Assembly (NCBI RefSeq): GCF_021732705.1
Contig: NZ_JAKFUM010000010.1
Location: 124,001-188,000, forward strand
Source: Nevskia sp.
GTDB taxonomy: Bacteria > Pseudomonadota > Gammaproteobacteria > Nevskiales > Nevskiaceae
Length of the DNA stretch: 64,000 bases
Direction of reading: 5' to 3'
Below are positions 1 through 64,000 of the stretch, piece after piece; the first letter of the stretch is position 1; every line of letters begins with the position of its first letter. The notes below the pieces were generated by a model. That model did no database searches. It saw only the letters and a program-made list of their open reading frames with translations, and was not told the origin of the DNA. The position numbers and the translations under genes were made by a program.

Positions 1-12
1 CGGAGCCAACCC

Positions 13-519
13 ATGAACAAGCCCGTCAGCAAGTCCGACGTGATCGAAGTCAGCACTGCTGCCGCCGAATCCCGCAGCGGCTACGACATCCGCCCGATCA
101 GCGACGCGCTGAAGAAGGAACTGGCGCAGAGTCTGAGCACCGAAGAACGCCGCGTGTTGCTGGATCACGGCACCGAGCGCGCGTTCTGCGGCCACTTCCT
201 CGACAACAAGAAGACCGGCACCTATGCCTGCCGCCTGTGCGGCCTGCCGCTGTTCCGCTCGACCGCGAAGTTCGATTCCGGCACCGGCTGGCCGAGCTTC
301 TTCGAAGCCGCCGACCCGGACCACATCCGCAATATCTCGGACTACAGCTACGGCATGATCCGGACCGAGATCCGCTGCAAGCGCTGCGACGGCCATCTCG
401 GCCACGTGTTCAACGATGGCCCGCGTCCCAGCGGCCTGCGCTACTGCCTGAATTCGGTCTCGATGACGTTCTTCGACGAAGGCCTGGCCATCCCGCAGTT
501 CACCGACGCGGACGCCTGA
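13..519 (+). CDS. msrB: Peptide-methionine (R)-S-oxide reductase
   Basis: Reduces the R epimer of methionine sulfoxide in oxidised proteins, in the cytoplasm, using thioredoxin. The 168-residue protein carries the MsrB fold from about residue 40. Two zinc-binding CxxC pairs are visible (ACRLCG and RCKRCD), as is the catalytic cysteine in RYCLNS near the C-terminus. GTGWPSFF is the usual substrate-pocket motif. The first ~38 residues are an extension beyond the core domain. The ATG at 13 follows a GGAG seven bases upstream. The gene ends before a strong terminator, so it is transcribed apart from the next gene. The family assignment is firm. Confidence 0.95.
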   Translation: MNKPVSKSDVIEVSTAAAESRSGYDIRPISDALKKELAQSLSTEERRVLLDHGTERAFCGHFLDNKKTGTYACRLCGLPLFRSTAKFDSGTGWPSFFEAADPDHIRNISDYSYGMIRTEIRCKRCDGHLGHVFNDGPRPSGLRYCLNSVSMTFFDEGLAIPQFTDADA

Positions 520-579
520 CGAAAACCCTGACCGAGGGCCGCCCGTTTCCCCAGCGGGCCTGCACTCCGAAGGACTCCC

Positions 580-618
580 GGCTGTTCGACGGCAACCCCG
601 TCGAACAGCCGTTTTTTT
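580..618 (+). terminator. Rho-independent terminator after msrB
   Basis: A perfect 13-bp stem (GGCTGTTCGACGG / CCGTCGAACAGCC) with a 5-base loop is followed by G and seven T. It sits 60 bases after the msrB stop and before the next gene's Shine-Dalgarno site. It is the clearest intrinsic terminator in the first 5 kb. Confidence 0.92.
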
Positions 619-701
619 ATTCGGCGCGCAGCCCGGCCGCCGCCGATCATGCAGACTCATCGCACGTCGTCCGTCTGATCATCCGAGGAGAATCCAAAAC
701 C

Positions 702-1301
702 ATGACCGCACCGCTCACGCTGGGCCAGATTGCTGGCGCCCCGAACACCCCGTCGCCGTGGGACAAGTCCGCACTGCTGGTGATCGATCTGCAGAACGAA
801 TATCAGACCGGCGCGCTGCCGCTGGCCGAGCTTGACCGTGCGCTGACGCACACCAAGGCCCTGCTCGCGAAGGCCCGCGCCAGCGGCGTGCCGGTCTTCC
901 ACTTCCAGCACAAGACCGGCCCCGGCGCCCCGATCTTCGATCCGACCAGCAAGGCCTTCGCACTGATCGACGACGTTGCGCCGATTCCCGGCGAAACCGT
1001 GATCGAGAAGAGCTATCCGAACTGCTTCACCGCCACCGGGCTCGAAGACGCGCTGAAGGCGACCGGCCGTACCGAAGTGATCCTCGCCGGCGCGATGACC
1101 CACATGTGCATCTCGTCGACCGCGCGCTCGGCGTTCGATCGTGGCTTCCGGCCGACCGTCGTTGCCGATGCCTGCGCCACGCGCGACCTGCCCGGCCCGA
1201 ACGGCGAAACGATTCCCGCCGCGCAGGTGCACGCCAACGCGCTGGCCCAGATCGCCGACGGCTTCATGGTCGTGGTCAAGGACGAAACGGCTTGGGCATG
1301 A
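702..1301 (+). CDS. Isochorismatase-family cysteine hydrolase
   Basis: A 199-residue cytoplasmic hydrolase of the isochorismatase-like superfamily, which cleaves C-N or C-O bonds in small amides and vinyl ethers. The catalytic triad is visible: Asp in LLVIDLQNEY, Lys in VIEKSYPNCF, and Cys in GAMTHMCISSTAR with the usual preceding cis-peptide region. The ORF track starts at 237, but that extension is the shadow of msrB and its terminator. The ATG at 702 has GAGGAG about 13 bases upstream. The substrate cannot be told from sequence; nicotinamidase-like or ureidoacrylate-type activity are options, and no pathway neighbour helps. Confidence 0.88.
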   Translation: MTAPLTLGQIAGAPNTPSPWDKSALLVIDLQNEYQTGALPLAELDRALTHTKALLAKARASGVPVFHFQHKTGPGAPIFDPTSKAFALIDDVAPIPGETVIEKSYPNCFTATGLEDALKATGRTEVILAGAMTHMCISSTARSAFDRGFRPTVVADACATRDLPGPNGETIPAAQVHANALAQIADGFMVVVKDETAWA

Positions 1302-1330
1302 TCCTTTCGAGCATCGCTCGAAAGGATCAT
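1298..1330. repeat. Perfect 15-bp inverted repeat at the hydrolase stop codon
   Basis: ATGATCCTTTCGAGC and its exact reverse complement are separated by ATC. The left arm overlaps the stop codon of the cysteine hydrolase. There is no T-run, so it is either a terminator-like hairpin working on both strands or the arm of a repeat element. Confidence 0.75.
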
Positions 1331-1456
1331 GCGACCGGCCATGGAGGGCCGTGCCGGTAGTCGCCGAACGCGGAAACCATCTCGCCATGGATGGCAGGGC
1401 GCTCTTTCAGCACGAAGTCCTGCTCGACACCGTTATGCGACCGGCCATGGAGGGCC
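1329..1456. repeat. Pair of 22-bp direct repeats (ATGCGACCGGCCATGGAGGG...)
   Basis: The string ATGCGACCGGCCATGGAGGG followed by CC occurs exactly at 1329-1350 and again at 1435-1456. Between the copies lies a related degenerate copy (CGCCATGGATGGCAGGGCG). The core GGCCATGGAGGGCC is nearly palindromic. It resembles the short GGCCATGGATGGCC intergenic repeats common in Xanthomonadales-like genomes. It fills the gap between two convergent genes. Confidence 0.7.
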
Positions 1457-1467
1457 AGTCGCAGCGC

Positions 1468-2202
1468 TCACGTCGTCGGTAATACCTTGAACGTCACCAC
1501 CAGCACATCGCGGTAGGCCGGCTGGGTCGGATCGAGCGCTTCGACCGGCGTCACGCCGTGCCGCACCCGGCTGTCATCGACCAGCGCGGCATCGAACGGC
1601 TGAGCGAGGGTGAAACTGCCGAGCAGGCGGCCGTCGTCGTCGTGAATCGTGGTGGTGCCCTGCGCGATGTTGTGACGGCGGATCATCAGCACCAGCACGT
1701 GATCGACACCATCGCGATGCGCGCCTTCCGGCGTCGGCTGGCCGACCATGTCCGGCCCGGCCTCGATCCGGAACTGGTGGACCTCGACCTTCCAGCGCAC
1801 GGCCTGCGGTGACAGGCGTCCGAACAGGGCGGCGCACCAGCGCAGGATCGTGGTCAGGCTGTCGCCGGTGGCGACCGCATCCAGCACCGGTTCGAACCAG
1901 CGTGCCACGCCGCCGTTCAGCGGGTTGTACTCCAGCCCCTGAAAGTGCGGCTGATGCGGCTCGCGCGTGATCGCCCCGCCCGCCGTGACCGTGAACACGG
2001 CATGGCGGCGGCGGCGATAGCGGCCACCATCGGCCATCCACTGATCGAGCGCCAGATCGTTCCAGCTGTCGGCAAACGTCGGCCAATCGGTCAGGCAGCC
2101 ACCGGTGACGAACGCGCGCTGCATGCGCTCGCCGGGGACCAGGACAAAGCCCTGATCCCGCAGGATGGCAGCAAAACCGGAGGTGTCAGGCATCGTCGGC
2201 AA
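1468..2202 (-). CDS. 2OG-Fe dioxygenase family protein (BsmA/IDO-like)
   Basis: A 244-residue protein of the 2OG-Fe_Oxy_2 family, whose studied members hydroxylate free L-amino acids such as isoleucine. The metal site is visible as H-x-D in EGAHRDGVDHV and a distal His in DSRVRHGVTPV. The Arg in AYRDVLVVTF is placed to bind the 2-oxoglutarate carboxylate. Two in-frame ATGs lie three codons apart; the first is used here. No signal peptide is visible, so it is cytoplasmic. It lies 98 bp downstream of the RND operon on the same strand, separated by a hairpin. The substrate is unknown. Confidence 0.85.
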   Translation of the reverse strand: MPTMPDTSGFAAILRDQGFVLVPGERMQRAFVTGGCLTDWPTFADSWNDLALDQWMADGGRYRRRRHAVFTVTAGGAITREPHQPHFQGLEYNPLNGGVARWFEPVLDAVATGDSLTTILRWCAALFGRLSPQAVRWKVEVHQFRIEAGPDMVGQPTPEGAHRDGVDHVLVLMIRRHNIAQGTTTIHDDDGRLLGSFTLAQPFDAALVDDSRVRHGVTPVEALDPTQPAYRDVLVVTFKVLPTT

Positions 2203-2264
2203 CCAGAGCGCGGGCCGGGATTATCCGCCAACGCGCCGGATCGTGACGGCCATCGCCATCGAAT

Positions 2265-2294
2265 CTCCGGACCCGGCCGCAGCCGGGCCCGGAG
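2265..2294 (-). terminator. Hairpin after the RND transporter gene
   Basis: CTCCGGACCCGGC and GCCGGGCCCGGAG pair over 13 bases with one mismatch around a CGCA loop, seven bases past the stop of the RND gene. No T-run follows on the minus strand. It may slow or stop transcription before the dioxygenase gene. Confidence 0.45.
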
Positions 2295-2300
2295 CGATGC

Positions 2301-4712
2301 TCATGCCGGCTTCTTCACCTTCAGGAAGAACGCCAGCAGCGATGGCAGCAGGATCAGCGCACCGAGCATGTTGACCAGGAACATGAAGCTCAGCAGCAGG
2401 CCCATGTCGGCCTGGAACTTCAGCGCCGAGAACGCCCACGTGGCCACGCCGAGGCTCATCGTCACGGCGGTGAAGGCAGCCGCCGTGCCGCGTTCCTTCA
2501 GCGCGATGAAGAACGACTCGACCAGCGACTTGCCGTGGTGCAGGTGCACCTCGATGCGGTCGTACAGGTAGATGCCGTAGTCGACACCGACGCCGACGCC
2601 GAGCGCGATCACCGGCAGGGTCGACACCTTCAGCCCGATGCCGAGCACCGCCATCAGCGCGTTGTTCAGCAGCGACACCAGCGCCAGCGGCAGGATGATG
2701 CACAGGGTGGCGCCGAACGAGCGGAAGGTCAGCAGGCACATCAGGGTGATGGCGCCGAAGATCGCCGCCAGTTCCTGCTTGTCGGCCTCTTCCACCGCTT
2801 CGTTGGTCGCCGCCATGACACCGGCATTGCCCGACGCGAGCTTGAACTCGACGTTCGGCGCGATTTCCTTGAACTCGCTGTCCGGGGCGTGGAACTCGGT
2901 GTTCCAGTCCTTCACCGACTGGACGATGTGGGCCAGCGTCTCGCCCTGATGATCGCTGGTGAAGAACAGCATCTGCATCGCCGAGCAGTCGGAATTCAGC
3001 AGGCCGGTGCCGGTATCGATCGGCGTCACCGCCTGCGCCAGCACGTCGCGATTGCGCGCCAGCACGCGCCAGCGCAGGTTGCCTTCGTTGAAGCCGGCAT
3101 TGACCACCTTGGCCAGCCCCGGCAGCGAGATCGCGCTGCCGATGCCGTCGACGTTCTTCATCCGCCATTCGAAGGCATCCATCGCGTCCATCACGCGGTG
3201 GTCGGTGCAGGCGCCGTCGATGTCCTTGGTCTGCACGACGATCGAGATGATGTCGACGCCGATCTTGAAGTTGTCGGTGATCACCGCGTTGTCGCGGTTG
3301 TAGCGCGAATCCGGCAGCAGTTCCGGCAGGCCGGAACCGAGATCACCGACCTTCTGCCCGCGCGCCAGACCGGCACCGATGATCAGCAGCACCACGGCAC
3401 CGGCAATCGCCCAGATGCCGACCCGACGCTCGGCGAACTTCGAGCAGGCGCGCCAGATCGGCTCGAACCCCTGCTCCTGCTTCTGCTTCGCGGCGATGGT
3501 TTCCGGGGTGATCCGCAGGTAGGTCAGCAGGATCGGCAGCACCATCTTGTTGGTGACGATCATCAGCGTCACGCCGAGTGTGGCGGTGATGCCGAGCTCG
3601 CGGACGATGTCGATCTCGATCAGCATGATCACGAGGAAGCCGAGCGCGTTGGTCACCAGCGCCAGCGTTCCGGGAATGAACAGCTGCGCGAATGCCGAGC
3701 GCGAGGCATCGACCGGGTTCAGGCCATCGGCAATCGCGTCCTTCCAGGCATTGGTCATCTGCACTGCATGACTGCAGCCGATCGAGAAGATCAGGAACGG
3801 CACGAGGATCGACAGCGGATCAATGCCGTAACCGGCCAGCGGCAGGCTGCCGAGCAGCCACAGCACCGGCAGCAGCGCACAGACCAGCGCGACACCGGTC
3901 AGCTTCGCGGACTTCGTGTACCAGAGCAGCAGCAGGGCCGTGATCACGAACGCGATGCCGAAGAACGCGATCACGCCCTTGGCGCCGGCGGAGATGTCAC
4001 CGACCGCTTTCGCGAAGCCGATGATGTGGACGGTGACGCCGTCCTTCTGGTACTTCTCGCGCAGTGCTTCGAGATCCGCCGCGACTCGTGGATAGTCGAG
4101 CTTGGCGCCGGTTTCCGGATCGATGTCGAGCAGGTCGGTGCGGATCAGCGCACCACGCAGATCGTTCGAGACCAGACGGCCGACGAGGCCGGCCTTCTGC
4201 ACGTTGCGGCGCACCGTTTCCAGATCTTCCGGCGAGCCCTGGAACGTCGCCGGGATGACGTTGCCGCCGGCGAAGCCCTGCTCGGTGACTTCGATGAAGC
4301 GCACGTTCGGCGTGAACAGCGACTGCACCGTCGGGCGGTCGACGCCCTTGATGTAGAACAGATCGTCGGTCGCGGCCTTGAGCTTGGCCATGAACGCCTG
4401 ATCGAAGATCGTGTTGTCGGCCCCGGCCGCGCCAGGCTCCCGCATCAGCGCCACGATCACGCGATTGGCGCCGCCGAACGTCGCCTCGTAATCGGTGAAC
4501 GTCTTCATGTACGGGTGGGTCAGCGGGATCATCTTCTTGAACCCGGCATCGACCTTGAGCCCGCTCGCCGACCAGGCCAGAAACACGGTGGTCAGCGCGA
4601 ACAGCACCAGCATCAGCGGCCGGTTGTTGAACAGCAGGTTCGACAGCGCTTCGATGAAGCCGCCGAGCGGCCCGGCAATGCGCGGTACCTTCGGGTTGCG
4701 GATCTCGCTCAT
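2301..4712 (-). CDS. RND/MMPL-family transporter
   Basis: An 803-residue inner-membrane protein with two repeats, each of one N-terminal helix, a large periplasmic loop and a bundle of helices. This is the MMPL/HpnN type rather than the ~1040-residue drug-pump type. The motif GVGVGVDYGIYLYDR in the second half contains the membrane Asp typical of the proton relay. N-terminal LLFNNRPLMLVLFALTTVFL is the first helix. The ATG overlaps the stop of the YCF48-like gene (ATGA), implying translational coupling. It is the last gene of the DUF1302-DUF1329-YCF48 operon and probably supplies the energy for moving a hydrophobic molecule across the envelope. The cargo is unknown. Confidence 0.88.
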   Translation of the reverse strand: MSEIRNPKVPRIAGPLGGFIEALSNLLFNNRPLMLVLFALTTVFLAWSASGLKVDAGFKKMIPLTHPYMKTFTDYEATFGGANRVIVALMREPGAAGADNTIFDQAFMAKLKAATDDLFYIKGVDRPTVQSLFTPNVRFIEVTEQGFAGGNVIPATFQGSPEDLETVRRNVQKAGLVGRLVSNDLRGALIRTDLLDIDPETGAKLDYPRVAADLEALREKYQKDGVTVHIIGFAKAVGDISAGAKGVIAFFGIAFVITALLLLWYTKSAKLTGVALVCALLPVLWLLGSLPLAGYGIDPLSILVPFLIFSIGCSHAVQMTNAWKDAIADGLNPVDASRSAFAQLFIPGTLALVTNALGFLVIMLIEIDIVRELGITATLGVTLMIVTNKMVLPILLTYLRITPETIAAKQKQEQGFEPIWRACSKFAERRVGIWAIAGAVVLLIIGAGLARGQKVGDLGSGLPELLPDSRYNRDNAVITDNFKIGVDIISIVVQTKDIDGACTDHRVMDAMDAFEWRMKNVDGIGSAISLPGLAKVVNAGFNEGNLRWRVLARNRDVLAQAVTPIDTGTGLLNSDCSAMQMLFFTSDHQGETLAHIVQSVKDWNTEFHAPDSEFKEIAPNVEFKLASGNAGVMAATNEAVEEADKQELAAIFGAITLMCLLTFRSFGATLCIILPLALVSLLNNALMAVLGIGLKVSTLPVIALGVGVGVDYGIYLYDRIEVHLHHGKSLVESFFIALKERGTAAAFTAVTMSLGVATWAFSALKFQADMGLLLSFMFLVNMLGALILLPSLLAFFLKVKKPA

Positions 4713-5746
4713 GGCTGTGCTCCGTTCGCGGCCGGGGCCAGGGTCAGGACGCGGGGACCGGCTTCGCCGACGACCAGCGCGCGGCCGGCGTCGAGCAGCA
4801 GCGCGGTGGAGAAGGCCGACGGGTTGTCGGCGACCTTCGCCTCGAACGTGCGTCCGCCGTCATGGCTGACGCGAACGCTGCCGGCCGCACCGACCAGCAG
4901 CACCGTGCCGTCGTCCTGCGCGCTGCCGCCGAGCAAGGTCACCGGTCCGGCGCCTGCCGCAGCCGTCCACGTAGCCCCGCCGTCTTCGGATCGGAACGCC
5001 TGACCGCGCAGGCCATACAGCAGCATGGCCTGACCTTGAAGCGCGATGACGCCGAAGTACGAGCCCTGGTACGGCGCGGTGGGTGCGGTCCATGTGGCGC
5101 CGCCGTCGGTGGAGGTCAGCACGGTGCCGGCCTCGCCCGCGATCACCAGACGATCGCCGCCGACGGCGGCAATCGCGTTCAGGTGGCGATCGGCGCCGTC
5201 GTCCCCGAGCAGGTCGAGCAGGATTTCGCGCTCGTTCCAGTGCTTGCCGCCATCCGCAGTCTCCAGATACAGGCCGTAGGCGCCGACGGCGATGCCGGTC
5301 ATCGCATCCTTGAACCAGATGCCGAGCAGCGGCTTCTCGTCGTCCGGGGCGAACCGCTGTTCGGCCCAGGTGCTGCCGCCGTCGCTCGTCGCGAGGATCA
5401 GGCCGTCATGGCCCACGATCCAGCCGTGCATGGCATCGACGAAACGGACGCTGGTCAGCATCGTCCGGCGCGGGTTCGCGGCGCGGATCCAGTTCTGGCC
5501 GCTGTCATCGGAATAGACGATGTAGCCCTGTTCGCCAACGGCGACGAGCCGCTGTCCAGCGCGTGCGACATCGGTCAGCAACAGGCGCGACATCGTCTTC
5601 GACGAGACCGGGCCAGCGACGGATGCCGCCGCGGCAGGGACCGATTCGGCGGCCGTGGCCGCATTGCCGTTCAGCAGCGGCACCAGCAGCAGCGCGGCGG
5701 CGAGACGCCAGCGCAAGGGATTCAGCAAGGGGGCGGCAGATCGCAT
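4709..5746 (-). CDS. YCF48-related beta-propeller, periplasmic
   Basis: A 345-residue protein with a signal peptide (LAAALLLVPLLNGNAATAAES). It has six Asp-box/BNR-like motifs, such as DSGQNWIRA, DGGSTWAEQ, DGGKHWNER and DGGATWTAP, which predict a beta-propeller. YCF48 itself is a photosystem II assembly factor, but in non-photosynthetic proteobacteria the family occurs beside RND transporters, as here. The start at 5746 is chosen over 5830: it precedes the signal peptide and has GGAGA upstream, and the longer form would read through the terminator hairpin region. A role as adaptor for the RND pump is inferred from the ATGA overlap. Confidence 0.85.
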   Translation of the reverse strand: MRSAAPLLNPLRWRLAAALLLVPLLNGNAATAAESVPAAAASVAGPVSSKTMSRLLLTDVARAGQRLVAVGEQGYIVYSDDSGQNWIRAANPRRTMLTSVRFVDAMHGWIVGHDGLILATSDGGSTWAEQRFAPDDEKPLLGIWFKDAMTGIAVGAYGLYLETADGGKHWNEREILLDLLGDDGADRHLNAIAAVGGDRLVIAGEAGTVLTSTDGGATWTAPTAPYQGSYFGVIALQGQAMLLYGLRGQAFRSEDGGATWTAAAGAGPVTLLGGSAQDDGTVLLVGAAGSVRVSHDGGRTFEAKVADNPSAFSTALLLDAGRALVVGEAGPRVLTLAPAANGAQP

Positions 5747-5779
5747 CGAGGCGGTCTCCAGTTCGGTTTGGAAGGCTTC

Positions 5780-5820
5780 AAAAAAGAAAGACGAGGGTCG
5801 ACCGATGTCGACCCCCGTCT
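5780..5820 (-). terminator. Intrinsic terminator inside the RND operon
   Basis: On the minus strand AGACGGGGGTCGAC, loop ATCG, GTCGACCCTCGTCT form a 14-bp stem with one or two mismatches, followed by TTCTTTTTTG. It lies between the DUF1329 stop (5871) and the YCF48-like start (5746). It should cut transcription after DUF1302-DUF1329 and lower expression of the downstream YCF48-RND pair. Confidence 0.85.
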
Positions 5821-5870
5821 TCCGGATCACGCAACCGCTTCGCGTCAGGCGCTTGTTTCAGGCGCTGGCG

Positions 5871-7220
5871 TCAGCGGACGCCGGCTTCGCGCAGGCTTGC
5901 GGGGGTGAAGTCGGCCGCCGTGAGCTTGGCCGGTTCGTGCATCTTGTCATCGCCGGAACGCACGCTCAGCGCCAGATAACGGCCCGACTGCAGGTCGTAA
6001 TGCAGCTCGACGGTGCCGAAGAACATCGGCACGTCGTACAGCGTGATCGAGTGCTGTTCGGCGGTGCGGTACAGCTCGCCGCGACCGTCGTACTTGTCGA
6101 TCAGCAGCGCCGCCCAGGAATCCTCGTCGAGGTAGAAGGTGCGGCGGGCGTAGAGGTGCGACGTGCCCTTCTTCAGCTTCGCATCGACCACCCAGACGCG
6201 GTGCAGTTCGTAGCGCGCGAAGTCCTGATTGATGTGGCCCGGCTTGATCAGGTCGGTCAGGTTGACGCCGCTCGACAGCTTGTAGCTGTTGTACGGCACG
6301 AAGATTTCCTTCTTGCCGACCAGCGTGAAGTCGTAGCGATCGGTCGCGCCGTTGTAGAGACCGAAGTCGTCGTTGGTGCGCAGGCCATCGGCCGCCGTGC
6401 CCGGGTTGTCATAGGCGACGTTCGGCGCCTGACGCACGCGACGCTGGCCCGGGTTGTAGGTCCAGGCCGAACGCGGCACCTTGGTCTGATCCAGCGGCTC
6501 GTGCACCAGCAGCACCTGACCGGCCAGACGCGCCGGCGCGACGATGCGCTGCACGAAATAGAACAGCAGGTTGTCGGTGCGCTCGGCCGGCTTCTTGTTC
6601 AGCGAAGCGAACTGGAAATCCACTTCGTTCTGGAAGCGCACCGGCGTGTAGTCGCCGGTCCGGGTGACGGCGACCTGCACGTTGTCGGTGCGATAGGTCT
6701 CGCCCCGGTAGCGGGTCAGCTGGTTCCAGATCGCTTCGAGGCCGTTCGCCGGAATCGGGAACGGCAGGCCACCGGTGGTGCCGATGACGCCATTGCCGCC
6801 GGGCGACAGCTTCGCCTTGCCCGGATTGGCCAGCGTTTCGTCGTAGTAGCCCTTCGGAAACACCGCCGAACGATGCGTCGGGTAGACGTTCAGCTTGTAG
6901 TCCGGAAATTTCTTGAACATCGCGACCTGACCGGGCGTCAGGTTGTCCTTGTACTTCTCGACGTCGGCCGCGGTGACCGTGAACAGCGGCTTGTCGCCGG
7001 CAAACGGGTCCGGATACAGGATGCCCGGCTTGAAACCGGCAGGCTTGGCCGGCACCGCGCCATCCCATGCCGGGATCGTGCCTGCCGAGTTGGCGGCCTT
7101 CTCGGCACCGAGCGGCGTCAGCGATTTGCCGAGCTGCGAAGCATCCTGCGCCGTGGCTGCCAGCGAGGTCAGCGCACCGAACGTGAAAGCGATGACAGAC
7201 GTAGTGATTCGATGATTCAT
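5871..7220 (-). CDS. DUF1329 outer-membrane lipid-binding-like protein
   Basis: A 449-residue exported protein; the signal peptide is SVIAFTFGALTSLAATAQDA. DUF1329 proteins have a LolB/LppX-like half-barrel fold suited to binding a hydrophobic ligand. They are encoded beside DUF1302 proteins in many Gamma- and Betaproteobacteria, as here. The C-terminal part holds the family's typical YDLQSGRYLALSVRSGD and RRTFYLDEDSWAALLID segments. It starts 26 bp after the DUF1302 stop, so the two are co-transcribed. A terminator follows. The ligand is unknown; a periplasmic shuttle between the DUF1302 barrel and the RND pump is an inference. Confidence 0.88.
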   Translation of the reverse strand: MNHRITTSVIAFTFGALTSLAATAQDASQLGKSLTPLGAEKAANSAGTIPAWDGAVPAKPAGFKPGILYPDPFAGDKPLFTVTAADVEKYKDNLTPGQVAMFKKFPDYKLNVYPTHRSAVFPKGYYDETLANPGKAKLSPGGNGVIGTTGGLPFPIPANGLEAIWNQLTRYRGETYRTDNVQVAVTRTGDYTPVRFQNEVDFQFASLNKKPAERTDNLLFYFVQRIVAPARLAGQVLLVHEPLDQTKVPRSAWTYNPGQRRVRQAPNVAYDNPGTAADGLRTNDDFGLYNGATDRYDFTLVGKKEIFVPYNSYKLSSGVNLTDLIKPGHINQDFARYELHRVWVVDAKLKKGTSHLYARRTFYLDEDSWAALLIDKYDGRGELYRTAEQHSITLYDVPMFFGTVELHYDLQSGRYLALSVRSGDDKMHEPAKLTAADFTPASLREAGVR

Positions 7221-7246
7221 GTAGATCTCCAGACCGAGGGCGGTCT

Positions 7247-9226
7247 TCAGAACGCGTAGCTCAGGGACAGGGCGACGAAGTCGCGGTCCTTGTTCGGGTT
7301 GGCGGACGTGCAGTAGTCGGCACGCTGACCGGCTGCGAGGCCGTTGGTTCCGGCGAGTGCCGGGTTCGTCCGGTTGTCGGCACCGCAGTAATCGCGGCCG
7401 CCGAAGAACGAGGTGTAGCTCAGGTCGACCTGCGTGTTCTGCTGGTAATTGAAGTTGATGCCGAACGACAGCGCCTGCACCCCTTCGTTGAAGTTCGGAC
7501 CGACACCCTTCACGTCATGCGAGAACGCCAGACGCGGCGAGATGTTGATCGAGTTGATCACGCTCAGGTAGTCGACGCGGGCCAGCGTGCGGTAACCCCA
7601 GGAGTGCTTCGTGGCATAGCCGCCCGGCTGGGTCGAGCCGCCCGAGGCCGATGCCGCCGCCGCGAGTGCCGGCAGCGAGGTCCCCGGCGCTTCGAACAGG
7701 ATGTTCGACGGCAGTTCGAGGAAGTTGTAGCCGACCTCGCCGAGCAGCACCAGTTGGTCGCCCCCGAGGAACTGCGGCACCACCGTCGAGGCCGTGGTCT
7801 GGAACTGGTGCGCCTTGACCCGCCGGAAGCCGCGGATCTCGGACCCGGCCGCGATGCCCGCCGGGTTCGGCGAGAAGTTCGACGGCAGGTTCAGCGCGGC
7901 CAGCACCAGTTCGGTCGCGGCACGCTGCACCGGCAGGTCCGGACGGTAGGTGTACTCGCCCTGGAACGCGATGCCGGCCGGGCCCTGCGTGTTGAACGAC
8001 AGGCCGATCAGGTCGATGTTCTTCGGGTATTCGATGAAGTAGCGGGCGCTGCCGTTCTGGCCGATGGCCGGGCCGATCGGCGTCGGCGTCAGGCCACTGG
8101 TCGTGCCCGAGCCATTGGTCGGGAACGTGGTCTTGAGCGCGGACACCAGCGGCAGACGGCTGTGGTAACGGATGTAGTACGCGCCGAATTCGGTCGAGCC
8201 GAGCCAGTTCGCGAGATAGCGGGTGGCAAGGCCGAACTGGCCGGCGCCGTTCGGGCTGCGGTCCGGGTTGCGCGGCACGTAGACGCTGGCGGCCGGATCG
8301 AACGGACCGAGCAGCGCCTGCGCGCCCTGGCCGGCCGCGCCCGGCGTGCCCGGCGGCGAGCCCGGAGGGGCACCGGTGGTGATCGGAATCGGGTTGGTCA
8401 GCGGCGCGCGGTCATCCGAGCGGCGACCGAACGACACGACGGCGCGGTCACCGTCATCGCTGGCGATGTCGGAAGTCGAGAAGAACGAGCCGCGCGGGTC
8501 GATCAGGATGTTGTCGAAGCGGGCCTGGACATAACCCTCGAACGACAGCGAATCGGTCAGTTCCTGCGAGATCTGGAACACCGGGCTCGGAATCAGCGCT
8601 TCGCGCAGTTCGGCGTTCGGCGAACGCAGCTTCGACACGTCCACCGGATTGATGATGTTGATGCCGTTCTGGATGAACGTCGACTCGCCCCAGTTGATGA
8701 CCTGGAAACCGACGCGGACGCCGGTGCTGCGATTGCCGAAAACGTTGAACCGTCCGGAAACGAAGGCGTCGAGGAATTCGTAGTTGGTCTGCAGGCGGTC
8801 ACGGCCACGCGGACCGAAGTTTTCCAGCTCGTGCGCGACCTGGAGATCGAAGAACTCGGTGCCACGAACGAACACGCCGAAGTTCTGCCAGTTCAGTTCC
8901 AGATCATGCGTGGCCTTGAACGTCGAGAACACCAAGTCGCCGGCCTTGTAGTTCAGATTGCCGTCATCGCCGTTGACCGTGCGGGCCCGGCCGCCGTTGG
9001 CGATGCCGATCAGCTTTTCATTCGGGTTCTCGGCACGGAACAGCGCACCGTACGACAGCGTCGTGTCGAAGTTGCCCTTGACCTCGCCGATCTCGAACTG
9101 TGCGGCTTGCGCCGGAGCGGCGGCCATCAGGGCAATGGCGGCGGCGAACGCGGCGACCGGCGCACGACGGGCCAGAAACGCGGGACGAACGGAAATGCCT
9201 CCCGGACCGGGATGATTCTTCTGCAT
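7247..9226 (-). CDS. DUF1302 outer-membrane beta-barrel protein
   Basis: A 659-residue outer-membrane protein. It has an Ala-rich signal peptide (AFAAAIALMAAAPAQAAQ), alternating polar/hydrophobic strands and a C-terminal LSLSYAF ending in phenylalanine, the signature read by the BAM complex. Typical DUF1302 segments are visible near the N-terminus (FDTTLSYGALFRAE) and in VRVGFQVINWGESTFIQNGI. A low-complexity Pro/Gly stretch (GAPPGSPPGTPGAAGQG) sits near residue 290. It is the first gene of the operon and probably acts as the outer-membrane channel or receptor for whatever the RND pump handles. Confidence 0.87.
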   Translation of the reverse strand: MQKNHPGPGGISVRPAFLARRAPVAAFAAAIALMAAAPAQAAQFEIGEVKGNFDTTLSYGALFRAENPNEKLIGIANGGRARTVNGDDGNLNYKAGDLVFSTFKATHDLELNWQNFGVFVRGTEFFDLQVAHELENFGPRGRDRLQTNYEFLDAFVSGRFNVFGNRSTGVRVGFQVINWGESTFIQNGINIINPVDVSKLRSPNAELREALIPSPVFQISQELTDSLSFEGYVQARFDNILIDPRGSFFSTSDIASDDGDRAVVSFGRRSDDRAPLTNPIPITTGAPPGSPPGTPGAAGQGAQALLGPFDPAASVYVPRNPDRSPNGAGQFGLATRYLANWLGSTEFGAYYIRYHSRLPLVSALKTTFPTNGSGTTSGLTPTPIGPAIGQNGSARYFIEYPKNIDLIGLSFNTQGPAGIAFQGEYTYRPDLPVQRAATELVLAALNLPSNFSPNPAGIAAGSEIRGFRRVKAHQFQTTASTVVPQFLGGDQLVLLGEVGYNFLELPSNILFEAPGTSLPALAAAASASGGSTQPGGYATKHSWGYRTLARVDYLSVINSINISPRLAFSHDVKGVGPNFNEGVQALSFGINFNYQQNTQVDLSYTSFFGGRDYCGADNRTNPALAGTNGLAAGQRADYCTSANPNKDRDFVALSLSYAF

Positions 9227-9639
9227 GATCCCCTCCTATCGCATTCGACAGCCGATTGCAGTGCGGTTGTCGTTCGGCTTTTTTGCCGTGTGTTTATCGG
9301 TCAGCGCGTGCCGGCGGGTCGCCGGGGCATCGCGCCGATGCCGCTTGCTGCCTGTGGAACTGCGTCAAACCTCGTTGCCGGGGTCCTACGGCGCCAAATA
9401 TACGGACCTGTCCGGACAATTGCAATGCTGCGCTGCGATGTGTGAGCGCAATGTGCAGCAGCGGCTCGAAACGGCGGACGCGCAGTCTGCCGAAGTGCAG
9501 CGCGCGTCCGGCCCTGCGCCTACGAACGGTGTCATCGGCCCGATGATGCAATCGATGAACAGGAAAGCCGATCGTCGCGCCGTGCGCGGGCCTGCGGCGA
9601 CCGCCGGGTGCGGGCGCCGCAGGCTGCGTCCCGCCCGAC
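9227..9639. other. 413-bp intergenic region upstream of the DUF1302 operon
   Basis: No coding sequence is supported here. The part next to 9226 must hold the minus-strand promoter of the DUF1302 operon, but no convincing -35/-10 pair was found. Near the other end lies a hairpin (9590-9624) just past the strictosidine-synthase-like gene. The middle is unremarkable apart from TGTCCGGACAATTGCAATGC, which is more AT-rich than its surroundings. Confidence 0.5.
9590..9624 (-). terminator. Hairpin after the strictosidine-synthase-like gene
   Basis: GCCTGCGGCG and CGCCGCAGGC form a perfect 10-bp stem with a 15-base loop, 15 bases beyond the stop codon at 9640. There is no T-run, so termination strength is doubtful. 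Confidence 0.4.
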
Positions 9640-10812
9640 TCAGTTCGCGCGTTCGACGCGCATCGGCACGCCCGGTGCCTGTTCCCAGCCCGCCGGTGGT
9701 GCATCCGCCGTCGGGATCACGCGGTTCAGCGGCAGGCGGCCGATTGCCGGTTCGCTCAGCGAGCCGAAGTAAAGCCAGGGGCCGTGCTCTTCCACGCTCA
9801 TGATCGGCGCGAAGGCGTCGGCGGCACCGTACTGAAGGTTCGCGATCAGCTTGCCGTCGAGATCGAAGCCGAGCACGAAGCCGCGCTTCGGTGGCGTGTT
9901 CTGGATCTTCCCCTGCAGCCGTCCGGGCAGCCGCGCCATGATCTTGCGCAGCAACGGCTGCTGCGCGAGGCCGTCGAGCCGCGCATCGCGGACACCGGGC
10001 AGCGCGACCCAGATGCGATCGCGACCATTGAAGCTCAGGTTGTCCGGAAAGCCCGGCAGGTTGTCGGCGAACACTTCGCGGGTGCCGGCCTTGTCGCCTT
10101 TGAGCCAGATCCTCGTGATGCGATAGGCGGAGGTCTCGGCCACCAGCAGCCAGTCGCCGTTCGGGCCGACCGCGACGCCATTGGCGAAGTAAAGGTCCTT
10201 GGCGACGACGGTCGACGCGTTGGTCGCCGCATCGTGCCGGACCACGCGGCCATTGGCGCCATGCTCGAGCACGTCGAACAGATAGCCCGGATAGGGAAAC
10301 TTGACCGAGGCGTCGCTGAAATACGTGGCGCCGTCGCCATCGGCCGCGTCGAGGTCGTCGGTGAAGCCGAGTGCCGTGCCATCGGCGGCCGTGCTCAGCG
10401 ATTCGATCGCGCCGGCCGCGGTGATGCGCAGCAGGCCCTTGACCGGATCGGCGACCAGCACGCTGCCGTCGGCGCCGGCCTTGAGGCCGAGCGGACGGCC
10501 GCCGGTGTTCGCCAGTTCGACATAGCGCGTGCCGTCGGCGGACAGCCGGATCACGCGGCCATCCTCGTAGCCGGCGTAGACATTGCCCTCGGCATCCACC
10601 GCGACACCTTCCGGGCCGATGCCGACGCCGACCGCCAACCGCTGCACGTCCTTCAGGATTTCGTTCGGCGCATACGGGCCTTCCAGCGCCGGAGCCACCG
10701 GCGGGGTCCACGCGACCGGTTCGACGCGGGTCGGCTTCAGCAACAGGTAGGCGAGCACGGCGACCACGCCCAACACGCCGGCGAGCAGCACGGCGAGCAA
10801 CAGCTTCTTCAT
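9640..10812 (-). CDS. Strictosidine-synthase-like / SMP-30 beta-propeller, membrane-anchored
   Basis: A 390-residue protein with an N-terminal membrane anchor (KKLLLAVLLAGVLGVVAVLAYLLL) and a six-bladed propeller facing the periplasm. The strictosidine synthase conserved region is recognisable (DLYFANGVAVGPNGDWLLV, followed by LPGFPDNLSF). Bacterial and animal homologues (APMAP type) are thought to be lactonases or arylesterases. True alkaloid synthesis is not expected. The ORF track starts at 11208, but the ATG at 10812 has GGGGAA upstream and opens directly on the anchor. It is divergent from the acyl-CoA ligase. Confidence 0.82.
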   Translation of the reverse strand: MKKLLLAVLLAGVLGVVAVLAYLLLKPTRVEPVAWTPPVAPALEGPYAPNEILKDVQRLAVGVGIGPEGVAVDAEGNVYAGYEDGRVIRLSADGTRYVELANTGGRPLGLKAGADGSVLVADPVKGLLRITAAGAIESLSTAADGTALGFTDDLDAADGDGATYFSDASVKFPYPGYLFDVLEHGANGRVVRHDAATNASTVVAKDLYFANGVAVGPNGDWLLVAETSAYRITRIWLKGDKAGTREVFADNLPGFPDNLSFNGRDRIWVALPGVRDARLDGLAQQPLLRKIMARLPGRLQGKIQNTPPKRGFVLGFDLDGKLIANLQYGAADAFAPIMSVEEHGPWLYFGSLSEPAIGRLPLNRVIPTADAPPAGWEQAPGVPMRVERAN

Positions 10813-11075
10813 GACTTCCCCTGAGAAATGGCCGAGGTTCGGCCGATGATCCCGGTCACTGCCGAGCGACAGCGCCGGAACCTTGATTTTGTGATTTTCA
10901 CGCCTCGCAACGCGGATGCCGCCGAAATGAGGTGTTCTTTTTTTGATTGATGCCGCACTTTTCGCGTCCGGCCGGCCGGGCTTCTTCCGATCACCGGCCC
11001 GCGGCGCCGTTGGACATCCCCGTGCTGCGTCAATAGCATTCGCGCACAACTGTAGCCCAACCCCGCGAGATCTCC

Positions 11076-12734
11076 ATGTCCGAGTTGCCGAATCCGGTCC
11101 AGCAGCTGCTGAAGCGCGCCGCCGAAACCCCGAACGCGCCGTATCTGCATCAGCCGGTGAAAGGCGTCTGGAGAACCTGGACCTGGGCCGAAGTCGCCGA
11201 ACAGGCACAGCGGATGGCCGCCGCGCTGGTGGCGATGAACCTGCCGAAGGGCAGCGCCGTGGCCATGACCGGCATGAACAACGCGCACTGGTTCATGGCC
11301 GATTTCGCGTGCGGCATCGCCGGCCTGATCGGGGTCGGCCTGTATCCGAAGCAGTCGGAAGACGCCGTGCGCTTCATTTCGGAGCACGCCGGCATCAAGG
11401 TCGCGTTCATCGGCCCGATGCCGGACGTGGCCGGCTTCATCAAGGCGCTGCCGGCCGACGTGGTCAAGATTTCCCTGCCTTATCCGGGCGTTGCCGCGTA
11501 CGACCACCACTGGGACGAGCTGGTCGCGAAGCATGCGCCGCTGCCGAAGCCGGTCGAGCGCGGACCGGATGACATCTGGAGCCTGATCTACACCTCCGGC
11601 ACCACCGGCAATCCGAAGGGCGTGATCATCACGGCGAAGAACCTGACCTTCACCGTTGCCGGCATGCTGCGCGACCAGCCGGCGATCGCCAGCGGCGAGC
11701 ACTTCATGTCGTACCTGCCGCTGGCGCATGCCTTCGAGCGCGGCGCCGTGGAAACGGCGAGCCTGTACCTGCCGGCCCAGGTGCACTTTCTCGAAGAGCT
11801 GGAGAAGCTGCCGGAAACCCTGGCCGCCGTGCGCCCGACTCGCTTTTATGGCGTGCCGCTGGTCTACACGCGGATTCAGGCCGGAATTCTCAAGAAACTG
11901 CCGCAGGCCAAGATCGACCGCCTGCTGGGCATTCCGATCGTCTCCGGGCTGGTCAAGAAGAAGATCCGCAAGGGTCTCGGGCTGGATCGCAGCTGGCTGC
12001 GCGTCTCTGGCGCGGCCCCGCTGCCGAAGCCGGTGATGGACTGGTTCGGCAAGCTCGGCATCGAGCTGTTCCAGGGCTACGGCATGACCGAGAACTCGAT
12101 CTACGCGAGCTTGAACCTGCCGGGCAAGAACAAGGTCGGGTCGATCGGCAAGCCGTTCGTCGATTCCGGCATCCGCATCGCCGAGGACGGCGAGATCCAG
12201 TGCAAGCATCCGGGCAACACGCCGGGCTACTACAAGGACCCGGAAAAGACCGCCGAGTTGTTCACCGCCGATGGCTGGCTGCGCACCGGCGACAAGGGCC
12301 ACATCGACGCCGACGGCTACCTGTTCATCACCGGCCGCGTGAAGGAAATCTTCAAGACGCTGAAGGGCAAGTACGTGTCGCCGGCGCCGGTCGAAGGCAA
12401 GTTCGGCATCAACACGCACGTCGAACAGATGTGCCTGGTCGGCGCCGGCCTGTTCCAGCCGATGCTGGTGCTGTCGCTGAACGCCGATGCCCGCAAGCTG
12501 CCGAAGGCCGAGCTCGAAGCCGGTCTGGTCTCGACCATGAAGGCGGTCAACGAAACCCTCGAGCCGCACGAGGAAATCGCCAAGATCGTCGTCACCAAGG
12601 ACACCTGGACCATCGACAACGGCCTGATGACGCCGACGATGAAGGTGCGCCGGAACGAGATCGAAAAGCGCTACGGCGAGTTGCTGGCCAAGCTCGAAGC
12701 CGACCGCAAGCTGCAGGTCTACTGGGAAGGCTGA
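11076..12734 (+). CDS. AMP-dependent long-chain acyl-CoA ligase
   Basis: A 552-residue adenylate-forming enzyme that activates a carboxylic acid, probably a long-chain fatty acid, to its CoA thioester via an acyl-AMP. The P-loop-like motif YTSGTTGNPKGVIIT is at about residue 172. GYGMTENS follows at ~335, the LRTGDKGHID hinge at ~405, and VKEIFKTLKGKYVSP carries the C-terminal domain Lys region. It resembles the eukaryote-like FACL/bubblegum subgroup more than E. coli FadD. Substrate class is inferred from the family; the patatin and thioesterase genes nearby support a fatty-acid role. Confidence 0.88.
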   Translation: MSELPNPVQQLLKRAAETPNAPYLHQPVKGVWRTWTWAEVAEQAQRMAAALVAMNLPKGSAVAMTGMNNAHWFMADFACGIAGLIGVGLYPKQSEDAVRFISEHAGIKVAFIGPMPDVAGFIKALPADVVKISLPYPGVAAYDHHWDELVAKHAPLPKPVERGPDDIWSLIYTSGTTGNPKGVIITAKNLTFTVAGMLRDQPAIASGEHFMSYLPLAHAFERGAVETASLYLPAQVHFLEELEKLPETLAAVRPTRFYGVPLVYTRIQAGILKKLPQAKIDRLLGIPIVSGLVKKKIRKGLGLDRSWLRVSGAAPLPKPVMDWFGKLGIELFQGYGMTENSIYASLNLPGKNKVGSIGKPFVDSGIRIAEDGEIQCKHPGNTPGYYKDPEKTAELFTADGWLRTGDKGHIDADGYLFITGRVKEIFKTLKGKYVSPAPVEGKFGINTHVEQMCLVGAGLFQPMLVLSLNADARKLPKAELEAGLVSTMKAVNETLEPHEEIAKIVVTKDTWTIDNGLMTPTMKVRRNEIEKRYGELLAKLEADRKLQVYWEG

Positions 12735-12930
12735 GCCGCGCGCGTCGCCGGGGCCGCCGTGCCGGGCGACGATCGGCGCCGCCGGCCGACGATCGATCGA
12801 GGTCGACCACTGGCGTTGCCGGCCTCGACGCGCTTAGCCTTCAGGCGTGGCTGGCGCGACCGCCGGCCGACGTTCCGGCCATCGCCGTCGACGGCACCGG
12901 ACGATTCGCCTGAACCGATGCGGAGCGGCC

Positions 12931-15270
12931 ATGATCGACGCCCAGCGCAGCGCGCCCGAAGACCGGCCGAGCTATCCGGCAGGACTGGCGAAGGCTGAAT
13001 TCGAGGCGCTGAGCCAGCGTCGCCAGGCGGCAGACCTGCCGGCGCCGAACGCCGACACCCCGACCACCGGCGTCGCCGTGTCCGGGGGCGGCATCCGCAG
13101 CGCGATCTTCGCGCTCGGCGTGTTCCAGGCGCTGGCGGCGCGCGACAAGCTCCGGCACGTCGACTATCTGTCGACCGTGTCCGGCGGCAGCTACTTCGGA
13201 TCGTTCCTCGGCGCGATGTTCGCGCGTGGCCACCGCCACGATGCCGTGAGCCGCTTTCTGAACCGCGGCGGCGACAGCCATGTGCCGACGTCCCCGGGAA
13301 GCCCCGCGTCCGACGGCCGACCGCCGGCGATCCATCCGCTGAACTGGCTGCGGGTCAACGGCCGCTTCCTGGCACCGCGTGGCGGTACCGACGGCTTCCG
13401 CATCTTCGCACTGCTGCTGCGCAACTGGCTGGGCCTGCTGTTCGTCGTCGGCGTGACGCTGTTGACCGCCATGCTCGGACTGCGCCTGCTGATCGAGATT
13501 GCGGCGGACGCGTTGCCGTCGCTGCATCCGTGGTTTCTCAGCGATGCGCTCTCGGGGCCGATCTGCATCGGCACCGCGAAGCTTCAGATCAGCGATGCGG
13601 CCGTCCTGCTGCCGATACCGGCGGCGGTGGCGGTGCTCGGCGGCATTGCCTACTGGTTCGTCGGGCTGGTCGGTCCGCCCTCGACCTTGCATCGGGAATG
13701 GCGGGCCCAGCAGACCAGCGTGCTCAGTGGCGGACTCGCGGCCACCGTCCTGCTGCTGGCCTGGTGCGTCATCGACACCATTGCACGAAGTCTCGGGCAG
13801 ATCGGGCTGACGGCGGGAGTGGTGAATGCCGTCATCGCCAGCTCGGCCGTGGTCGGCCTGCGCAAACTGCTGACCGTGCCGCCCGTCAGCAAGGCGCTGG
13901 AGGGCGTCTGGCGCTCGTCGCGACTGCCGCTGCGGCTGACGCTGTGGCCGGTCGCGCTTCTGCTGTGGGGGCTGCTGCTGGTCGCGCTCGATCATCTGGC
14001 GATCGCGCTGGTGCCGAACCGGAACGCGTCGTGGGGCGTTCTCGCGTGGCTGCTGGCCCAGCAGGCCGTGCTGGCGTTCGCCTCGCTGTTCCTGAATCGC
14101 TCGTCGCAGCACGCGTTCTACGCCGAGCGCCTGATCCGGACCTTCGTCGGCGCGTCGAATCCGCAGCGCCATCCATCGGCGCGGTCCAGCAGCCGCGGCG
14201 ACGAGGCCAATGTCGCCGAACCGATCGAGGGCGACGACATCGCCTTCGAGGACTATCACGGCCAGGTCATTGCGCACGGCGGGCCGCTGCACCTGATCAA
14301 CGTCACGCTGAACGAGACGGTCAGCGAGTTCGCCGCCACGATGCTGCGCGACCGCAAGGGCCTGCCGCTGGTGATCGGACCCTGCGGCCTGTCGAGCGGC
14401 GTGCTGCACCACGCGCTCGACGCGCTGCCGGACCGTCGCCTCGCCGACTGCGGTCATTGGGCGCTGCGGCCCGCGCATCTGGAGGAAGGCCAGACGCCGC
14501 GCAGCTTCGTCATGTTCGGGCACGCGCCGTTCAAGGCCGAGGCCTTGAGCCTCGGCAGCTGGACCGCGATTTCCGGCGCCGCCGTGGCCACCGGCCTCGG
14601 CTCCTACGGCGGCACGGCATTGAGCCTGCTGACCGGGCTTGCCAACCTGCGGCTCGGCTACTGGTGGGGCGCGGGCACGGTCGGCCGGCCCGGTGCGGCC
14701 GGCGGCGAGCCGGCGCGGCCGCTGCGCGGCAAGCGGCCGATGCAGGCCTATCTGTACGCCGAGATGACCGGCCGCTTCTGGGGTCCGCACCGGCAGCGCT
14801 GGTACCTGAGCGATGGCGGCCATTCGGAAAACACCGGCGCGCTGGAACTGATCCGCCGGCGGCTCGACGAGATCATCGTCATCGATGCCGAAGGCGATCC
14901 GTCGGCACCGACCGGCAATCTCGGCGAACTGGTCCGCAAGGCCCGGCAGGACTACGGTGCGGAGATCGAATTCGAACGCGGCGCCAGCGCGCCATTCGGT
15001 GACTACGACGCCTTGAAGCCCGGTGCCGATGGTCTCGGCGAAGCCTGCGCCGTTCGCGGCGTGGTGCGGTATCCGGGCACGGATCGGGTGTCCCGGCTGC
15101 TGTACATCCGCCCGGTGCTGTCAGCCGACGACCCGCCGGACCTGATCCGCTATCGCGCGGACAACCCGTCGTTTCCGTACCAGTCGACCACCGACCAGTT
15201 CTTCGACGAAGCGCAGTGGGAAAGCTATCGCAAGCTCGGCGAAAGCATCGGCCTGCGCGTGTTCCGCTGA
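12931..15270 (+). CDS. Patatin-like phospholipase with inserted membrane domain
   Basis: A 779-residue protein with both halves of a patatin active site. An oxyanion Gly-rich loop (VAVSGGGIRS) lies near residue 50, the nucleophile Ser in LSTVSGGSYFGS near 83, and a catalytic Asp in YLSDGGHSENTG near 630. The usual GxSxG is altered to TVSGG. Between them sit about six hydrophobic segments (roughly 158-190, 222-245, 263-287, 288-313, 333-360, 367-388), so the hydrolase is split by a membrane region. The ATG at 12931 has GGAG upstream and is preferred to 12847. It likely deacylates membrane lipids at the inner membrane. Its stop is 4 bp from the convergent thioesterase gene. Confidence 0.8.
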   Translation: MIDAQRSAPEDRPSYPAGLAKAEFEALSQRRQAADLPAPNADTPTTGVAVSGGGIRSAIFALGVFQALAARDKLRHVDYLSTVSGGSYFGSFLGAMFARGHRHDAVSRFLNRGGDSHVPTSPGSPASDGRPPAIHPLNWLRVNGRFLAPRGGTDGFRIFALLLRNWLGLLFVVGVTLLTAMLGLRLLIEIAADALPSLHPWFLSDALSGPICIGTAKLQISDAAVLLPIPAAVAVLGGIAYWFVGLVGPPSTLHREWRAQQTSVLSGGLAATVLLLAWCVIDTIARSLGQIGLTAGVVNAVIASSAVVGLRKLLTVPPVSKALEGVWRSSRLPLRLTLWPVALLLWGLLLVALDHLAIALVPNRNASWGVLAWLLAQQAVLAFASLFLNRSSQHAFYAERLIRTFVGASNPQRHPSARSSSRGDEANVAEPIEGDDIAFEDYHGQVIAHGGPLHLINVTLNETVSEFAATMLRDRKGLPLVIGPCGLSSGVLHHALDALPDRRLADCGHWALRPAHLEEGQTPRSFVMFGHAPFKAEALSLGSWTAISGAAVATGLGSYGGTALSLLTGLANLRLGYWWGAGTVGRPGAAGGEPARPLRGKRPMQAYLYAEMTGRFWGPHRQRWYLSDGGHSENTGALELIRRRLDEIIVIDAEGDPSAPTGNLGELVRKARQDYGAEIEFERGASAPFGDYDALKPGADGLGEACAVRGVVRYPGTDRVSRLLYIRPVLSADDPPDLIRYRADNPSFPYQSTTDQFFDEAQWESYRKLGESIGLRVFR

Positions 15271-15274
15271 GCGC

Positions 15275-15808
15275 TCAGGCGGCTGCCGGCTTGCCCTTGC
15301 GCGCCGGCTGGCGCCGCAGGTACAGCTCCTTCTCGATCCGCGCGACCAGCTCGCCCGCGGCGTCGCGCACTTCGACCGTGAACACCGGCAGGTACTTCGA
15401 TCCGTCCGCGATCGCCGCCCGCGCGGCGTCGATGTCGGCATCGGTCAGCCGGAACTTCGCGGTGACCGTGCCCTTGCCCGGGCGCAGGAATTCGATCTTC
15501 GCGGCCTTGTCCCAGACCAGATGGCCGGGTCCCAGGATGGCGACGAACATCAGCACGTAGAACGGGTCGACCATCGCGTACAGGCTGCCGCCGAAGTGCG
15601 TCCCGAAGGCGTTGCCGTTGCCGCGGGTCCGGCGCAGTTCGACGTCGATCTCGCGGAAATCCTTCGAGACGCGGGCGATGCGGATGCCGGCACCGAGGAA
15701 CGGCGGATACAGGTTCATCGTCCGCCGGAACACGGTGGCATTGCCGTAGATCAGCTTGGTCAGCAGGTCCTTCGCCTGCCCCACCGCCTTTGCCGCGACG
15801 CTGGCCAT
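15275..15808 (-). CDS. DUF4442 hotdog-fold thioesterase-like protein
   Basis: A 177-residue hotdog protein of the DUF4442 type, related to acyl-CoA thioesterases (PaaI/YiiD C-terminal class). The segment NAFGTHFGGSLYAMVDPF corresponds to the hotdog helix with its catalytic region. The FLRPGKGTVTAKFRL strand and a basic C-terminus (RRQPARKGKPAAA) are also clear. The start at 15808 is chosen because the longer ORF only mirrors purU. It lies 11 bp after purU on the same strand and so is probably co-transcribed. Substrate unknown; hydrolysis of long-chain acyl-CoA is the default guess. Confidence 0.78.
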   Translation of the reverse strand: MASVAAKAVGQAKDLLTKLIYGNATVFRRTMNLYPPFLGAGIRIARVSKDFREIDVELRRTRGNGNAFGTHFGGSLYAMVDPFYVLMFVAILGPGHLVWDKAAKIEFLRPGKGTVTAKFRLTDADIDAARAAIADGSKYLPVFTVEVRDAAGELVARIEKELYLRRQPARKGKPAAA

Positions 15809-15819
15809 CGCCGGGGCCT

Positions 15820-16686
<867 letters not shown>

Positions 16687-16831
16687 GGTGGGTGCAGGTC
16701 AGGCGTGAGCGGTGCGCGGCCGGGTGGCGGACTCGTCGGCCCGTCCAGCCCCGCTCGCGACGTGGCGCGATTTTACGGCGAACTGACGGTGGCCGGCTTC
16801 GATGCCGGCCTCGTGCCGCGCGTGGCGCCGC

Positions 16832-18196
16832 CTATGCGACCAGCGCCTTCAGCTTCGCGACCTGCTCCGGGAAGAACGGGCCGTTGGCCTTCAGCGCCTC
16901 GGCTACCACCTGCCTGGCATCGCCGGCGCGGTTCAGCTTCAGCAGCACCATCGCACGGTATTCGGCGACGGTCAGGCGATTGACGCCGTAGGCCTTGGGT
17001 GCCGACTGCTCCAGCCACGGCAACGCGGCTTCGTACTGGCCGCGCTCGTACAGGCTGCGGCCGAAGCGGTAGGCGTAGACGTAGTCGTCCGGCCACGCGG
17101 CGATCAGCTTCGGGAACAGCGCGTCGAGCTGGTCATAGCGCTTGGCCAGCGCCAGATAGACGCGCAGGTTGTCGGCGAGGTTGCGGTCGCGCTTCAGGTC
17201 CAGCTTGCCCGGACCGCCGAGACGCTTTTCGGCGTCGGCGATAACGCGGTCGAGGGCCGACGTCGCGGCCTTCGTGTCGCCGAGCGCGGTGGCCAGATCG
17301 AACGTGGTCGAGACGACGCTGCGGGCATCGGCGCAGCTCGGCGTCTTGATCAGCACGCGCTTGGCGATCAGCGCTTCCATCGGCGCCTGCTGGCTGGCGA
17401 ACACGGTCTTGCGGCGTTCGGCCGGCAGGCTGGCGGTGCAGCTCAGCGCGCGGTCGAGTTCATAGGCGCGGTCGCAGCCCAGGGTGTCACTGCCGGGGCC
17501 GGACAGCACTTTCGGCGCGACCGCCGCACAGGCTTCGGCATCCTTGGCGTTGTTCGCGCGGATCAGTTCGAGTCGCGACAGCCACAGCGACGCCGTCGGG
17601 TCCTTGGCGATGGCGTCGGACACTGCGGGCGACTGCGCCTTGGCCCAGGCCAGCCCGCCATCGGCATCACGCCGGGCACCGAAGGCCTGCAGCACGCCAC
17701 GGGCGGCGCCGATCGACTTGGCGCTGCCATCGGTGACCACGGCCTTCAGGGCATCGAAGCCGCTGGCGCGGGCGAGGATCGCGTCGATCTCCGGATAGAA
17801 CTGCGCCCGGGTGCGTTCCAGCGAGATGCGGCCGATCTCCTTGCCATCGGCACCCAGCACGACGTAGCTCGGCAGGCCCTTCACAGTCCACTGCTGCATC
17901 CAGTAGGCGCCGGCCGGCGAGTCGGCATCGAGCTCGACGACGACCGCCTTCTTTTCGAGCGTGTCCCACTCCGGCCCGTTCTTGACGTTCTTCGCCATGA
18001 AGTAGCAGGAGTAGCACCACGGGGCGTAGAAATCGATCAGCACCGGCGCCTTGCGCTCGGCCGCCGCCTTCAGCGCCTCGTCGATCGGCGCGGTCAGGTC
18101 ATCGGCGTGGAGGGCGGCGGGCAGGCCGAGCAGGCCAGCGGCGAGGACGGCGCTCAGCAGCCGGTCACGACAGCGGAGGAAGGTTGGCAGGCGCAT
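16832..18196 (-). CDS. Exported thioredoxin-fold protein with C-terminal repeat region
   Basis: A 454-residue protein with a signal peptide (LLSAVLAAGLLGLPAALHAD), then a thioredoxin domain whose active site reads FYAPWCYSCYFM (CxxC = CYSC). The remainder, about 300 residues, is helical with spaced Cys residues and looks like TPR-type repeats. The domain resembles DsbD-gamma/thioredoxin-like periplasmic reductases. The start at 18196 (12 codons inside the track's ORF) opens on the signal peptide and overlaps the upstream gene by 32 bp. It is the last gene of a minus-strand run with cfa; a periplasmic redox role is inferred. Confidence 0.78.
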   Translation of the reverse strand: MRLPTFLRCRDRLLSAVLAAGLLGLPAALHADDLTAPIDEALKAAAERKAPVLIDFYAPWCYSCYFMAKNVKNGPEWDTLEKKAVVVELDADSPAGAYWMQQWTVKGLPSYVVLGADGKEIGRISLERTRAQFYPEIDAILARASGFDALKAVVTDGSAKSIGAARGVLQAFGARRDADGGLAWAKAQSPAVSDAIAKDPTASLWLSRLELIRANNAKDAEACAAVAPKVLSGPGSDTLGCDRAYELDRALSCTASLPAERRKTVFASQQAPMEALIAKRVLIKTPSCADARSVVSTTFDLATALGDTKAATSALDRVIADAEKRLGGPGKLDLKRDRNLADNLRVYLALAKRYDQLDALFPKLIAAWPDDYVYAYRFGRSLYERGQYEAALPWLEQSAPKAYGVNRLTVAEYRAMVLLKLNRAGDARQVVAEALKANGPFFPEQVAKLKALVA

Positions 18197-18905
18197 CTTT
18201 CGGGGGCGTGTCCGTGTAGACGATGCGGACATTGTAGGCCTTGCCCGTCGCCGGATCGTGCATGTTCGAGACCCCTCGATATTCCAAAAGGTAACGAGTC
18301 TTCACGTCGTAGACGAGATTCAGCGGCCCGGCGAGAAAGCGCAGCAGCGAATCCGGCTCGACCAGCAGCTTGATCGCCGGCTTGCCGTCGAACGTCGTGT
18401 CGCCGACCTTCTTGCAGCGGAAGTTGTAGGTATCGAGCTGCCCGGCCACGCCGAATCGGAACTTGAGTTCCTTGCCGGCCTGCAGTTGGTCGAAGTTCTG
18501 GACGATGGCGCTGTGAAAGCCGGAATCCGCCGCCATGCCCGGCGTGCGCTTGATGACCTCGGTCCGGGTCTTGCCTTCGAAGGTCTTCGACATCGTGTAG
18601 CGATCCGGCTTCACCTCGGTGATCGCTTCGACATAGCCCTCGCTCGGGATGTCGAGCTTGAACACCGGAATCAGCGGATCGGCGCGGTAGTCCAGCGTTT
18701 TCGACGCGATCTTCGCGCCTTTCGGATCGAAGTAGTCGATGGTGCCGTCGATCCAGTTCAGGCCATCCAGCGTCTGGCGATGGACCTCGGTGTAGAGGTA
18801 GGCGTTGGTCTTCAGATCGTAGGCATAGCCCCGGAAATGATGATCGGCCGGCGCGGCGAGCGCGGCGATCGGCGTCAGCAGCAGGGCGGCGGCAAGCGTC
18901 TTCAT
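18165..18905 (-). CDS. Exported protein of unknown function (DUF3108-like?)
   Basis: A 246-residue secreted protein with a signal peptide (KTLAAALLLTPIAALAAPAD) and a beta-rich body. Segments such as FRFGVAGQLDTYNFRCKKV and LVYDVKTRYLLEYRGVSN recall periplasmic proteins of the DUF3108 type, but I am not sure of the family. The start overlaps the stop of the metallo-hydrolase (ATGA) and its end overlaps the thioredoxin-fold gene, so all three appear translationally coupled. Function unknown; lipid binding would fit the context. Confidence 0.7.
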   Translation of the reverse strand: MKTLAAALLLTPIAALAAPADHHFRGYAYDLKTNAYLYTEVHRQTLDGLNWIDGTIDYFDPKGAKIASKTLDYRADPLIPVFKLDIPSEGYVEAITEVKPDRYTMSKTFEGKTRTEVIKRTPGMAADSGFHSAIVQNFDQLQAGKELKFRFGVAGQLDTYNFRCKKVGDTTFDGKPAIKLLVEPDSLLRFLAGPLNLVYDVKTRYLLEYRGVSNMHDPATGKAYNVRIVYTDTPPKDAPANLPPLS

Positions 18906-19984
18906 GGCAGGCAGGGTTTCGAGGGGGTCATCGGATGGACCGCATCGGCGACGCCGAATTCCGCTGCGGTGAAACTCGTCGGCGGCAACGCCTTCGCGGC
19001 GACGGCCGCGGCGAGGTCGGTCACCGGCTGGGTCTGGCCGTCATCGGCGAGATCGAAGGTGCCGTAATGGATGCCGAGACTGCGCGCGGCTTCGAGATCG
19101 GCATGCGCCTGCACCGCCTGCGCCGGGTCGACGTGCTGGTACTCGGTGAGCCAGCGCGGCAAATAGGCGCCGATCGGCAGCAGCGCCAGCCGCATCGGCC
19201 CGTAGTGTTCGAACGCGTGGCGGAAATGCGGGCCGTAGCCGGTATCGCCGGCGAAGTAGACCGGGCCGCCGACGGTTTCGACGACATACGCCAGCCAGAA
19301 GCTGCGATTGCGATCGCCCGGCCACGCGCGGCTGGACCAGTGCTGGGCCGGCGCGGCGTGGATCGCGCAGCCGTTCGGCAGCCGGTACGACTGCCACCAG
19401 TCGAGTTCGACGACGGTGGCGAAGCCTTCCTCGCGCAGCCGCTGGCCATCGCCCGGCGGCACGAGGAAGGCCGGATGGTGCGCGGCTTCGAGCCGGCGCA
19501 GGGTCGGCAGGTCGAAATGGTCGTAATGGTTGTGACTGACCAGGACGGCGTCGATCCGCGGCAGGTCGTCGAAATCGATCGCCGGCGGACGGTAGCGCTC
19601 AGGGCCGGCAAACGACAACGGACTGGCGCGATCCGACCAGATCGGGTCGGTCAGCAGGTTCACGCCATCGGCCTGGATCAGCACCGTGGCGTGGTTGACG
19701 AAGGTCACGCGCAGTTCGCCGGCGGCCGTGCTCGCCTGCGGCTTCGGGCCCGGCGGAATGCTGAGGTCGCGCGTCCACGCGCCGGGGGTCGATTCGCGCC
19801 AGTAGCGCAGCAGGTCCAGCGGGCCGATGTCGAACGGGGCCGGTGTCAGGAAATGCGCGCCGTCGAAGTGATCGCTCGGCGCGCCCCGCCAGGCGGTGCT
19901 CGTCACGCAGGCGGTGATGCCGGCGCAGGCTGCAAGCACCAGCGCCGGCACTGCCACGCGTCGCACGCGGCGCGGTGCCGTCAT
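18902..19984 (-). CDS. MBL-fold hydrolase, NAPE-PLD-like lipoprotein
   Basis: A 360-residue metallo-beta-lactamase-fold enzyme of the N-acyl-phosphatidylethanolamine phospholipase D / UlaG-like group. Metal-binding motifs are VSHNHYDHFD, the His of PAQHWSSR, the Asp of FAGDTGYG and the terminal His of IHYGTFDL. The N-terminus (VPALVLAACAGITACVT) has a lipobox-like ITAC, so it is probably a lipoprotein acting in the periplasm. The start at 19984 overlaps the cfa-like stop (ATGA); the track's longer ORF is a shadow of that gene. It likely cleaves a phosphodiester in a lipid head group. Confidence 0.85.
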   Translation of the reverse strand: MTAPRRVRRVAVPALVLAACAGITACVTSTAWRGAPSDHFDGAHFLTPAPFDIGPLDLLRYWRESTPGAWTRDLSIPPGPKPQASTAAGELRVTFVNHATVLIQADGVNLLTDPIWSDRASPLSFAGPERYRPPAIDFDDLPRIDAVLVSHNHYDHFDLPTLRRLEAAHHPAFLVPPGDGQRLREEGFATVVELDWWQSYRLPNGCAIHAAPAQHWSSRAWPGDRNRSFWLAYVVETVGGPVYFAGDTGYGPHFRHAFEHYGPMRLALLPIGAYLPRWLTEYQHVDPAQAVQAHADLEAARSLGIHYGTFDLADDGQTQPVTDLAAAVAAKALPPTSFTAAEFGVADAVHPMTPSKPCLP

Positions 19985-21045
19985 CCGCGTTTCGTGAACA
20001 GGTAGTGCGCCACACCCCATTCGTTGCCGTTGGCGTAGCCGAACAGCTCGGCCACGGCCATGTAGAACATGCGCCAGCGCTGCACCCAGATCGGCGCGTC
20101 CTGCTTGCCGTATCCGGCTTCGAAGATCTTCAGGATCTCGTCCTTGTTCGCGTCCATGTTCGCGAGCCAGTGGTTCGAGGTCTTCTCGTAGTGCTTGCCG
20201 TCGACCCACCACTGCCGTTCCAGCTTCACGTGATCCTGGAAATTCAGCAGCAGGTTCTCGCTCGGCATGGTGCCGCCGGTGAAGAAGTACTTCGACATCC
20301 AGTCGTCTTCGCCCTTCACCTCGAAGTGATAGGCGAGGACCTTGTGCACGAAGATGTGGATGAAGAGCTTCGCGTCCGGCTTCATCCAGCGGCTGATCTT
20401 TTCCAGCAGCAGTCCGTAGTTCTTCATGTGCTCGAACATCTCGATCGACATCACGCGATCGAAGCCCGGCTCGATGGTGGCACCGGAGGTCTGCGCCACG
20501 GCCGGAAACTCGTGGGTGACGATGTTGCCGGTGACGATCGTGAGGTTGCCGAAGCCGCGCTCCTTCGCCCGGCCTTCGATGTACTCGCGCTGCCCGTGCG
20601 AGTTCGACAGGCCCACGATCCGCGAATTCGGGTACTTTTCCGCCAGCCACAGGCTCAACGAGCCCCAGCCGCAGCCGAGATCAAGGATGCGCATGCCGTC
20701 GACCAGACCGGCACGCTCGGCGTACAGGTTCAGCATCGCGTCGCTGGCTTCGCCGAGCGTCTCGTTGCCGGTCGGATACAGGCAGCACGAATACTTGAGC
20801 CGCGGGCCGAGGTGGGCGTGGAAGAACGCCGCCGGCACCTCGTAGTGCTGCTCGTTCGCGGCACCGGTCTCGACCGCGATCGGGCTGGCGCGCAGCTCGT
20901 CGAGGAAGGCATTGAAGCGCCGGCTGCGCACTTCGCCGTCGAGGTTCGCCTCGTCGATCAGGCGGCGCTCCATCAGCTTGCGCATGCCGTAGCGCGACAG
21001 CACGTCCGGAATCAGGCCGCGCTCGCAAAGGTCAATCACATTCAT
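19981..21045 (-). CDS. Cyclopropane-fatty-acyl-phospholipid synthase family methyltransferase
   Basis: A 354-residue SAM-dependent methyltransferase acting on the double bond of unsaturated acyl chains in phospholipids. The SAM motif ILDLGCGWGSLSLWLAE and the following VGLSNSHGQREYI are standard. YEVPAAFFHAHLGPRLKYSCC is the CFA substrate-binding opening. It lacks part of the N-terminal domain of E. coli Cfa (382 residues). Paralogues of this kind, paired with DUF1295 proteins, are not always true cyclopropane synthases; some make methylated or furan fatty acids. It is coupled by ATGA to the downstream MBL gene. Confidence 0.87.
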   Translation of the reverse strand: MNVIDLCERGLIPDVLSRYGMRKLMERRLIDEANLDGEVRSRRFNAFLDELRASPIAVETGAANEQHYEVPAAFFHAHLGPRLKYSCCLYPTGNETLGEASDAMLNLYAERAGLVDGMRILDLGCGWGSLSLWLAEKYPNSRIVGLSNSHGQREYIEGRAKERGFGNLTIVTGNIVTHEFPAVAQTSGATIEPGFDRVMSIEMFEHMKNYGLLLEKISRWMKPDAKLFIHIFVHKVLAYHFEVKGEDDWMSKYFFTGGTMPSENLLLNFQDHVKLERQWWVDGKHYEKTSNHWLANMDANKDEILKIFEAGYGKQDAPIWVQRWRMFYMAVAELFGYANGNEWGVAHYLFTKRG

Positions 21046-21124
21046 CGTGCAGGGGGTCGTTGGGGTTGTCGAAAGCGCGCGGCCGAGCCGCGTCGAGTTG
21101 TTTCAGGGAGGCGTCGGGGAAGCT

Positions 21125-21904
21125 TCAGGACTGCTTCGGCCACCACGGAATGAAGACGCTGGTGGTGCGCATGTACTCGGCATAGCCCGGGCGCGATTTC
21201 ACCAGATGGGCTTCGAGGATCGGCACGCCGGACATCTTCAGCAGCAGCCAGGCCATGATCGCCGCCGGCAGCACGGTGACCGGCCACCAGACGCTGCCGA
21301 TCGCCAGCGGCACGTAGGCGATCCAGTGCAGCGACTCGAAGAAATAGTTCGGGTGCCGGGAATAGCGCCACAGCCCCGTGTTGCAGACCTTGCCCTTCAT
21401 CGCCGGATTGCCGCGGAAGCGTTCCATCTGGGCATCGGCGATGCCTTCGCCGATGACGGCGACGAGCCAGATCGCAACGGCCAGCACCACGGCTGGCACA
21501 CCGGCGTTCCCCGGGCGATACGCCACCGTCAGGAAGCCGACCGACAGCAGCCACGCGATCACGGCCTGGAACTGGAAGAACCAGAACATGTTGAAGTTGG
21601 CTTTCGCGCCCCATTCGGCCCGGAATTTCGCGTAGCGCGCGTCTTCCGGCTTGCCGGCGTTGCGGATGTACAGATGCGTGCCGAGCCGGAAGCCCCACAG
21701 CCCGCCAAGCACGCCGAGCGCGATCCGCGTCTCGACCGGGGCTGACCCGAAAATTGCGTACCAGACGGCCAGGAAGCCGAGACTCCACGACCACACCGGG
21801 TCGACCATCCCGGCGTTGCGGGTTTTCAGCTGGATCGCCCAGACTAGGGTCAATACGAGCGCCACGATGGCAAGGCCGGAAACGGCGGCAAGGGCTGGTG
21901 ACAT
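21125..21904 (-). CDS. DUF1295 family membrane protein (steroid 5-alpha-reductase-like)
   Basis: A 259-residue polytopic inner-membrane protein with about six helices. The C-terminal signature GLWRYSRHPNYFFESLHW is the DUF1295 / isoprenylcysteine methyltransferase-like motif. The family is distantly related to steroid 5-alpha-reductases and often lies next to cyclopropane-synthase-like genes. It is upstream of cfa by 79 bp on the same strand, so it is likely the first gene of the lipid-modification operon. Reduction of an acyl double bond is a guess from the fold relationship. Confidence 0.85.
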   Translation of the reverse strand: MSPALAAVSGLAIVALVLTLVWAIQLKTRNAGMVDPVWSWSLGFLAVWYAIFGSAPVETRIALGVLGGLWGFRLGTHLYIRNAGKPEDARYAKFRAEWGAKANFNMFWFFQFQAVIAWLLSVGFLTVAYRPGNAGVPAVVLAVAIWLVAVIGEGIADAQMERFRGNPAMKGKVCNTGLWRYSRHPNYFFESLHWIAYVPLAIGSVWWPVTVLPAAIMAWLLLKMSGVPILEAHLVKSRPGYAEYMRTTSVFIPWWPKQS

Positions 21905-22040
21905 GGACGAAGGAGACGGGAGCGCGAGAGCGCGTGGATGCCCAGTCTACGGCCCGGACCCGGAAACGGATGAATCCCGCCGCCGCCCGACCGCTGCGTT
22001 TGCCCGTGCAAGACCTCCCGAATCACGAAGATAACGACCG

Positions 22041-22451
22041 ATGACGACTGATCGCATGGATTTGCCGGCGCGACGAGCGCTGACCGCGGCTGTGCTGGCC
22101 GTGGCGCTGCTGTCCGCCTGCGGCGGCAAGACGGTGAAGCCCGGCAACTCGCTGGACGAAGCCGAAGCCGCCGTCGCCCGCGCCGAACGCGCCCGCATTG
22201 CCGACTACGACGCCGCGTCGTGGCGCGCCGCGAAGGAAAATCTGGCCCTGGCCCGCAGCAACAACGGCAGCAAGGACACCGAGGCGGCAGCCCGCTGGTA
22301 TGCCGCCCGGGCCAAGGCCGACGCCGACGTCGGCATCGCGCGTTCCGAGCGCGCCCGGCTGTACGCGCTGAACCAGGCGCTGAAACGCGAGATCAGCCAG
22401 CTGCAGGGCACGCCGCCCGCTGCCACGCCTGCCGCCGGAGCCACGCCGTGA
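22041..22451 (+). CDS. DUF4398 domain lipoprotein 1
   Basis: A 136-residue small lipoprotein with signal sequence ALTAAVLAVALLSACGG (lipobox LSAC). Its body is an Ala-rich helical segment (DEAEAAVARAERARIADYDA) typical of DUF4398. Such proteins usually sit before an OmpA-family gene and are thought to be periplasmic coiled-coil or wall-associated proteins. An alternative in-frame ATG lies five codons downstream. The stop overlaps the GTG start of a second DUF4398-type gene (GTGA). Confidence 0.78.
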   Translation: MTTDRMDLPARRALTAAVLAVALLSACGGKTVKPGNSLDEAEAAVARAERARIADYDAASWRAAKENLALARSNNGSKDTEAAARWYAARAKADADVGIARSERARLYALNQALKREISQLQGTPPAATPAAGATP

Positions 22452-22888
22452 CCGGCGCCGAGTTCGTTCAATGCGGGGTCCGGTCGGCACGGATCACGAT
22501 GCTCGCCACGCTGCTGATGCTCGGCGGCTGCGGCAGCATCGGCGGCCTTGGCCTCAAGCTGCCGAGCCTGACGCCACCGGCGGAGCCGCCGCTGCCCGGC
22601 GTCGAACCGTCCACCGCCGCCGTCGCCCGCGTCCGCGCCGCGCTGCTGACGCTGCGCAGCGATCCCGCCCTCGCCGCCCGCGTGCCGGCCGAGATCAGCG
22701 ACGCCGAAGCGGCCGTCGACAAGGCCGACATCAGCCAGCACGACAAGGCCGCCGGCTCGCATCTGATCTATCTCGCCGAACGCAAGGTCGACTACGCCCG
22801 CACCTTGGCCGAGGTCCGTGCGCTGGAAGCGGAATATCAGGCCCTGCGCCTGCAGCGGGATGGCTTGAAGGGCGGCGCGGCGCCGTAG
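22448..22888 (+). CDS. DUF4398-like lipoprotein 2
   Basis: A 146-residue protein if the GTG at 22448 (overlapping the previous stop) is used. An ATG at 22499 would give MLATLLMLGGCGS, a very short lipoprotein signal with a lipobox-like LGGC, and may be the true start. The mature part is a helical Ala/Glu/Asp-rich domain (EISDAEAAVDKADISQHDK, AERKVDYARTLAEVRALE) like its neighbour. The pair probably arose by duplication or works as a two-subunit coiled coil. No OmpA gene follows, which is unusual. Confidence 0.72.
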   Translation: MTGAEFVQCGVRSARITMLATLLMLGGCGSIGGLGLKLPSLTPPAEPPLPGVEPSTAAVARVRAALLTLRSDPALAARVPAEISDAEAAVDKADISQHDKAAGSHLIYLAERKVDYARTLAEVRALEAEYQALRLQRDGLKGGAAP

Positions 22889-22928
22889 GCCGCGCGGTTG
22901 CCTGCACCGGCGCCAGCGCCTTGCCGCC

Positions 22929-23258
22929 ATGACCCTCGTTCGGATTGATGGCGCGTCGATTCAGGACAGAGCGTCGTTTCATCGTGCCTTCGCAGCGGCG
23001 TTCAGCTTTCCTGATTATTACGGCGGCAATTTCGACGCCTGGATCGATTGCATGACCGATGTTGTCGAGGCCCGGCACGAGCAGTCCGCAACCGTTGCGG
23101 ACGCCGCATCGTCGGTCGTCGTCGTCATCGAAGACGCGGACGGATTCAAGCGCCGCTGCCCGGATGTCTGGCTCGCATTTCTCGAATGCGCCGCCGTCGT
23201 CAACGGCCGCAGCGTGGTGAGCGGCCGCGCGGCGCGGCTGGTGATCGCCAGCCTTTGA
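22929..23258 (+). CDS. Barstar family protein
   Basis: A 109-residue protein of the barstar fold, best known as the cytoplasmic inhibitor of the RNase barnase. The hallmark FPDYYGGNFDAWIDCMTD is present near residue 34, with the characteristic Asp/Trp interface residues. A hydrophobic strand VVVVIED follows. No barnase-like RNase or other toxin is encoded in the window, so it is an orphan. It may be a remnant of a polymorphic-toxin immunity cassette or regulate a distant RNase. It converges on the kinase gene. Confidence 0.85.
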   Translation: MTLVRIDGASIQDRASFHRAFAAAFSFPDYYGGNFDAWIDCMTDVVEARHEQSATVADAASSVVVVIEDADGFKRRCPDVWLAFLECAAVVNGRSVVSGRAARLVIASL

Positions 23259-23262
23259 TGGC

Positions 23263-23283
23263 GGTTCGGCGCAGTGCCGAACC
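23263..23283. terminator. Bidirectional hairpin between barstar and kinase genes
   Basis: GGTTCGGC, loop GCAGT, GCCGAACC form a perfect 8-bp stem in the 43-bp gap between two convergent genes. There is no T-run on either side; termination is a reasonable but unproven role. Confidence 0.45.
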
Positions 23284-23301
23284 AATCGGAATGCCGTCGG
23301 C

Positions 23302-26064
23302 CTACAAGCCCGCCATCGCGTCCCGCGCCTTGCGGGTGTTGTCGTCGTCCGGGCCGAGCGCGGCGGTGAAGTTGTCGAGGCTTTCGCTCAGCAGTTGACG
23401 GGCTTCGGCCTTGTGGCCGCGGGCGGCGAGCACGCCGCCGGTCTTGAGCAGGAACCAGCCGAGATCCCATTCGCCATGGCGGTATTGCGCGCGGGCACCG
23501 GCCAGCGCATCGCGGGCCAGCGCCTCGGCCTCGGCGCCGACGCCGGCCCCGTCGGCGACCAGCGCCAGGTTCATCGTGTGCATCAGCGTGTCCGGATGGG
23601 CGGCGCCGATCGTGCGCAGGTCGATGTCGCGCGCCTCGCGCGCCAGTGGCAGGCCTTCGGTGGCACGGTTCAGGCGCAGCAGGGTGATCGCGACATTGTT
23701 CAGCGCCCGCGTCAGCTTCGGGGTGTCGGATTCGGCGCCGTTGTGGCGCTGGTAGTCGAGATAGATGCGGAACAGCGGCAGCGCCTCGGCGTTCCGCCCG
23801 CTCTGGAAGTAGGCATTCGCGAGGCCGTTGGCGGCGGTGGCGCTGTACTGCGTTTCGCGGCCGCCGCCGATGGCGAGTGCGGCGTCGCGCGCGGCGCGAT
23901 GCTCGGCGATGGCCTCGTCGCTGCGGCCGGCGAGATTGAGCACGGTGCCGAGGCTGCGATGGCGCGAGACCGTCATCAGATTGTGCTCGCCATGCAGCTT
24001 CACCGACTTCGCGAGCACCGCGCGGGCCAGCGGCAGCGCTTCGTCGAAGCGCTGGGCATCGGCCAGATAGAACGCGAGGCTGTCCTCGGTCTCGACCGTC
24101 AGCGCGTGATCGTCGCCGAGCCGCGTCCGCATTTCCGGCACGATCGCCAGCTCCGGCAACAGGCAGGCGTCGTGACCGCCGCGGATGCCGCAGTCGACGG
24201 CGATCAGCGCCTGCCGCGCCGCCAGTTCGGTGGCGGCATCGAGCGTGCCGGCGGCACGGCCGGCATCGAGCACCGCCTGCGCCAGCGTGCGTTCGCGCGC
24301 CAGCTCGTTGGCGTTCTCGTAGGCGTTCAGCAGCCGCAGGCGTGTCGCCTGGGTCTCGGCGGCGGCGGGGCCGAGCAGGCGTTCGCGCTGGGCGACGGCC
24401 GATTCCAGCAGCGGAATCGCGCGCGTGGCGTCGTCGAAGCCGTTGTAGGCCTGACCGATGGCGTCAGCGATCGCAGCCCCGGCCAGCGAATCGCCGGGGA
24501 AGGCGCGCGCCAGTTCCGCCGCCGCCGGGCCGATCAGGTCCCGTAGCCGGATGTTCGGATCGGCGCTGATCACCGGATTGGCCGCCGACAGCAGGTTCTG
24601 CGTCAGGAACGCCGTGACCGCCTGCGCGGCCTGCGCCTGCGCCTCGGCCCGACGGCTTTCCGCCTGCGCCCGGAAGAACAGGCCGGTGCTGACCGCAAAG
24701 CCGATCAGCAGCGTCGCCGCGAGCGCGCGCAGCAAGCCGCGCCGCGCCCGGGCGCGGGCCAGCGACTGTTCGAGCTGCTGGGCATGGGCCTGCGCCTGCC
24801 GCTCGCGGGCGCGTTCGAGCCGGCGCAGGTCGAGGCTGCGCAGGCGCAGTGTAAGCTGGGCGGCATCGCCGAGCCGCTTCGCCGGGTCCCCGGACGCCGC
24901 CGCGGCGATGTCCTCGCGCAGCAGTTCGTCGGCCACGTCCGCTTCCCAGCCCGGCGCCAGCGGCCGGCGGAAATCGCCGACGACGATCTGGTACAGCATC
25001 ACGCCGAGGGCGTAGACATCGGCCTTGACCGTCGGCGGCTGGCCGGCCAGCAGTTCCGGCGCCAGGTACAGCGGCGTGCCGCTGGTGGCGCCATCGATGA
25101 CGACGGTGCGGGTGAAGCCCATCCGGGTGATGCCGAGGGCGTCGAGCTTGCCGGCATCGAGCACGCGGCCGCTGCCGAAATCGGTCAGGCGAATCCGCGG
25201 CCGGCCGTCGGAATCCTGATGGATCAGCACGTTGCCGGGCTTCAGGTCCTTGTGCAGCACGCCAACGGCATGGATCGCGGCCAGCGCGTCGGCAAGGTCC
25301 TCGACGATCCGCAGCCGGGTGCCGGGGGCGATCGTCGACAGGCCGCCGGCTGCGTCGGCCCACTGCTGCAGGCTGCCGTCCGGGCTGTATTCGAGCTCGA
25401 TGAAATTCGGCGTGTCGTCCAGCCGCCAGTCGAGGATGCGGGCGATGTCGTCGCGCGGGCCGAGCGTGTCGTTCAGCAGGCGGAACAGGGTGATCTCGCG
25501 CTTCAGCGCCGTGGCCTGGGCACCGTCGGCGGCGAACTTGAACACCCGGCGCTCGTGGGTCTTGGTGTGCTCGCCGAGCCAGACCTCGCCGTGCCCGCCG
25601 CCGGCCAGCGGCGCGCGGAACTGCCAGTGCGGCCGCGCCGGAATGGCATCGCCGGCGGTGAAGTCGAAGCGGGTGGCGGCAGGCTCCGTCCGGCCGGTGG
25701 CCAGCGTGCTGACGTCCGCCGCCAGCCGGTAGCCGTAGCCGTGCACGGTGCGGATCAGCGTCTGCTCGCTGTCGCCGATCGCCTGCCGCAGCCGCGCCAC
25801 GCACTTGGTCAGGCTGGCTTCGGTGACGATCCGGCCGGGCCAGACCGCGCTCAGGATCTCATCCTTGGTCACCACTTCGCCGGCATGGGCCAGCAGCAGC
25901 CGCAGCAGTTCCAGCGGCCGGCTTTCGAGCGCGACGAGCTGACCGGCGACGGTCAGGGTCAGGCTCGCGTCATCGAACTGGACGTCGCCGAAACGCCACA
26001 GGATCGGACTGCCGGCGGCGGCCGGGCTGCCGCCGGGGGTCGGGGTATCGGGCGTCCGATTCAT
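23302..26064 (-). CDS. Winged-helix / Ser-Thr kinase / TPR membrane protein
   Basis: A 920-residue fusion. Residues ~20-115 form an OmpR/CadC-type winged helix (ending IRTVHGYGYRLAADV). Residues ~145-430 are a Hanks kinase with Gly loop LAGGGHGEVWLG, Lys in RVFKFA, catalytic HKDLKPGNVLI, LTDFGSG and YLAPELL, so it looks active. One membrane helix (LLRALAATLLIGFAVSTGLFF) follows at ~441-461, then TPR repeats to the end, probably periplasmic. The start at 26064 has GGAGG ten bases upstream. It is divergent from the giant repeat protein, whose promoter it may control through phased repeats in the shared gap. Such fusions are known in Xanthomonadales-like bacteria. Confidence 0.87.
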   Translation of the reverse strand: MNRTPDTPTPGGSPAAAGSPILWRFGDVQFDDASLTLTVAGQLVALESRPLELLRLLLAHAGEVVTKDEILSAVWPGRIVTEASLTKCVARLRQAIGDSEQTLIRTVHGYGYRLAADVSTLATGRTEPAATRFDFTAGDAIPARPHWQFRAPLAGGGHGEVWLGEHTKTHERRVFKFAADGAQATALKREITLFRLLNDTLGPRDDIARILDWRLDDTPNFIELEYSPDGSLQQWADAAGGLSTIAPGTRLRIVEDLADALAAIHAVGVLHKDLKPGNVLIHQDSDGRPRIRLTDFGSGRVLDAGKLDALGITRMGFTRTVVIDGATSGTPLYLAPELLAGQPPTVKADVYALGVMLYQIVVGDFRRPLAPGWEADVADELLREDIAAAASGDPAKRLGDAAQLTLRLRSLDLRRLERARERQAQAHAQQLEQSLARARARRGLLRALAATLLIGFAVSTGLFFRAQAESRRAEAQAQAAQAVTAFLTQNLLSAANPVISADPNIRLRDLIGPAAAELARAFPGDSLAGAAIADAIGQAYNGFDDATRAIPLLESAVAQRERLLGPAAAETQATRLRLLNAYENANELARERTLAQAVLDAGRAAGTLDAATELAARQALIAVDCGIRGGHDACLLPELAIVPEMRTRLGDDHALTVETEDSLAFYLADAQRFDEALPLARAVLAKSVKLHGEHNLMTVSRHRSLGTVLNLAGRSDEAIAEHRAARDAALAIGGGRETQYSATAANGLANAYFQSGRNAEALPLFRIYLDYQRHNGAESDTPKLTRALNNVAITLLRLNRATEGLPLAREARDIDLRTIGAAHPDTLMHTMNLALVADGAGVGAEAEALARDALAGARAQYRHGEWDLGWFLLKTGGVLAARGHKAEARQLLSESLDNFTAALGPDDDNTRKARDAMAGL

Positions 26065-26122
26065 CGCCAAGCCGCCTCCGTGCTGATCCGGGACCGGGCG
26101 CAAGCCCTTGTCGTCATTGCGT

Positions 26123-26154
26123 TTCCGGAGAATTCGGAAATTTTCGGATTTCCG
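26123..26154. promoter_or_regulatory. Three 10-bp-phased TTC(C)GGA repeats in divergent promoter region
   Basis: Starting at 26123, 26133 and 26143 the sequence reads TTCCGGAGAA, TTCGGAAATT and TTCGGATTTC, three related units spaced exactly one helical turn. A CGGAAAT/ATTTCCG inverted repeat is embedded. The stretch is far more AT-rich than its surroundings. OmpR-family winged-helix proteins bind tandem direct repeats with 10-11-bp spacing, and the gene to the left encodes such a domain. Operator function is inferred. Confidence 0.5.
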
Positions 26155-26247
26155 TCAGGACTGCTCAAGCCGCCAATTTCCATCATCCGCCCCGATCGCT
26201 GCAAGCCGGCGATGCACCACTTCACGGCACCAATCGGGAGCAGGCAC

Positions 26248-29200
26248 ATGACACGAACGGGATGGGGACAGGCGGCACGGGGTCCGGAGGCAGGCGCCGC
26301 CACGGCGCGGTCGCGGATCGACTCTGAATCAGGCAGCCGCTTCGGCCGATGGCCGAGATGGGCGGCGCGCCTGCTGGGCGGATCGCTGGTGGCCGCCGCA
26401 CTGGCCGCGCAGCCGGCGATCGCGGCCGAACGTGTTCTGTATTCGCTGGGCCTGCATTCGAACGATGCCCGCAACAGCGGCGGCTTCGTCGGCACCGGCG
26501 CGTCGGCCAACGGCAACGGCGCGGTGCGCGGACCGGACGGCAGCGTCTACGTCGCCACCAGCGGTGCGCTGAACGATGGTGCGGTGCTGGCGCGCTACGG
26601 CGGCAACGGCGAGTTCACCGCGCTGCACTGGTTCAACGGCAACAGCGCGTTCGACATCGCCGGCAACCGCGTCACCGATCTGTCGGTGCCGCGCGGCACG
26701 CCGTTCATCGCCAGCGACGGCATGCTCTACGGCGTCGCCGCCAGTGGTGGCGCCAACGGCGGCGGCGGCATCTACCGCGTGGCGCTGACCGGCGCCAATG
26801 CCGGCCAGTACCGGATTTTCCACAGCTTCAACTGCAATACCGGCTGCGGCCCGAACAGCAGCCCGGTCGAAAATGCCGATGGCAATTTCTACGGGACCTT
26901 GCAGACCGGCCGCGGCAGCAGCGACGGCGGCGGCGTCTACCGCCTGAGCCGCACTGGCAACGGCAGCTACACGCTGCTGCGCGGCTTTTCCAGCGCCAAC
27001 GCGGCGGAAGGCGTCAACGTGCAGGCGCCACTGACGCTTGGCGCGGACGGGGCCTATTACGGCACCACGACCTTCGGCGGTACCGGCACCGGCGATGGCT
27101 GCAACAACTGCGGCACCGTGTTCCGGATCACCACCGCCGGCGTCTTCAGCAGCCTGCACAGCATGACCGCCGGCGAAGGCAACCGGCCGATCGGCCCGCT
27201 GGCGCTCGGCAGCGACGGCAATCTCTACGGCACCAACACTGCAGGCGGTGGCATCTCGCCGGCCGGAGGGGCTTACGGCGGCACCGCGTTCCGGATCACT
27301 CCGGCTGGCGCTTTCACCGTGCTGTTCCGGTTCACCAGTGATTCCAGCGTCGATCCCGCCAACACCGGCGTCACCCCGGCTTCCGGGCTCGTCGCCGGCA
27401 GCGACGGCAATTTCTACGGCGCAACCGAATCCGCCGGTTCGAACAACGTCACGCCGGGTTGTGCGACCGCCAACATCAACCAGACGCTCCTTGGCCCGGG
27501 CGGCACCCTGTACCGGCTGACGCCGGCCGGCGTGCTGACCACGCTGTTCTGCTTCTCGTTCGACGGCAACGGCATCCGGACCGATGGCAGCGGCCCGGAC
27601 GCGGCGCTGACCCTCGGCGCCGACGGCCGCCTGTACGGCACCACGATCAGCGCCGGCATCGTGCCGCCCGGCACCACGCCCTCCAACCCCGTTCGCCCGG
27701 CGTCCGGCAGCGGCACCGTGTTCAGCATCGGTCAGAACGGCAGCGGCTTCGCGCGGATCGCGACGTTCTCGTCGCTGCCGTCGGAAGGCCGCGCGCCGAG
27801 CGGGCCTCTGCTGCAGACGGCCGACGGCAATTTCTACGGCGTCACCGCCGGCGGCACGCCGAAAGGCTTTTCGGGCTCGGTGTTCCAGCTCTCGCCGACC
27901 GGCGTGCTGAGCACGCTGAACAGCATCCACTACACCGCCAATGCCGGCGGTTCGCCGGAAGGCGGCCTCGCGGTCGGGCCGGATGGCGCGTTCTACGGCA
28001 CCACGGTGGCCGGCGGCTCGAACGGACTCGGCGCCGTGTTCAGGGTCAGCGCGGCCGGCGATTTCACCAATCTCCACAGTTTCACCGGCAATCCGGACGG
28101 CCAGCAGCCGGTCACCGGCCTGACGCTGGGCAGCGACGGCAATTTCTACGGCGTGACCAGTGCCGGCAATGCCCTCGGCAACAACGGCGGCATCGCGTTC
28201 CGGATCACGCCCGGCGGCAATTTCACCAAGCTGTTCGACTTCAACGGCACCAGCGGCCGCAATCCGGCCGGCCGCTTGCTGCTGGCCAGCGACGGCAATT
28301 TCTACGGCACGACGCAGTTCGGCGGCGCCAGCGATGCCGGCACCGTGTTCCGGATGACCCCCGGCGGCACCGTGACCGTGCTGCGCAGCTTCGACGGCAC
28401 CCTGGCCGGTGGTATCAACCCGATCGCGGGTCTGGTGCAAGGGCTGGATGGCGCCTTGTACGGCACCACCACCGGCACGTTCGGCGGTGGATCGTTCTTC
28501 CGCGGCCTGCTGTTTCGGCTGACGCTGGGCGGCGCATTCTCGGTGGTCTACAACTTCGGACCCGGCAACGACGTTCGGGCCAACGGCGGCGTGATCCAGG
28601 CGCGTGACGGCAATTTCTACGGCGCGCTGATCGCCGACAACGGCGGTTCCAGCCAGGACACCGTCTACCGGGTGACGCCGCAGGGTCAGTATTCGGTGGT
28701 CTACCAGACCACCGGCGTGCCCGATGGCATCGGCATTCAGGACAGCCTGATCCAGGCGCCGGATGGCAGCCTCGTGGCGCCGACGCGTTACGGCGGCACG
28801 TTCGGCTACGGCGCCGTGATCGCCATCAACGGCCCGGCCGACCGGGTCACGGCGCTCGCCAGCAGCGCCGGCATCGGCAGCGTGACGCTGACCTGGCCAG
28901 TCGCGCCGGGTGCGGTCACCTACAACGTCTATCAGTCGACAACCCCCGGCGGCCAGGGCGGCACGCCGATTGCCACCGGGCTGCCCGCCGCCGGCCAGAC
29001 CGGCAGCTACACCGTCACCGGCCTGACCGGCGGCACGGCTTATTACTTCACGATCACGGCGGTCAACGCGCTCGGCGAAACCCAGTTCTCGAACGAGACC
29101 AGCGCCACGCCGACGGCCGCCGCGCCGACGGTGACGCTGGCCGCGAACCCGGCCAGCGTCGTGCTCGGTGCGGCGTCGACCCTCACGTGGTCGTCGACCA

Positions 29201-30210
29201 GCGCCACCGCCTGCACCGCCAGCGGCGGCTGGAGCGGCTCGCGCGCCACCAGCGGCACGGCCAGCGTCACGCCGACCGCGACCGGCGCCACCAGCTACAC
29301 GCTGACCTGCACCGGCCCGGGCGGCACCGCCAATGCCAGCACCACGGTCACCGCGACGGCAGCGGCGCCGACCGTGACGATCAGCGCCAGCCCGACGACG
29401 ATCACGCTCGGCGGCACGTCGACGATCAGCTGGAACACGACCAACGCCGGCAGCTGCACCGCCAGCGGCGCCTGGACCGGCGCCCGCGCCACCACCGGCA
29501 ACGAAGTGGTGACGCCGTCCGCCAGCGGCAGCCTGAGCTACACCCTGAGCTGCACTGGCGCCGGCGGCAATGCCAGCGGCACGGCGACGGTCACGGTCAA
29601 CGCCCCGCCCCAGCTGCCGGTGCCGACGGTGACGATCAGCGCGAACCCCGCCAGCGTCACCCTCGGCAGCGCCTCGACCCTGACCTGGTCCAGCACCGAT
29701 GCCACGAGCTGCACCGCCAGCGGCGGCTGGACCGGCAGCCGCGCCACCAGCGGCACGGCCAGCGTCACGCCGGCCGCGGTCGGCAGCACGAGCTACACGC
29801 TGAGCTGCACCGGCGGCGGCGGCACCGCCAGCGCCACGGCGACGGTCGCGGTCAATCCGGTGCCGGCACCGGCGCCCACGGTCACGCTGGCAGCGAATCC
29901 GGGCAGCGTCACGCTCGGCGCCAGCGCCACGCTGACCTGGTCCACGACCAACGCCACCGCCTGCACCGCCAGCGGCAACTGGAGCGGCAGCCGCGCCACC
30001 AGCGGCAGCGAATCGGTGACGCCGGCCGCGAACGGCACGCAGACCTACACGCTGACCTGCACCGGCACCGGCGGCAGCGCCAACCGCAGCGTGACGGTGA
30101 CGGCGACGCCACCACCGCCGGCCGGTGGCGGCGGCGCCGTCGGCTGGCTGATGCTGGTGCTGGGCGGCGCAGCGGCCGGCTGGCGCCGGCAGCGCGAAAC
30201 GCGGCACTGA
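26248..30210 (+). CDS. Large exported repeat protein with FN3, four Ig-like repeats and GlyGly-CTERM tail
   Basis: A 1320-residue surface or secreted protein. A long signal peptide (LGGSLVAAALAAQPAIAAE) opens it. About 14 DGNFYGTT-type repeats (the choice-of-anchor TIGR03803 type) follow to ~860, predicting propeller blades. Then come one fibronectin-III domain (~865-955) and four Ig-like repeats of 81-85 residues (~960-1285). The end, GGGGAVGWLMLVLGGAAAGW plus RRQR, is a GlyGly-CTERM signal: Gly motif, one membrane helix, basic tail. These tails are processed by rhombosortase. ATG 26248 has GGGAG upstream; ATG 26212 is possible. The track's start at 24784 is the kinase shadow. Confidence 0.87.
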   Translation: MTRTGWGQAARGPEAGAATARSRIDSESGSRFGRWPRWAARLLGGSLVAAALAAQPAIAAERVLYSLGLHSNDARNSGGFVGTGASANGNGAVRGPDGSVYVATSGALNDGAVLARYGGNGEFTALHWFNGNSAFDIAGNRVTDLSVPRGTPFIASDGMLYGVAASGGANGGGGIYRVALTGANAGQYRIFHSFNCNTGCGPNSSPVENADGNFYGTLQTGRGSSDGGGVYRLSRTGNGSYTLLRGFSSANAAEGVNVQAPLTLGADGAYYGTTTFGGTGTGDGCNNCGTVFRITTAGVFSSLHSMTAGEGNRPIGPLALGSDGNLYGTNTAGGGISPAGGAYGGTAFRITPAGAFTVLFRFTSDSSVDPANTGVTPASGLVAGSDGNFYGATESAGSNNVTPGCATANINQTLLGPGGTLYRLTPAGVLTTLFCFSFDGNGIRTDGSGPDAALTLGADGRLYGTTISAGIVPPGTTPSNPVRPASGSGTVFSIGQNGSGFARIATFSSLPSEGRAPSGPLLQTADGNFYGVTAGGTPKGFSGSVFQLSPTGVLSTLNSIHYTANAGGSPEGGLAVGPDGAFYGTTVAGGSNGLGAVFRVSAAGDFTNLHSFTGNPDGQQPVTGLTLGSDGNFYGVTSAGNALGNNGGIAFRITPGGNFTKLFDFNGTSGRNPAGRLLLASDGNFYGTTQFGGASDAGTVFRMTPGGTVTVLRSFDGTLAGGINPIAGLVQGLDGALYGTTTGTFGGGSFFRGLLFRLTLGGAFSVVYNFGPGNDVRANGGVIQARDGNFYGALIADNGGSSQDTVYRVTPQGQYSVVYQTTGVPDGIGIQDSLIQAPDGSLVAPTRYGGTFGYGAVIAINGPADRVTALASSAGIGSVTLTWPVAPGAVTYNVYQSTTPGGQGGTPIATGLPAAGQTGSYTVTGLTGGTAYYFTITAVNALGETQFSNETSATPTAAAPTVTLAANPASVVLGAASTLTWSSTSATACTASGGWSGSRATSGTASVTPTATGATSYTLTCTGPGGTANASTTVTATAAAPTVTISASPTTITLGGTSTISWNTTNAGSCTASGAWTGARATTGNEVVTPSASGSLSYTLSCTGAGGNASGTATVTVNAPPQLPVPTVTISANPASVTLGSASTLTWSSTDATSCTASGGWTGSRATSGTASVTPAAVGSTSYTLSCTGGGGTASATATVAVNPVPAPAPTVTLAANPGSVTLGASATLTWSTTNATACTASGNWSGSRATSGSESVTPAANGTQTYTLTCTGTGGSANRSVTVTATPPPPAGGGGAVGWLMLVLGGAAAGWRRQRETRH
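29125..30111 (+). repeat. Four tandem ~250-bp coding repeats (Ig-like domains)
   Basis: Units begin at 29125, 29368, 29623 and 29875 (243, 255, 252 and ~237 bp), each opening PTVT(L/I)xANP. Blocks such as TGCACCGCCAGCGGCGGCTG and CGCGCCACCAGCGGCACGGC recur nearly unchanged. Units 1 and 3 are closest. The high DNA identity would allow unit gain or loss by recombination. Confidence 0.85.
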
Positions 30211-30217
30211 CCGATCG

Positions 30218-30244
30218 GCGGCGTCCGGGCACTCCGGACGCCGC
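30218..30244 (+). terminator. Hairpin after the GlyGly-CTERM gene
   Basis: GCGGCGTCCGG, loop GCACT, CCGGACGCCGC form a perfect 11-bp stem eight bases past the stop codon, followed by ATTGTTCCC. It is a plausible, weak intrinsic terminator. Confidence 0.6.
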
Positions 30245-30272
30245 ATTGTTCCCGAACCACCGGAACCGCCCG

Positions 30273-30560
30273 ATGAATGTCCTGTCCTCGCCTGTCTCGT
30301 CCGCGTCCGCCAGTCGCGATCGTGTCAGCCCGTCGTCGGCACCGCCGGCGCGTTCGCAGCAGCGCCGCTGGCTGCAGGATCTCGACCTGCGCGGCCTGCA
30401 GCTGCCGCCGGTCGATGCCCCGGATGCCGTCGACAAGCCCCTGTTTCGACTCGGCTACGGCGCCTGCGCGAAGTCCGGCTGCGGCTGCCGCCATTTCGAA
30501 GGCAGCGACAGCCGCTGCAGCAATGGCCGCTGCGGCCATGCGCTCGGGGATCACTGGTAG
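30273..30560 (+). CDS. Small Cys-rich putative zinc-binding protein
   Basis: A 95-residue protein that I cannot assign to a named family. The first ~50 residues are Ser/Pro/Arg-rich (SSPVSSASASRDRVSPSSAP) and probably disordered. The C-terminal third has the pattern C-x4-C-x-C-x2-F-x7-C-x3-C-G-H-x4-H-W (GACAKSGCGCRHFEGS, then CSNGRCGH), which looks like a compact zinc site of four or five Cys and two His. Start ATG 30273 is in a frame also open far upstream, but the upstream part is a shadow of the Ig repeats. The initiation site is weak. Expression is unproven. Confidence 0.6.
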   Translation: MNVLSSPVSSASASRDRVSPSSAPPARSQQRRWLQDLDLRGLQLPPVDAPDAVDKPLFRLGYGACAKSGCGCRHFEGSDSRCSNGRCGHALGDHW

Positions 30561-30570
30561 CGCAAGTCGT

Positions 30571-30591
30571 GCGGCCCGGCGACCGGGCCGC
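30571..30591. terminator. Hairpin between Cys-rich ORF and SET gene
   Basis: GCGGCCCGG, CGA, CCGGGCCGC form a perfect 9-bp stem 11 bases past the stop of the Cys-rich gene, in the gap to a convergent gene. No T-run is present. Confidence 0.45.
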
Positions 30592-30670
30592 GCGATCCTG
30601 TGGCGCAATCAGCCGCCATCACGGTCCGGATGCCAATGATCCGGCGACGGTCCGGCGCGATGTGCGGACG

Positions 30671-31144
30671 TCAGGGCTGGCCGCGGGTCAGCAGCGCCAG
30701 CAGTTCGGTCGTGCTGCGCCGCAGGGTGTCGTCCCAGTGCAGGCCGACGATGTCGCGGCCGGTGACGGAATCCTTGAACGGCATCACTTCGCCGCTGCCG
30801 ATCACGAGCTGGTAGTCCATCGTCACTTCGGTGCCGGCAGCGAGATCGCGGGCCGCGAAGATGAAGCCGAGGTGCCACAGCGCGGTTGGCGTGAAGCTGT
30901 GGTTGACGTAGCACTCGTCCGACCATTCCGGCGTCAGCGAGAACTGGTCCTCGAACCAGCGCACGCTCGATTCGACCTCGATCGAATCCGGCGCGAACTG
31001 GCGCAGCTTCGCTTCCGGCCAGACGGTGTGGATGTTGTCCGGCGCGACGATGACGCGGCCCCGGGCCACGGCTTCGGCGACGAACAGGCCCTTGCCGGCC
31101 CTCGGAATGCGGGACGGCTCGACGACGTACTTCGGCAGGATCAC
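30671..31144 (-). CDS. SET domain-containing protein
   Basis: A 157-residue protein consisting of little more than a SET domain, the fold of protein-lysine methyltransferases. The N-terminal motif SRIPRAGKGLFVAEAVARG binds SAM. YVNHSFTPTALW and LAAGTEVTMDYQ are the conserved NHxxxP-like and tyrosine (Y) motifs that build the catalytic pseudoknot. Bacterial stand-alone SET proteins have few known substrates. It begins 25 bp after hslO on the same strand, so they may be co-transcribed. Methyltransferase activity is likely by family; the target is unknown. Confidence 0.82.
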   Translation of the reverse strand: MILPKYVVEPSRIPRAGKGLFVAEAVARGRVIVAPDNIHTVWPEAKLRQFAPDSIEVESSVRWFEDQFSLTPEWSDECYVNHSFTPTALWHLGFIFAARDLAAGTEVTMDYQLVIGSGEVMPFKDSVTGRDIVGLHWDDTLRRSTTELLALLTRGQP

Positions 31145-31169
31145 GCGGCCGCGCCCGGCGATCGGTCGA

Positions 31170-32048
31170 TCAGTGCTTCAGCATCGACTGCTCGCTGCCT
31201 TCGGCCGCGAACAGCGTGACGGCATCGGAGCGCGAATAGACGTAGTCCTTGCCGCAGAACTCGCAGGTGACGGCGACCTTGCCCTGCTCGGCGACGATGG
31301 CATCGACTTCTTCGCGGCCCAGCGACAGCAGCAGCAGCGAGATGCCCTCGCGCGAGCAGCGGCACGCGACGTGGATCGCCCGCGGCGCCTGCAGATGCCA
31401 GGCCTCGTTCGCGAACAGCCGGCGCAGCATCGTCTCGGCATCGACCTCGAGCAGTTCGTCGGCCAGCAGCGTGCCGGCGAGGATGCTCAGGTGCTCCCAG
31501 TAGTCTTCGGTCGCCTTCGTGTGCTCCAGCGGCAGGCGCTGCAGCATGAAGCCGACCAGCTTGTCGCGCGTCGCCGCCAGCCGCACCAGCGTCGGCAGCT
31601 GCTCGCTCTGCGCGAAATAGCCTTCGAGCGATTCGCTCAGCGAGTGGCCATCGATCGGCACCATCGCCTGCCGCGTCGGCTGCGTGTCGACGGCCGGCTC
31701 CAGCATCAGCGCGAGGATGCCGTCGTGCAGCAGTTCGGCGTAGCTGGCCTCGATCTTCGGCGCGGCCTTCGCCATCGCCCGGACCACCAGCGGCGCATCG
31801 CCGTTCTGCGTGACCTGCGCCACCAGCAGCTTGATCGCGCGCTCGCCCTGGAACTGCAGGTTGATGCGGCCTTCGAAGCGCGCATGCGTGGCCAGCAGCG
31901 GCATCGCGACCATGGTCTGGCCGACCAGCTGGCGCACCACCGGGTCGTAGGCGCGCTGATCCAGCATCTCGGCGACGCCGACATCGAGCACGACGAAGGC
32001 GCCGTGCGCGATGTGGTTGTCGAACTGGAACGGGATCAGCTGATTCAT
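31170..32048 (-). CDS. hslO: Redox-regulated chaperone Hsp33
   Basis: A 292-residue cytoplasmic holdase chaperone activated by oxidation. The C-terminal redox switch holds the four zinc Cys as CRC (in IHVACRCSREG) and CEFC (in VTCEFCGKDY), the canonical CxC...CxxC arrangement. The N-terminal core (IPFQFDNHIAHGAFVVLD) is typical, and the length matches E. coli Hsp33 (292). The minus-strand ATG is at 32048. It sits between gatB and the SET-domain gene. Confidence 0.95.
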   Translation of the reverse strand: MNQLIPFQFDNHIAHGAFVVLDVGVAEMLDQRAYDPVVRQLVGQTMVAMPLLATHARFEGRINLQFQGERAIKLLVAQVTQNGDAPLVVRAMAKAAPKIEASYAELLHDGILALMLEPAVDTQPTRQAMVPIDGHSLSESLEGYFAQSEQLPTLVRLAATRDKLVGFMLQRLPLEHTKATEDYWEHLSILAGTLLADELLEVDAETMLRRLFANEAWHLQAPRAIHVACRCSREGISLLLLSLGREEVDAIVAEQGKVAVTCEFCGKDYVYSRSDAVTLFAAEGSEQSMLKH

Positions 32049-32110
32049 GGACTTGCGCGCGAATTAATGTGTATCTGACCCCAATTGTCTGACCGCCATT
32101 CTCAGGGCAG

Positions 32111-33562
32111 TCAGCCGGCGAGGCGTTCCTTCAGCAGGCGGTTCAGCGCATCCGGGTTGGCCTTGCCCTGCGTCGCCTTCATCGCCTGACCGACGAAGAA
32201 GCCGAACAGCTTGTCCTTGCCTCCGCGGTAGTCGGCGACCTGCTGCGGGTTCTTGGCGATGACGTCGTCGATCGCAGCACAGATCGCGGACTCGTCGGTG
32301 ACCTGGACCAGACCCTTGGCCTTGATGATCTCGTCGGCCGAGCCTTCACCGGCAACCATCGCTTCGAACACGTCCTTCGCGATCTTGCCATTGATGGTCT
32401 TGTCGGCAATGCGCTTGAGCAGTGCCGCGAAGGCTTCCGCCGAGATCGGCGATTCCTCGATGCCCTTGCTCATCTTGTTCAGCGCGCCGAGCAGGTCGGT
32501 GGCAACCCAGTTCGCGCACAGCTTCGGCTCGGCACCCGAGGCCGCGACGACCGCTTCGTAGTACGCGGCAAGTTCGCGCGAACTGGTCAGGGTCTTGGCG
32601 TCGTAGTCCGACAGGCCGAAATCCTTGACGAAGCGGGCGCGCTTGGCTTCCGGCAGTTCCGGCAGGCTGGCGCGGATCGCGTCGATGTAGTCCTCGGTGC
32701 AGACGATCGGCAGCAGGTCCGGGTCCGGGAAGTAGCGGTAGTCGTTGGCGTCTTCCTTGGTGCGCATCGCGCGCGTCTCGCCGGTGTCCGGGTTGAACAG
32801 GCGCGTTTCCTGGATGATCTTGCCGCCGGCTTCGAGCACGTCGATCTGGCGCTCGATCTCGTATTCGATCGCCTTCTCGACGTAGCGGAACGAGTTGACG
32901 TTCTTGGTTTCGGTGCGGGTGCCGAACTTCGGCGCGCCGATCTTGCGCACCGACACGTTGGCATCGCAGCGGAAAGACCCTTCCTGCATGTTGCCGTCGC
33001 AGATGCCGAGGTAGACGACGATCTGGTGCAGCTTCTTCAGGTAGGCGACCGCTTCCTGCGCGGTGCGGATGTCCGGCTCGGACACGATCTCGATCAGCGG
33101 CGTGCCGGCGCGGTTCAGGTCGATGCCGGACGACTTCTGGAAGCCTTCATGCACGGACTTGCCGGCATCCTCTTCCATGTGCGCACGGGTGATGCCGATG
33201 CGCTTGGTCGAACCGTCTTCCAGTTCGATGTCGAGATGGCCGTTGGCGACGATCGGCAATTCGTACTGCGAGATCTGGTAGCCCTTCGGCAGGTCCGGAT
33301 AGAAGTAGTGCTTGCGCGCGAACACGCAGCGCCGCGCGATTTCGGCGTTGACCGACAGGCCGAAGGTCACGGCCTTCCTGACTGCGTCGACATTCAGCAC
33401 CGGCAGCATGCCCGGCATGCCGAGGTCGATCGGGCAGGCCTGGGTGTTCGGCTCGGCGCCGTAGGCGATCGCCGCACCCGAGAAGATCTTCGACTGCGTC
33501 GACAGCTGGCAATGCACTTCGAGGCCGATGACGGCTTCCCAACCCTCGGGGATGCGGCTCAT
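32111..33562 (-). CDS. gatB: Asp/Glu-tRNA(Asn/Gln) amidotransferase subunit B
   Basis: A 483-residue subunit that binds the mischarged tRNA and carries the kinase site activating its Asp or Glu side chain. The opening [20 protein letters not shown], the zinc/active region [20 protein letters not shown] and the C-terminal YqeY-like tail ([20 protein letters not shown]) are all standard. Start 33562 overlaps the gatA stop (ATGA); the 828-codon ORF of the track extends into gatA's shadow. It is the last gene of gatCAB. Confidence 0.96.
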
Positions 33563-35019
33563 GACGCGAACTCCGTCGGCCACTGCTTGTGAAAGTCCGT
33601 GGCCTGCTGAAACTGGTGCGCGACGTTCAGCATGCGCGCTTCGCTGAAGAAATTGCCCATCAACTGGAAGCCGGTCGGCAGGCCGTCGACGAAGCCGCAC
33701 GGCAGGCTCATCGCCGGGATGCCGGCCAGGTTGGCGGCGATCGTGTAGATGTCGTTCAGATACATCGCGACCGGGTCGTCGGACTTGTCGCCGAACTTGA
33801 ACGCGACGTCGGTCGCGGTCGGGCTCAGCACCAGATCGATGCCGTCGGCGAACGCGCGCTTGAAGTCGTCGTAGATCAGCCGGCGAACCTTCTGAGCCTG
33901 CAGGTAGTAGGCGTCGTAATAGCCGTGGCTCAGCACATAGGTGCCGATCATGATGCGGCGCTGCACTTCGGCACCGAAGCCCTCGCCACGGCTGCGCTCG
34001 TACAACTCGCCGAGCGACTTCGCGCCTTCCGCGCGATGTCCGTAGCGCACGCCGTCGAAGCGCGCGAGATTGCTGGAGGCTTCCGCCGGCGCGACGACGT
34101 AGTAGGTCGGCACGCTGAGCGGCGAATTCGGCAGCGAGATGTCCTTGAACCGGACGCCGAGGCCCTTCAGGGTCTCGATCGCCTGCTCGACCAGCGCCCG
34201 GACGCCGGGCGCCATGCCGTCGGCGAAGTATTCCTTCGGCAGGCCGATGGTCAGGCCCTTGATCGAATGTCCGAGGCCGGAGACGAGATCGTCCACCGGC
34301 CGGTCGACGCTGGTCGAATCCTTCGGATCGAAGCCGGACATCGCCTGCATGACGTAGGCGGCATCCTCGGCCGAGCGGGCAACGACGCCGGCCTGATCGA
34401 GCGACGAGGCAAACGCGATCATGCCGTAGCGCGACACGCGGCCGTAGGTCGGCTTGATGCCGGTGAGATTGGTCAGCGCGGCCGGCTGGCGAATCGAGCC
34501 GCCGGTGTCGGTCGCGGTGGCGATCGGCGCGAGACCGGCGGCGACGCAGGCGACCGAGCCGCCGGACGAGCCGCCCGGCACGCGGGTCTTGTCCCACGGA
34601 TTCTTGACCGGGCCGTAGTACGAGGTCTCGTTCGACGAACCCATCGCGAATTCGTCCATGTTCAGCTTGCCGAGCATGACCATGCCTTCGGCATCGAGCT
34701 TCTCGACGATGGTCGCGTCATACGGCGACACGAAGCTGTCGAGCATCTTCGAACCGCAGGCCGTGCGGACGCCCTTGGTGCAGAAAATATCCTTCTGGCC
34801 CAGCGGGATACCGGTCAGCGGGCCGGCCTTGCCCGCGGCGATCAGGGCATCGGCGGCGGCGGCCTGCGCCAGCGCCCGTTCCGGCGTCACCGTGACGTAG
34901 GCGTTGATGTCGCCATCGAGCGCGGCGATCCGGTTCAGGTAGTGCTGCGTCAGCTCGCGCGACGAGAATTTCTTCTCGCGCAATCCCGCCGCAAGTTCTG
35001 GAAGGGAATGGGTGTGCAT
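33559..35019 (-). CDS. gatA: Asp/Glu-tRNA(Asn/Gln) amidotransferase subunit A
   Basis: The 486-residue amidase subunit that frees ammonia from glutamine or asparagine. The Ser-cisSer-Lys triad is visible: Lys in IPLGQKDIF, cis-Ser in [10 protein letters not shown] and Ser in [10 protein letters not shown]. The ATG at 35019 is used; the track's 33 extra codons cover the gatC-gatA gap and a hairpin. It is coupled to gatB by ATGA and follows gatC by 105 bp. Confidence 0.96.
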
Positions 35020-35090
35020 GGGCTCTCGGGAATTGGGGTGTTTCCGGCGGGTCGAGCGACGCGACAGCGTTCGCCCGGACCCGACGACTC

Positions 35091-35119
35091 GTTGCGTCAC
35101 GGCGGCACCGTGACGCAAC
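35091..35119 (-). promoter_or_regulatory. 12-bp perfect hairpin between gatC and gatA
   Basis: GTTGCGTCACGG, loop CGGCA, CCGTGACGCAAC form a perfect 12-bp stem six bases beyond the gatC stop. No T-run follows on the minus strand, so it looks more like an mRNA stabiliser or processing site than a strong terminator. It may set gatC:gatA ratios. Confidence 0.5.
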
Positions 35120-35124
35120 CAGGC

Positions 35125-35412
35125 TTATTCGATGACTTTCGGCACCAGATACAGGCCGTCCTGCGTTTCCGGCGCGATCGCCTGATAGTCGTCGCGGCGG
35201 TCCGGCTCGCTGATCACGTCCGGCCGCAGGCGTTGCACCATGTCGAGCGGATGCGCCATCGGGCTGACGTTGGCGGTATCGGCCGACGACAGGCGATCGA
35301 CCATCTGCAGGATGTTCGACAACTGCGTGGCATACGGCGCCACCTGTTCGGGATTGAGCTGCAGGCGCGCCAGTCGGGCGACCTGTCGGACTTGTTCGGG
35401 ACTCAGGCTCAT
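35125..35412 (-). CDS. gatC: Asp/Glu-tRNA(Asn/Gln) amidotransferase subunit C
   Basis: A 95-residue subunit that wraps round and stabilises GatA. It has the standard opening LSPEQVRQVARLARLQLNPE, the central MAHPLDMVQRLRPD and a C-terminal DGLYLVPKVIE. The ATG at 35412 is chosen over 35445 because family members begin at this Ser-Leu-Ser. It is the first gene of the minus-strand gat operon and is divergent from mreB. Confidence 0.94.
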   Translation of the reverse strand: MSLSPEQVRQVARLARLQLNPEQVAPYATQLSNILQMVDRLSSADTANVSPMAHPLDMVQRLRPDVISEPDRRDDYQAIAPETQDGLYLVPKVIE

Positions 35413-35445
35413 GGCGGCGGAACGAAAGCTGGAAAAGAGTGGCAA

Positions 35446-36892
<1,447 letters not shown>

Positions 36893-37227
36893 CGGGTCGG
36901 CAGCAGTTCCGCACTCGAACCGGATCGAAACCGGCGCCTTTTTTGATTCGCGCGAGGGCGGTCCAAAGCGAAAAACCGGGCGCGTGTCGCGACAGGCCGT
37001 CATCAACCACGCCGACGCAGCCGCCCGACACGTTCGTCGCGCATGCCGCAGCATGCCGGTGCCCGGGAAATCACGCGGAATCGAGCGATATCCGGCGATT
37101 TTCGGCGCGAAGCCGGCGAATCTTCACTTTTCGCGATGTGAACGGTTGTCGCCACCGCTTCCGCGTCCTATTCTTTCGCGATGCCCGCTCCGCTGCGGGT
37201 GACACAAGCTGAACCTGCGCCCGGCCC
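36893..37227. other. 335-bp gap between the repeat array and mreC
   Basis: No gene is supported. A T-run (GGCGCCTTTTTTGATTCGCG, near 36940) follows a weak 4-bp CCGG/CCGG pairing and could be a poor terminator for mreB. An AT-richer stretch near 37100-37140 (GAATCTTCACTTTTCGCGAT) may hold an mreC promoter. A 10-codon GTG mini-ORF at 37199-37231 ends at TGA overlapping the mreC start (TTGA). Confidence 0.45.
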
Positions 37228-38310
37228 TTGAACACCACGCTTAGCGACCCTTCGCGAAAACCGCTGTTTCCACGGGGCCCTGGACTGGGGCTGAAGCTGA
37301 CCCTCTTCGCTTCTCTGTCGATCGGGCTGATGGTGGCCGAAACCCGCGGCTCCCGGATCGAACCGCTGCGCCAATGGCTGTCGTGGGCGATGACGCCGGT
37401 GCTGTGGCTGGCCGCGTCGCCGACCAGCGTGTCCGGCAGCGTCGAGCATTTCCGCTCCCGCGAATCCCTGCTGACCGAAAACCGGGAACTGCGCGACAAG
37501 CTGCTGAAACAGGACGCACGGCTGCTGCGGCTGTCGTCGCTGGAGGCCGAGAACGCCCGCATCCGCGAGCTGCTGGCCTCGTCGAGCGCGCTGGAAGATC
37601 GCGTGCTGATCGCCGAAATCCTGGCCACCAGCCAGGACCCGTATCGCCATCAGATCGTGCTGAACAAGGGCAGTCGCGATGGCGTCTATCGCGGTCAGGC
37701 GCTGGTCGATGCCTCCGGCGTCATGGGACAGGTGGTGCAGGTCAACGCCGGCAGCGCCGTGGCGCTGCTGATCACCGATCCCGACCACGGCATTCCGGTC
37801 GAGATCAACCGGACCGGCCTGCAGACCATCGCGCTCGGCCACGGCGACGGCCACAGCCTGTCGCTGCCGTATCTGCCGGGCAATGCCGACGTGAAGGTCG
37901 GCGATCTGCTGGTGACGTCCGGCATCGGCGGCCGCTTCCCGGCCGGCTATCCGGTCGGCGAAGTCCACGAACTGAAGCACGCCGGCGGCGAGAGCTTCAT
38001 GGAAGCGATCGCCTACCCGAAAGCGCAGCTGAACCAAGGCCGGCAGGCGCTGCTGGTCTGGAGCGAACGCGCGCTGCCGGTCAACGGCGTGATCGATGCC
38101 GTGCCGCCGGTGCCGATCGACCTGCCGATCAAGGGCGACACGGCGGTGCCCGCCGCGGCAGCCAATGGCGCGACGGCGGCATCGGCCCCGTCCCCCGCTG
38201 CAGCACCGGTTGCCGACACCCGCGCGCCGCCGGCCGCTGCGGCCCCGAATGCTGCGCCCCAGCCGCCGGCTGACAAGCCCGCGGCCGCCGCCGGCAAGCC
38301 CGTGCCATGA
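37228..38310 (+). CDS. mreC: Rod-shape-determining protein MreC
   Basis: A 360-residue bitopic inner-membrane protein that links MreB to the elongasome and activates PBP2. Near the N-terminus is FPRGPGLGLKLTLFASLSIG, the cytoplasmic PRGP motif and membrane helix. A coiled coil follows (LLTENRELRDKLLKQDARLL), then the beta-barrel domain with VLVTSGIGGRFPAGYP-type sequence. The tail is a ~70-residue Ala/Pro linker. The only start that keeps the usual N-terminus is TTG at 37228, with no good Shine-Dalgarno site, so initiation may depend on the overlapping mini-ORF. mreD starts within its stop. Confidence 0.92.
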   Translation: MNTTLSDPSRKPLFPRGPGLGLKLTLFASLSIGLMVAETRGSRIEPLRQWLSWAMTPVLWLAASPTSVSGSVEHFRSRESLLTENRELRDKLLKQDARLLRLSSLEAENARIRELLASSSALEDRVLIAEILATSQDPYRHQIVLNKGSRDGVYRGQALVDASGVMGQVVQVNAGSAVALLITDPDHGIPVEINRTGLQTIALGHGDGHSLSLPYLPGNADVKVGDLLVTSGIGGRFPAGYPVGEVHELKHAGGESFMEAIAYPKAQLNQGRQALLVWSERALPVNGVIDAVPPVPIDLPIKGDTAVPAAAANGATAASAPSPAAAPVADTRAPPAAAAPNAAPQPPADKPAAAAGKPVP

Positions 38311-38801
38311 GCGGCACGTTCTGGTTCCTGCTGAGCCTGCTGCTGGCGCTGATGCTGCAGATCGTGCAGATGCCCGAGACGCTGGCACTGGTGCGGCCGA
38401 TCTGGCCGCTGCTGGTCATCGGCTACTGGGCGCTGTACGCGCCGCAGACGCCGGCGATCTTCGCCGCCTGGGTGCTCGGGCTGTGCTGCGACGTGCTGCT
38501 GAACGCGCCGCTCGGCCAGTACGCGCTGGGTCTGGTCGTGGTCGCATTCCTGATCCGGCGTCTGGCCGGCATCTACGTGCTGTTTCCGATCTGGCAGGCG
38601 GCGCTGGCGCTGCTGCCGATCTGGGCGCTGTTCGTGTTCCTGATGTTCTGGATCGATGGCCTGACCCGCCACGCGGCCGACCCGACCCTGCGCTGGTTGC
38701 CGATCGTCAGCACGACGCTGGTCTGGCCGCTGCTCGCCGGCCTGCTGGACACCTTGCGCGCGCGCCGCAAGCGCGATCTGAACCGGATTCGGCTGCCGTG
38801 A
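38307..38801 (+). CDS. mreD: Rod-shape-determining protein MreD
   Basis: A 164-residue polytopic inner-membrane protein with about five helices, part of the elongasome. The pattern fits MreD: an opening membrane helix, IWPLLVIGYWALYAPQ, and the GLCCDVLLNAPLGQYALGLV segment that is its best-conserved motif. The ATG overlaps the mreC stop (ATGA), so the two are coupled. mrdA follows after 58 bp. Confidence 0.93.
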   Translation: MSGTFWFLLSLLLALMLQIVQMPETLALVRPIWPLLVIGYWALYAPQTPAIFAAWVLGLCCDVLLNAPLGQYALGLVVVAFLIRRLAGIYVLFPIWQAALALLPIWALFVFLMFWIDGLTRHAADPTLRWLPIVSTTLVWPLLAGLLDTLRARRKRDLNRIRLP

Positions 38802-38859
38802 TCACCGGACGCGCCATCGCGACCCCAGCCGGAAGCCGGAAGCCGGACGGGAACCGGTC

Positions 38860-40884
38860 ATGAGCGCGCTCGGCGGCTCGCGCAGCGGTTATGACGCGAT
38901 CAAGAACCTGTACGAGGAAAAGCGCACGTTCACCGGCCGCGTGGTGTTCGCGGCCGGGCTCTGCCTGCTGCTGATCGCCACGCTCGCCGCGCGCCTGATC
39001 GACCTGCAGCTGATCCGGCACGACTACTACTCGACCCGGGCCGACGACAACCGCATGCGGCTGACGCCGATCGCGCCGATTCGCGGCCTGATCTACGACC
39101 GCAACGGCGCGCTGATCGCGCAGAACCTGCCGAGCTTCGTGCTCGACATCACCCCCGAGCGGGTCAAGAACCTCGACGACACGCTGAACCGGCTCAAGGC
39201 CTACATCCGCTTGAGCGATCAGGACATCAGCCGGTTCAAGGACCGCATGCGCAAGGGGCCGCGCTACCGCAGCGTCACCCTGCGCTCGAACCTGAGCCCG
39301 GAAGAAGTCGCCCGCTACGAGCTGAACCGCTGGGAATTCGAAGGCGTGGAAGTCAACGCCGGCCTCGTCCGCGACTATCCGCTCGGCGAAAGCGCGGCAC
39401 ATGTCATCGGCTATGTCGGCGGCATCAGCGAAGCCGACTACGCCAAGCTCGACGAGGCCGACTATCAGGGCCTGTCGCAGATCGGCAAGGCCGGGGTCGA
39501 GCGCAGCCACGAGGACCAGCTGCGCGGCGTGCCGGGCGCGAAGATCGTCGAGGCCAACGCCGCCGGCCGGCCGCTGCGCGAACTCGACTCCCGCCCCGGC
39601 AGCTCCGGCCAGAACCTGTACCTGGCGCTCGACGCGCAGCTGCAGCTGGTTGCCGAAAAGGCGCTCGGCGAGCTCGATGGCGCCGTCGTCGCGATCGACC
39701 CGCGCACCGGCGAGGTGCTGGCGCTGGTGTCGAAACCCGGCTATGACCCGAAGCTGTTCGTCGAAGGCATCGATGCCGCGAGCTACCGCGGCCTGCTCGA
39801 GGATCAGGGCCGGCCGCTGTACAACCGCGCGCTGCTGGGCACCTATCCGCCGGGGTCGACGATCAAGCCGTTCATCGCCACCGCCGCGCTGAACTTCAAT
39901 CAGGTGACGCCGGACACGCATGTCTACTGCTCCGGCGCGATGACCCTGCCCGGCAGCTCGCGCAAGTACCGCTGCCACAAGCGTCAGGGCCACGGCACGG
40001 TCGATCTCGATGCCGCCATCGCCAAGTCCTGCGACATCTACTTCTATCAGGCGGCGATGAACCTCGGCATCGACCGCATCGACGAGATCCTCGGCCAGTT
40101 CGGCTACGGCAAGCCGACCGGCATCGACATCCCGAACGAGAAGAGCGGCCTGCTGCCGTCGCGCGACTGGAAGCGCCGCGTCTACAAGCAGGCCTGGTTT
40201 CCGGGCGAGACGCTGAACCTCGGCATCGGTCAGGGCGCGCTGACGGCGACGCCGCTGCAGCTGGCGCAGGCCACCGCCCGGCTGGCGATGCGCGGCGCCG
40301 GTTTCAAGCCGCACATGGTCCATGCCGTTGCCGATCCGGCGACCGGGGCGATCACCGGGGTCGCGCCCGAACCGCTGCCGCCGCTGACCGGCCAGAGCGC
40401 GGAGCTGCAGGAGCGCGTGATCCACGCCATGCAACTGGTGACGATGTTCCCCGGCGGCACCGCCTACCGCGTGTTCCAGGACGCGCCGTACTCGTCCGCC
40501 GGCAAGACCGGCACGGCGCAGGTGGCGGGCCTCAAGCAGGACGAGAACGTGGCGCCGACCTTCGACTCGACGCCGAAGCACCTGCGCGACCACGCGCTGT
40601 TCGTCGCGTTCGCGCCGGTCGATGCGCCGCGCATCGCGATCGCCGTGATCGCGGAACACGCGGGCCACGGCGGTTCGGTCGCCGCCCCGGTCGCCCGGCA
40701 GGTGATGGACCAGTACCTGCTCGGCAAGGTGCTGTTCGGTGCCGACGCCGCGGCCGCCGCGGCAGCAGCGGCCGCGCCGCCGGACGACGGCAGCGATCCG
40801 GCGCTCGATGGCGGCGAGGAAGGCGAAGCGCCACCGCCGGAAGACGCGCCAACGGAAACACCGACGCCACCGAGCACGCGATGA
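38860..40884 (+). CDS. mrdA: Penicillin-binding protein 2
   Basis: The 674-residue transpeptidase of the elongasome, which cross-links new lateral wall. One N-terminal membrane helix (VVFAAGLCLLLIATLAARLI) precedes the dimerisation domain. The active site holds SxxK in PPGSTIKPF, SxN as KSCDIYF (Cys/Asp variant usual in PBP2), and KTG in SAGKTGTAQV. The last ~50 residues are an Ala/Pro/Glu tail not needed for catalysis. It lies between mreD and rodA as in other Gammaproteobacteria. Confidence 0.96.
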   Translation: MSALGGSRSGYDAIKNLYEEKRTFTGRVVFAAGLCLLLIATLAARLIDLQLIRHDYYSTRADDNRMRLTPIAPIRGLIYDRNGALIAQNLPSFVLDITPERVKNLDDTLNRLKAYIRLSDQDISRFKDRMRKGPRYRSVTLRSNLSPEEVARYELNRWEFEGVEVNAGLVRDYPLGESAAHVIGYVGGISEADYAKLDEADYQGLSQIGKAGVERSHEDQLRGVPGAKIVEANAAGRPLRELDSRPGSSGQNLYLALDAQLQLVAEKALGELDGAVVAIDPRTGEVLALVSKPGYDPKLFVEGIDAASYRGLLEDQGRPLYNRALLGTYPPGSTIKPFIATAALNFNQVTPDTHVYCSGAMTLPGSSRKYRCHKRQGHGTVDLDAAIAKSCDIYFYQAAMNLGIDRIDEILGQFGYGKPTGIDIPNEKSGLLPSRDWKRRVYKQAWFPGETLNLGIGQGALTATPLQLAQATARLAMRGAGFKPHMVHAVADPATGAITGVAPEPLPPLTGQSAELQERVIHAMQLVTMFPGGTAYRVFQDAPYSSAGKTGTAQVAGLKQDENVAPTFDSTPKHLRDHALFVAFAPVDAPRIAIAVIAEHAGHGGSVAAPVARQVMDQYLLGKVLFGADAAAAAAAAAAPPDDGSDPALDGGEEGEAPPPEDAPTETPTPPSTR

Positions 40885-40930
40885 CCCTCGCCCTGAATCA
40901 CGGCGGCCCGATGCCGCGTCCGGAATCCGC

Positions 40931-42061
40931 ATGAATACCTCGGTGATCAGCCGTGCCCCGGCGCAGTCCGTCGGCTGGACCGAACTGCTGTCGCGCTGGC
41001 ATTTCGACCTCTGGCTGGGCCTGCTGCTGCTGATGCTGGGCATCGTCGGCCTGCTGGTGCAGTACTCGGCCAGCGGTCACCAGATGTCGGTGGTGATCAA
41101 TCAGGCGGAGCGTCTGGCGCTCGGTTTCACCGTGATGATCATCGCCGCGCAGGCGCCGCCGGAGTTCTACCGGATGGCCGCGCCGTGGCTGTACGCGTTC
41201 GGCGTGCTCATGCTGGTCGCCACGCTGGTGCTCGGCGATCACGCCAAGGGCGCGCAGCGCTGGCTGGACCTCGGCGTGTTCCGCTTCCAGCCATCGGAAA
41301 TCATGAAGCTGGCGATGCCGATGGCCGTCGCCGCGTGGCTGCACACGCGCACGCTGCCCCCGAAGCTGCCGACGATCATCGTCACGCTCGCGATCATCGG
41401 CGTGCCGACGATGCTGATCGCGATCCAGCCGGACCTCGGCACCGCAATGCTGGTGCTCGCCGCCGGCGTGCTGGCGCTGTACTTCGGCGGCCTCGGCATC
41501 CGCTGGATTCTTGCCGTCATCGCCGCCGCCACCGCTGCCGCGCCACTGCTGTGGTTCAAGCTGCACGACTACCAGCGCAACCGCGTGCTGACCTTCCTCG
41601 ATCCGGAACGCGATCCGCTCGGCACCGGTTATCACATCACCCAGAGCAAGATCGCGATCGGCTCCGGCGGCCTGTTCGGCAAGGGCTGGCTGGCCGGCAC
41701 CCAGGCCAAGCTCGACTTCCTGCCGGAATCGCATACCGACTTCATCTTCGCCGTGTTCTCCGAGGAACTCGGCCTCCTCGGCGTCGCGGCACTGATGGCG
41801 CTGTATGCCGCCATCGTCGGTCGCGGCCTGTACATCGCGCTCAGAGGCCAGGACAGCTTCCAGCGGCTGCTCGCCGGCAGCCTCGCGATGACCTTCTTCG
41901 TCTATGTCTTCATCAACATGGGCATGGTCATCGGCCTGCTGCCGGTGGTGGGCGTGCCGCTGCCGCTGGTCAGCTTCGGCGGCACCTCGGCCGTGACCCT
42001 GCTGGCCGGTTTCGGCATGCTGATGTCGGTCTATACCCACCGCAAGCTGCTGTCGAGCTGA
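40931..42061 (+). CDS. rodA: RodA SEDS peptidoglycan glycosyltransferase
   Basis: A 376-residue SEDS-family polymerase with about ten membrane helices that makes glycan strands with PBP2. The conserved AQRWLDLGVFRFQPSEIMKL, the catalytic-loop ESHTDFIFAVFSEELG containing the key Asp, and the C-terminal PLVSFGGTSAVTLLAGFG are all intact. The ATG at 40931 is chosen; the earlier part of the track's ORF overlaps mrdA in another frame. mltB follows 20 bp later. Confidence 0.95.
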   Translation: MNTSVISRAPAQSVGWTELLSRWHFDLWLGLLLLMLGIVGLLVQYSASGHQMSVVINQAERLALGFTVMIIAAQAPPEFYRMAAPWLYAFGVLMLVATLVLGDHAKGAQRWLDLGVFRFQPSEIMKLAMPMAVAAWLHTRTLPPKLPTIIVTLAIIGVPTMLIAIQPDLGTAMLVLAAGVLALYFGGLGIRWILAVIAAATAAAPLLWFKLHDYQRNRVLTFLDPERDPLGTGYHITQSKIAIGSGGLFGKGWLAGTQAKLDFLPESHTDFIFAVFSEELGLLGVAALMALYAAIVGRGLYIALRGQDSFQRLLAGSLAMTFFVYVFINMGMVIGLLPVVGVPLPLVSFGGTSAVTLLAGFGMLMSVYTHRKLLSS

Positions 42062-42081
42062 CGCGGAACAGAAAGGAATCC

Positions 42082-43185
42082 ATGAACAGACCACTGCTTG
42101 CCGGCCTTGCCGTGCTGTCGACGCTGGCCATCGGCCCGGCCTCGGCCGACTACTCGAAGCACCCGAAGGCGCAGTTGCTGCTCGACACCCTGCGCGAGGA
42201 CTACGGCTTTTCACCGCCGGAGTTGGACTCGGTCAAGACCGCGCTGCGCGAAGCGCAGAAGCTGCCGAAGCTGATCGAGAAGGAACTCAAGAACAAGGAA
42301 TCCGGCGGCAAGGCGGCGGAGCCCGATGCCAAGCCGGCGCTGCCGGACTGGGACGACTACCGGCCGATCCACGTCAACCCGCGCAACATCGACAACGGCC
42401 TCAAGTACCTGAACGACAACGCGGCCTGGTTCGCGCGGGCGGAAGCCGAATTCGGCGTGCCACCGACCGTGATCGCCGCGATCCTCGGTGTGGAGACCAA
42501 GTACGGCACCTATACCGGCAAGTTCCGCGTGCTCGATGCGCTGGCGACGCAGGGCTTCGATCATCCGCGCCGCGCGCCGTTCTTCTTTTCCGAGCTGACC
42601 GAGTTCTTCGCTTTCACCCGTGATGCCGCGCGCAATCCGGTCGACCTGCTCGGCTCGTATGCCGGCGCGATGGGCAACGCCCAGTTCATGCCGAGCAACT
42701 ACCGCTGGCTGGCGCTGGACTACGACGGCAACGGCACGCGCGATCTGTGGAGCGCGCCGGATGCCATCGGCAGCATCGCGCAGTACCTTGTGCGCTATGA
42801 CCCGAAGCGGGCGTTCCGTCGGGGCGAGCCGCTGGTGGTGCCGGCCACGGTCGCCGCCGCGCCGGCGGATTCGGTGCCACGCAACGGCAAGGTCGCCGAC
42901 CAGAATGTCGGCGTGCTGCGCGGCGTCGGCGTCACCCCGACCGTCGCGCTGCCCGATGCGACCCCGGCTGGGCTGATCGAACTGCGCCGCGGCAGCAGCC
43001 GCGAGTACTGGGTGGCCTTGCCCAACTTCTACGCGATCCAGACCTACAACCCGCGCGTGTTCTACGCCATGGCCGTGACCCAGCTGGCGAACGCGCTGGC
43101 CGACGCCCAGACGCAGCAGGCCCGGCAGGCCGCGGCGGAAGCGGCGGGCGACGCCGCGCAGCTGGCCGCGAGCGGCACGAAATGA
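42082..43185 (+). CDS. mltB: Membrane-bound lytic murein transglycosylase B
   Basis: A 367-residue periplasmic muramidase that cleaves peptidoglycan with 1,6-anhydro product. It has a signal peptide (LLAGLAVLSTLAIGPASAD) without a lipobox, so unlike E. coli MltB it looks soluble. The catalytic Glu lies in ILGVETKYGTYTGKF; SYAGAMGNAQFMPSNYR and ALDYDGNGTRDLW are the standard SLT-B motifs. The Shine-Dalgarno site GAAAGGA precedes ATG 42082. rlpA overlaps its stop. Confidence 0.93.
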   Translation: MNRPLLAGLAVLSTLAIGPASADYSKHPKAQLLLDTLREDYGFSPPELDSVKTALREAQKLPKLIEKELKNKESGGKAAEPDAKPALPDWDDYRPIHVNPRNIDNGLKYLNDNAAWFARAEAEFGVPPTVIAAILGVETKYGTYTGKFRVLDALATQGFDHPRRAPFFFSELTEFFAFTRDAARNPVDLLGSYAGAMGNAQFMPSNYRWLALDYDGNGTRDLWSAPDAIGSIAQYLVRYDPKRAFRRGEPLVVPATVAAAPADSVPRNGKVADQNVGVLRGVGVTPTVALPDATPAGLIELRRGSSREYWVALPNFYAIQTYNPRVFYAMAVTQLANALADAQTQQARQAAAEAAGDAAQLAASGTK

Positions 43186-44159
43186 CGCGCCTGCGCATCG
43201 CGGGCCTGCTCGCCGTTGCCGCGATCGCGACTGGCTGCGCGCCGATCGAGACCGTGCCCGAGCGTCCGTACGAACGGCCGACCGTACACCCGATCGAGCG
43301 GCGCCCGCCGGTCGCCAAGGCGCAGCCCGCGCCGGCGGACGAGAAGGACTACGCGCCGAAGGCCGACGAGATTCCGCCGGATCTCGCGTCGATTCCCGAT
43401 GCCGTGCCGCAGCCGCTCGAACGCAGCCCGTACGGCAATCCGGATTCGTACGAGGTGTTCGGCGTGCGCTACGAAATCCTGCAGAACGCGGCGGGCTTCA
43501 AGGAGCGCGGCCACGCCTCGTGGTACGGCAAGAAGTTCCACGGCCGGCGCACGTCCAGCGGTGACAAGTACGACATGTTCGCGATGACTGCCGCGCACAA
43601 GCTGCTGCCGATTCCGTCGTTCGCGCGGATCACCAACACCAGCAACGGCAAGAGCGTGATCGTGAAGATCAATGATCGCGGACCGTTCCACCCCGGCCGC
43701 ATCGTCGACCTGTCGTATGCCGCCGCGCTGAAGCTCGACATCATCAATCACGGCTCGGCCGAGGTGGAACTGGAAGTGGTCGACCCGAGCGGCAACACGC
43801 TGGTGGCCGACACTGCGCCAGCGCCCGCCAGAGTTCCGGCCAAGCCGGCGACCGCGCCAGCGCGCGCCGTGCCGGCGGTCGAGTCGCCGAACGGCCCCCC
43901 GGGCGGTCCGGTATCGGTCGCCAACCGTCCCGCGCACTTCCTGCAGGCCGGCGTCTTCAGCGATTCCCGCAATGCCTCGAATTTCCGCGAGAAACTGGCG
44001 CTGGCCGGGGTCAAGCCGCTGGTGATGAAGAGCGAATCGCGCAACGGCCGCTGGGTCTACCGCGTGCTGATCGGGCCGTTCCCGAATACCGGCACGCTGG
44101 AAAAGACCCGCGCCCGGATGACGGCCGATGGCACGCCGACGCTGCCGGTATTCGAGTGA
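43182..44159 (+). CDS. rlpA: Septal ring lytic transglycosylase RlpA
   Basis: A 325-residue outer-membrane lipoprotein (lipobox IATGC) that cuts stripped glycan strands at the septum. The double-psi beta-barrel domain is clear: GHASWYGKKFHGRRTSSGD, then VKINDRGPFHPGRIVDLS with the catalytic Asp. A Pro/Ala linker leads to a C-terminal SPOR domain (HFLQAGVFSDSRNASNF) that binds denuded septal glycans. The start overlaps the mltB stop (ATGA). Confidence 0.94.
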   Translation: MTRLRIAGLLAVAAIATGCAPIETVPERPYERPTVHPIERRPPVAKAQPAPADEKDYAPKADEIPPDLASIPDAVPQPLERSPYGNPDSYEVFGVRYEILQNAAGFKERGHASWYGKKFHGRRTSSGDKYDMFAMTAAHKLLPIPSFARITNTSNGKSVIVKINDRGPFHPGRIVDLSYAAALKLDIINHGSAEVELEVVDPSGNTLVADTAPAPARVPAKPATAPARAVPAVESPNGPPGGPVSVANRPAHFLQAGVFSDSRNASNFREKLALAGVKPLVMKSESRNGRWVYRVLIGPFPNTGTLEKTRARMTADGTPTLPVFE

Positions 44160-44339
44160 CCGGCGTCGCGTTCCGCACCATTGCTGCAGTGCGTCAGACA
44201 ACACCCTGCGTTACCATCCCGGCAGGTCGTCGCGAAGGCCGAGCCTTCGTGCCGCACGCATCGGATGCCTTGAAGCATTGCGCACGGAATTGCGCAAACC
44301 CCTGAACAAAATACGATTCCAGAACCGAAAAGCCCCCGG

Positions 44340-45533
44340 ATGAACGTCTCCCCCGTGTCTGCCCGCCGCCCGTTCCGCCACCTGCTGCTCGTTGCCGCCA
44401 CGGTGGCTGCGGTCCTCGCCCCCGTTGCCACGCCGGTCTCGGCCGCCACCATTCCCGCCGCGCCGACGATCGACGCCAAGGCCTTCGCACTGCTCGATTA
44501 CGACAGCGGCGAACTGCTGGCCGGCAACAACCCGGACGGCCGCGTCGAGCCGGCGAGCATCACCAAGGTGATGACGACCTATGTCGCATTCGACGAGATC
44601 CGGAAAGGCCGCCTGAAGCTCGACGACACCGCGCTGGTCAGCGAAAAGGCCTGGCGCCAGGGCAAGGATTCGAGCGAATCGCGCATGTTCCTGACCTTGG
44701 GCAGCCGCGTGAAGATCGAGGACCTGCTGCGCGGCATCATCATCGTCTCCGGCAACGACGCCTCGATCGTGCTGGCCGAACATCTGGCCGGCAGCGAGGA
44801 CGCCTTCGCCGACCTGATGAACGAAACCGCGAAGAAGCTCGGCATGGTCAACAGCCATTTCGTCGATGCCAGCGGCCTGCCGAATGCGGAGCACTACACC
44901 ACCGCGCACGATCTGGCGATTCTCGGCCGCGCGCTGATCCGCGACTTCCCGGAGTTCTACAAGATCTACGCCGAGCGCTCGTTCAAGTACGGCATCGAGC
45001 ACGCGCAGGAAAACCGCAACGGCCTGCTGATCAAGGACCCGACGGTCGACGGCATCAAGACCGGCCACACCAGTGCCGCCGGCTACTGCCTGCTGTCGTC
45101 GTCGGTGCGGGATGGCCGCCGCCTGATCTCGGCCGTGATGGGCGCGCCGAGCTGGGCCTATCGCGAACAGGCGAGCCTGGAATTGCTGAACTACGGCTTT
45201 CGCTTCTTCGAGACTGCCAGCCTGTTCGGCGCCACCGCGCCGGTCGGCAGTCTGAAGGTCTACAAGGGCACGGCCGACACGGTGCAGATCGGCACGCTGG
45301 AACCGCTGAAGCTGACCTTGCCGCGTGGTGCGAAGGAATCGCTGCAGATCCAGCAGCAGATCGACCCGCGCGCGATCGCCCCGCTGACCGCCGGCCAGAA
45401 GCTCGGCACGGCCACGATCTCGATCGACGGCAAGCCGCTGAAGACGATCGATCTGGTCGCGCTGACCGATGTTCCGAGCGGCGGCTTCTGGCGTCGCCTG
45501 ATCGACCAGATCAAGCTCTGGCTCGGCTTCTGA
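44340..45533 (+). CDS. dacA: D-alanyl-D-alanine carboxypeptidase (PBP5/6 type)
   Basis: A 397-residue periplasmic enzyme that trims the terminal D-Ala from peptidoglycan stems. It has a signal peptide ending near VSAATIPAA, SxxK in EPASITKVM, SxN in IIVSGNDASIVL and KTG in DGIKTGHTSAAG. The C-terminal GFWRRLIDQIKLWLGF is the amphipathic helix that holds PBP5 on the outer face of the inner membrane. It follows rlpA after 180 bp and precedes ybeD, the usual order. Confidence 0.95.
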   Translation: MNVSPVSARRPFRHLLLVAATVAAVLAPVATPVSAATIPAAPTIDAKAFALLDYDSGELLAGNNPDGRVEPASITKVMTTYVAFDEIRKGRLKLDDTALVSEKAWRQGKDSSESRMFLTLGSRVKIEDLLRGIIIVSGNDASIVLAEHLAGSEDAFADLMNETAKKLGMVNSHFVDASGLPNAEHYTTAHDLAILGRALIRDFPEFYKIYAERSFKYGIEHAQENRNGLLIKDPTVDGIKTGHTSAAGYCLLSSSVRDGRRLISAVMGAPSWAYREQASLELLNYGFRFFETASLFGATAPVGSLKVYKGTADTVQIGTLEPLKLTLPRGAKESLQIQQQIDPRAIAPLTAGQKLGTATISIDGKPLKTIDLVALTDVPSGGFWRRLIDQIKLWLGF

Positions 45534-45601
45534 GCCCGGCTCGCTGCTCGATCACGGCTTCGCCAGTCCCTGCTTTCGATACTGCTGATCGAGATTCGTC
45601 G

Positions 45602-45895
45602 ATGAACGACGCCGCGCCGCAACCCGAAACCCCGGCCGCGCCAGCGGGACTCGTCTACCCCTGCGAGTTCCCGCTGAAGGTCTTCATCCGCCCGGACGAG
45701 GAAGCGGCCGCGCGCATCGCCAAGCTGGCACACGAGCAGCTCGCCGTCGGTGCGGTGATCACCACGTCGCGCCGGCTGTCGAGCACCGGCAAGTATCTGG
45801 CGCTGACCCTGAACTTCGTCGCCGAAGACGCCGATCACGCCAACCGCGTGATCAAGGCGGTGATGGCCGATCCCGGCGTGCTGCTGGCCTTGTAG
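45602..45895 (+). CDS. ybeD: DUF493 / YbeD family protein
   Basis: A 97-residue ACT-like small protein of the YbeD family, conserved between dacA and lipB in Gammaproteobacteria, where it is thought to influence lipoate metabolism. YPCEFPLKVFIRPDEE and SSTGKYLALTLNFVAED are typical. The N-terminal 20 residues are an extra Pro/Ala stretch. Function is not firmly known even in E. coli. Confidence 0.9.
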   Translation: MNDAAPQPETPAAPAGLVYPCEFPLKVFIRPDEEAAARIAKLAHEQLAVGAVITTSRRLSSTGKYLALTLNFVAEDADHANRVIKAVMADPGVLLAL

Positions 45896-45919
45896 CTTCT
45901 CCGCAGCACGGAGGCCGTC

Positions 45920-46195
45920 ATGGACGACGTCATCGATCTCCTCGATTCCCTGATTCGGCCGCTGTTGCGGCTGATCGTGCTGCTCGTGCGGGGCCTGTGG
46001 TGGGCCGCCCACGATTTGATCTTCGAAACGATCTGCTGGGGCACCGGCTGGCTGGTGCTTCGGATCGTCACGCTCGGCCGCTGGCCCACTGTCGGGATTG
46101 CGGAACCGCACAAGATGGGCGACGCAGACGCCATGCTGATCGCCTTGCTCGGTCTCGCGGTGCTCGTCGCAGCCGGCTACTGGTTCTGGCCGTGA
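45920..46195 (+). CDS. Small hydrophobic membrane protein, unknown
   Basis: A 91-residue protein with two or three hydrophobic stretches (PLLRLIVLLVRGLWWAAHDL, then TICWGTGWLVLRIVTLG, and AMLIALLGLAVLVAAGYWFW at the C-terminus). No family recognised. The ATG follows GGAGG (ACGGAGGCCGTC), a strong site. It lies 24 bp after ybeD, in the slot where lipB is normally found, and probably belongs to the same transcript. Confidence 0.72.
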   Translation: MDDVIDLLDSLIRPLLRLIVLLVRGLWWAAHDLIFETICWGTGWLVLRIVTLGRWPTVGIAEPHKMGDADAMLIALLGLAVLVAAGYWFWP

Positions 46196-46228
46196 CCCGT
46201 CCCGGCGGCGCGCCGACGCCACGGATTC

Positions 46229-46387
46229 ATGGCCGGGCAGACCGCCGTTCCGGATGACTTCGCCTGCATGGGTGAGGCGGAGATCGAACCGCTGTTCGGG
46301 GTCTGCGCGAGCGCACGGGCGGTGAACCTGCTGCTGACTCAAGATGCCGTCGTGGCCCGCTATCAGAGACCGATCCGGCTGGTGTGA
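46229..46387 (+). CDS. Doubtful 52-residue ORF
   Basis: Absent from the ORF track. ATG at 46229 gives a 52-residue reading (MAGQTAVPDDFACMGEAEIE...), ending TGA at 46387. No Shine-Dalgarno site and no homology recognised. Codon third positions look GC-rich as in real genes, but the evidence is thin. It could be a gene remnant. Confidence 0.25.
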   Translation: MAGQTAVPDDFACMGEAEIEPLFGVCASARAVNLLLTQDAVVARYQRPIRLV

Positions 46388-46480
46388 TGCGGGTCTCCAG
46401 CGCGCCGATGCTGAATCGACCGATATTCCGTTGCGGTAGATTAAATCCGTCGTTCGCATTTCCACGGACAGGAGGCTCGA

Positions 46481-47869
46481 ATGTCGTTGATCCGCAAGAC
46501 CCTGAAAGTCACTGGCTGGATCACCGGCGCCGCTGCCGTCGGCGCGGCCGCGGTGGTATTGGCAAACGCGTTTGACGAGCCGCTGGCGCCTGAAGTCAAG
46601 GCGCTGCTGGCACGGCCAGCGCCGCAGGTTGCGGAAGCCGACAATCTGCTGAACGCGCTGATCGGCTTCCCGATCGTCAGCGCTGATGTGGCTGAAAACG
46701 AGGCGTTCTGGCGCATCGGCGTGCGCAAGCGAGCGATCCGTCGTGTCGCTGCGGACAACGACGCGCGCCAGCACGCGTACGACGTGACGGGCGACGAACG
46801 GACGCTGCGCCTGATCGGCGACCGCACACTGCTGTGCCCCCGCGATGCCCTCAGCGACCCAACCTGCCTGTCGACGGTGGCGGCCCACCGCGATGCCGTC
46901 GAGCAACTGCTGACCGACAACGCCGAATGGCTGCGCCGCTTCCATGCCTTGCAGCGCTATTCGACCTTTGCCGCCGATGCGCCGATCTCGTGGGCCGATC
47001 CTTGGCTTCCATCGTCGGAAGTCAGCACCGGCCATGCGCTGGCCCGAACCGAGATCGCGCTGCAATGGGTCCGCGGCGATCGGGCGGCGGCCGTCGCCAA
47101 TCTCGCGGCTGATCTGCAGTTCTGGCGGCACTTTCTGGCGTCGACCGACGCCTATCTGATCGACAAGTTCGTCGCCGCTGCCGGCTATCGCGACAGTCTG
47201 CTGCTGGCAGCAACAGTGCTGCGCACGCAGGCGCTGTCGCCGGATGAAGTGGCGATGCTGGAACCAGCACTGGCGCCGCTGCCGCAAGCAGCGGTATCGC
47301 TGGTATCGGCCATCGACCGCGAGTTCGACTACTTCAACGCCGCGTTGATCGCGACCCTTGCCGCACCCGCCGCGTCACTCGCGATCGACGAGGACGGCGA
47401 ACCGTCGAAGCTGGCCGGCATCCGCAATGTCATTGCGCGCTACTTCACGCTGCCGAACGCCACGCTGAACCGTCGCTTTCGCCGTGTACAAACGGACATC
47501 GCCGCCACGCGCAACTGCGCGCAGAGTGCGGCCGATTCAGCCCCAGAAGCCGAGTTCAGCTTCGCAGAACGCCTTTACAACCCGGTCGGCAACACGATTG
47601 CCGACGTCGGCGCGCCCGGCTATGGCGACTATGCGAAGCGTCTGTGTGACCTCGACGGCCTGAACCGCATCGTCGGCCTGCAACTGGCGATGGCGCGGCT
47701 GCCGCAGCCACCGGCCGATGCCGCGGCCGTCGCCGCCTTCGTGCAGACTGCCGATGCCCGCTTTGCCGATCCGTACACCGGCGCGCCGATGCAGGTCGAT
47801 GGTCAGCGTCGCGTCCGCTTCGAGGCGCGCGACCCGCGAATGAAGGCCTTTCTGCCCTGGCCGATCTGA
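46481..47869 (+). CDS. Membrane-anchored protein of unknown function
   Basis: A 462-residue protein with one N-terminal membrane segment ([20 protein letters not shown]) and a large, mostly helical periplasmic body rich in Ala, Asp and Arg. No family recognised. Three of its few Cys residues lie in [14 protein letters not shown] and RNCAQSA and could pair in the periplasm. It has GGAGG (CAGGAGGCTCG) before the ATG. It sits between ybeD and lipB, interrupting a pairing that is normally tight, and may be lineage-specific. Confidence 0.75.
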
Positions 47870-47919
47870 GAAGATCACGCCCGGCGCCGCTGCGGCGCGA
47901 TGCCCTGCCCGCGTCATCC

Positions 47920-48588
47920 ATGCTGATTCGCTCCCTCGGCACCCGCGACTACACCGAAACCTACGACGCGATGCGCGCCTTCACCGCCGCGCGCGCGTCG
48001 GACGCCGAAGATGAGCTGTGGCTGGTCGAACATCCGCCGGTGTTCACGCAGGGTCAGGCCGGCAAGGCGGAGCATGTGCTGGCACCCGGTGATATCCCGA
48101 TCGTGCAGAGCAATCGCGGCGGTCAGGTGACATACCACGGTCCCGGGCAGGTCGTGATCTACGTGCTGGTCGACATCGCGCGGCGCGGCTACGGCATCCG
48201 CGCGCTGGTCACGCGGCTGGAAAACGCGATGATCGCGACCCTGGCCGAATTCGGAATTGCCGCCGCGGCCCGCGCCGACGCGCCGGGCGTGTACGTCAGC
48301 GGACCATTCGCGGACGATCCGCGGCCGGACGCGCCACCGCGCAAGATCGGCTCGCTCGGCCTGCGCGTCAGCCGCGGCTGCAGCTATCACGGCCTGTCGC
48401 TGAACGTGGCGATGGATCTGGAACCGTTCTCGCGGATCAATCCCTGTGGCCTGATCAACATGCGGATGACGCAGGTCTGCGAGCTGATCGATGGAGCCGC
48501 CGCGGCTCCGCTGGCGGCGCTGCGCGGGCCGGATGGCGTCGCAATCGTGCAGCAGTCGCTCATCCGGCAGCTGACCGCACATCTCTGA
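47920..48588 (+). CDS. lipB: Lipoyl(octanoyl) transferase
   Basis: Transfers octanoate from acyl carrier protein to lipoyl domains of pyruvate and 2-oxoglutarate dehydrogenases. The 222-residue enzyme has the substrate loop [20 protein letters not shown], the catalytic Lys in KIGSLGLRV and Cys in [11 protein letters not shown]-type sequence. Its usual partner lipA does not follow within the window; the next gene is mlaF. The ATG at 47920 is the only good start. Confidence 0.95.
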
Positions 48589-48673
48589 ACAGCGGCTTCG
48601 GCGCGCCGGCCGATCCCCCGAACGACAGAGGAACGATTCCGGATTCGGAGCCTCCAAGCGACAGGGCATCGCG

Positions 48674-48679
48674 TATAGT
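48674..48679 (+). promoter_or_regulatory. Possible -10 box upstream of mlaF
   Basis: TATAGT, one mismatch from TATAAT, lies 39 bases before the mlaF ATG in the 130-bp gap after lipB. No convincing -35 is present 16-18 bases upstream (CCTCCA at 48651). Confidence 0.35.
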
Positions 48680-48718
48680 TCGCGGCTGTCCTCGTCCCAT
48701 CCGCCCCCGATCGATCCG

Positions 48719-49537
48719 ATGACAACCGCCGCCACCGACCCGCTGGTCCGCATCCGGTCGATGCACTTCGCGTTCGGTCCGAAAGTGATCTACGACGGCA
48801 TCGATCTCGACATCGTCCGCGGCAAGATCACCGCCATCCTCGGCCCGAGCGGCACCGGCAAGACCACCCTGCTGCGCCTGATCGGCGGCCAGTGGAAACC
48901 GGACGCCGGCACGATCGAGTTCGACGGCATCAACGTCCACAGCCTGTCGCGCAAGCCCCTGTTCGACCTGCGCAAACGCATGGGCCTGCTGTTCCAGAGC
49001 GGCGCCTTGCTGACCGATCTCACGGTTTTCGAGAACGTGGCGTTTCCGCTGCGCGAGCACACGGCGTTTCCGGAGTCGATGATCCGCGATCTGGTGCTGA
49101 TGAAGCTCGAAGCGGTTGGCCTGCGCGGCGCGGCCAAGCTCTACCCAAGCGAGATTTCCGGCGGCATGGCGCGGCGCGTGGCACTGGCCCGCGCGATCGC
49201 GCTGGAGCCGGACATGATCATGTACGACGAGCCGTTCACCGGTCAGGACCCGATCTCGATGGGTGTCTTGATCCGCCTGATCCAGGGCCTGAACCGCTCG
49301 CTGAACCTGACCTCGGTGATCGTCACGCATGACGTCGAGGACGTGATGCGGATCGCCGATTACGTCTACGTGCTGTCCGGCGGCAAGGTGCTCGATCACG
49401 GCACGCCGGCCGAGGTGCAGCAGTCGAAATCCGATCTCGTGCGGCAGTTCCTCAGCGGCGAGGCCGATGGCCCGGTGTCGTTCCACTACAAGGCGGCACG
49501 CCGCTATGCCGACGATCTGATGGCGGGCCGCGAATGA
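48719..49537 (+). CDS. mlaF: Phospholipid ABC transporter ATP-binding subunit MlaF
   Basis: The 272-residue ATPase of the inner-membrane MlaFEDB complex, which moves phospholipids between inner and outer membranes. Walker A is GPSGTGKTTLL, the signature SEISGGMARRVALARA, Walker B MIMYDEPFTGQD and the switch His in IVTHDVEDV. It overlaps mlaE by four bases (ATGA). Confidence 0.95.
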   Translation: MTTAATDPLVRIRSMHFAFGPKVIYDGIDLDIVRGKITAILGPSGTGKTTLLRLIGGQWKPDAGTIEFDGINVHSLSRKPLFDLRKRMGLLFQSGALLTDLTVFENVAFPLREHTAFPESMIRDLVLMKLEAVGLRGAAKLYPSEISGGMARRVALARAIALEPDMIMYDEPFTGQDPISMGVLIRLIQGLNRSLNLTSVIVTHDVEDVMRIADYVYVLSGGKVLDHGTPAEVQQSKSDLVRQFLSGEADGPVSFHYKAARRYADDLMAGRE

Positions 49538-50298
49538 ACGTTCTGTCGCCGCTGTTCGACAGCCTGCGCGGTCTCGGTCGCGCCACGCTGTTCCTGCTGA
49601 CGATTCTGGCCGGCATTCCGGCGGCGCTGCTGCGACCGCGGCTGGTGTTCCAGCAGGTCTACTCGGTCGGCGTGCTGTCGTTGATCATCATCGTGGTGTC
49701 CGGCAGCTTCATCGGCATGGTGCTGGCGCTGCAGGGCTATCGCACCCTGGTGAACTTCGGCGCGGCATCGAGCCTCGGCGTGCTGGTGGCGCTGTCGATC
49801 GTCCGCGAGCTGGGCCCGGTGGTTACGGCGCTGCTGTTCGCCGGCCGCGCCGGCTCCGCGCTCGCCGCGGAAATCGGCCTGATGAAGGCGACCGACCAGT
49901 TGTCCGGCATGGAAATGATGGCGGTCGATCCGATCAAGCGGGTGATCGCGCCGCGCTTCATCGCCGGCATCATCGCCATGCCGCTGCTGGCGTCGATCTT
50001 CGCGATGATGTCGATCGGCGTCGCCGGCGGCCATGCCGTCGGTGTCGAACTGCTCGGTGTGGATGCCGGCTCGTACTGGTCGCAGATCCACCAGGCCATG
50101 CATGGCGCCGACATCCGCGACATGCTGATCAAGGCCACCGTGTTCGGGCTGGCGATCAGCTGGATCGCGGTCTACCAGGGCTATCACGCCGCGCCGACGT
50201 CCGAAGGCGTGTCGCGCGCCACGACCTCGACCGTGGTGGTGTCGTCGCTGGCGATCCTGGCGCTCGATTTCGTGCTGACCGCCTTCATGTTCCATTAA
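49534..50298 (+). CDS. mlaE: Phospholipid ABC transporter permease MlaE
   Basis: A 254-residue inner-membrane permease of the MlaE family with five or six helices. Family motifs IVRELGPVVTALLFAGRAGS and the coupling-helix region AEIGLMKATDQLSGMEMMAV are clear. It starts within the mlaF stop codon and is followed by mlaD after 27 bp. Confidence 0.95.
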   Translation: MNVLSPLFDSLRGLGRATLFLLTILAGIPAALLRPRLVFQQVYSVGVLSLIIIVVSGSFIGMVLALQGYRTLVNFGAASSLGVLVALSIVRELGPVVTALLFAGRAGSALAAEIGLMKATDQLSGMEMMAVDPIKRVIAPRFIAGIIAMPLLASIFAMMSIGVAGGHAVGVELLGVDAGSYWSQIHQAMHGADIRDMLIKATVFGLAISWIAVYQGYHAAPTSEGVSRATTSTVVVSSLAILALDFVLTAFMFH

Positions 50299-50325
50299 GC
50301 CGTCTGTGCCCAGACTGGAAATATC

Positions 50326-50844
50326 ATGCAAACGAGAAGTCTAGAACTGCTGGTCGGATTGTTCGTCAGCCTCGGCATCGCCGCGGTGTTCATCCTGACG
50401 TTCCGCGTCGCCAGCCTCGACAAGGTCGGCGACAGCGGCACCAGCTACCGGGTGACGGCGAAGTTCGAGAACACCGGCTCGCTCGGCACCGGTTCGTCGG
50501 TGAAACTGTCGGGTGTCCGCATCGGCCGCGTGCGCAGCGTGACCATCGACCCGCAGACGTTCCAGGCGGTGGTGACGATGGAAATCGACGGCGCGCGGAA
50601 CAACATTCCGGCCGACTCCAACGTCAAGATCCTGACCGCCGGCCTGCTCGGCGAACAGTATCTGGGCATCGAGCCGGGCGGCGATCCGGAGCCGCTGAAG
50701 GATGGCAGCGAAATTCAGTTCACCCAGTCCGCGCTGGTGCTCGAAAACCTGATCGGCCAGTTCCTGACCTCGTTCACGCAGAAGGAACCGGCTGCCGCGA
50801 AGGCGGCCGAACCCGCGGCGGCGCCAGCCGCGGCGACGCCCTGA
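50326..50844 (+). CDS. mlaD: MCE-domain phospholipid transport protein MlaD
   Basis: A 172-residue protein anchored by one N-terminal helix (LELLVGLFVSLGIAAVFILT), with a single periplasmic MCE domain (AKFENTGSLGTGSSVKLSGV; LTAGLLGEQYLGIEPGGD). MlaD forms a hexameric ring over MlaE through which lipids pass. The C-terminal tail is Ala/Pro-rich. The length is close to E. coli MlaD (183). Confidence 0.94.
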   Translation: MQTRSLELLVGLFVSLGIAAVFILTFRVASLDKVGDSGTSYRVTAKFENTGSLGTGSSVKLSGVRIGRVRSVTIDPQTFQAVVTMEIDGARNNIPADSNVKILTAGLLGEQYLGIEPGGDPEPLKDGSEIQFTQSALVLENLIGQFLTSFTQKEPAAAKAAEPAAAPAAATP

Positions 50845-50905
50845 CGCCAACGCAATCCCGAACTAAAGGACCCGCCCCCGCGCGTCCGAACAAGGAGAGA
50901 CGCTC

Positions 50906-51532
50906 ATGCTGAAACGATTGTTTGCCCTGCTGGTCCTCGCCGTCGGCGTCAACGCCACGGCCACGGCTGCCACCACGCCGGATCAGGCGCTGCGCGGCAC
51001 GACCGAGCAGATCCAGAAGCAGATCCAGGCCAACTACAAGGACTATCGCGCCGATCTGAACAAGTTCTACGGCGTGGTCGATCAGGTCGTCGTGCCGCGC
51101 TTCGACGTGCCGTACATCGCGCAGCTGGTGCTGGCGACGAACTATGCGGCGGCGACGCCGGATCAGCGCACGCGCTTCGCCAACTCGTTCAAGAACATGC
51201 TGGTGCGCGCCTACGCCAACGCCATGCTCGACAACTACGACTCGATCCAGATCGAGTGGCTGCCGGTGCGCCCGTCGGATGACGGCAAGACCGCGCTGGT
51301 CAACACCAGCATGAAGTCCGGCAGCGGCAAGGCTTACGCCATCGGCTTCCGCGTTCGCAAGGTGGCGGATGACTGGAAGGTGTTCGACATCGTCGTCGAG
51401 AACCTGTCGCTGATCACCAACTTCCGCACGCAGCTCAATGCCGAGATCAAGAAGAACGGCCTCGAGAACGTCATCGTGCGGATGGAAAAGGGCGATTTCG
51501 TCGACACCGCGACCAACACCGGCGGCAAGTGA
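50906..51532 (+). CDS. mlaC: Periplasmic phospholipid carrier MlaC
   Basis: A 208-residue soluble periplasmic lipid shuttle (Toluene tolerance Ttg2/MlaC family) between MlaD and MlaA. It has a signal peptide (LFALLVLAVGVNATATAA) and typical segments such as FDVPYIAQLVLATNYAAATP and WKVFDIVVENLSLITNFRTQ. AAGGAGAG precedes the ATG, the best Shine-Dalgarno site of the operon. mlaB overlaps its end. Confidence 0.94.
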   Translation: MLKRLFALLVLAVGVNATATAATTPDQALRGTTEQIQKQIQANYKDYRADLNKFYGVVDQVVVPRFDVPYIAQLVLATNYAAATPDQRTRFANSFKNMLVRAYANAMLDNYDSIQIEWLPVRPSDDGKTALVNTSMKSGSGKAYAIGFRVRKVADDWKVFDIVVENLSLITNFRTQLNAEIKKNGLENVIVRMEKGDFVDTATNTGGK

Positions 51533-51804
51533 CGGCCATGGCAGGCGCCGCCGTGCTCGAAGGCGAGCTGAGCTTTGCCCGCGTGCCGCAGTGGCTGGCG
51601 CAGGCGGCGGCGCTGTCGGCGAACGACACGCTCGACTTGAGCCGCGTCACGCGGGCAGACTCCGCGGGGCTGGCGCTGCTGCTGGAACTGACGCGCCGCG
51701 CCAAGGCGCGCGGGGCCGTGCTGAAGCTGCAGGGCGCACCGGATCAGGTCATCGATCTGGCGCGCTTCTTCGGTCTGCAGGCGATACTGGGGTTTGATCG
51801 CTGA
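51529..51804 (+). CDS. mlaB: STAS-domain protein MlaB
   Basis: A 91-residue STAS-domain protein that binds MlaF on the cytoplasmic side and stabilises the complex. The STAS motif TLDLSRVTRADSAGLALLLE includes the expected Asp-Ser-Ala. Two starts are possible: GTG at 51529, overlapping the mlaC stop (GTGA), or ATG at 51538. Confidence 0.88.
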   Translation: MTAMAGAAVLEGELSFARVPQWLAQAAALSANDTLDLSRVTRADSAGLALLLELTRRAKARGAVLKLQGAPDQVIDLARFFGLQAILGFDR

Positions 51805-51920
51805 CCACGCCGGCCGGCCGGCCCGGACGGGCCCGCGCTTTTCACGAGCCGGGTGCGAACGCGTCGGCACTGCGTTTGGGGGTGGCCATGCCATGGCAAC
51901 GAGCATTCAGGGAGCGTGAC

Positions 51921-52712
51921 ATGAGACTTGTGGGAATTTCGCTGCTGATCGCCACGCTGGCCGTGGCCGGCTGCGCCCATCGCCCCGCCGACGATCCGGC
52001 CGACCCGCTGGAGCCGGTCAACCGCGCTGTCTTCAAGTTCAACGAAACCGCCGACAAGTACGCCTTGCGTCCGGTGGCGAAGGTCTACGCCGACATCACG
52101 CCCGCACCGGCACGGCAAGGCATCACCAATTTCTTCGACAACCTTCAGGAACCGCGCAACATCGTCAACGCGATCCTGCAGGCCAAGTTCGTGCAGGCCG
52201 GCAAGAATCTCGGTCGTCTGCTGCTGAATTCGACGGCCGGTCTCGCCGGCTTCGTCGACGTGGCGACCGAAGTCGGCCTGGAAAAGCATGAGGAAGGCCT
52301 CGGCCAGACGCTCGGCTACTGGGGCGTCGGCGAAGGCTGGTATCTGATGCTGCCGCTGCTCGGCCCGAGCACGAACCGCGATCTGGTCGGCTTCGCCGGC
52401 GACAGCTTCGTCAATCCGTCGTTCTACCTGCCCGGGCGCTACGACGTGTATTCGATCAGCGCCAACGCGGTGAATCTGGTCAATACCCGCGCCAACTTTC
52501 TCGCGGCGGACGGCATCCTGCAGCAGCAGTTCGACCGCTACCTGTTCGTGCGCACGGCCTATCTGCAGCAGCGCTGGAACCTGATCCACGACGGCAATCC
52601 GCCGCTCGAGGGCTTCGAACTGCCGCCGGACGAGCCGATCGACGCGCCGACCAGCAACCCGCAGGTGACGCCGCTGGCTCCGGCGAGCGAGCCCGCCGAA
52701 GCCCCGAAGTAG
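51921..52712 (+). CDS. mlaA: Outer-membrane lipoprotein MlaA (VacJ)
   Basis: A 263-residue lipoprotein (lipobox VAGC) that forms the outer-membrane channel removing misplaced phospholipids from the outer leaflet and handing them to MlaC. The sequences DPLEPVNRAVFKFNETADKY and TLGYWGVGEGWYLMLPLLGP are family hallmarks. The ATG at 51921 has AGGGAG upstream and opens the signal peptide; 51876 is too early. It is 116 bp after mlaB, whereas in E. coli mlaA lies elsewhere. Confidence 0.95.
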   Translation: MRLVGISLLIATLAVAGCAHRPADDPADPLEPVNRAVFKFNETADKYALRPVAKVYADITPAPARQGITNFFDNLQEPRNIVNAILQAKFVQAGKNLGRLLLNSTAGLAGFVDVATEVGLEKHEEGLGQTLGYWGVGEGWYLMLPLLGPSTNRDLVGFAGDSFVNPSFYLPGRYDVYSISANAVNLVNTRANFLAADGILQQQFDRYLFVRTAYLQQRWNLIHDGNPPLEGFELPPDEPIDAPTSNPQVTPLAPASEPAEAPK

Positions 52713-52972
52713 GGCATCGCCGTAAGCTAAAAACACCACGGCAATCCGGTTCCGGATCAACACCCGGAACCGCGTCGACCCGGCACAGTGCCGCCGGGTT
52801 GCAGGCAGGCGGCGCCATGGTCCGCGCTTCCGGCAGCCTCCCACGCAGCATCCCAGAACAGAAACGCGATGCCGGCGTCCACGCCATTGCGCCTGGACTG
52901 GCTGCGGCCATGCGCGCCGCGAACCGCGTGTCCAGCGGCAGGGATCGTCGCCACAATCAACAGGGAGTCGTC
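52713..52972. other. Gap after mlaA with two hairpins
   Basis: CGGTTCCGG (52747-52755) pairs with CCGGAACCG (52764-52772), and ACCCGGC with GCCGGGT just after, around 52778-52799. Neither has a T-run. They may end the mla transcript. The rest leads to the next gene's Shine-Dalgarno site (CAGGGAG). No coding capacity is supported. Confidence 0.45.
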
Positions 52973-54565
52973 ATGAACTCGGAACCGGCAAGCGCGCTGC
53001 AGAACATCGCCCGCTGCATCCTGACCAGCGCCAGCCTTGCGCTGGCCTGCAGTGCGGCTCAGGCCAGCGATCCGCTCGCCGGCCAGTTGATCCATGCCTT
53101 CAATCGCGCCGATCTCGGCACCGATCCGTCCGGCGGCGTGCTGCGCGACAGCGATGGCGCGTACTACGGCGTCACCGAACTCGGCGGCAGCAGCAACCCG
53201 CTCTTCGCCGGCACCGGTACCGCGTACCGCATCTCGGCGGCCGGCGCGTTTTCGCTGCTGCACGTCTTCGCGCCGGGCGCGGGCGGCATCTTCCCGTCGT
53301 CCAGCCTGATCCGCGGGCCGGATGGCGCGTTCTACGGCGTCACCAGCGGCAGCAATCGCGATGACGACCGCGGCACCGTCTATCGCATCACGGTGAGCGG
53401 CCAGACCTCGGTCCTGCAACAGTTTTCCGGCTCCGGCACCGACGGCCGCTTCCCGTCGGAAGCGCTCGTGCTCGGCAGCGACGGCAACTTCTACGGCACC
53501 ACGCGCTTCGGCGGCGCCGACGATGCCGGCACCGTGTTCCGGCTGACGCCGGCCGGCGGGTTCACCGTGCTGCACGCGTTCGCGGCCGGCAGCGGCATTC
53601 CCACCAGCGCGCTGGTGCAGGGTCCGAATGGCAGCTACTACGGCACCACCTTGCTCTTTGGCGGCCAGGCCGGCGGCTCGGTCTTCCGGATCACGCCGGG
53701 CGGCAGCCTGAGCACCGTGCATGCGTTCGATCTGCTGACCGGCATCAGCCCGGAATCCGGCCTGACGCTCGGCCGCGATGGCCATTTCTACGGCACCACC
53801 AGCAGCGGCGGTCCGCGCGGTGGCGGGGTCGTCTATCAACTGAGCACGGCCGGCGGCTTCCAGATGCTGCACGCGTTCATCGACGACAACCTGCCGAACG
53901 TGCAGGACCCGAACGGCACCGCACCGCGCGCGCGCCTGCTCGAAGGCGCGGACAACGCCCTGTACGGCACCACGGTCATCGGCGGCCGCAACCAGCGCGG
54001 CGTCGTCTACAAGGTGACGCGCAGCGGCGAGTTCACTGTGCTGCACCATTTCGACAGCCCCATCGGCGCCAATGCCAGCACCGAGCTGACCGCTGCACCG
54101 GACGGCACGTACTACGGCACGACGCTGCGTGGCGGCATGTGGAACCGCGGCTCGGTCTATCGCCTGCTGACGAAGTACGGCTTCGATCTCGACAGCACCG
54201 CGCCGCCGGCGCCGGCGCCGTCACCCGGCGTGCCGACGATCGGCGCGTTCGTCGATGTCGAAGTGACGCTGACGGAACCGTCGTCGGCCATCGTCTCGGT
54301 GCCGTACACCGCCACGACCAGCCGTCGCAGCCTGATTCCGCAGTTCAGCACCACGCCGCTCGATCGCGTGGTGTTCCAGTCGGGCCAGACCCATCAGACG
54401 ATCCGCGTGCAGACGCGCCTGCCAGCCAATGTCCCGCAATGCGACCGCGACGTCGTGCTGACGCTCGGCACTGCCGCGAACGCCGCGCCGGGCGACGTGA
54501 TCACGCGCACCGTGGCACTGCGCAGCGAGCGGCCGCTGCCGCCGAACCTGTGCGCCCTGCTGTAA
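52973..54565 (+). CDS. Exported DGxxYGTT-repeat protein with Calx-beta-like C-terminus
   Basis: A 530-residue exported protein, a shorter relative of the 1320-residue protein at 26.2 kb. The signal peptide ends near LALACSAAQASD. About seven DGNFYGTT-type repeats follow (DGAYYGVTEL, DGNFYGTTRF, NGSYYGTTLL, DGHFYGTTSS, DNALYGTTVI, DGTYYGTTLR), forming a likely propeller to residue ~405. The last ~110 residues are beta-rich (VDVEVTLTEPSSAIVSVPYT) and resemble a Calx-beta or Ig-like domain. There is no GlyGly-CTERM tail, so it is probably released. ATG 52973 has CAGGGAG upstream. Confidence 0.82.
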   Translation: MNSEPASALQNIARCILTSASLALACSAAQASDPLAGQLIHAFNRADLGTDPSGGVLRDSDGAYYGVTELGGSSNPLFAGTGTAYRISAAGAFSLLHVFAPGAGGIFPSSSLIRGPDGAFYGVTSGSNRDDDRGTVYRITVSGQTSVLQQFSGSGTDGRFPSEALVLGSDGNFYGTTRFGGADDAGTVFRLTPAGGFTVLHAFAAGSGIPTSALVQGPNGSYYGTTLLFGGQAGGSVFRITPGGSLSTVHAFDLLTGISPESGLTLGRDGHFYGTTSSGGPRGGGVVYQLSTAGGFQMLHAFIDDNLPNVQDPNGTAPRARLLEGADNALYGTTVIGGRNQRGVVYKVTRSGEFTVLHHFDSPIGANASTELTAAPDGTYYGTTLRGGMWNRGSVYRLLTKYGFDLDSTAPPAPAPSPGVPTIGAFVDVEVTLTEPSSAIVSVPYTATTSRRSLIPQFSTTPLDRVVFQSGQTHQTIRVQTRLPANVPQCDRDVVLTLGTAANAAPGDVITRTVALRSERPLPPNLCALL

Positions 54566-54581
54566 CGCCGAGGGCGGCTGC

Positions 54582-54601
54582 CCCGGCATCGCGATGCCGG
54601 G
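54582..54601. terminator. Hairpin between convergent genes
   Basis: CCCGGCAT, CGCG, ATGCCGGG form a perfect 8-bp stem 17 bases after the repeat-protein stop and before the convergent MpaB/Lcp-like gene. No T-run is seen. Confidence 0.45.
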
Positions 54602-54649
54602 ATCGAGGTCGCGCCGACGGTCGCGGACAGCACGCGCGGGCGCTGCCGC

Positions 54650-55807
54650 TCACGGTGTCCAGTTCACACCCCAAGTCTGGCGCAACTCGGTCGGGATCGA
54701 GAACGGCGCCCGCTGCCCCCCGCGGCTGGCGAACAGCAGGCCTTCGATCAGGCGGCGGCTGAACATCGCGCCGAGGTGCTGCAGCACGAACGAGGCATCC
54801 TCCGCCTCGTCGAGCAATGGATTGATCAGCTTCAGCGGCCGCAGCACGGCGGTGCCGAGCAGCGTGCGCTTCACGCCGAGCAGATCGGCGTACTCGGCGC
54901 CGATGTAGAACCGGACCAGGATTTCCGGCACGCGGTCGAACAGCGTGCCGGGGATGTGGTGCTGCATCATCTCGATCAGCGCGCGGGTCATCAGCCTGCC
55001 TTCCGGACAGGCCGCGTACTGTCGCTGCTGGATCGCCCGCGCCATCGCTTCGGCATCGGCGTAGTTCGTCGGCATCATCGTGGCGTCGACACCGAGAATG
55101 TGGCCGATCACCTTCCAGCAATGCAGATAGGCCTCGGCATCGGCATCGGAAACGTCGTGTCCCATGCGGCGCAGGCCATCGATGATCGCCCACGAGAACG
55201 ACAGCATCGTCGCCCCGAGGTCTTCCTGATTGATCGGCGTGCCGAACGTCGGGTCCCACGGGCCGTGCACGGCGATCTGGTGCCGCACGCCGGCATGCAT
55301 CAGGCGCACCTTCTGGCAACTGCGGATGCCGGCGCCGTTCCTGCCGAGCCCGCCGGGCTGCATCACGTCGACGATCATCTGCGCGGTCTCGATGATCCGC
55401 CGCGTCGGATTCGTGTACAGCCGGCTGGTCAGCGCCAGCACCTGCACGCCCTTCCGCGCCGCGTAGCAGAACGGCAGCGAATGGCAGAACAGGTTGACGA
55501 TCATCTGCGGGCCATGTCGCCAGAACAGCTGCTCGCCGCGCTTGATCTTGCGGCGATCGGCCCAGGCCGGCAGCACCGCGCTCTGATCGAGAAACTGCCG
55601 GACCGACGCCGGCAGTCCGTCCGGCGGAATGCCGTCGTTCTCGACCAGCCGCTTCATCAGCTGATTGACCGCCTTGATGCTGCCGCTTGCCGCGAGATCG
55701 GCGATCACGGCGTCCGCCTCCGGATCACCGATCAGCCGCTGCGGCTCGAGGGTGGCATCGTCCCAGACATTCGTGACCACCGGCTTCTTCTTCGTCGCCA
55801 CCGCCAT
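54650..55807 (-). CDS. MpaB / Lcp-like oxygenase family protein (DUF2236)
   Basis: A 385-residue helical protein of the DUF2236/MpaB family, which includes the haem-containing latex-clearing protein Lcp that oxidatively cleaves polyisoprene. The helix CQKVRLMHAGVRHQIAVHGP carries the conserved Lys/Arg/His cluster of the putative haem pocket. TPINQEDLGATMLSFSWAII is a second conserved helix. Unlike secreted Lcp, no signal peptide is visible, so it is cytoplasmic. The substrate is unknown; Lcp activity itself should not be assumed. It starts at ATG 55807 and stands alone. Confidence 0.82.
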   Translation of the reverse strand: MAVATKKKPVVTNVWDDATLEPQRLIGDPEADAVIADLAASGSIKAVNQLMKRLVENDGIPPDGLPASVRQFLDQSAVLPAWADRRKIKRGEQLFWRHGPQMIVNLFCHSLPFCYAARKGVQVLALTSRLYTNPTRRIIETAQMIVDVMQPGGLGRNGAGIRSCQKVRLMHAGVRHQIAVHGPWDPTFGTPINQEDLGATMLSFSWAIIDGLRRMGHDVSDADAEAYLHCWKVIGHILGVDATMMPTNYADAEAMARAIQQRQYAACPEGRLMTRALIEMMQHHIPGTLFDRVPEILVRFYIGAEYADLLGVKRTLLGTAVLRPLKLINPLLDEAEDASFVLQHLGAMFSRRLIEGLLFASRGGQRAPFSIPTELRQTWGVNWTP

Positions 55808-56042
55808 CCCTCCATCATCGTCATGGGCATGAATGCGATGGAAAAATTCTGATGACGCGCGCCGCGCGCGGCAAGGGCGGCAGCGGATGGGATTGATGCT
55901 GGTCAGCCGCGCCGTTCCAGTGTGATCGCGTGCCCAGGACGTGTTTCCGTCGTGCTGGGCGAGGAATCAGCGCCTTGCTAATGTCGTGAAAGCGAGCACC
56001 GATGCCTGGAATCAGCCCACCGTCAGACAGGATGTCGACCCG

Positions 56043-57053
56043 ATGAAACTCAACGCAACGTTCGCACTGCTCACCGGCGGCCTCGCCGTGATCGCCATCG
56101 TTGGCGGCAACGGGCCGCGCAGCGCCGGAACAACGACGACCGTGCAGGACCTTGCTGCGGCAACGTCCGACAGCCGCACGACGACGAAGCTCGCTGCGCC
56201 GGGCGGGCCAGCTTCGACCGGTCCCACGGCGGCAGCCGAGACCTCGAGCCCGCAGGTCGACATGAATGCGCTGGTGTTCGAGATTCACGGCGCCGAAAGC
56301 CCGGTGTCGTTGCTGATGACCTATCTGCCCGCGGCCCGCAGCGGCGATGCGGTTGCGCAGTATCGGGTAGCGACGATTCTGCAGATGTGTATCTCCAGCA
56401 ACGACAGCCGGGCAGAAACCGAAAAGCAGCTGCGCGCCCACCTCGACGCGTCGACTGACCCGGATCAGCGTGCCGCCTATCAGAAGGACATCGACCGCTG
56501 CTCGCCGATCTGGCGGTCACCGCCCAGCGAAACGGGCGCGCGCGCCGACTGGCTGCGGAAGTCAGCCGAAGCCGGCTTTGCGCCGGCCCTGCTGGAAGCG
56601 GCGTCCGACACGGCCATCGAGCAGACGCTCGAACAGCGCAACGCAAAAGTCCGGCAGGCTCTCGAATCCCGCAGTGCGCATGTCGCAGCGGTTGCGGCCA
56701 CGTCGCTGTACTACGACGAAGTCTCTCCCGACGGCAATTTCTTCGATCGTCTGCCGTATGCGAATGGTGCCGTCATGCGCGGCCTGCTTGCGGGCTGCGC
56801 GCTGGGCGACGACTGCTCGATGGCCTCAGTCACGGTGAAGGCCTACTGCCAGCGAACCGCCTGCCCGCCGGCGAAAGACCTGATCGACCTGTTCAGCCGG
56901 GAACTGAGCCCTGCCGAATACGACGAAGCGCGAAGGTTTACCGATGTCGTGCTGGCGGACTTTCAAGCGGGCCGCATCAAGGCCGCAGTACAACCACCTG
57001 GGGACCTCTATAGGTCGTATCACGTCGAATTCGGACGGGATGCACGCCCGTAA
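56043..57053 (+). CDS. Exported or anchored protein of unknown function
   Basis: A 336-residue protein with an N-terminal hydrophobic segment (FALLTGGLAVIAIVGGNG) that may be a signal or anchor, then a Thr/Ala/Ser-rich linker and a helical domain. Cysteines are paired along the sequence (QMCISS, DRCSPI, GCALGDDCS, YCQRTACPP), which suggests periplasmic disulfides. ADWLRKSAEAGFAPALLEAA resembles one Sel1-type repeat. No family recognised with certainty. Start ATG 56043 is chosen over 55941 because it opens directly on the hydrophobic segment. Confidence 0.65.
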   Translation: MKLNATFALLTGGLAVIAIVGGNGPRSAGTTTTVQDLAAATSDSRTTTKLAAPGGPASTGPTAAAETSSPQVDMNALVFEIHGAESPVSLLMTYLPAARSGDAVAQYRVATILQMCISSNDSRAETEKQLRAHLDASTDPDQRAAYQKDIDRCSPIWRSPPSETGARADWLRKSAEAGFAPALLEAASDTAIEQTLEQRNAKVRQALESRSAHVAAVAATSLYYDEVSPDGNFFDRLPYANGAVMRGLLAGCALGDDCSMASVTVKAYCQRTACPPAKDLIDLFSRELSPAEYDEARRFTDVVLADFQAGRIKAAVQPPGDLYRSYHVEFGRDARP

Positions 57054-57164
57054 CAGCGTCCGCGGAATGCTCGAAAGGCGCAGCGAATTGCGGTCATTTC
57101 AGTACCGCTTGAATCCCGAACGGCGTGATGCGTCCATGGCCTTGCCGCCCTGCGCGAGCGGACC

Positions 57165-57860
57165 CTAGCCCGACAATGGTCGGCACGAAGCAGCGAAGTC
57201 GACGTGGTAATGCTCGTCATGGCGAATCCACGGCTCGCCGTTCAGGAACGGGATGTTCGCCTGGATCCAAGCTCCCCGCGTGGTCGCGTACAGGCGTGGC
57301 AGGTAAGCCTTTTCGAAGATCACGCGCGAGATGCCGATGCCTTGCGCACTGGCTGCCGCATGCAGCGCATGAAGGTGTGCGGCGATGGCCTCGAAGTCGA
57401 TGCGCAGGTCCTCGAAACGCGCCGCGGCATCGAACTCGATGCCGTAGCCGAAGGTGTTCGTGACACTGGTCGGGAGCCGTACGGACCGACCCGACTTGTC
57501 CATGACCGGCACCATGAAGTCGACGGCCAGCCCGTTCTGATGGGTTCGGTGCGGCTTGATCCGTCCGCCGTGCGCCCACCCGGATTCGCCATAGACGTAC
57601 TGCTTGTCCGGCGCGGCCTTTTCAAGCGCGCGGTAGGCCGCCCCGATGGTTGCCGCCACCTTGGCATGCACGTACGTGCGGCCCAGCGATACACCGAGCG
57701 AACTGTACGGCGTGAAGTTCGGCCCGGCTGCCGGAATCGGTTCCCCGCCCTCCAGCCGACCATGACTCGGCGTGCCGTAGCAGACGCTTTCCGCACGCGC
57801 CGCACCACTGCAGATCAGCAACCCGGCGACGCACAGGCACCGCAACCTCGGCAACGTCAT
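57165..57860 (-). CDS. MepA-like penicillin-insensitive murein endopeptidase
   Basis: A 231-residue periplasmic zinc peptidase with a signal peptide (CLCVAGLLICSGAARAES). The zinc-site motifs are those of the LAS/M74 fold: HRTHQNGLAVDFMVPV (H-x6-D) and RHDEHYHVDF (H-x-H). MepA cuts D-Ala-mDAP cross-links. Two other Cys may pair. It lies 33 bp upstream of no partner gene; lldD follows on the same strand but is transcribed first, so the two may share a transcript. Confidence 0.8.
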   Translation of the reverse strand: MTLPRLRCLCVAGLLICSGAARAESVCYGTPSHGRLEGGEPIPAAGPNFTPYSSLGVSLGRTYVHAKVAATIGAAYRALEKAAPDKQYVYGESGWAHGGRIKPHRTHQNGLAVDFMVPVMDKSGRSVRLPTSVTNTFGYGIEFDAAARFEDLRIDFEAIAAHLHALHAAASAQGIGISRVIFEKAYLPRLYATTRGAWIQANIPFLNGEPWIRHDEHYHVDFAASCRPLSG

Positions 57861-57893
57861 CGATGATCCTCCGGATGCGTGATGGGCGGCGGC

Positions 57894-59045
57894 TCAGGCC
57901 AGTGCCTCGACCAGCGCGCTGCGGTCGATGTCGGCGATCCGGGTGACGCCGGTCAGCGCCATCGCCACCCGCATCTCGGCCTCGATCAGCCGCAGCAGAT
58001 GCTCGACGCCGGCCGCACCGCCGCCACCGAGCGCATAGACCCAGGCCCGGCCCAGCAGCACGCCTTTCGCGCCGAGCGCCAGCATCCGCACCACATCGAG
58101 CCCGGAGCGGATGCCGCTGTCGGCCAGCACGGTGAGCGCGTCGCCAACCGCGTCGGCAATCGGCGGCAGCGCCCGCGCCGTCGACGGCACGCCATCGAGC
58201 TGCCGGCCGCCGTGGTTCGACACCACGATGCCATCGGCCCCGCAGCGCAGCGCCTCGCGGGCGTCATCGGCATCGAGAATGCCCTTGACGATCAGCGGGC
58301 CGCTCCAGTCGGCGCGCAGCAGGTCCAGATCGCGCCAGGTCAGCGAGGGATCGAAGTTGTCGCGGATCCAGCCGAGGAAATCCTCCAGCCCGGTGTTCGG
58401 CCCCAGGACAGGCGCGACATTGCCGAGGATGTGCGGCCGCCCCATCAGCCCGACATCCCAGGCCCAGCGCGGCCGCAGGGCCGATTGCCCGAAACGGCGC
58501 AGCGCGCCGCGCCAGCCCGGCGCACCGCTCAAGCCCGAGCGCACGTCGCGATAGCGCGAGCCGGGCATCGGCAGATCGACCGTGAACATCAGCGCCGTGC
58601 AGCCGGCCTCGCGTGCCTGCGCCAGCAACTCGCGGGTGTAGCCGCGATCGCGGATCGCATAGAGCTGGAACCAGAACGGCGCGCCCGAATCGCGGCGCAC
58701 TTCGGCAATCGAGCACACCGACAGTGTCGACAAGCAAAACGGAATGCCACGCGCCGCCGCCACCTTCGCGCCGATCACCTCACCACGCCGTGCATACAGC
58801 CCGGTCAGCCCGACTGGCGCCAGCGCCACCGGCAAGCTCAGCTTCTGTCCGAACAAGGTGGTCGTCAGATCGAGCGACGACACATCACGCAGCACCCGCT
58901 GGCGCAGGCTGATCGCCGCCAGATCGGCGACGTTGCGGGCGAGGGTCGCTTCCGCATACGAGCCGCCGTCGATGTACTCGAACAGGAAATGCGGCAGGTG
59001 GCGACGCGCCAGTTCGCGGTAATCGAGGGCGGAAGCGGCTTTCAT
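57894..59045 (-). CDS. lldD: FMN-dependent alpha-hydroxy-acid dehydrogenase (L-lactate type)
   Basis: A 383-residue TIM-barrel flavoenzyme oxidising L-lactate or a related 2-hydroxy acid and passing electrons to quinone. The signature [11 protein letters not shown] holds the catalytic His and substrate Arg. The FMN Lys is in [25 protein letters not shown] and [13 protein letters not shown] are also typical. E. coli LldD is 396 residues. The start at 59045 is chosen; earlier codons in the track's ORF lack the domain. Lactate is the likeliest substrate, but mandelate or glycolate relatives are hard to exclude. Confidence 0.88.
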
Positions 59046-59589
59046 TGGCGGGGCGTTCGAAAGGATGCCCGTGCAGCTTGCCGCAGCGGGAGCGGGAGCG
59101 GGACATGCGCACTCAACGCCACTGCTTCGGTCTCCCCGACTCACTGCTACCGGTCGATCAGCGGGCCGACCGGAGCCACGGCCATCAACAGAATGTAGCG
59201 TGCGCTTCCGCCGTACGCGGGCGGACTGAGCGGCGCCTGGCCCACTGCACTCCGTACGGCAACTTGTAGGGCGGGAAAGCGAAGCGCGTCCCGCCGGGTT
59301 CGGCATCACCAAACACGATCAGCGGTGTCGTATAACGGTGTGGCAACGGTTGCTGCGGCAGTGCTCATTGCCCAGAAGGCGGGATGCGCCTTCGGCTTTC
59401 CCGCCCTACGCGGGCTGGATAGGCTGGTCGGCCCGCATGCGGGGAATCGACAGGGCGCGACCGTTGGGAAAAACATCGAGCCGCAAACCTCGGCGATGCG
59501 GGGAACAGACGCTGGCGCAGCATCGGTGCTCATACTGGCCCGCGCCCGTTCGTCAATCGGGCTGCCACCATCCGCCAGAGGGACTGCCA
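59046..59589. other. 544-bp non-coding region with an inverted-repeat element
   Basis: No gene is supported. It holds the lldD promoter region near 59046, the palindromic element described separately at 59266-59409, and the upstream region of the small gene at 59590. The track's ORFs here run across the repeat and show no domain. Confidence 0.55.
59266..59409. repeat. 144-bp element with terminal inverted repeats
   Basis: The left end GTAGGGCGGGAAAGCGAAGC is matched by the complementary right end (GCGCCTTCGGCTTTCCCGCC, then CTAC), with two single-base insertions. Each arm contains its own near-palindrome (GGCGGGA...TCCCGCC). It is of the GTAGGGCGGG/CCCGCCCTAC class of dispersed intergenic repeats, and a MITE-like origin is possible. 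No transposase is present. Confidence 0.75.
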
Positions 59590-59868
59590 ATGACCGCTAG
59601 CACCACCATCACCCTTCATCTGCGCGCCTACCGCGAGCGCGCCCTGATGCTGCAACCGGAGCGCCGCGAAGCTGAAGCGGCCTACGACGCGAACATCCAC
59701 GACTATCTGCGTTTTCTGGCGGACGAGGCGGCCAAGGTCGGCTACACGCTGACCACCGATCACGGCGACAGCATCGAGTACTCGATTCACGCCCCGTCAC
59801 ACGACGAGAAGCAAGCCGCGCACGACTGGCTGGCGACCTTGCCGGATATCTGGAACTGGATTCCTTGA
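59590..59868 (+). CDS. Small conserved-looking hypothetical protein
   Basis: A 92-residue soluble protein, acidic, without Cys, family not recognised. TTITLHLRAYRERALMLQPE and a Trp-rich C-terminus (WLATLPDIWNWIP) are its notable parts. GAGGGA lies ten bases before the ATG at 59590, which is chosen over the track's earlier start because that runs through the repeat element. It is an isolated gene. Confidence 0.6.
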   Translation: MTASTTITLHLRAYRERALMLQPERREAEAAYDANIHDYLRFLADEAAKVGYTLTTDHGDSIEYSIHAPSHDEKQAAHDWLATLPDIWNWIP

Positions 59869-60182
59869 GGGGTTGGGGCTGCCGTTATCAGCTTCCTTGG
59901 CCGCTGATTGCCATCAGCGCACGCCTACCCAGTGGGTGTTTGCGCGCCGGGCGCCGAACACACCGGAGTTAGTTGAGCCTGGCCCCTTTAACTCGCAAGC
60001 AGCGCGCTCGAATGCGAAGTGCAAAACCTGACTGAAGGTCAGGCACTGCATGACTGCAGAGAAGAAATGCGCAGCGTTTAATAGAGCCTAGCCCCTTTGA
60101 TTGGTACGCTGGGAATTTGTTGAGCCTAGCCCTTTTGGCTTCCAACCCGCGACATCAAAGCCGCTTGCTCACTTCGTCGGTG
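59869..60182. other. 314-bp gap with three short GAGCCTAGCCCCTTT repeats
   Basis: No gene is supported. GTTGAGCCTGGCCCCTTTAA (59972-59991), TAGAGCCTAGCCCCTTTGA (60083-60100) and GTTGAGCCTAGCCCTTTTGG (60119-60138) are diverged direct copies of one short motif. Base composition here is lower in GC than in the rest of the window. Confidence 0.6.
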
Positions 60183-60581
60183 CTACGGCACGTACACCAG
60201 GTCAATGGAAATCGAATAGCCGTCACCCTGCTCCACAACGTCAACTCGAAGCACCAAGTCGCTTCGGCCCTCCCGTCTGGTCCACAGATCGATGAGTGCG
60301 CTCCACTTCGGGCTGTACCAGATGCAAACAGAGGATTCCCAAGTCGCTTCGGGAAGATCGACAAGCTCTGCCCCGTAGGCACGAATGGATCTTCGAATGT
60401 GTTCCGCAGTTTGCGCCGTTGGGCGCACGACTCCGGGAATGCCTGCTTCGAGGCCATAGTCTCCGTCTTTCAACGCCGATACGATCTTGACCAGCGTGGC
60501 GCGCCAAGCCGTCGGAATGGGCCGCTCGCCTGTATCGTCCTTGACGGCCGGAACTTCGGCAGGATTGATCGATGCGAACAT
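60183..60581 (-). CDS. Hypothetical protein (DUF7668-like)
   Basis: A 132-residue cytoplasmic protein resembling a widespread family of about 120-130 residues that I recall as DUF7668; the exact family needs a profile search. The recognisable pattern is PIPTAWRATLVKIVSALKDG, ETAEHIRRSIRAYG-like helix, TWESSVCIWY and a C-terminal ISIDLVYVP. Function unknown. Its GC is visibly lower than neighbours and it is bounded on both sides by repeat-rich DNA, as expected of acquired genes. Confidence 0.65.
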   Translation of the reverse strand: MFASINPAEVPAVKDDTGERPIPTAWRATLVKIVSALKDGDYGLEAGIPGVVRPTAQTAEHIRRSIRAYGAELVDLPEATWESSVCIWYSPKWSALIDLWTRREGRSDLVLRVDVVEQGDGYSISIDLVYVP

Positions 60582-60673
60582 GCAGAACCCCTTGCTTGCG
60601 TCGCGTGTAGCTGATTCGGCCCAAGCGGACTAGGTCGTGAACGTAACCCGGAGCGCCAGACAATTCAGGTGAC

Positions 60674-60761
60674 GCAGGGTGGGCAAACCGTTTGCGCCCA
60701 TGCGGATCGTGCGAATCGAGCTTAGGCGAATCGGTGAGCAGATGACGCCTGCCTACCCTAC
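60674..60761. repeat. 88-bp element with GCAGGGTGGGCA ... TGCCTACCCTAC ends
   Basis: The left end GCAGGGTGGGCAAACCG and the right end TGCCTACCCTAC are imperfect inverted copies. This is the familiar TAGGGTGGGCA...TGCCCACCCTA class of intergenic repeat in GC-rich Proteobacteria. It is related in style to the GTAGGGCGGG element at 59266. Confidence 0.6.
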
Positions 60762-60832
60762 TTCACTTGAACTTTAACCATAGGATTCCGGATTTCACTG
60801 CGCACTATCCGGGCTACGTTTGCTGGAGCGCA

Positions 60833-60863
60833 CAAACCAAGAGCGTGCGCGGGGCGCACGCTC
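60833..60863 (-). terminator. Terminator after the secreted repeat protein gene
   Basis: GAGCGTGCGC, GGG, GCGCACGCTC is a perfect 10-bp stem 31 bases past the stop. On the minus strand it is followed by a T-rich TTGGTTTG. Confidence 0.65.
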
Positions 60864-60893
60864 CGGCAATTCGAAGGGCCGCCGCCCTTGCGA

Positions 60894-62168
60894 TCAGGGC
60901 AGTGGCAGCAGGCTCGCCAATACGGCGGGCGGCGAAACAGTGCGAATGCTCCAGACCACGACAGCCGAGCCATCATCGTCAATCGCCGCTGCCGCGAAAT
61001 CCGCATAGTCCGTCGATACCCGCTGGTTGCCGCCAACGCGCGCGCCACGGGCATCCAGGCGCTGCATCGCCACGACAGGCGGAAGGCAGCAGAAGTCGGC
61101 TTCGGTCGCGGGCCATGCGATCACCGCCTGTCCGGCAAGATTCATGTCGACGCTGACGCGGCCACCGATGAGCACCAAGTCGCCAGCAGCGACGACGGGC
61201 CCCGCTCGATCACGGCTGTCATAGCGGCGCGCCAGCACGTCGTAGCCGCTGAATCCTCCGCCACCGACCGAATGGGATTGTTGCCAGACGACCACCATGC
61301 TGCTGCCGTCCTCGGTCATGTCGACATCGGGGTCGTAGGCGCCGGCGTCCGAGCGCGTGTCGACGCGAAAGGCGAGCCCCTGGGGAATGCCGCGGGGGCT
61401 CAGCCGACGGGCAAACACCGCATTCGGGCCGATGCCATCGCGCGTGCCCCAGACGACCACTGCATTTCCGGCGCCGTCGCTGGCCACCGCCGGTGCGGAC
61501 TGCTCGAATACGCCAATCACCGGCACCGGATCCGTGATGCTTGCGGCGATCGTCGCCACACGACCGATCGGCGTGCCTGTCGACGTGAAACGTTGGGCCT
61601 TGACGCTGCTGCTCCCTAACTCGATCGCGCCGTACGGAATCAGAATCGGTATCGCGATCTGACGCACGCCACGCCATGCGATCACGAAATCGCCGTCGTC
61701 GTCGATCGCAACATCGCTTCCGGTTGACGATTCGTTTCGGAACTCGGCTGCCCGCACGGAGGCCACCAGCTGGCCATCCGGCCGAAAGCTGCGTGCATTG
61801 ACGCCCTCCGAGCCGTTCTCATCCGACCCTTCCCAGGTGACCACAAAATCACCGCGGCGATTTACCGCGATTCGAAGCGACGTTGCAGATCGTCCGTCGG
61901 ATGGCTTGAGCAGGAGCGGCGCACCCGCCGGGGTGCCATCGGCCAGAAATCGCCGCGCCGTGATCGCGCCGGCGAAACCGCGCCACGCGCTGACGAAGCC
62001 GCCATCGGCGCGTCGCCCGACCACCGCCTCCAGCGCCGTCTCGGACGGATCACTGAGCCTGAACGAAGACGACGTGGCGTCCGCGGTACCGGCAGCAGCG
62101 GTCACCAGAGTCGCGACTGCCAGGCGGCAGATGGCAGCGATTTTCTTGACGCGAGGCGCTGCAGACAT
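60894..62168 (-). CDS. Secreted beta-repeat protein of unknown function
   Basis: A 424-residue exported protein (signal peptide AVATLVTAAAGTADATS). At least six ~55-60-residue repeats end in a DDDGDFVIAW / NRRGDFVVTW / DGAGNAVVVW-type motif, each followed by a Arg-rich segment (NARSFRPDG, VKAQRFTSTG, FARRLSPRG). The same repeat type occurs in large secreted proteins of Gammaproteobacteria and Myxobacteria and predicts a beta-propeller. Function unknown. One CCLP Cys pair is present. It stands alone with its own terminator. Confidence 0.7.
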   Translation of the reverse strand: MSAAPRVKKIAAICRLAVATLVTAAAGTADATSSSFRLSDPSETALEAVVGRRADGGFVSAWRGFAGAITARRFLADGTPAGAPLLLKPSDGRSATSLRIAVNRRGDFVVTWEGSDENGSEGVNARSFRPDGQLVASVRAAEFRNESSTGSDVAIDDDGDFVIAWRGVRQIAIPILIPYGAIELGSSSVKAQRFTSTGTPIGRVATIAASITDPVPVIGVFEQSAPAVASDGAGNAVVVWGTRDGIGPNAVFARRLSPRGIPQGLAFRVDTRSDAGAYDPDVDMTEDGSSMVVVWQQSHSVGGGGFSGYDVLARRYDSRDRAGPVVAAGDLVLIGGRVSVDMNLAGQAVIAWPATEADFCCLPPVVAMQRLDARGARVGGNQRVSTDYADFAAAAIDDDGSAVVVWSIRTVSPPAVLASLLPLP

Positions 62169-62399
62169 GGCATGGGTCCGAGAGGGTGGAGGCCCGAACG
62201 TTAGCGAACCGCCTTATTCGTCGGTATCCGCCGTTCGAATGATCATTGCTGCCCGATCAGGGCCGTTCGATCGCAAACCCGCACGACGCGCGAGGATGCA
62301 ATCGCAACGCGCAACCGCCTCGATCCCTTCGAAACTTCGAAATTTGACGACGCGGCGGCGTCCGGAAAACGCAGCATCAAATCACGTGTGGTACTGGCC

Positions 62400-64000
62400 T
62401 TACTTCGCAAACGCCCGCGCGTTCTGGAACATCCGGAACCACGGCGTCTTGCCGTCCCAGGCCTTGGGCCAGAACGACCCAGAAACTCCGGCAATCGTCC
62501 GCTCCGGATGCGGCATCAGGATGGTCACGCGGCCATCGGCGTTGGTGACCGATGCGATGCCCGCCGGCGAGCCGTTCGGGTTCGCCGGATAGCGGGTCGC
62601 GACCCGGCCGCGGTTGTCGATGTAGCGCATCGCCACCCCACCCGCCGCTTCCAGTACGACCTGATCAGCCGCGTTGCCGAACTCGGCTCGACCTTCGCCA
62701 TGGGCGACGGCGATCGGCATCCGCGTGCCGGCCATGCCCTGGAAGAACATCGACTTGCTGTCCGTCAGCTCGACCATGCTCCAGCGCGCTTCGAACTGCT
62801 CGCTGCGGTTGCGGCGGAACGCCGGCCAGGCTTCGGCACCGGGGACGATGCCCTTCAGCGCGGCCATCATCTGGCAGCCGTTGCAGACGCCGAGCGCGAA
62901 GCGGTCGTCCTTGGCGAGGAAACCTTCGAAGGTGTCGCGGGCACGCGCGTTGAACAGGATCGAGCGCGCCCAGCCCAAGCCGGCACCGAGTACGTCGCCG
63001 TAGCTGAAGCCACCTGCAGCGGCGAAGCCGGCGAAGTCCGCCAGCTGCACGCGGCCTTCGAGGATGTCGCTCATGTGGACGTCGACGGCGTCGAAGCCAG
63101 CGGCGTGGAAGCCGTAGGCCATCTCGACCTGGCCGTTGACCCCCTGCTCGCGCAGCACGGCGACCTTGGGACGCTTGCCGATGTGCGCGGCAGCGACCGG
63201 GGCCGACGGATCGAAGGTCAGCTTCACGGTGATGCCCGGATCGGCCATGTCGCCGGCGCTGTCGAACTCTTCGCGCGTGCAGTCCGGGTTGTCGCGCAAG
63301 CTCGCGATGCGGTGGCTGGTTTCGGCCCAGTTGCGGTACAGCGTCTGGACTTCGTCGCTGAACACGGTCTTGGCACCAAAGGTGATCGTGATCTTTTCAT
63401 CCGCACTCGATTCGCCAATCAGCCCGGCGTGCAGGCCGGCGGCGCGAGCGCTGGCGACAGCGGCATCGACATCAGCCGCACGCAGTTGGACAACGAAGCC
63501 GAGTTCCTCGTTGAACAGGGCGGCGACCGGATCGGGGCCGAGCGCGTCGAGCGCGACATCGATACCGCTTCGGCCGGCGAAGGCCATCTCGCAGAGGGTG
63601 ACGAACAGGCCGCCGTCGGAGCGGTCGTGATACGCCAGCAGCTTGCCCGCCGCGTTCATCGCTTGCAGCCAGCCGAAGGCCGCCTTGAGGCGCGCCGGAT
63701 CGTCGAGATCCGGTGCGGTGTCACCAACCGCACCGAACACCTGCGCCAGCGCCGAGCCGCCAAGGCGGTTCTTGCCGGCGCCGAGGTCGACCAGCATCAG
63801 GCGGCTGGCGGCTTCGGCCTTGAGCTGCGGCGTCAGGGTCTTGCGCACGTCGGCGACCGGTGCGAACGCGGTGATCACCAGGCTCAGCGGCGAGGTCTGC
63901 ACCTTGGTCTCGCCGTCCTGCTGCCAGACCGACTTCATCGACAGCGAATCCTTGCCGACCGGAATCGCGATCCCGAGTGCCGGGCACAGCTCGCGGCCGA
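62400..64000 (-). CDS. purL: Phosphoribosylformylglycinamidine synthase, C-terminal part (cut by window end)
   Basis: Fourth step of purine synthesis: converts FGAR to FGAM using glutamine. Only the last ~533 codons are in the window. The track begins at an internal Met, but the frame runs on upstream through IPVGKDSLSMKSVW, a PurL motif. The second AIRS-like domain is followed by a fused glutamine amidotransferase domain with nucleophile Cys in LGVCNGCQMMAAL, a His in AVAHGEGRAEF and the terminal HPERTIAG. This is the large (~1290-residue) proteobacterial form. Confidence 0.96.
   Translation of the reverse strand, partial: GRELCPALGIAIPVGKDSLSMKSVWQQDGETKVQTSPLSLVITAFAPVADVRKTLTPQLKAEAASRLMLVDLGAGKNRLGGSALAQVFGAVGDTAPDLDDPARLKAAFGWLQAMNAAGKLLAYHDRSDGGLFVTLCEMAFAGRSGIDVALDALGPDPVAALFNEELGFVVQLRAADVDAAVASARAAGLHAGLIGESSADEKITITFGAKTVFSDEVQTLYRNWAETSHRIASLRDNPDCTREEFDSAGDMADPGITVKLTFDPSAPVAAAHIGKRPKVAVLREQGVNGQVEMAYGFHAAGFDAVDVHMSDILEGRVQLADFAGFAAAGGFSYGDVLGAGLGWARSILFNARARDTFEGFLAKDDRFALGVCNGCQMMAALKGIVPGAEAWPAFRRNRSEQFEARWSMVELTDSKSMFFQGMAGTRMPIAVAHGEGRAEFGNAADQVVLEAAGGVAMRYIDNRGRVATRYPANPNGSPAGIASVTNADGRVTILMPHPERTIAGVSGSFWPKAWDGKTPWFRMFQNARAFAK

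Follow-up and report, generated by a model that had tools for sequence, protein, structure and literature searches.

The core of a five-gene cluster in Nevskia sp. is probably a two-gene unit, consisting of a DUF1295 membrane protein and a FufM-type SAM-dependent methyltransferase, that serves the synthesis of dimethyl furan fatty acids, with the remaining three genes being accessory envelope additions; we give this reading a probability of about 0.7. The cluster was found in a 64,000-nucleotide stretch of genomic DNA, referred to here as the window (Table 1). Furan fatty acids are membrane lipids that scavenge toxic singlet oxygen, and the methyltransferase is most likely the enzyme that gives them their second methyl group. 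The direct basis for this explanation is homology, catalytic residues, synteny, co-occurrence and the presence of the Ufa genes in the genome. The furan fatty acid methylation step is already known whereas the role of DUF1295 as a near-obligate partner of FufM is unreported.

Table 1. Genes of the cluster and its syntenic neighbour, in window coordinates.
Feature	Coordinates	Strand	Family match (E-value)
DUF1295 membrane protein	21125..21904	-	PF06966 4e-61; Steroid_dh 3e-7
FufM-type SAM-dependent methyltransferase, predicted furan fatty acid methylase	19981..21045	-	PF02353 CMAS 3e-37
NAPE-PLD-like metallo-beta-lactamase (MBL) lipoprotein, accessory	18902..19984	-	Lactamase_B_2 3e-41
Secreted beta-sheet protein	18165..18905	-	no Pfam family
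Exported thioredoxin-fold protein, TPR-like C-terminus	16832..18196	-	Thioredoxin_7 3e-12
PurU formyltetrahydrofolate deformylase, syntenic neighbour	15820..16686	-	TIGR00655 1e-114

An ORF check of the window placed all five ORFs of the 16832-21904 cluster on the minus strand. The ORF coordinates agree with the overlaps described in the initial annotation downstream of the DUF1295 gene, namely two ATGA junctions (methyltransferase/MBL at 19984-19981 and MBL/secreted protein at 18905-18902) and a 32-bp overlap between the secreted-protein and thioredoxin genes; an alternative earlier ATG is possible for the latter at 18232. The end of the DUF1295 gene is separated from the downstream methyltransferase gene by 79 bp. 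The view that this is a lipid-modification locus was also borne out. Among the related loci compared, the complete five-gene set occurs only within Nevskiales, and a conserved five-gene pathway was ruled out, as the MBL and thioredoxin genes occur only in subsets of loci. The synteny beyond close relatives that had been anticipated was found for the DUF1295-FufM pair, which was seen again in alpha-, beta- and gammaproteobacteria as well as in Vampirovibrionales, but not for the thioredoxin gene, nor for the MBL gene, whose linkage is confined to the order and one Spongiibacteraceae locus. In most loci of Nevskiales the thioredoxin gene is followed by PurU, probably an unrelated neighbour. Inspection of the window by eye also located long-chain acyl-CoA synthetase-like and patatin-like phospholipase genes near the cluster (11076-15270), and a gene that joins a winged-helix regulator with a Ser/Thr kinase domain and TPR-like repeats (23302-26103).

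The methyltransferase had been described as Cfa-like and was found instead to belong to the FufM/coclaurine N-methyltransferase (N-MT) branch, not to the cyclopropane type. In a search against solved structures, its best match was the plant coclaurine N-MT 6gkv (E 3e-77, residues 7-352), with pavine and tetrahydroprotoberberine N-MTs among the other top relatives, whereas E. coli Cfa was matched only at 8e-23. The protein scored 129 bits on the Cfa equivalog PRK11705 of NCBIfam, which is below the cut-off of 400. The cut-off and the ranking of the solved relatives together rule out a Cfa ortholog. The window protein falls in a branch near the coclaurine N-MTs and separate from Cfa and UfaM, and in a FastTree phylogeny rooted on Cfa/UfaM the plant N-MTs form their own clade (support 0.99) beside, and not inside, the sampled bacterial set.

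The assignment as FufM was made by family, via Arabidopsis AT4G33110, which we take to be a member of the coclaurine N-MT family, and not by direct alignment with the Rhodopseudomonas palustris enzyme RPA0924. RPA0924 (FufM) converts the monomethyl furan fatty acid 9M5 to the dimethyl 9D5 on phospholipids, as established with a deletion mutant, in a heterologous host and in vitro, and it shares 26% identity with UfaM (PMC7380195) and 38% with AT4G33110/LIME1, which was renamed AtFUFM1 (PMC10940516). The unusual lipid that the initial annotation had attributed to an undescribed pathway is most likely a furan fatty acid, the synthesis of which is already described (PMC7380195).

Alignment of 111 bacterial FufM-type proteins with E. 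coli Cfa revealed that the Cfa residues E239, H240, H266 and Y317 are kept in all of them, with E205, H206, H230 and Y286 as the equivalents in the window protein. The bicarbonate site of E. coli Cfa is formed by C139, E239, H266, I268 and Y317; the I268 position is Phe in all 111 proteins and the C139 position is Cys in 67 of them. All three plant N-MTs checked have Glu at the position of H266 and Phe or Pro at that of Y317, and the window protein, having H230 and Y286, is free of these replacements. This carbonate-site His and Tyr pattern favours C-methylation as the predicted activity.

The genome contains a single DUF1365 (UfaO) gene, which adjoins genes for a flavin amine-oxidase-type UfaD and a CMAS-family UfaM; the contiguous ufaD-ufaO-ufaM genes are located on contig C7 and not beside DUF1295-FufM. 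We compared 84 related loci, for which counts are descriptive as the loci were picked by similarity and many are related. In 76 of them, DUF1295 and the methyltransferase lie no more than 300 bp apart, and UfaD, UfaO and UfaM were each found in 40. In relatives, the DUF1295-FufM pair occurs inside the ufa operon, next to RpoE-ChrR or B12 photoregulators. The arrangement is clearest in Acinetobacter and Shinella. An Acinetobacter haemolyticus plasmid carries a desaturase, UfaD, UfaO, UfaM, DUF1295, FufM and a histidine kinase, whilst the Shinella locus consists of RpoE, ChrR, DUF1295 and FufM with UfaO and UfaM further on; Rhizobium and Cupriavidus provide further examples. No sigma-E or photoregulator gene was observed beside the pair in the window genome. 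A MerR and B12-binding regulator (LitR/CarH-like) is located at or near FufM in three loci (L094, L102 and L066, cluster c60), which suggests light control of the pathway there. Three other loci (L007, L008 and L009) have a ferredoxin-NADP reductase-like gene inserted between FufM and the MBL or secreted-protein gene, a possible candidate for an electron donor.

The pairing exceeds what chance would give and was also observed at the level of whole genomes, although the p-values that follow are inflated by shared ancestry. A FufM-type gene was present in 27 of 185 gammaproteobacterial genomes representing 177 genera. Full-length DUF1295 occurs in 26 of the 27 genomes with FufM versus 7 of the 158 without (p 3e-24), and UfaO in 22 of 27 versus 32 of 158 (p 1e-9); the DUF1295 gene lies within 2 kb of the methyltransferase gene in 21 of the 27. 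Among the gammaproteobacteria that have ufaO, DUF1295 was found in all 22 genomes with FufM versus one of 32 without (p 3e-14), and therefore it follows FufM and not the upstream ufa pathway. A phylum-wide sample gave a similar co-occurrence of FufM and DUF1295 (17/19 vs 10/280, p 6e-19). UfaO is missing in five of the 27 FufM-type genomes, some of which are incomplete, and therefore some members of the family may act on another substrate.

The DUF1295 gene of the cluster is the only one in the genome. Its Steroid_dh match covers part of the C-terminal half, and a search of its sequence against the PDB gave no match. The best PDB fold matches of its AlphaFold model (pLDDT 96) are delta14-sterol reductase (4quv), ICMT and steroid 5-alpha-reductases including SRD5A2 (7bw1), all with modest scores, the top match being weak (Foldseek E 0.014, TM 0.54). 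The reductase-type fold suggested initially is consistent with these sterol reductase and 5-alpha-reductase matches at a TM of about 0.5. The protein also carries an RHPNY-type motif, and we infer that it is an NAD(P)H-dependent reductase. To our knowledge, no enzyme activity is known for DUF1295, and its function is not the subject of the papers that were found to mention it, going by their titles and abstracts. In Chlamydomonas, the CFA1, CFA2/CPLD27, DUF1365, DUF2177 and DUF1295 genes are all induced by singlet oxygen in a SAK1-dependent manner, CFA2/CPLD27 being labelled as a coclaurine N-MT (PMC4067076). FufM alone is sufficient for 9D5 to be made in R. sphaeroides (PMC7380195); therefore DUF1295 would act before, after or beside methylation, not in it.

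The third gene encodes a true homologue of NAPE-PLD, as had been proposed, and aligns with the human enzyme (4qn9) at E 4e-60 over residues 84-339. Its metal motifs SHNHYDH, QHW, AGDTGY and IHYGTF align with those of NAPE-PLD and satisfy the zinc-ligand motifs HxHxDH, QHW, GD and IHxG, and its leader contains, on inspection by eye, the lipobox-like sequence ITAC (residues 23-26). Counts for this gene were taken from tblastn and genome searches because the gene caller took the antisense frame in some loci (cluster c63). Close orthologs, defined as those scoring over 375 bits, were found in 19 genomes of the order. Comparison of coordinates by hand places them adjacent to FufM or one gene away in 17 of these, which belong to seven genera and represent two families; FufM is at a contig end in one of the other two. 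The weaker paralogues of the order are never adjacent to FufM. A second NAPE-PLD-like paralogue with 41% identity is encoded in the same genome, unlinked to FufM (G000:C16:33006-33854). A Spongiibacteraceae locus (L030) and a Polycyclovorans locus (L031) likewise have the MBL gene after FufM. With linkage in 17 of the 78 FufM genomes of the order, it is absent at most FufM loci and is a lineage-specific addition to the cluster.

The secreted protein is predicted to be beta-rich (model pLDDT 90), and its model has weak PDB matches to DUF1849 (EipB-type), LolA/LolB, LprG and RseB/MucB, making a periplasmic lipid carrier a possible assignment; a profile search returned only a spurious fimbrial match. 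It is conserved after FufM in 21 of the 84 loci, in Nevskiales and Burkholderiales, and together with its relatives it constitutes a conserved secreted family without a Pfam entry. The linkage of the thioredoxin gene is limited to Nevskiales and close relatives. The MBL, secreted and thioredoxin proteins appear to be lineage-specific envelope additions, and the initial proposal that the lipid is released or trimmed outside the inner membrane was left unsupported.

In the mechanism that we propose, UfaM, UfaD and UfaO, encoded on the other contig, would supply phospholipid acyl chains that carry the monomethyl furan ring, and FufM would move a second methyl group from SAM to a ring carbon to give a dimethyl furan fatty acid, the product expected to scavenge singlet oxygen. 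DUF1295 would work with FufM; its most likely activity is the NAD(P)H-dependent reduction of double bonds in the same acyl chains or in their oxidation products. Both the substrate of the window FufM and the reductase role of DUF1295 are predictions.

The best solved relatives of the methyltransferase are the coclaurine, pavine and tetrahydroprotoberberine N-MTs, and the plant residues E204, E207, H208 and W329 are conserved in the window protein too, so that methylation of an amine such as a phospholipid head group or a small amine could be envisaged. However, the carbonate-site His and Tyr, invariant in the 111 bacterial members, are replaced in the three plant enzymes, the genomic neighbourhood is one of acyl-chain chemistry and the tested bacterial relative FufM is a C-methylase, making this an improbable activity; N-methyltransferase identity is disfavoured by the active-site residues. 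It is equally doubtful that the enzyme methylates ordinary unsaturated chains, with DUF1295 reducing the methylene product so that a lipid of methyl-branched or cyclopropane type arises, which the NAPE-PLD-like enzyme would then release. The CMAS fold, the reductase-like fold predicted for DUF1295 and the position of the MBL gene next in the same operon are compatible with such a route, but 18:1 is not methylated by FufM (PMC7380195), a true Cfa is encoded separately in the same genome (contig C13), DUF1295 goes with FufM rather than with the Ufa genes and most loci lack the MBL gene.

The remaining alternatives concern the extent of the functional unit. There is about an even chance that it comprises DUF1295 and FufM alone, the MBL, secreted and thioredoxin genes being co-transcribed with separate envelope functions. 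The linkage of MBL in just 17 of 78 FufM genomes and the restriction of the thioredoxin and PurU synteny to the order and close relatives argue for this, against which stand the spread of the MBL linkage over seven genera, two families and a Spongiibacteraceae locus, its restriction to the close-ortholog group, and the occurrence of the secreted protein after FufM in both Nevskiales and Burkholderiales. At the other extreme, and with low probability, the locus would both make furan fatty acids and repair them. When singlet oxygen or radicals are quenched, the ring would open and leave an unsaturated 1,4-diketone (dioxoene), which the enone-reductase-like DUF1295 would turn into a saturated 1,4-diketone that recloses to the furan or is at least harmless, while the NAPE-PLD-like lipoprotein would strip PE head groups bearing attached electrophiles and the secreted protein would carry the damaged lipids. 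Furan fatty acid oxidation does yield dioxoenes (PMC12595405), and human NAPE-PLD hydrolyses lipid-aldehyde-modified PE including pyrrole and ketoamide forms (PMC12214272); therefore DUF1295 and MBL could act in repair. However, DUF1295 follows FufM instead of being present wherever furan fatty acids are made, an indication of chemistry specific to the dimethyl form, and MBL is present in some lineages only.

Under the preferred reading of a DUF1295-FufM core, genes whose routine annotation is Cfa or coclaurine N-methyltransferase are moved into furan fatty acid metabolism. In proteobacteria and, as far as expression shows, also in a green alga, DUF1295 emerges as a near-obligate partner in the making of dimethyl furan fatty acids, and the pairing opens its function to direct testing. 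The relationship also suggests that the plant alkaloid N-MTs are related to a bacterial lipid enzyme of the photo-oxidative response, from which two active-site changes separate them.

Compared with known systems, the window enzyme resembles RPA0924 in being a SAM-dependent methylase of the LIME1/FUFM1 (AT4G33110)-related branch, for which identity to UfaM is low, and the window genome likewise has UfaM, UfaD and UfaO; unlike in the description of RPA0924, the gene is paired here with DUF1295 and followed by the NAPE-PLD-like, secreted and thioredoxin genes, a set that has not been described. The families of the RpoE-ChrR/LitR photo-oxidative lipid operons (UfaD, UfaO/DUF1365, UfaM, DUF2878 and lipocalin) flank the pair in many relatives, whereas the window genome has its ufa genes on another contig and such a regulator was not found beside the pair. 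DUF1295 may resemble delta14-sterol reductase and steroid 5-alpha-reductase in its predicted fold, for which the match is weak, and in an RHPNY-type motif. All the metal motifs of human NAPE-PLD are shared by the window MBL, although the latter differs in its bacterial lipoprotein-type leader. Finally, the plant coclaurine N-MTs are the closest solved structures and align with the window methyltransferase over its full length, but they have replaced the equivalents of H266 and Y317 whereas the window enzyme keeps both and belongs to a separate branch.
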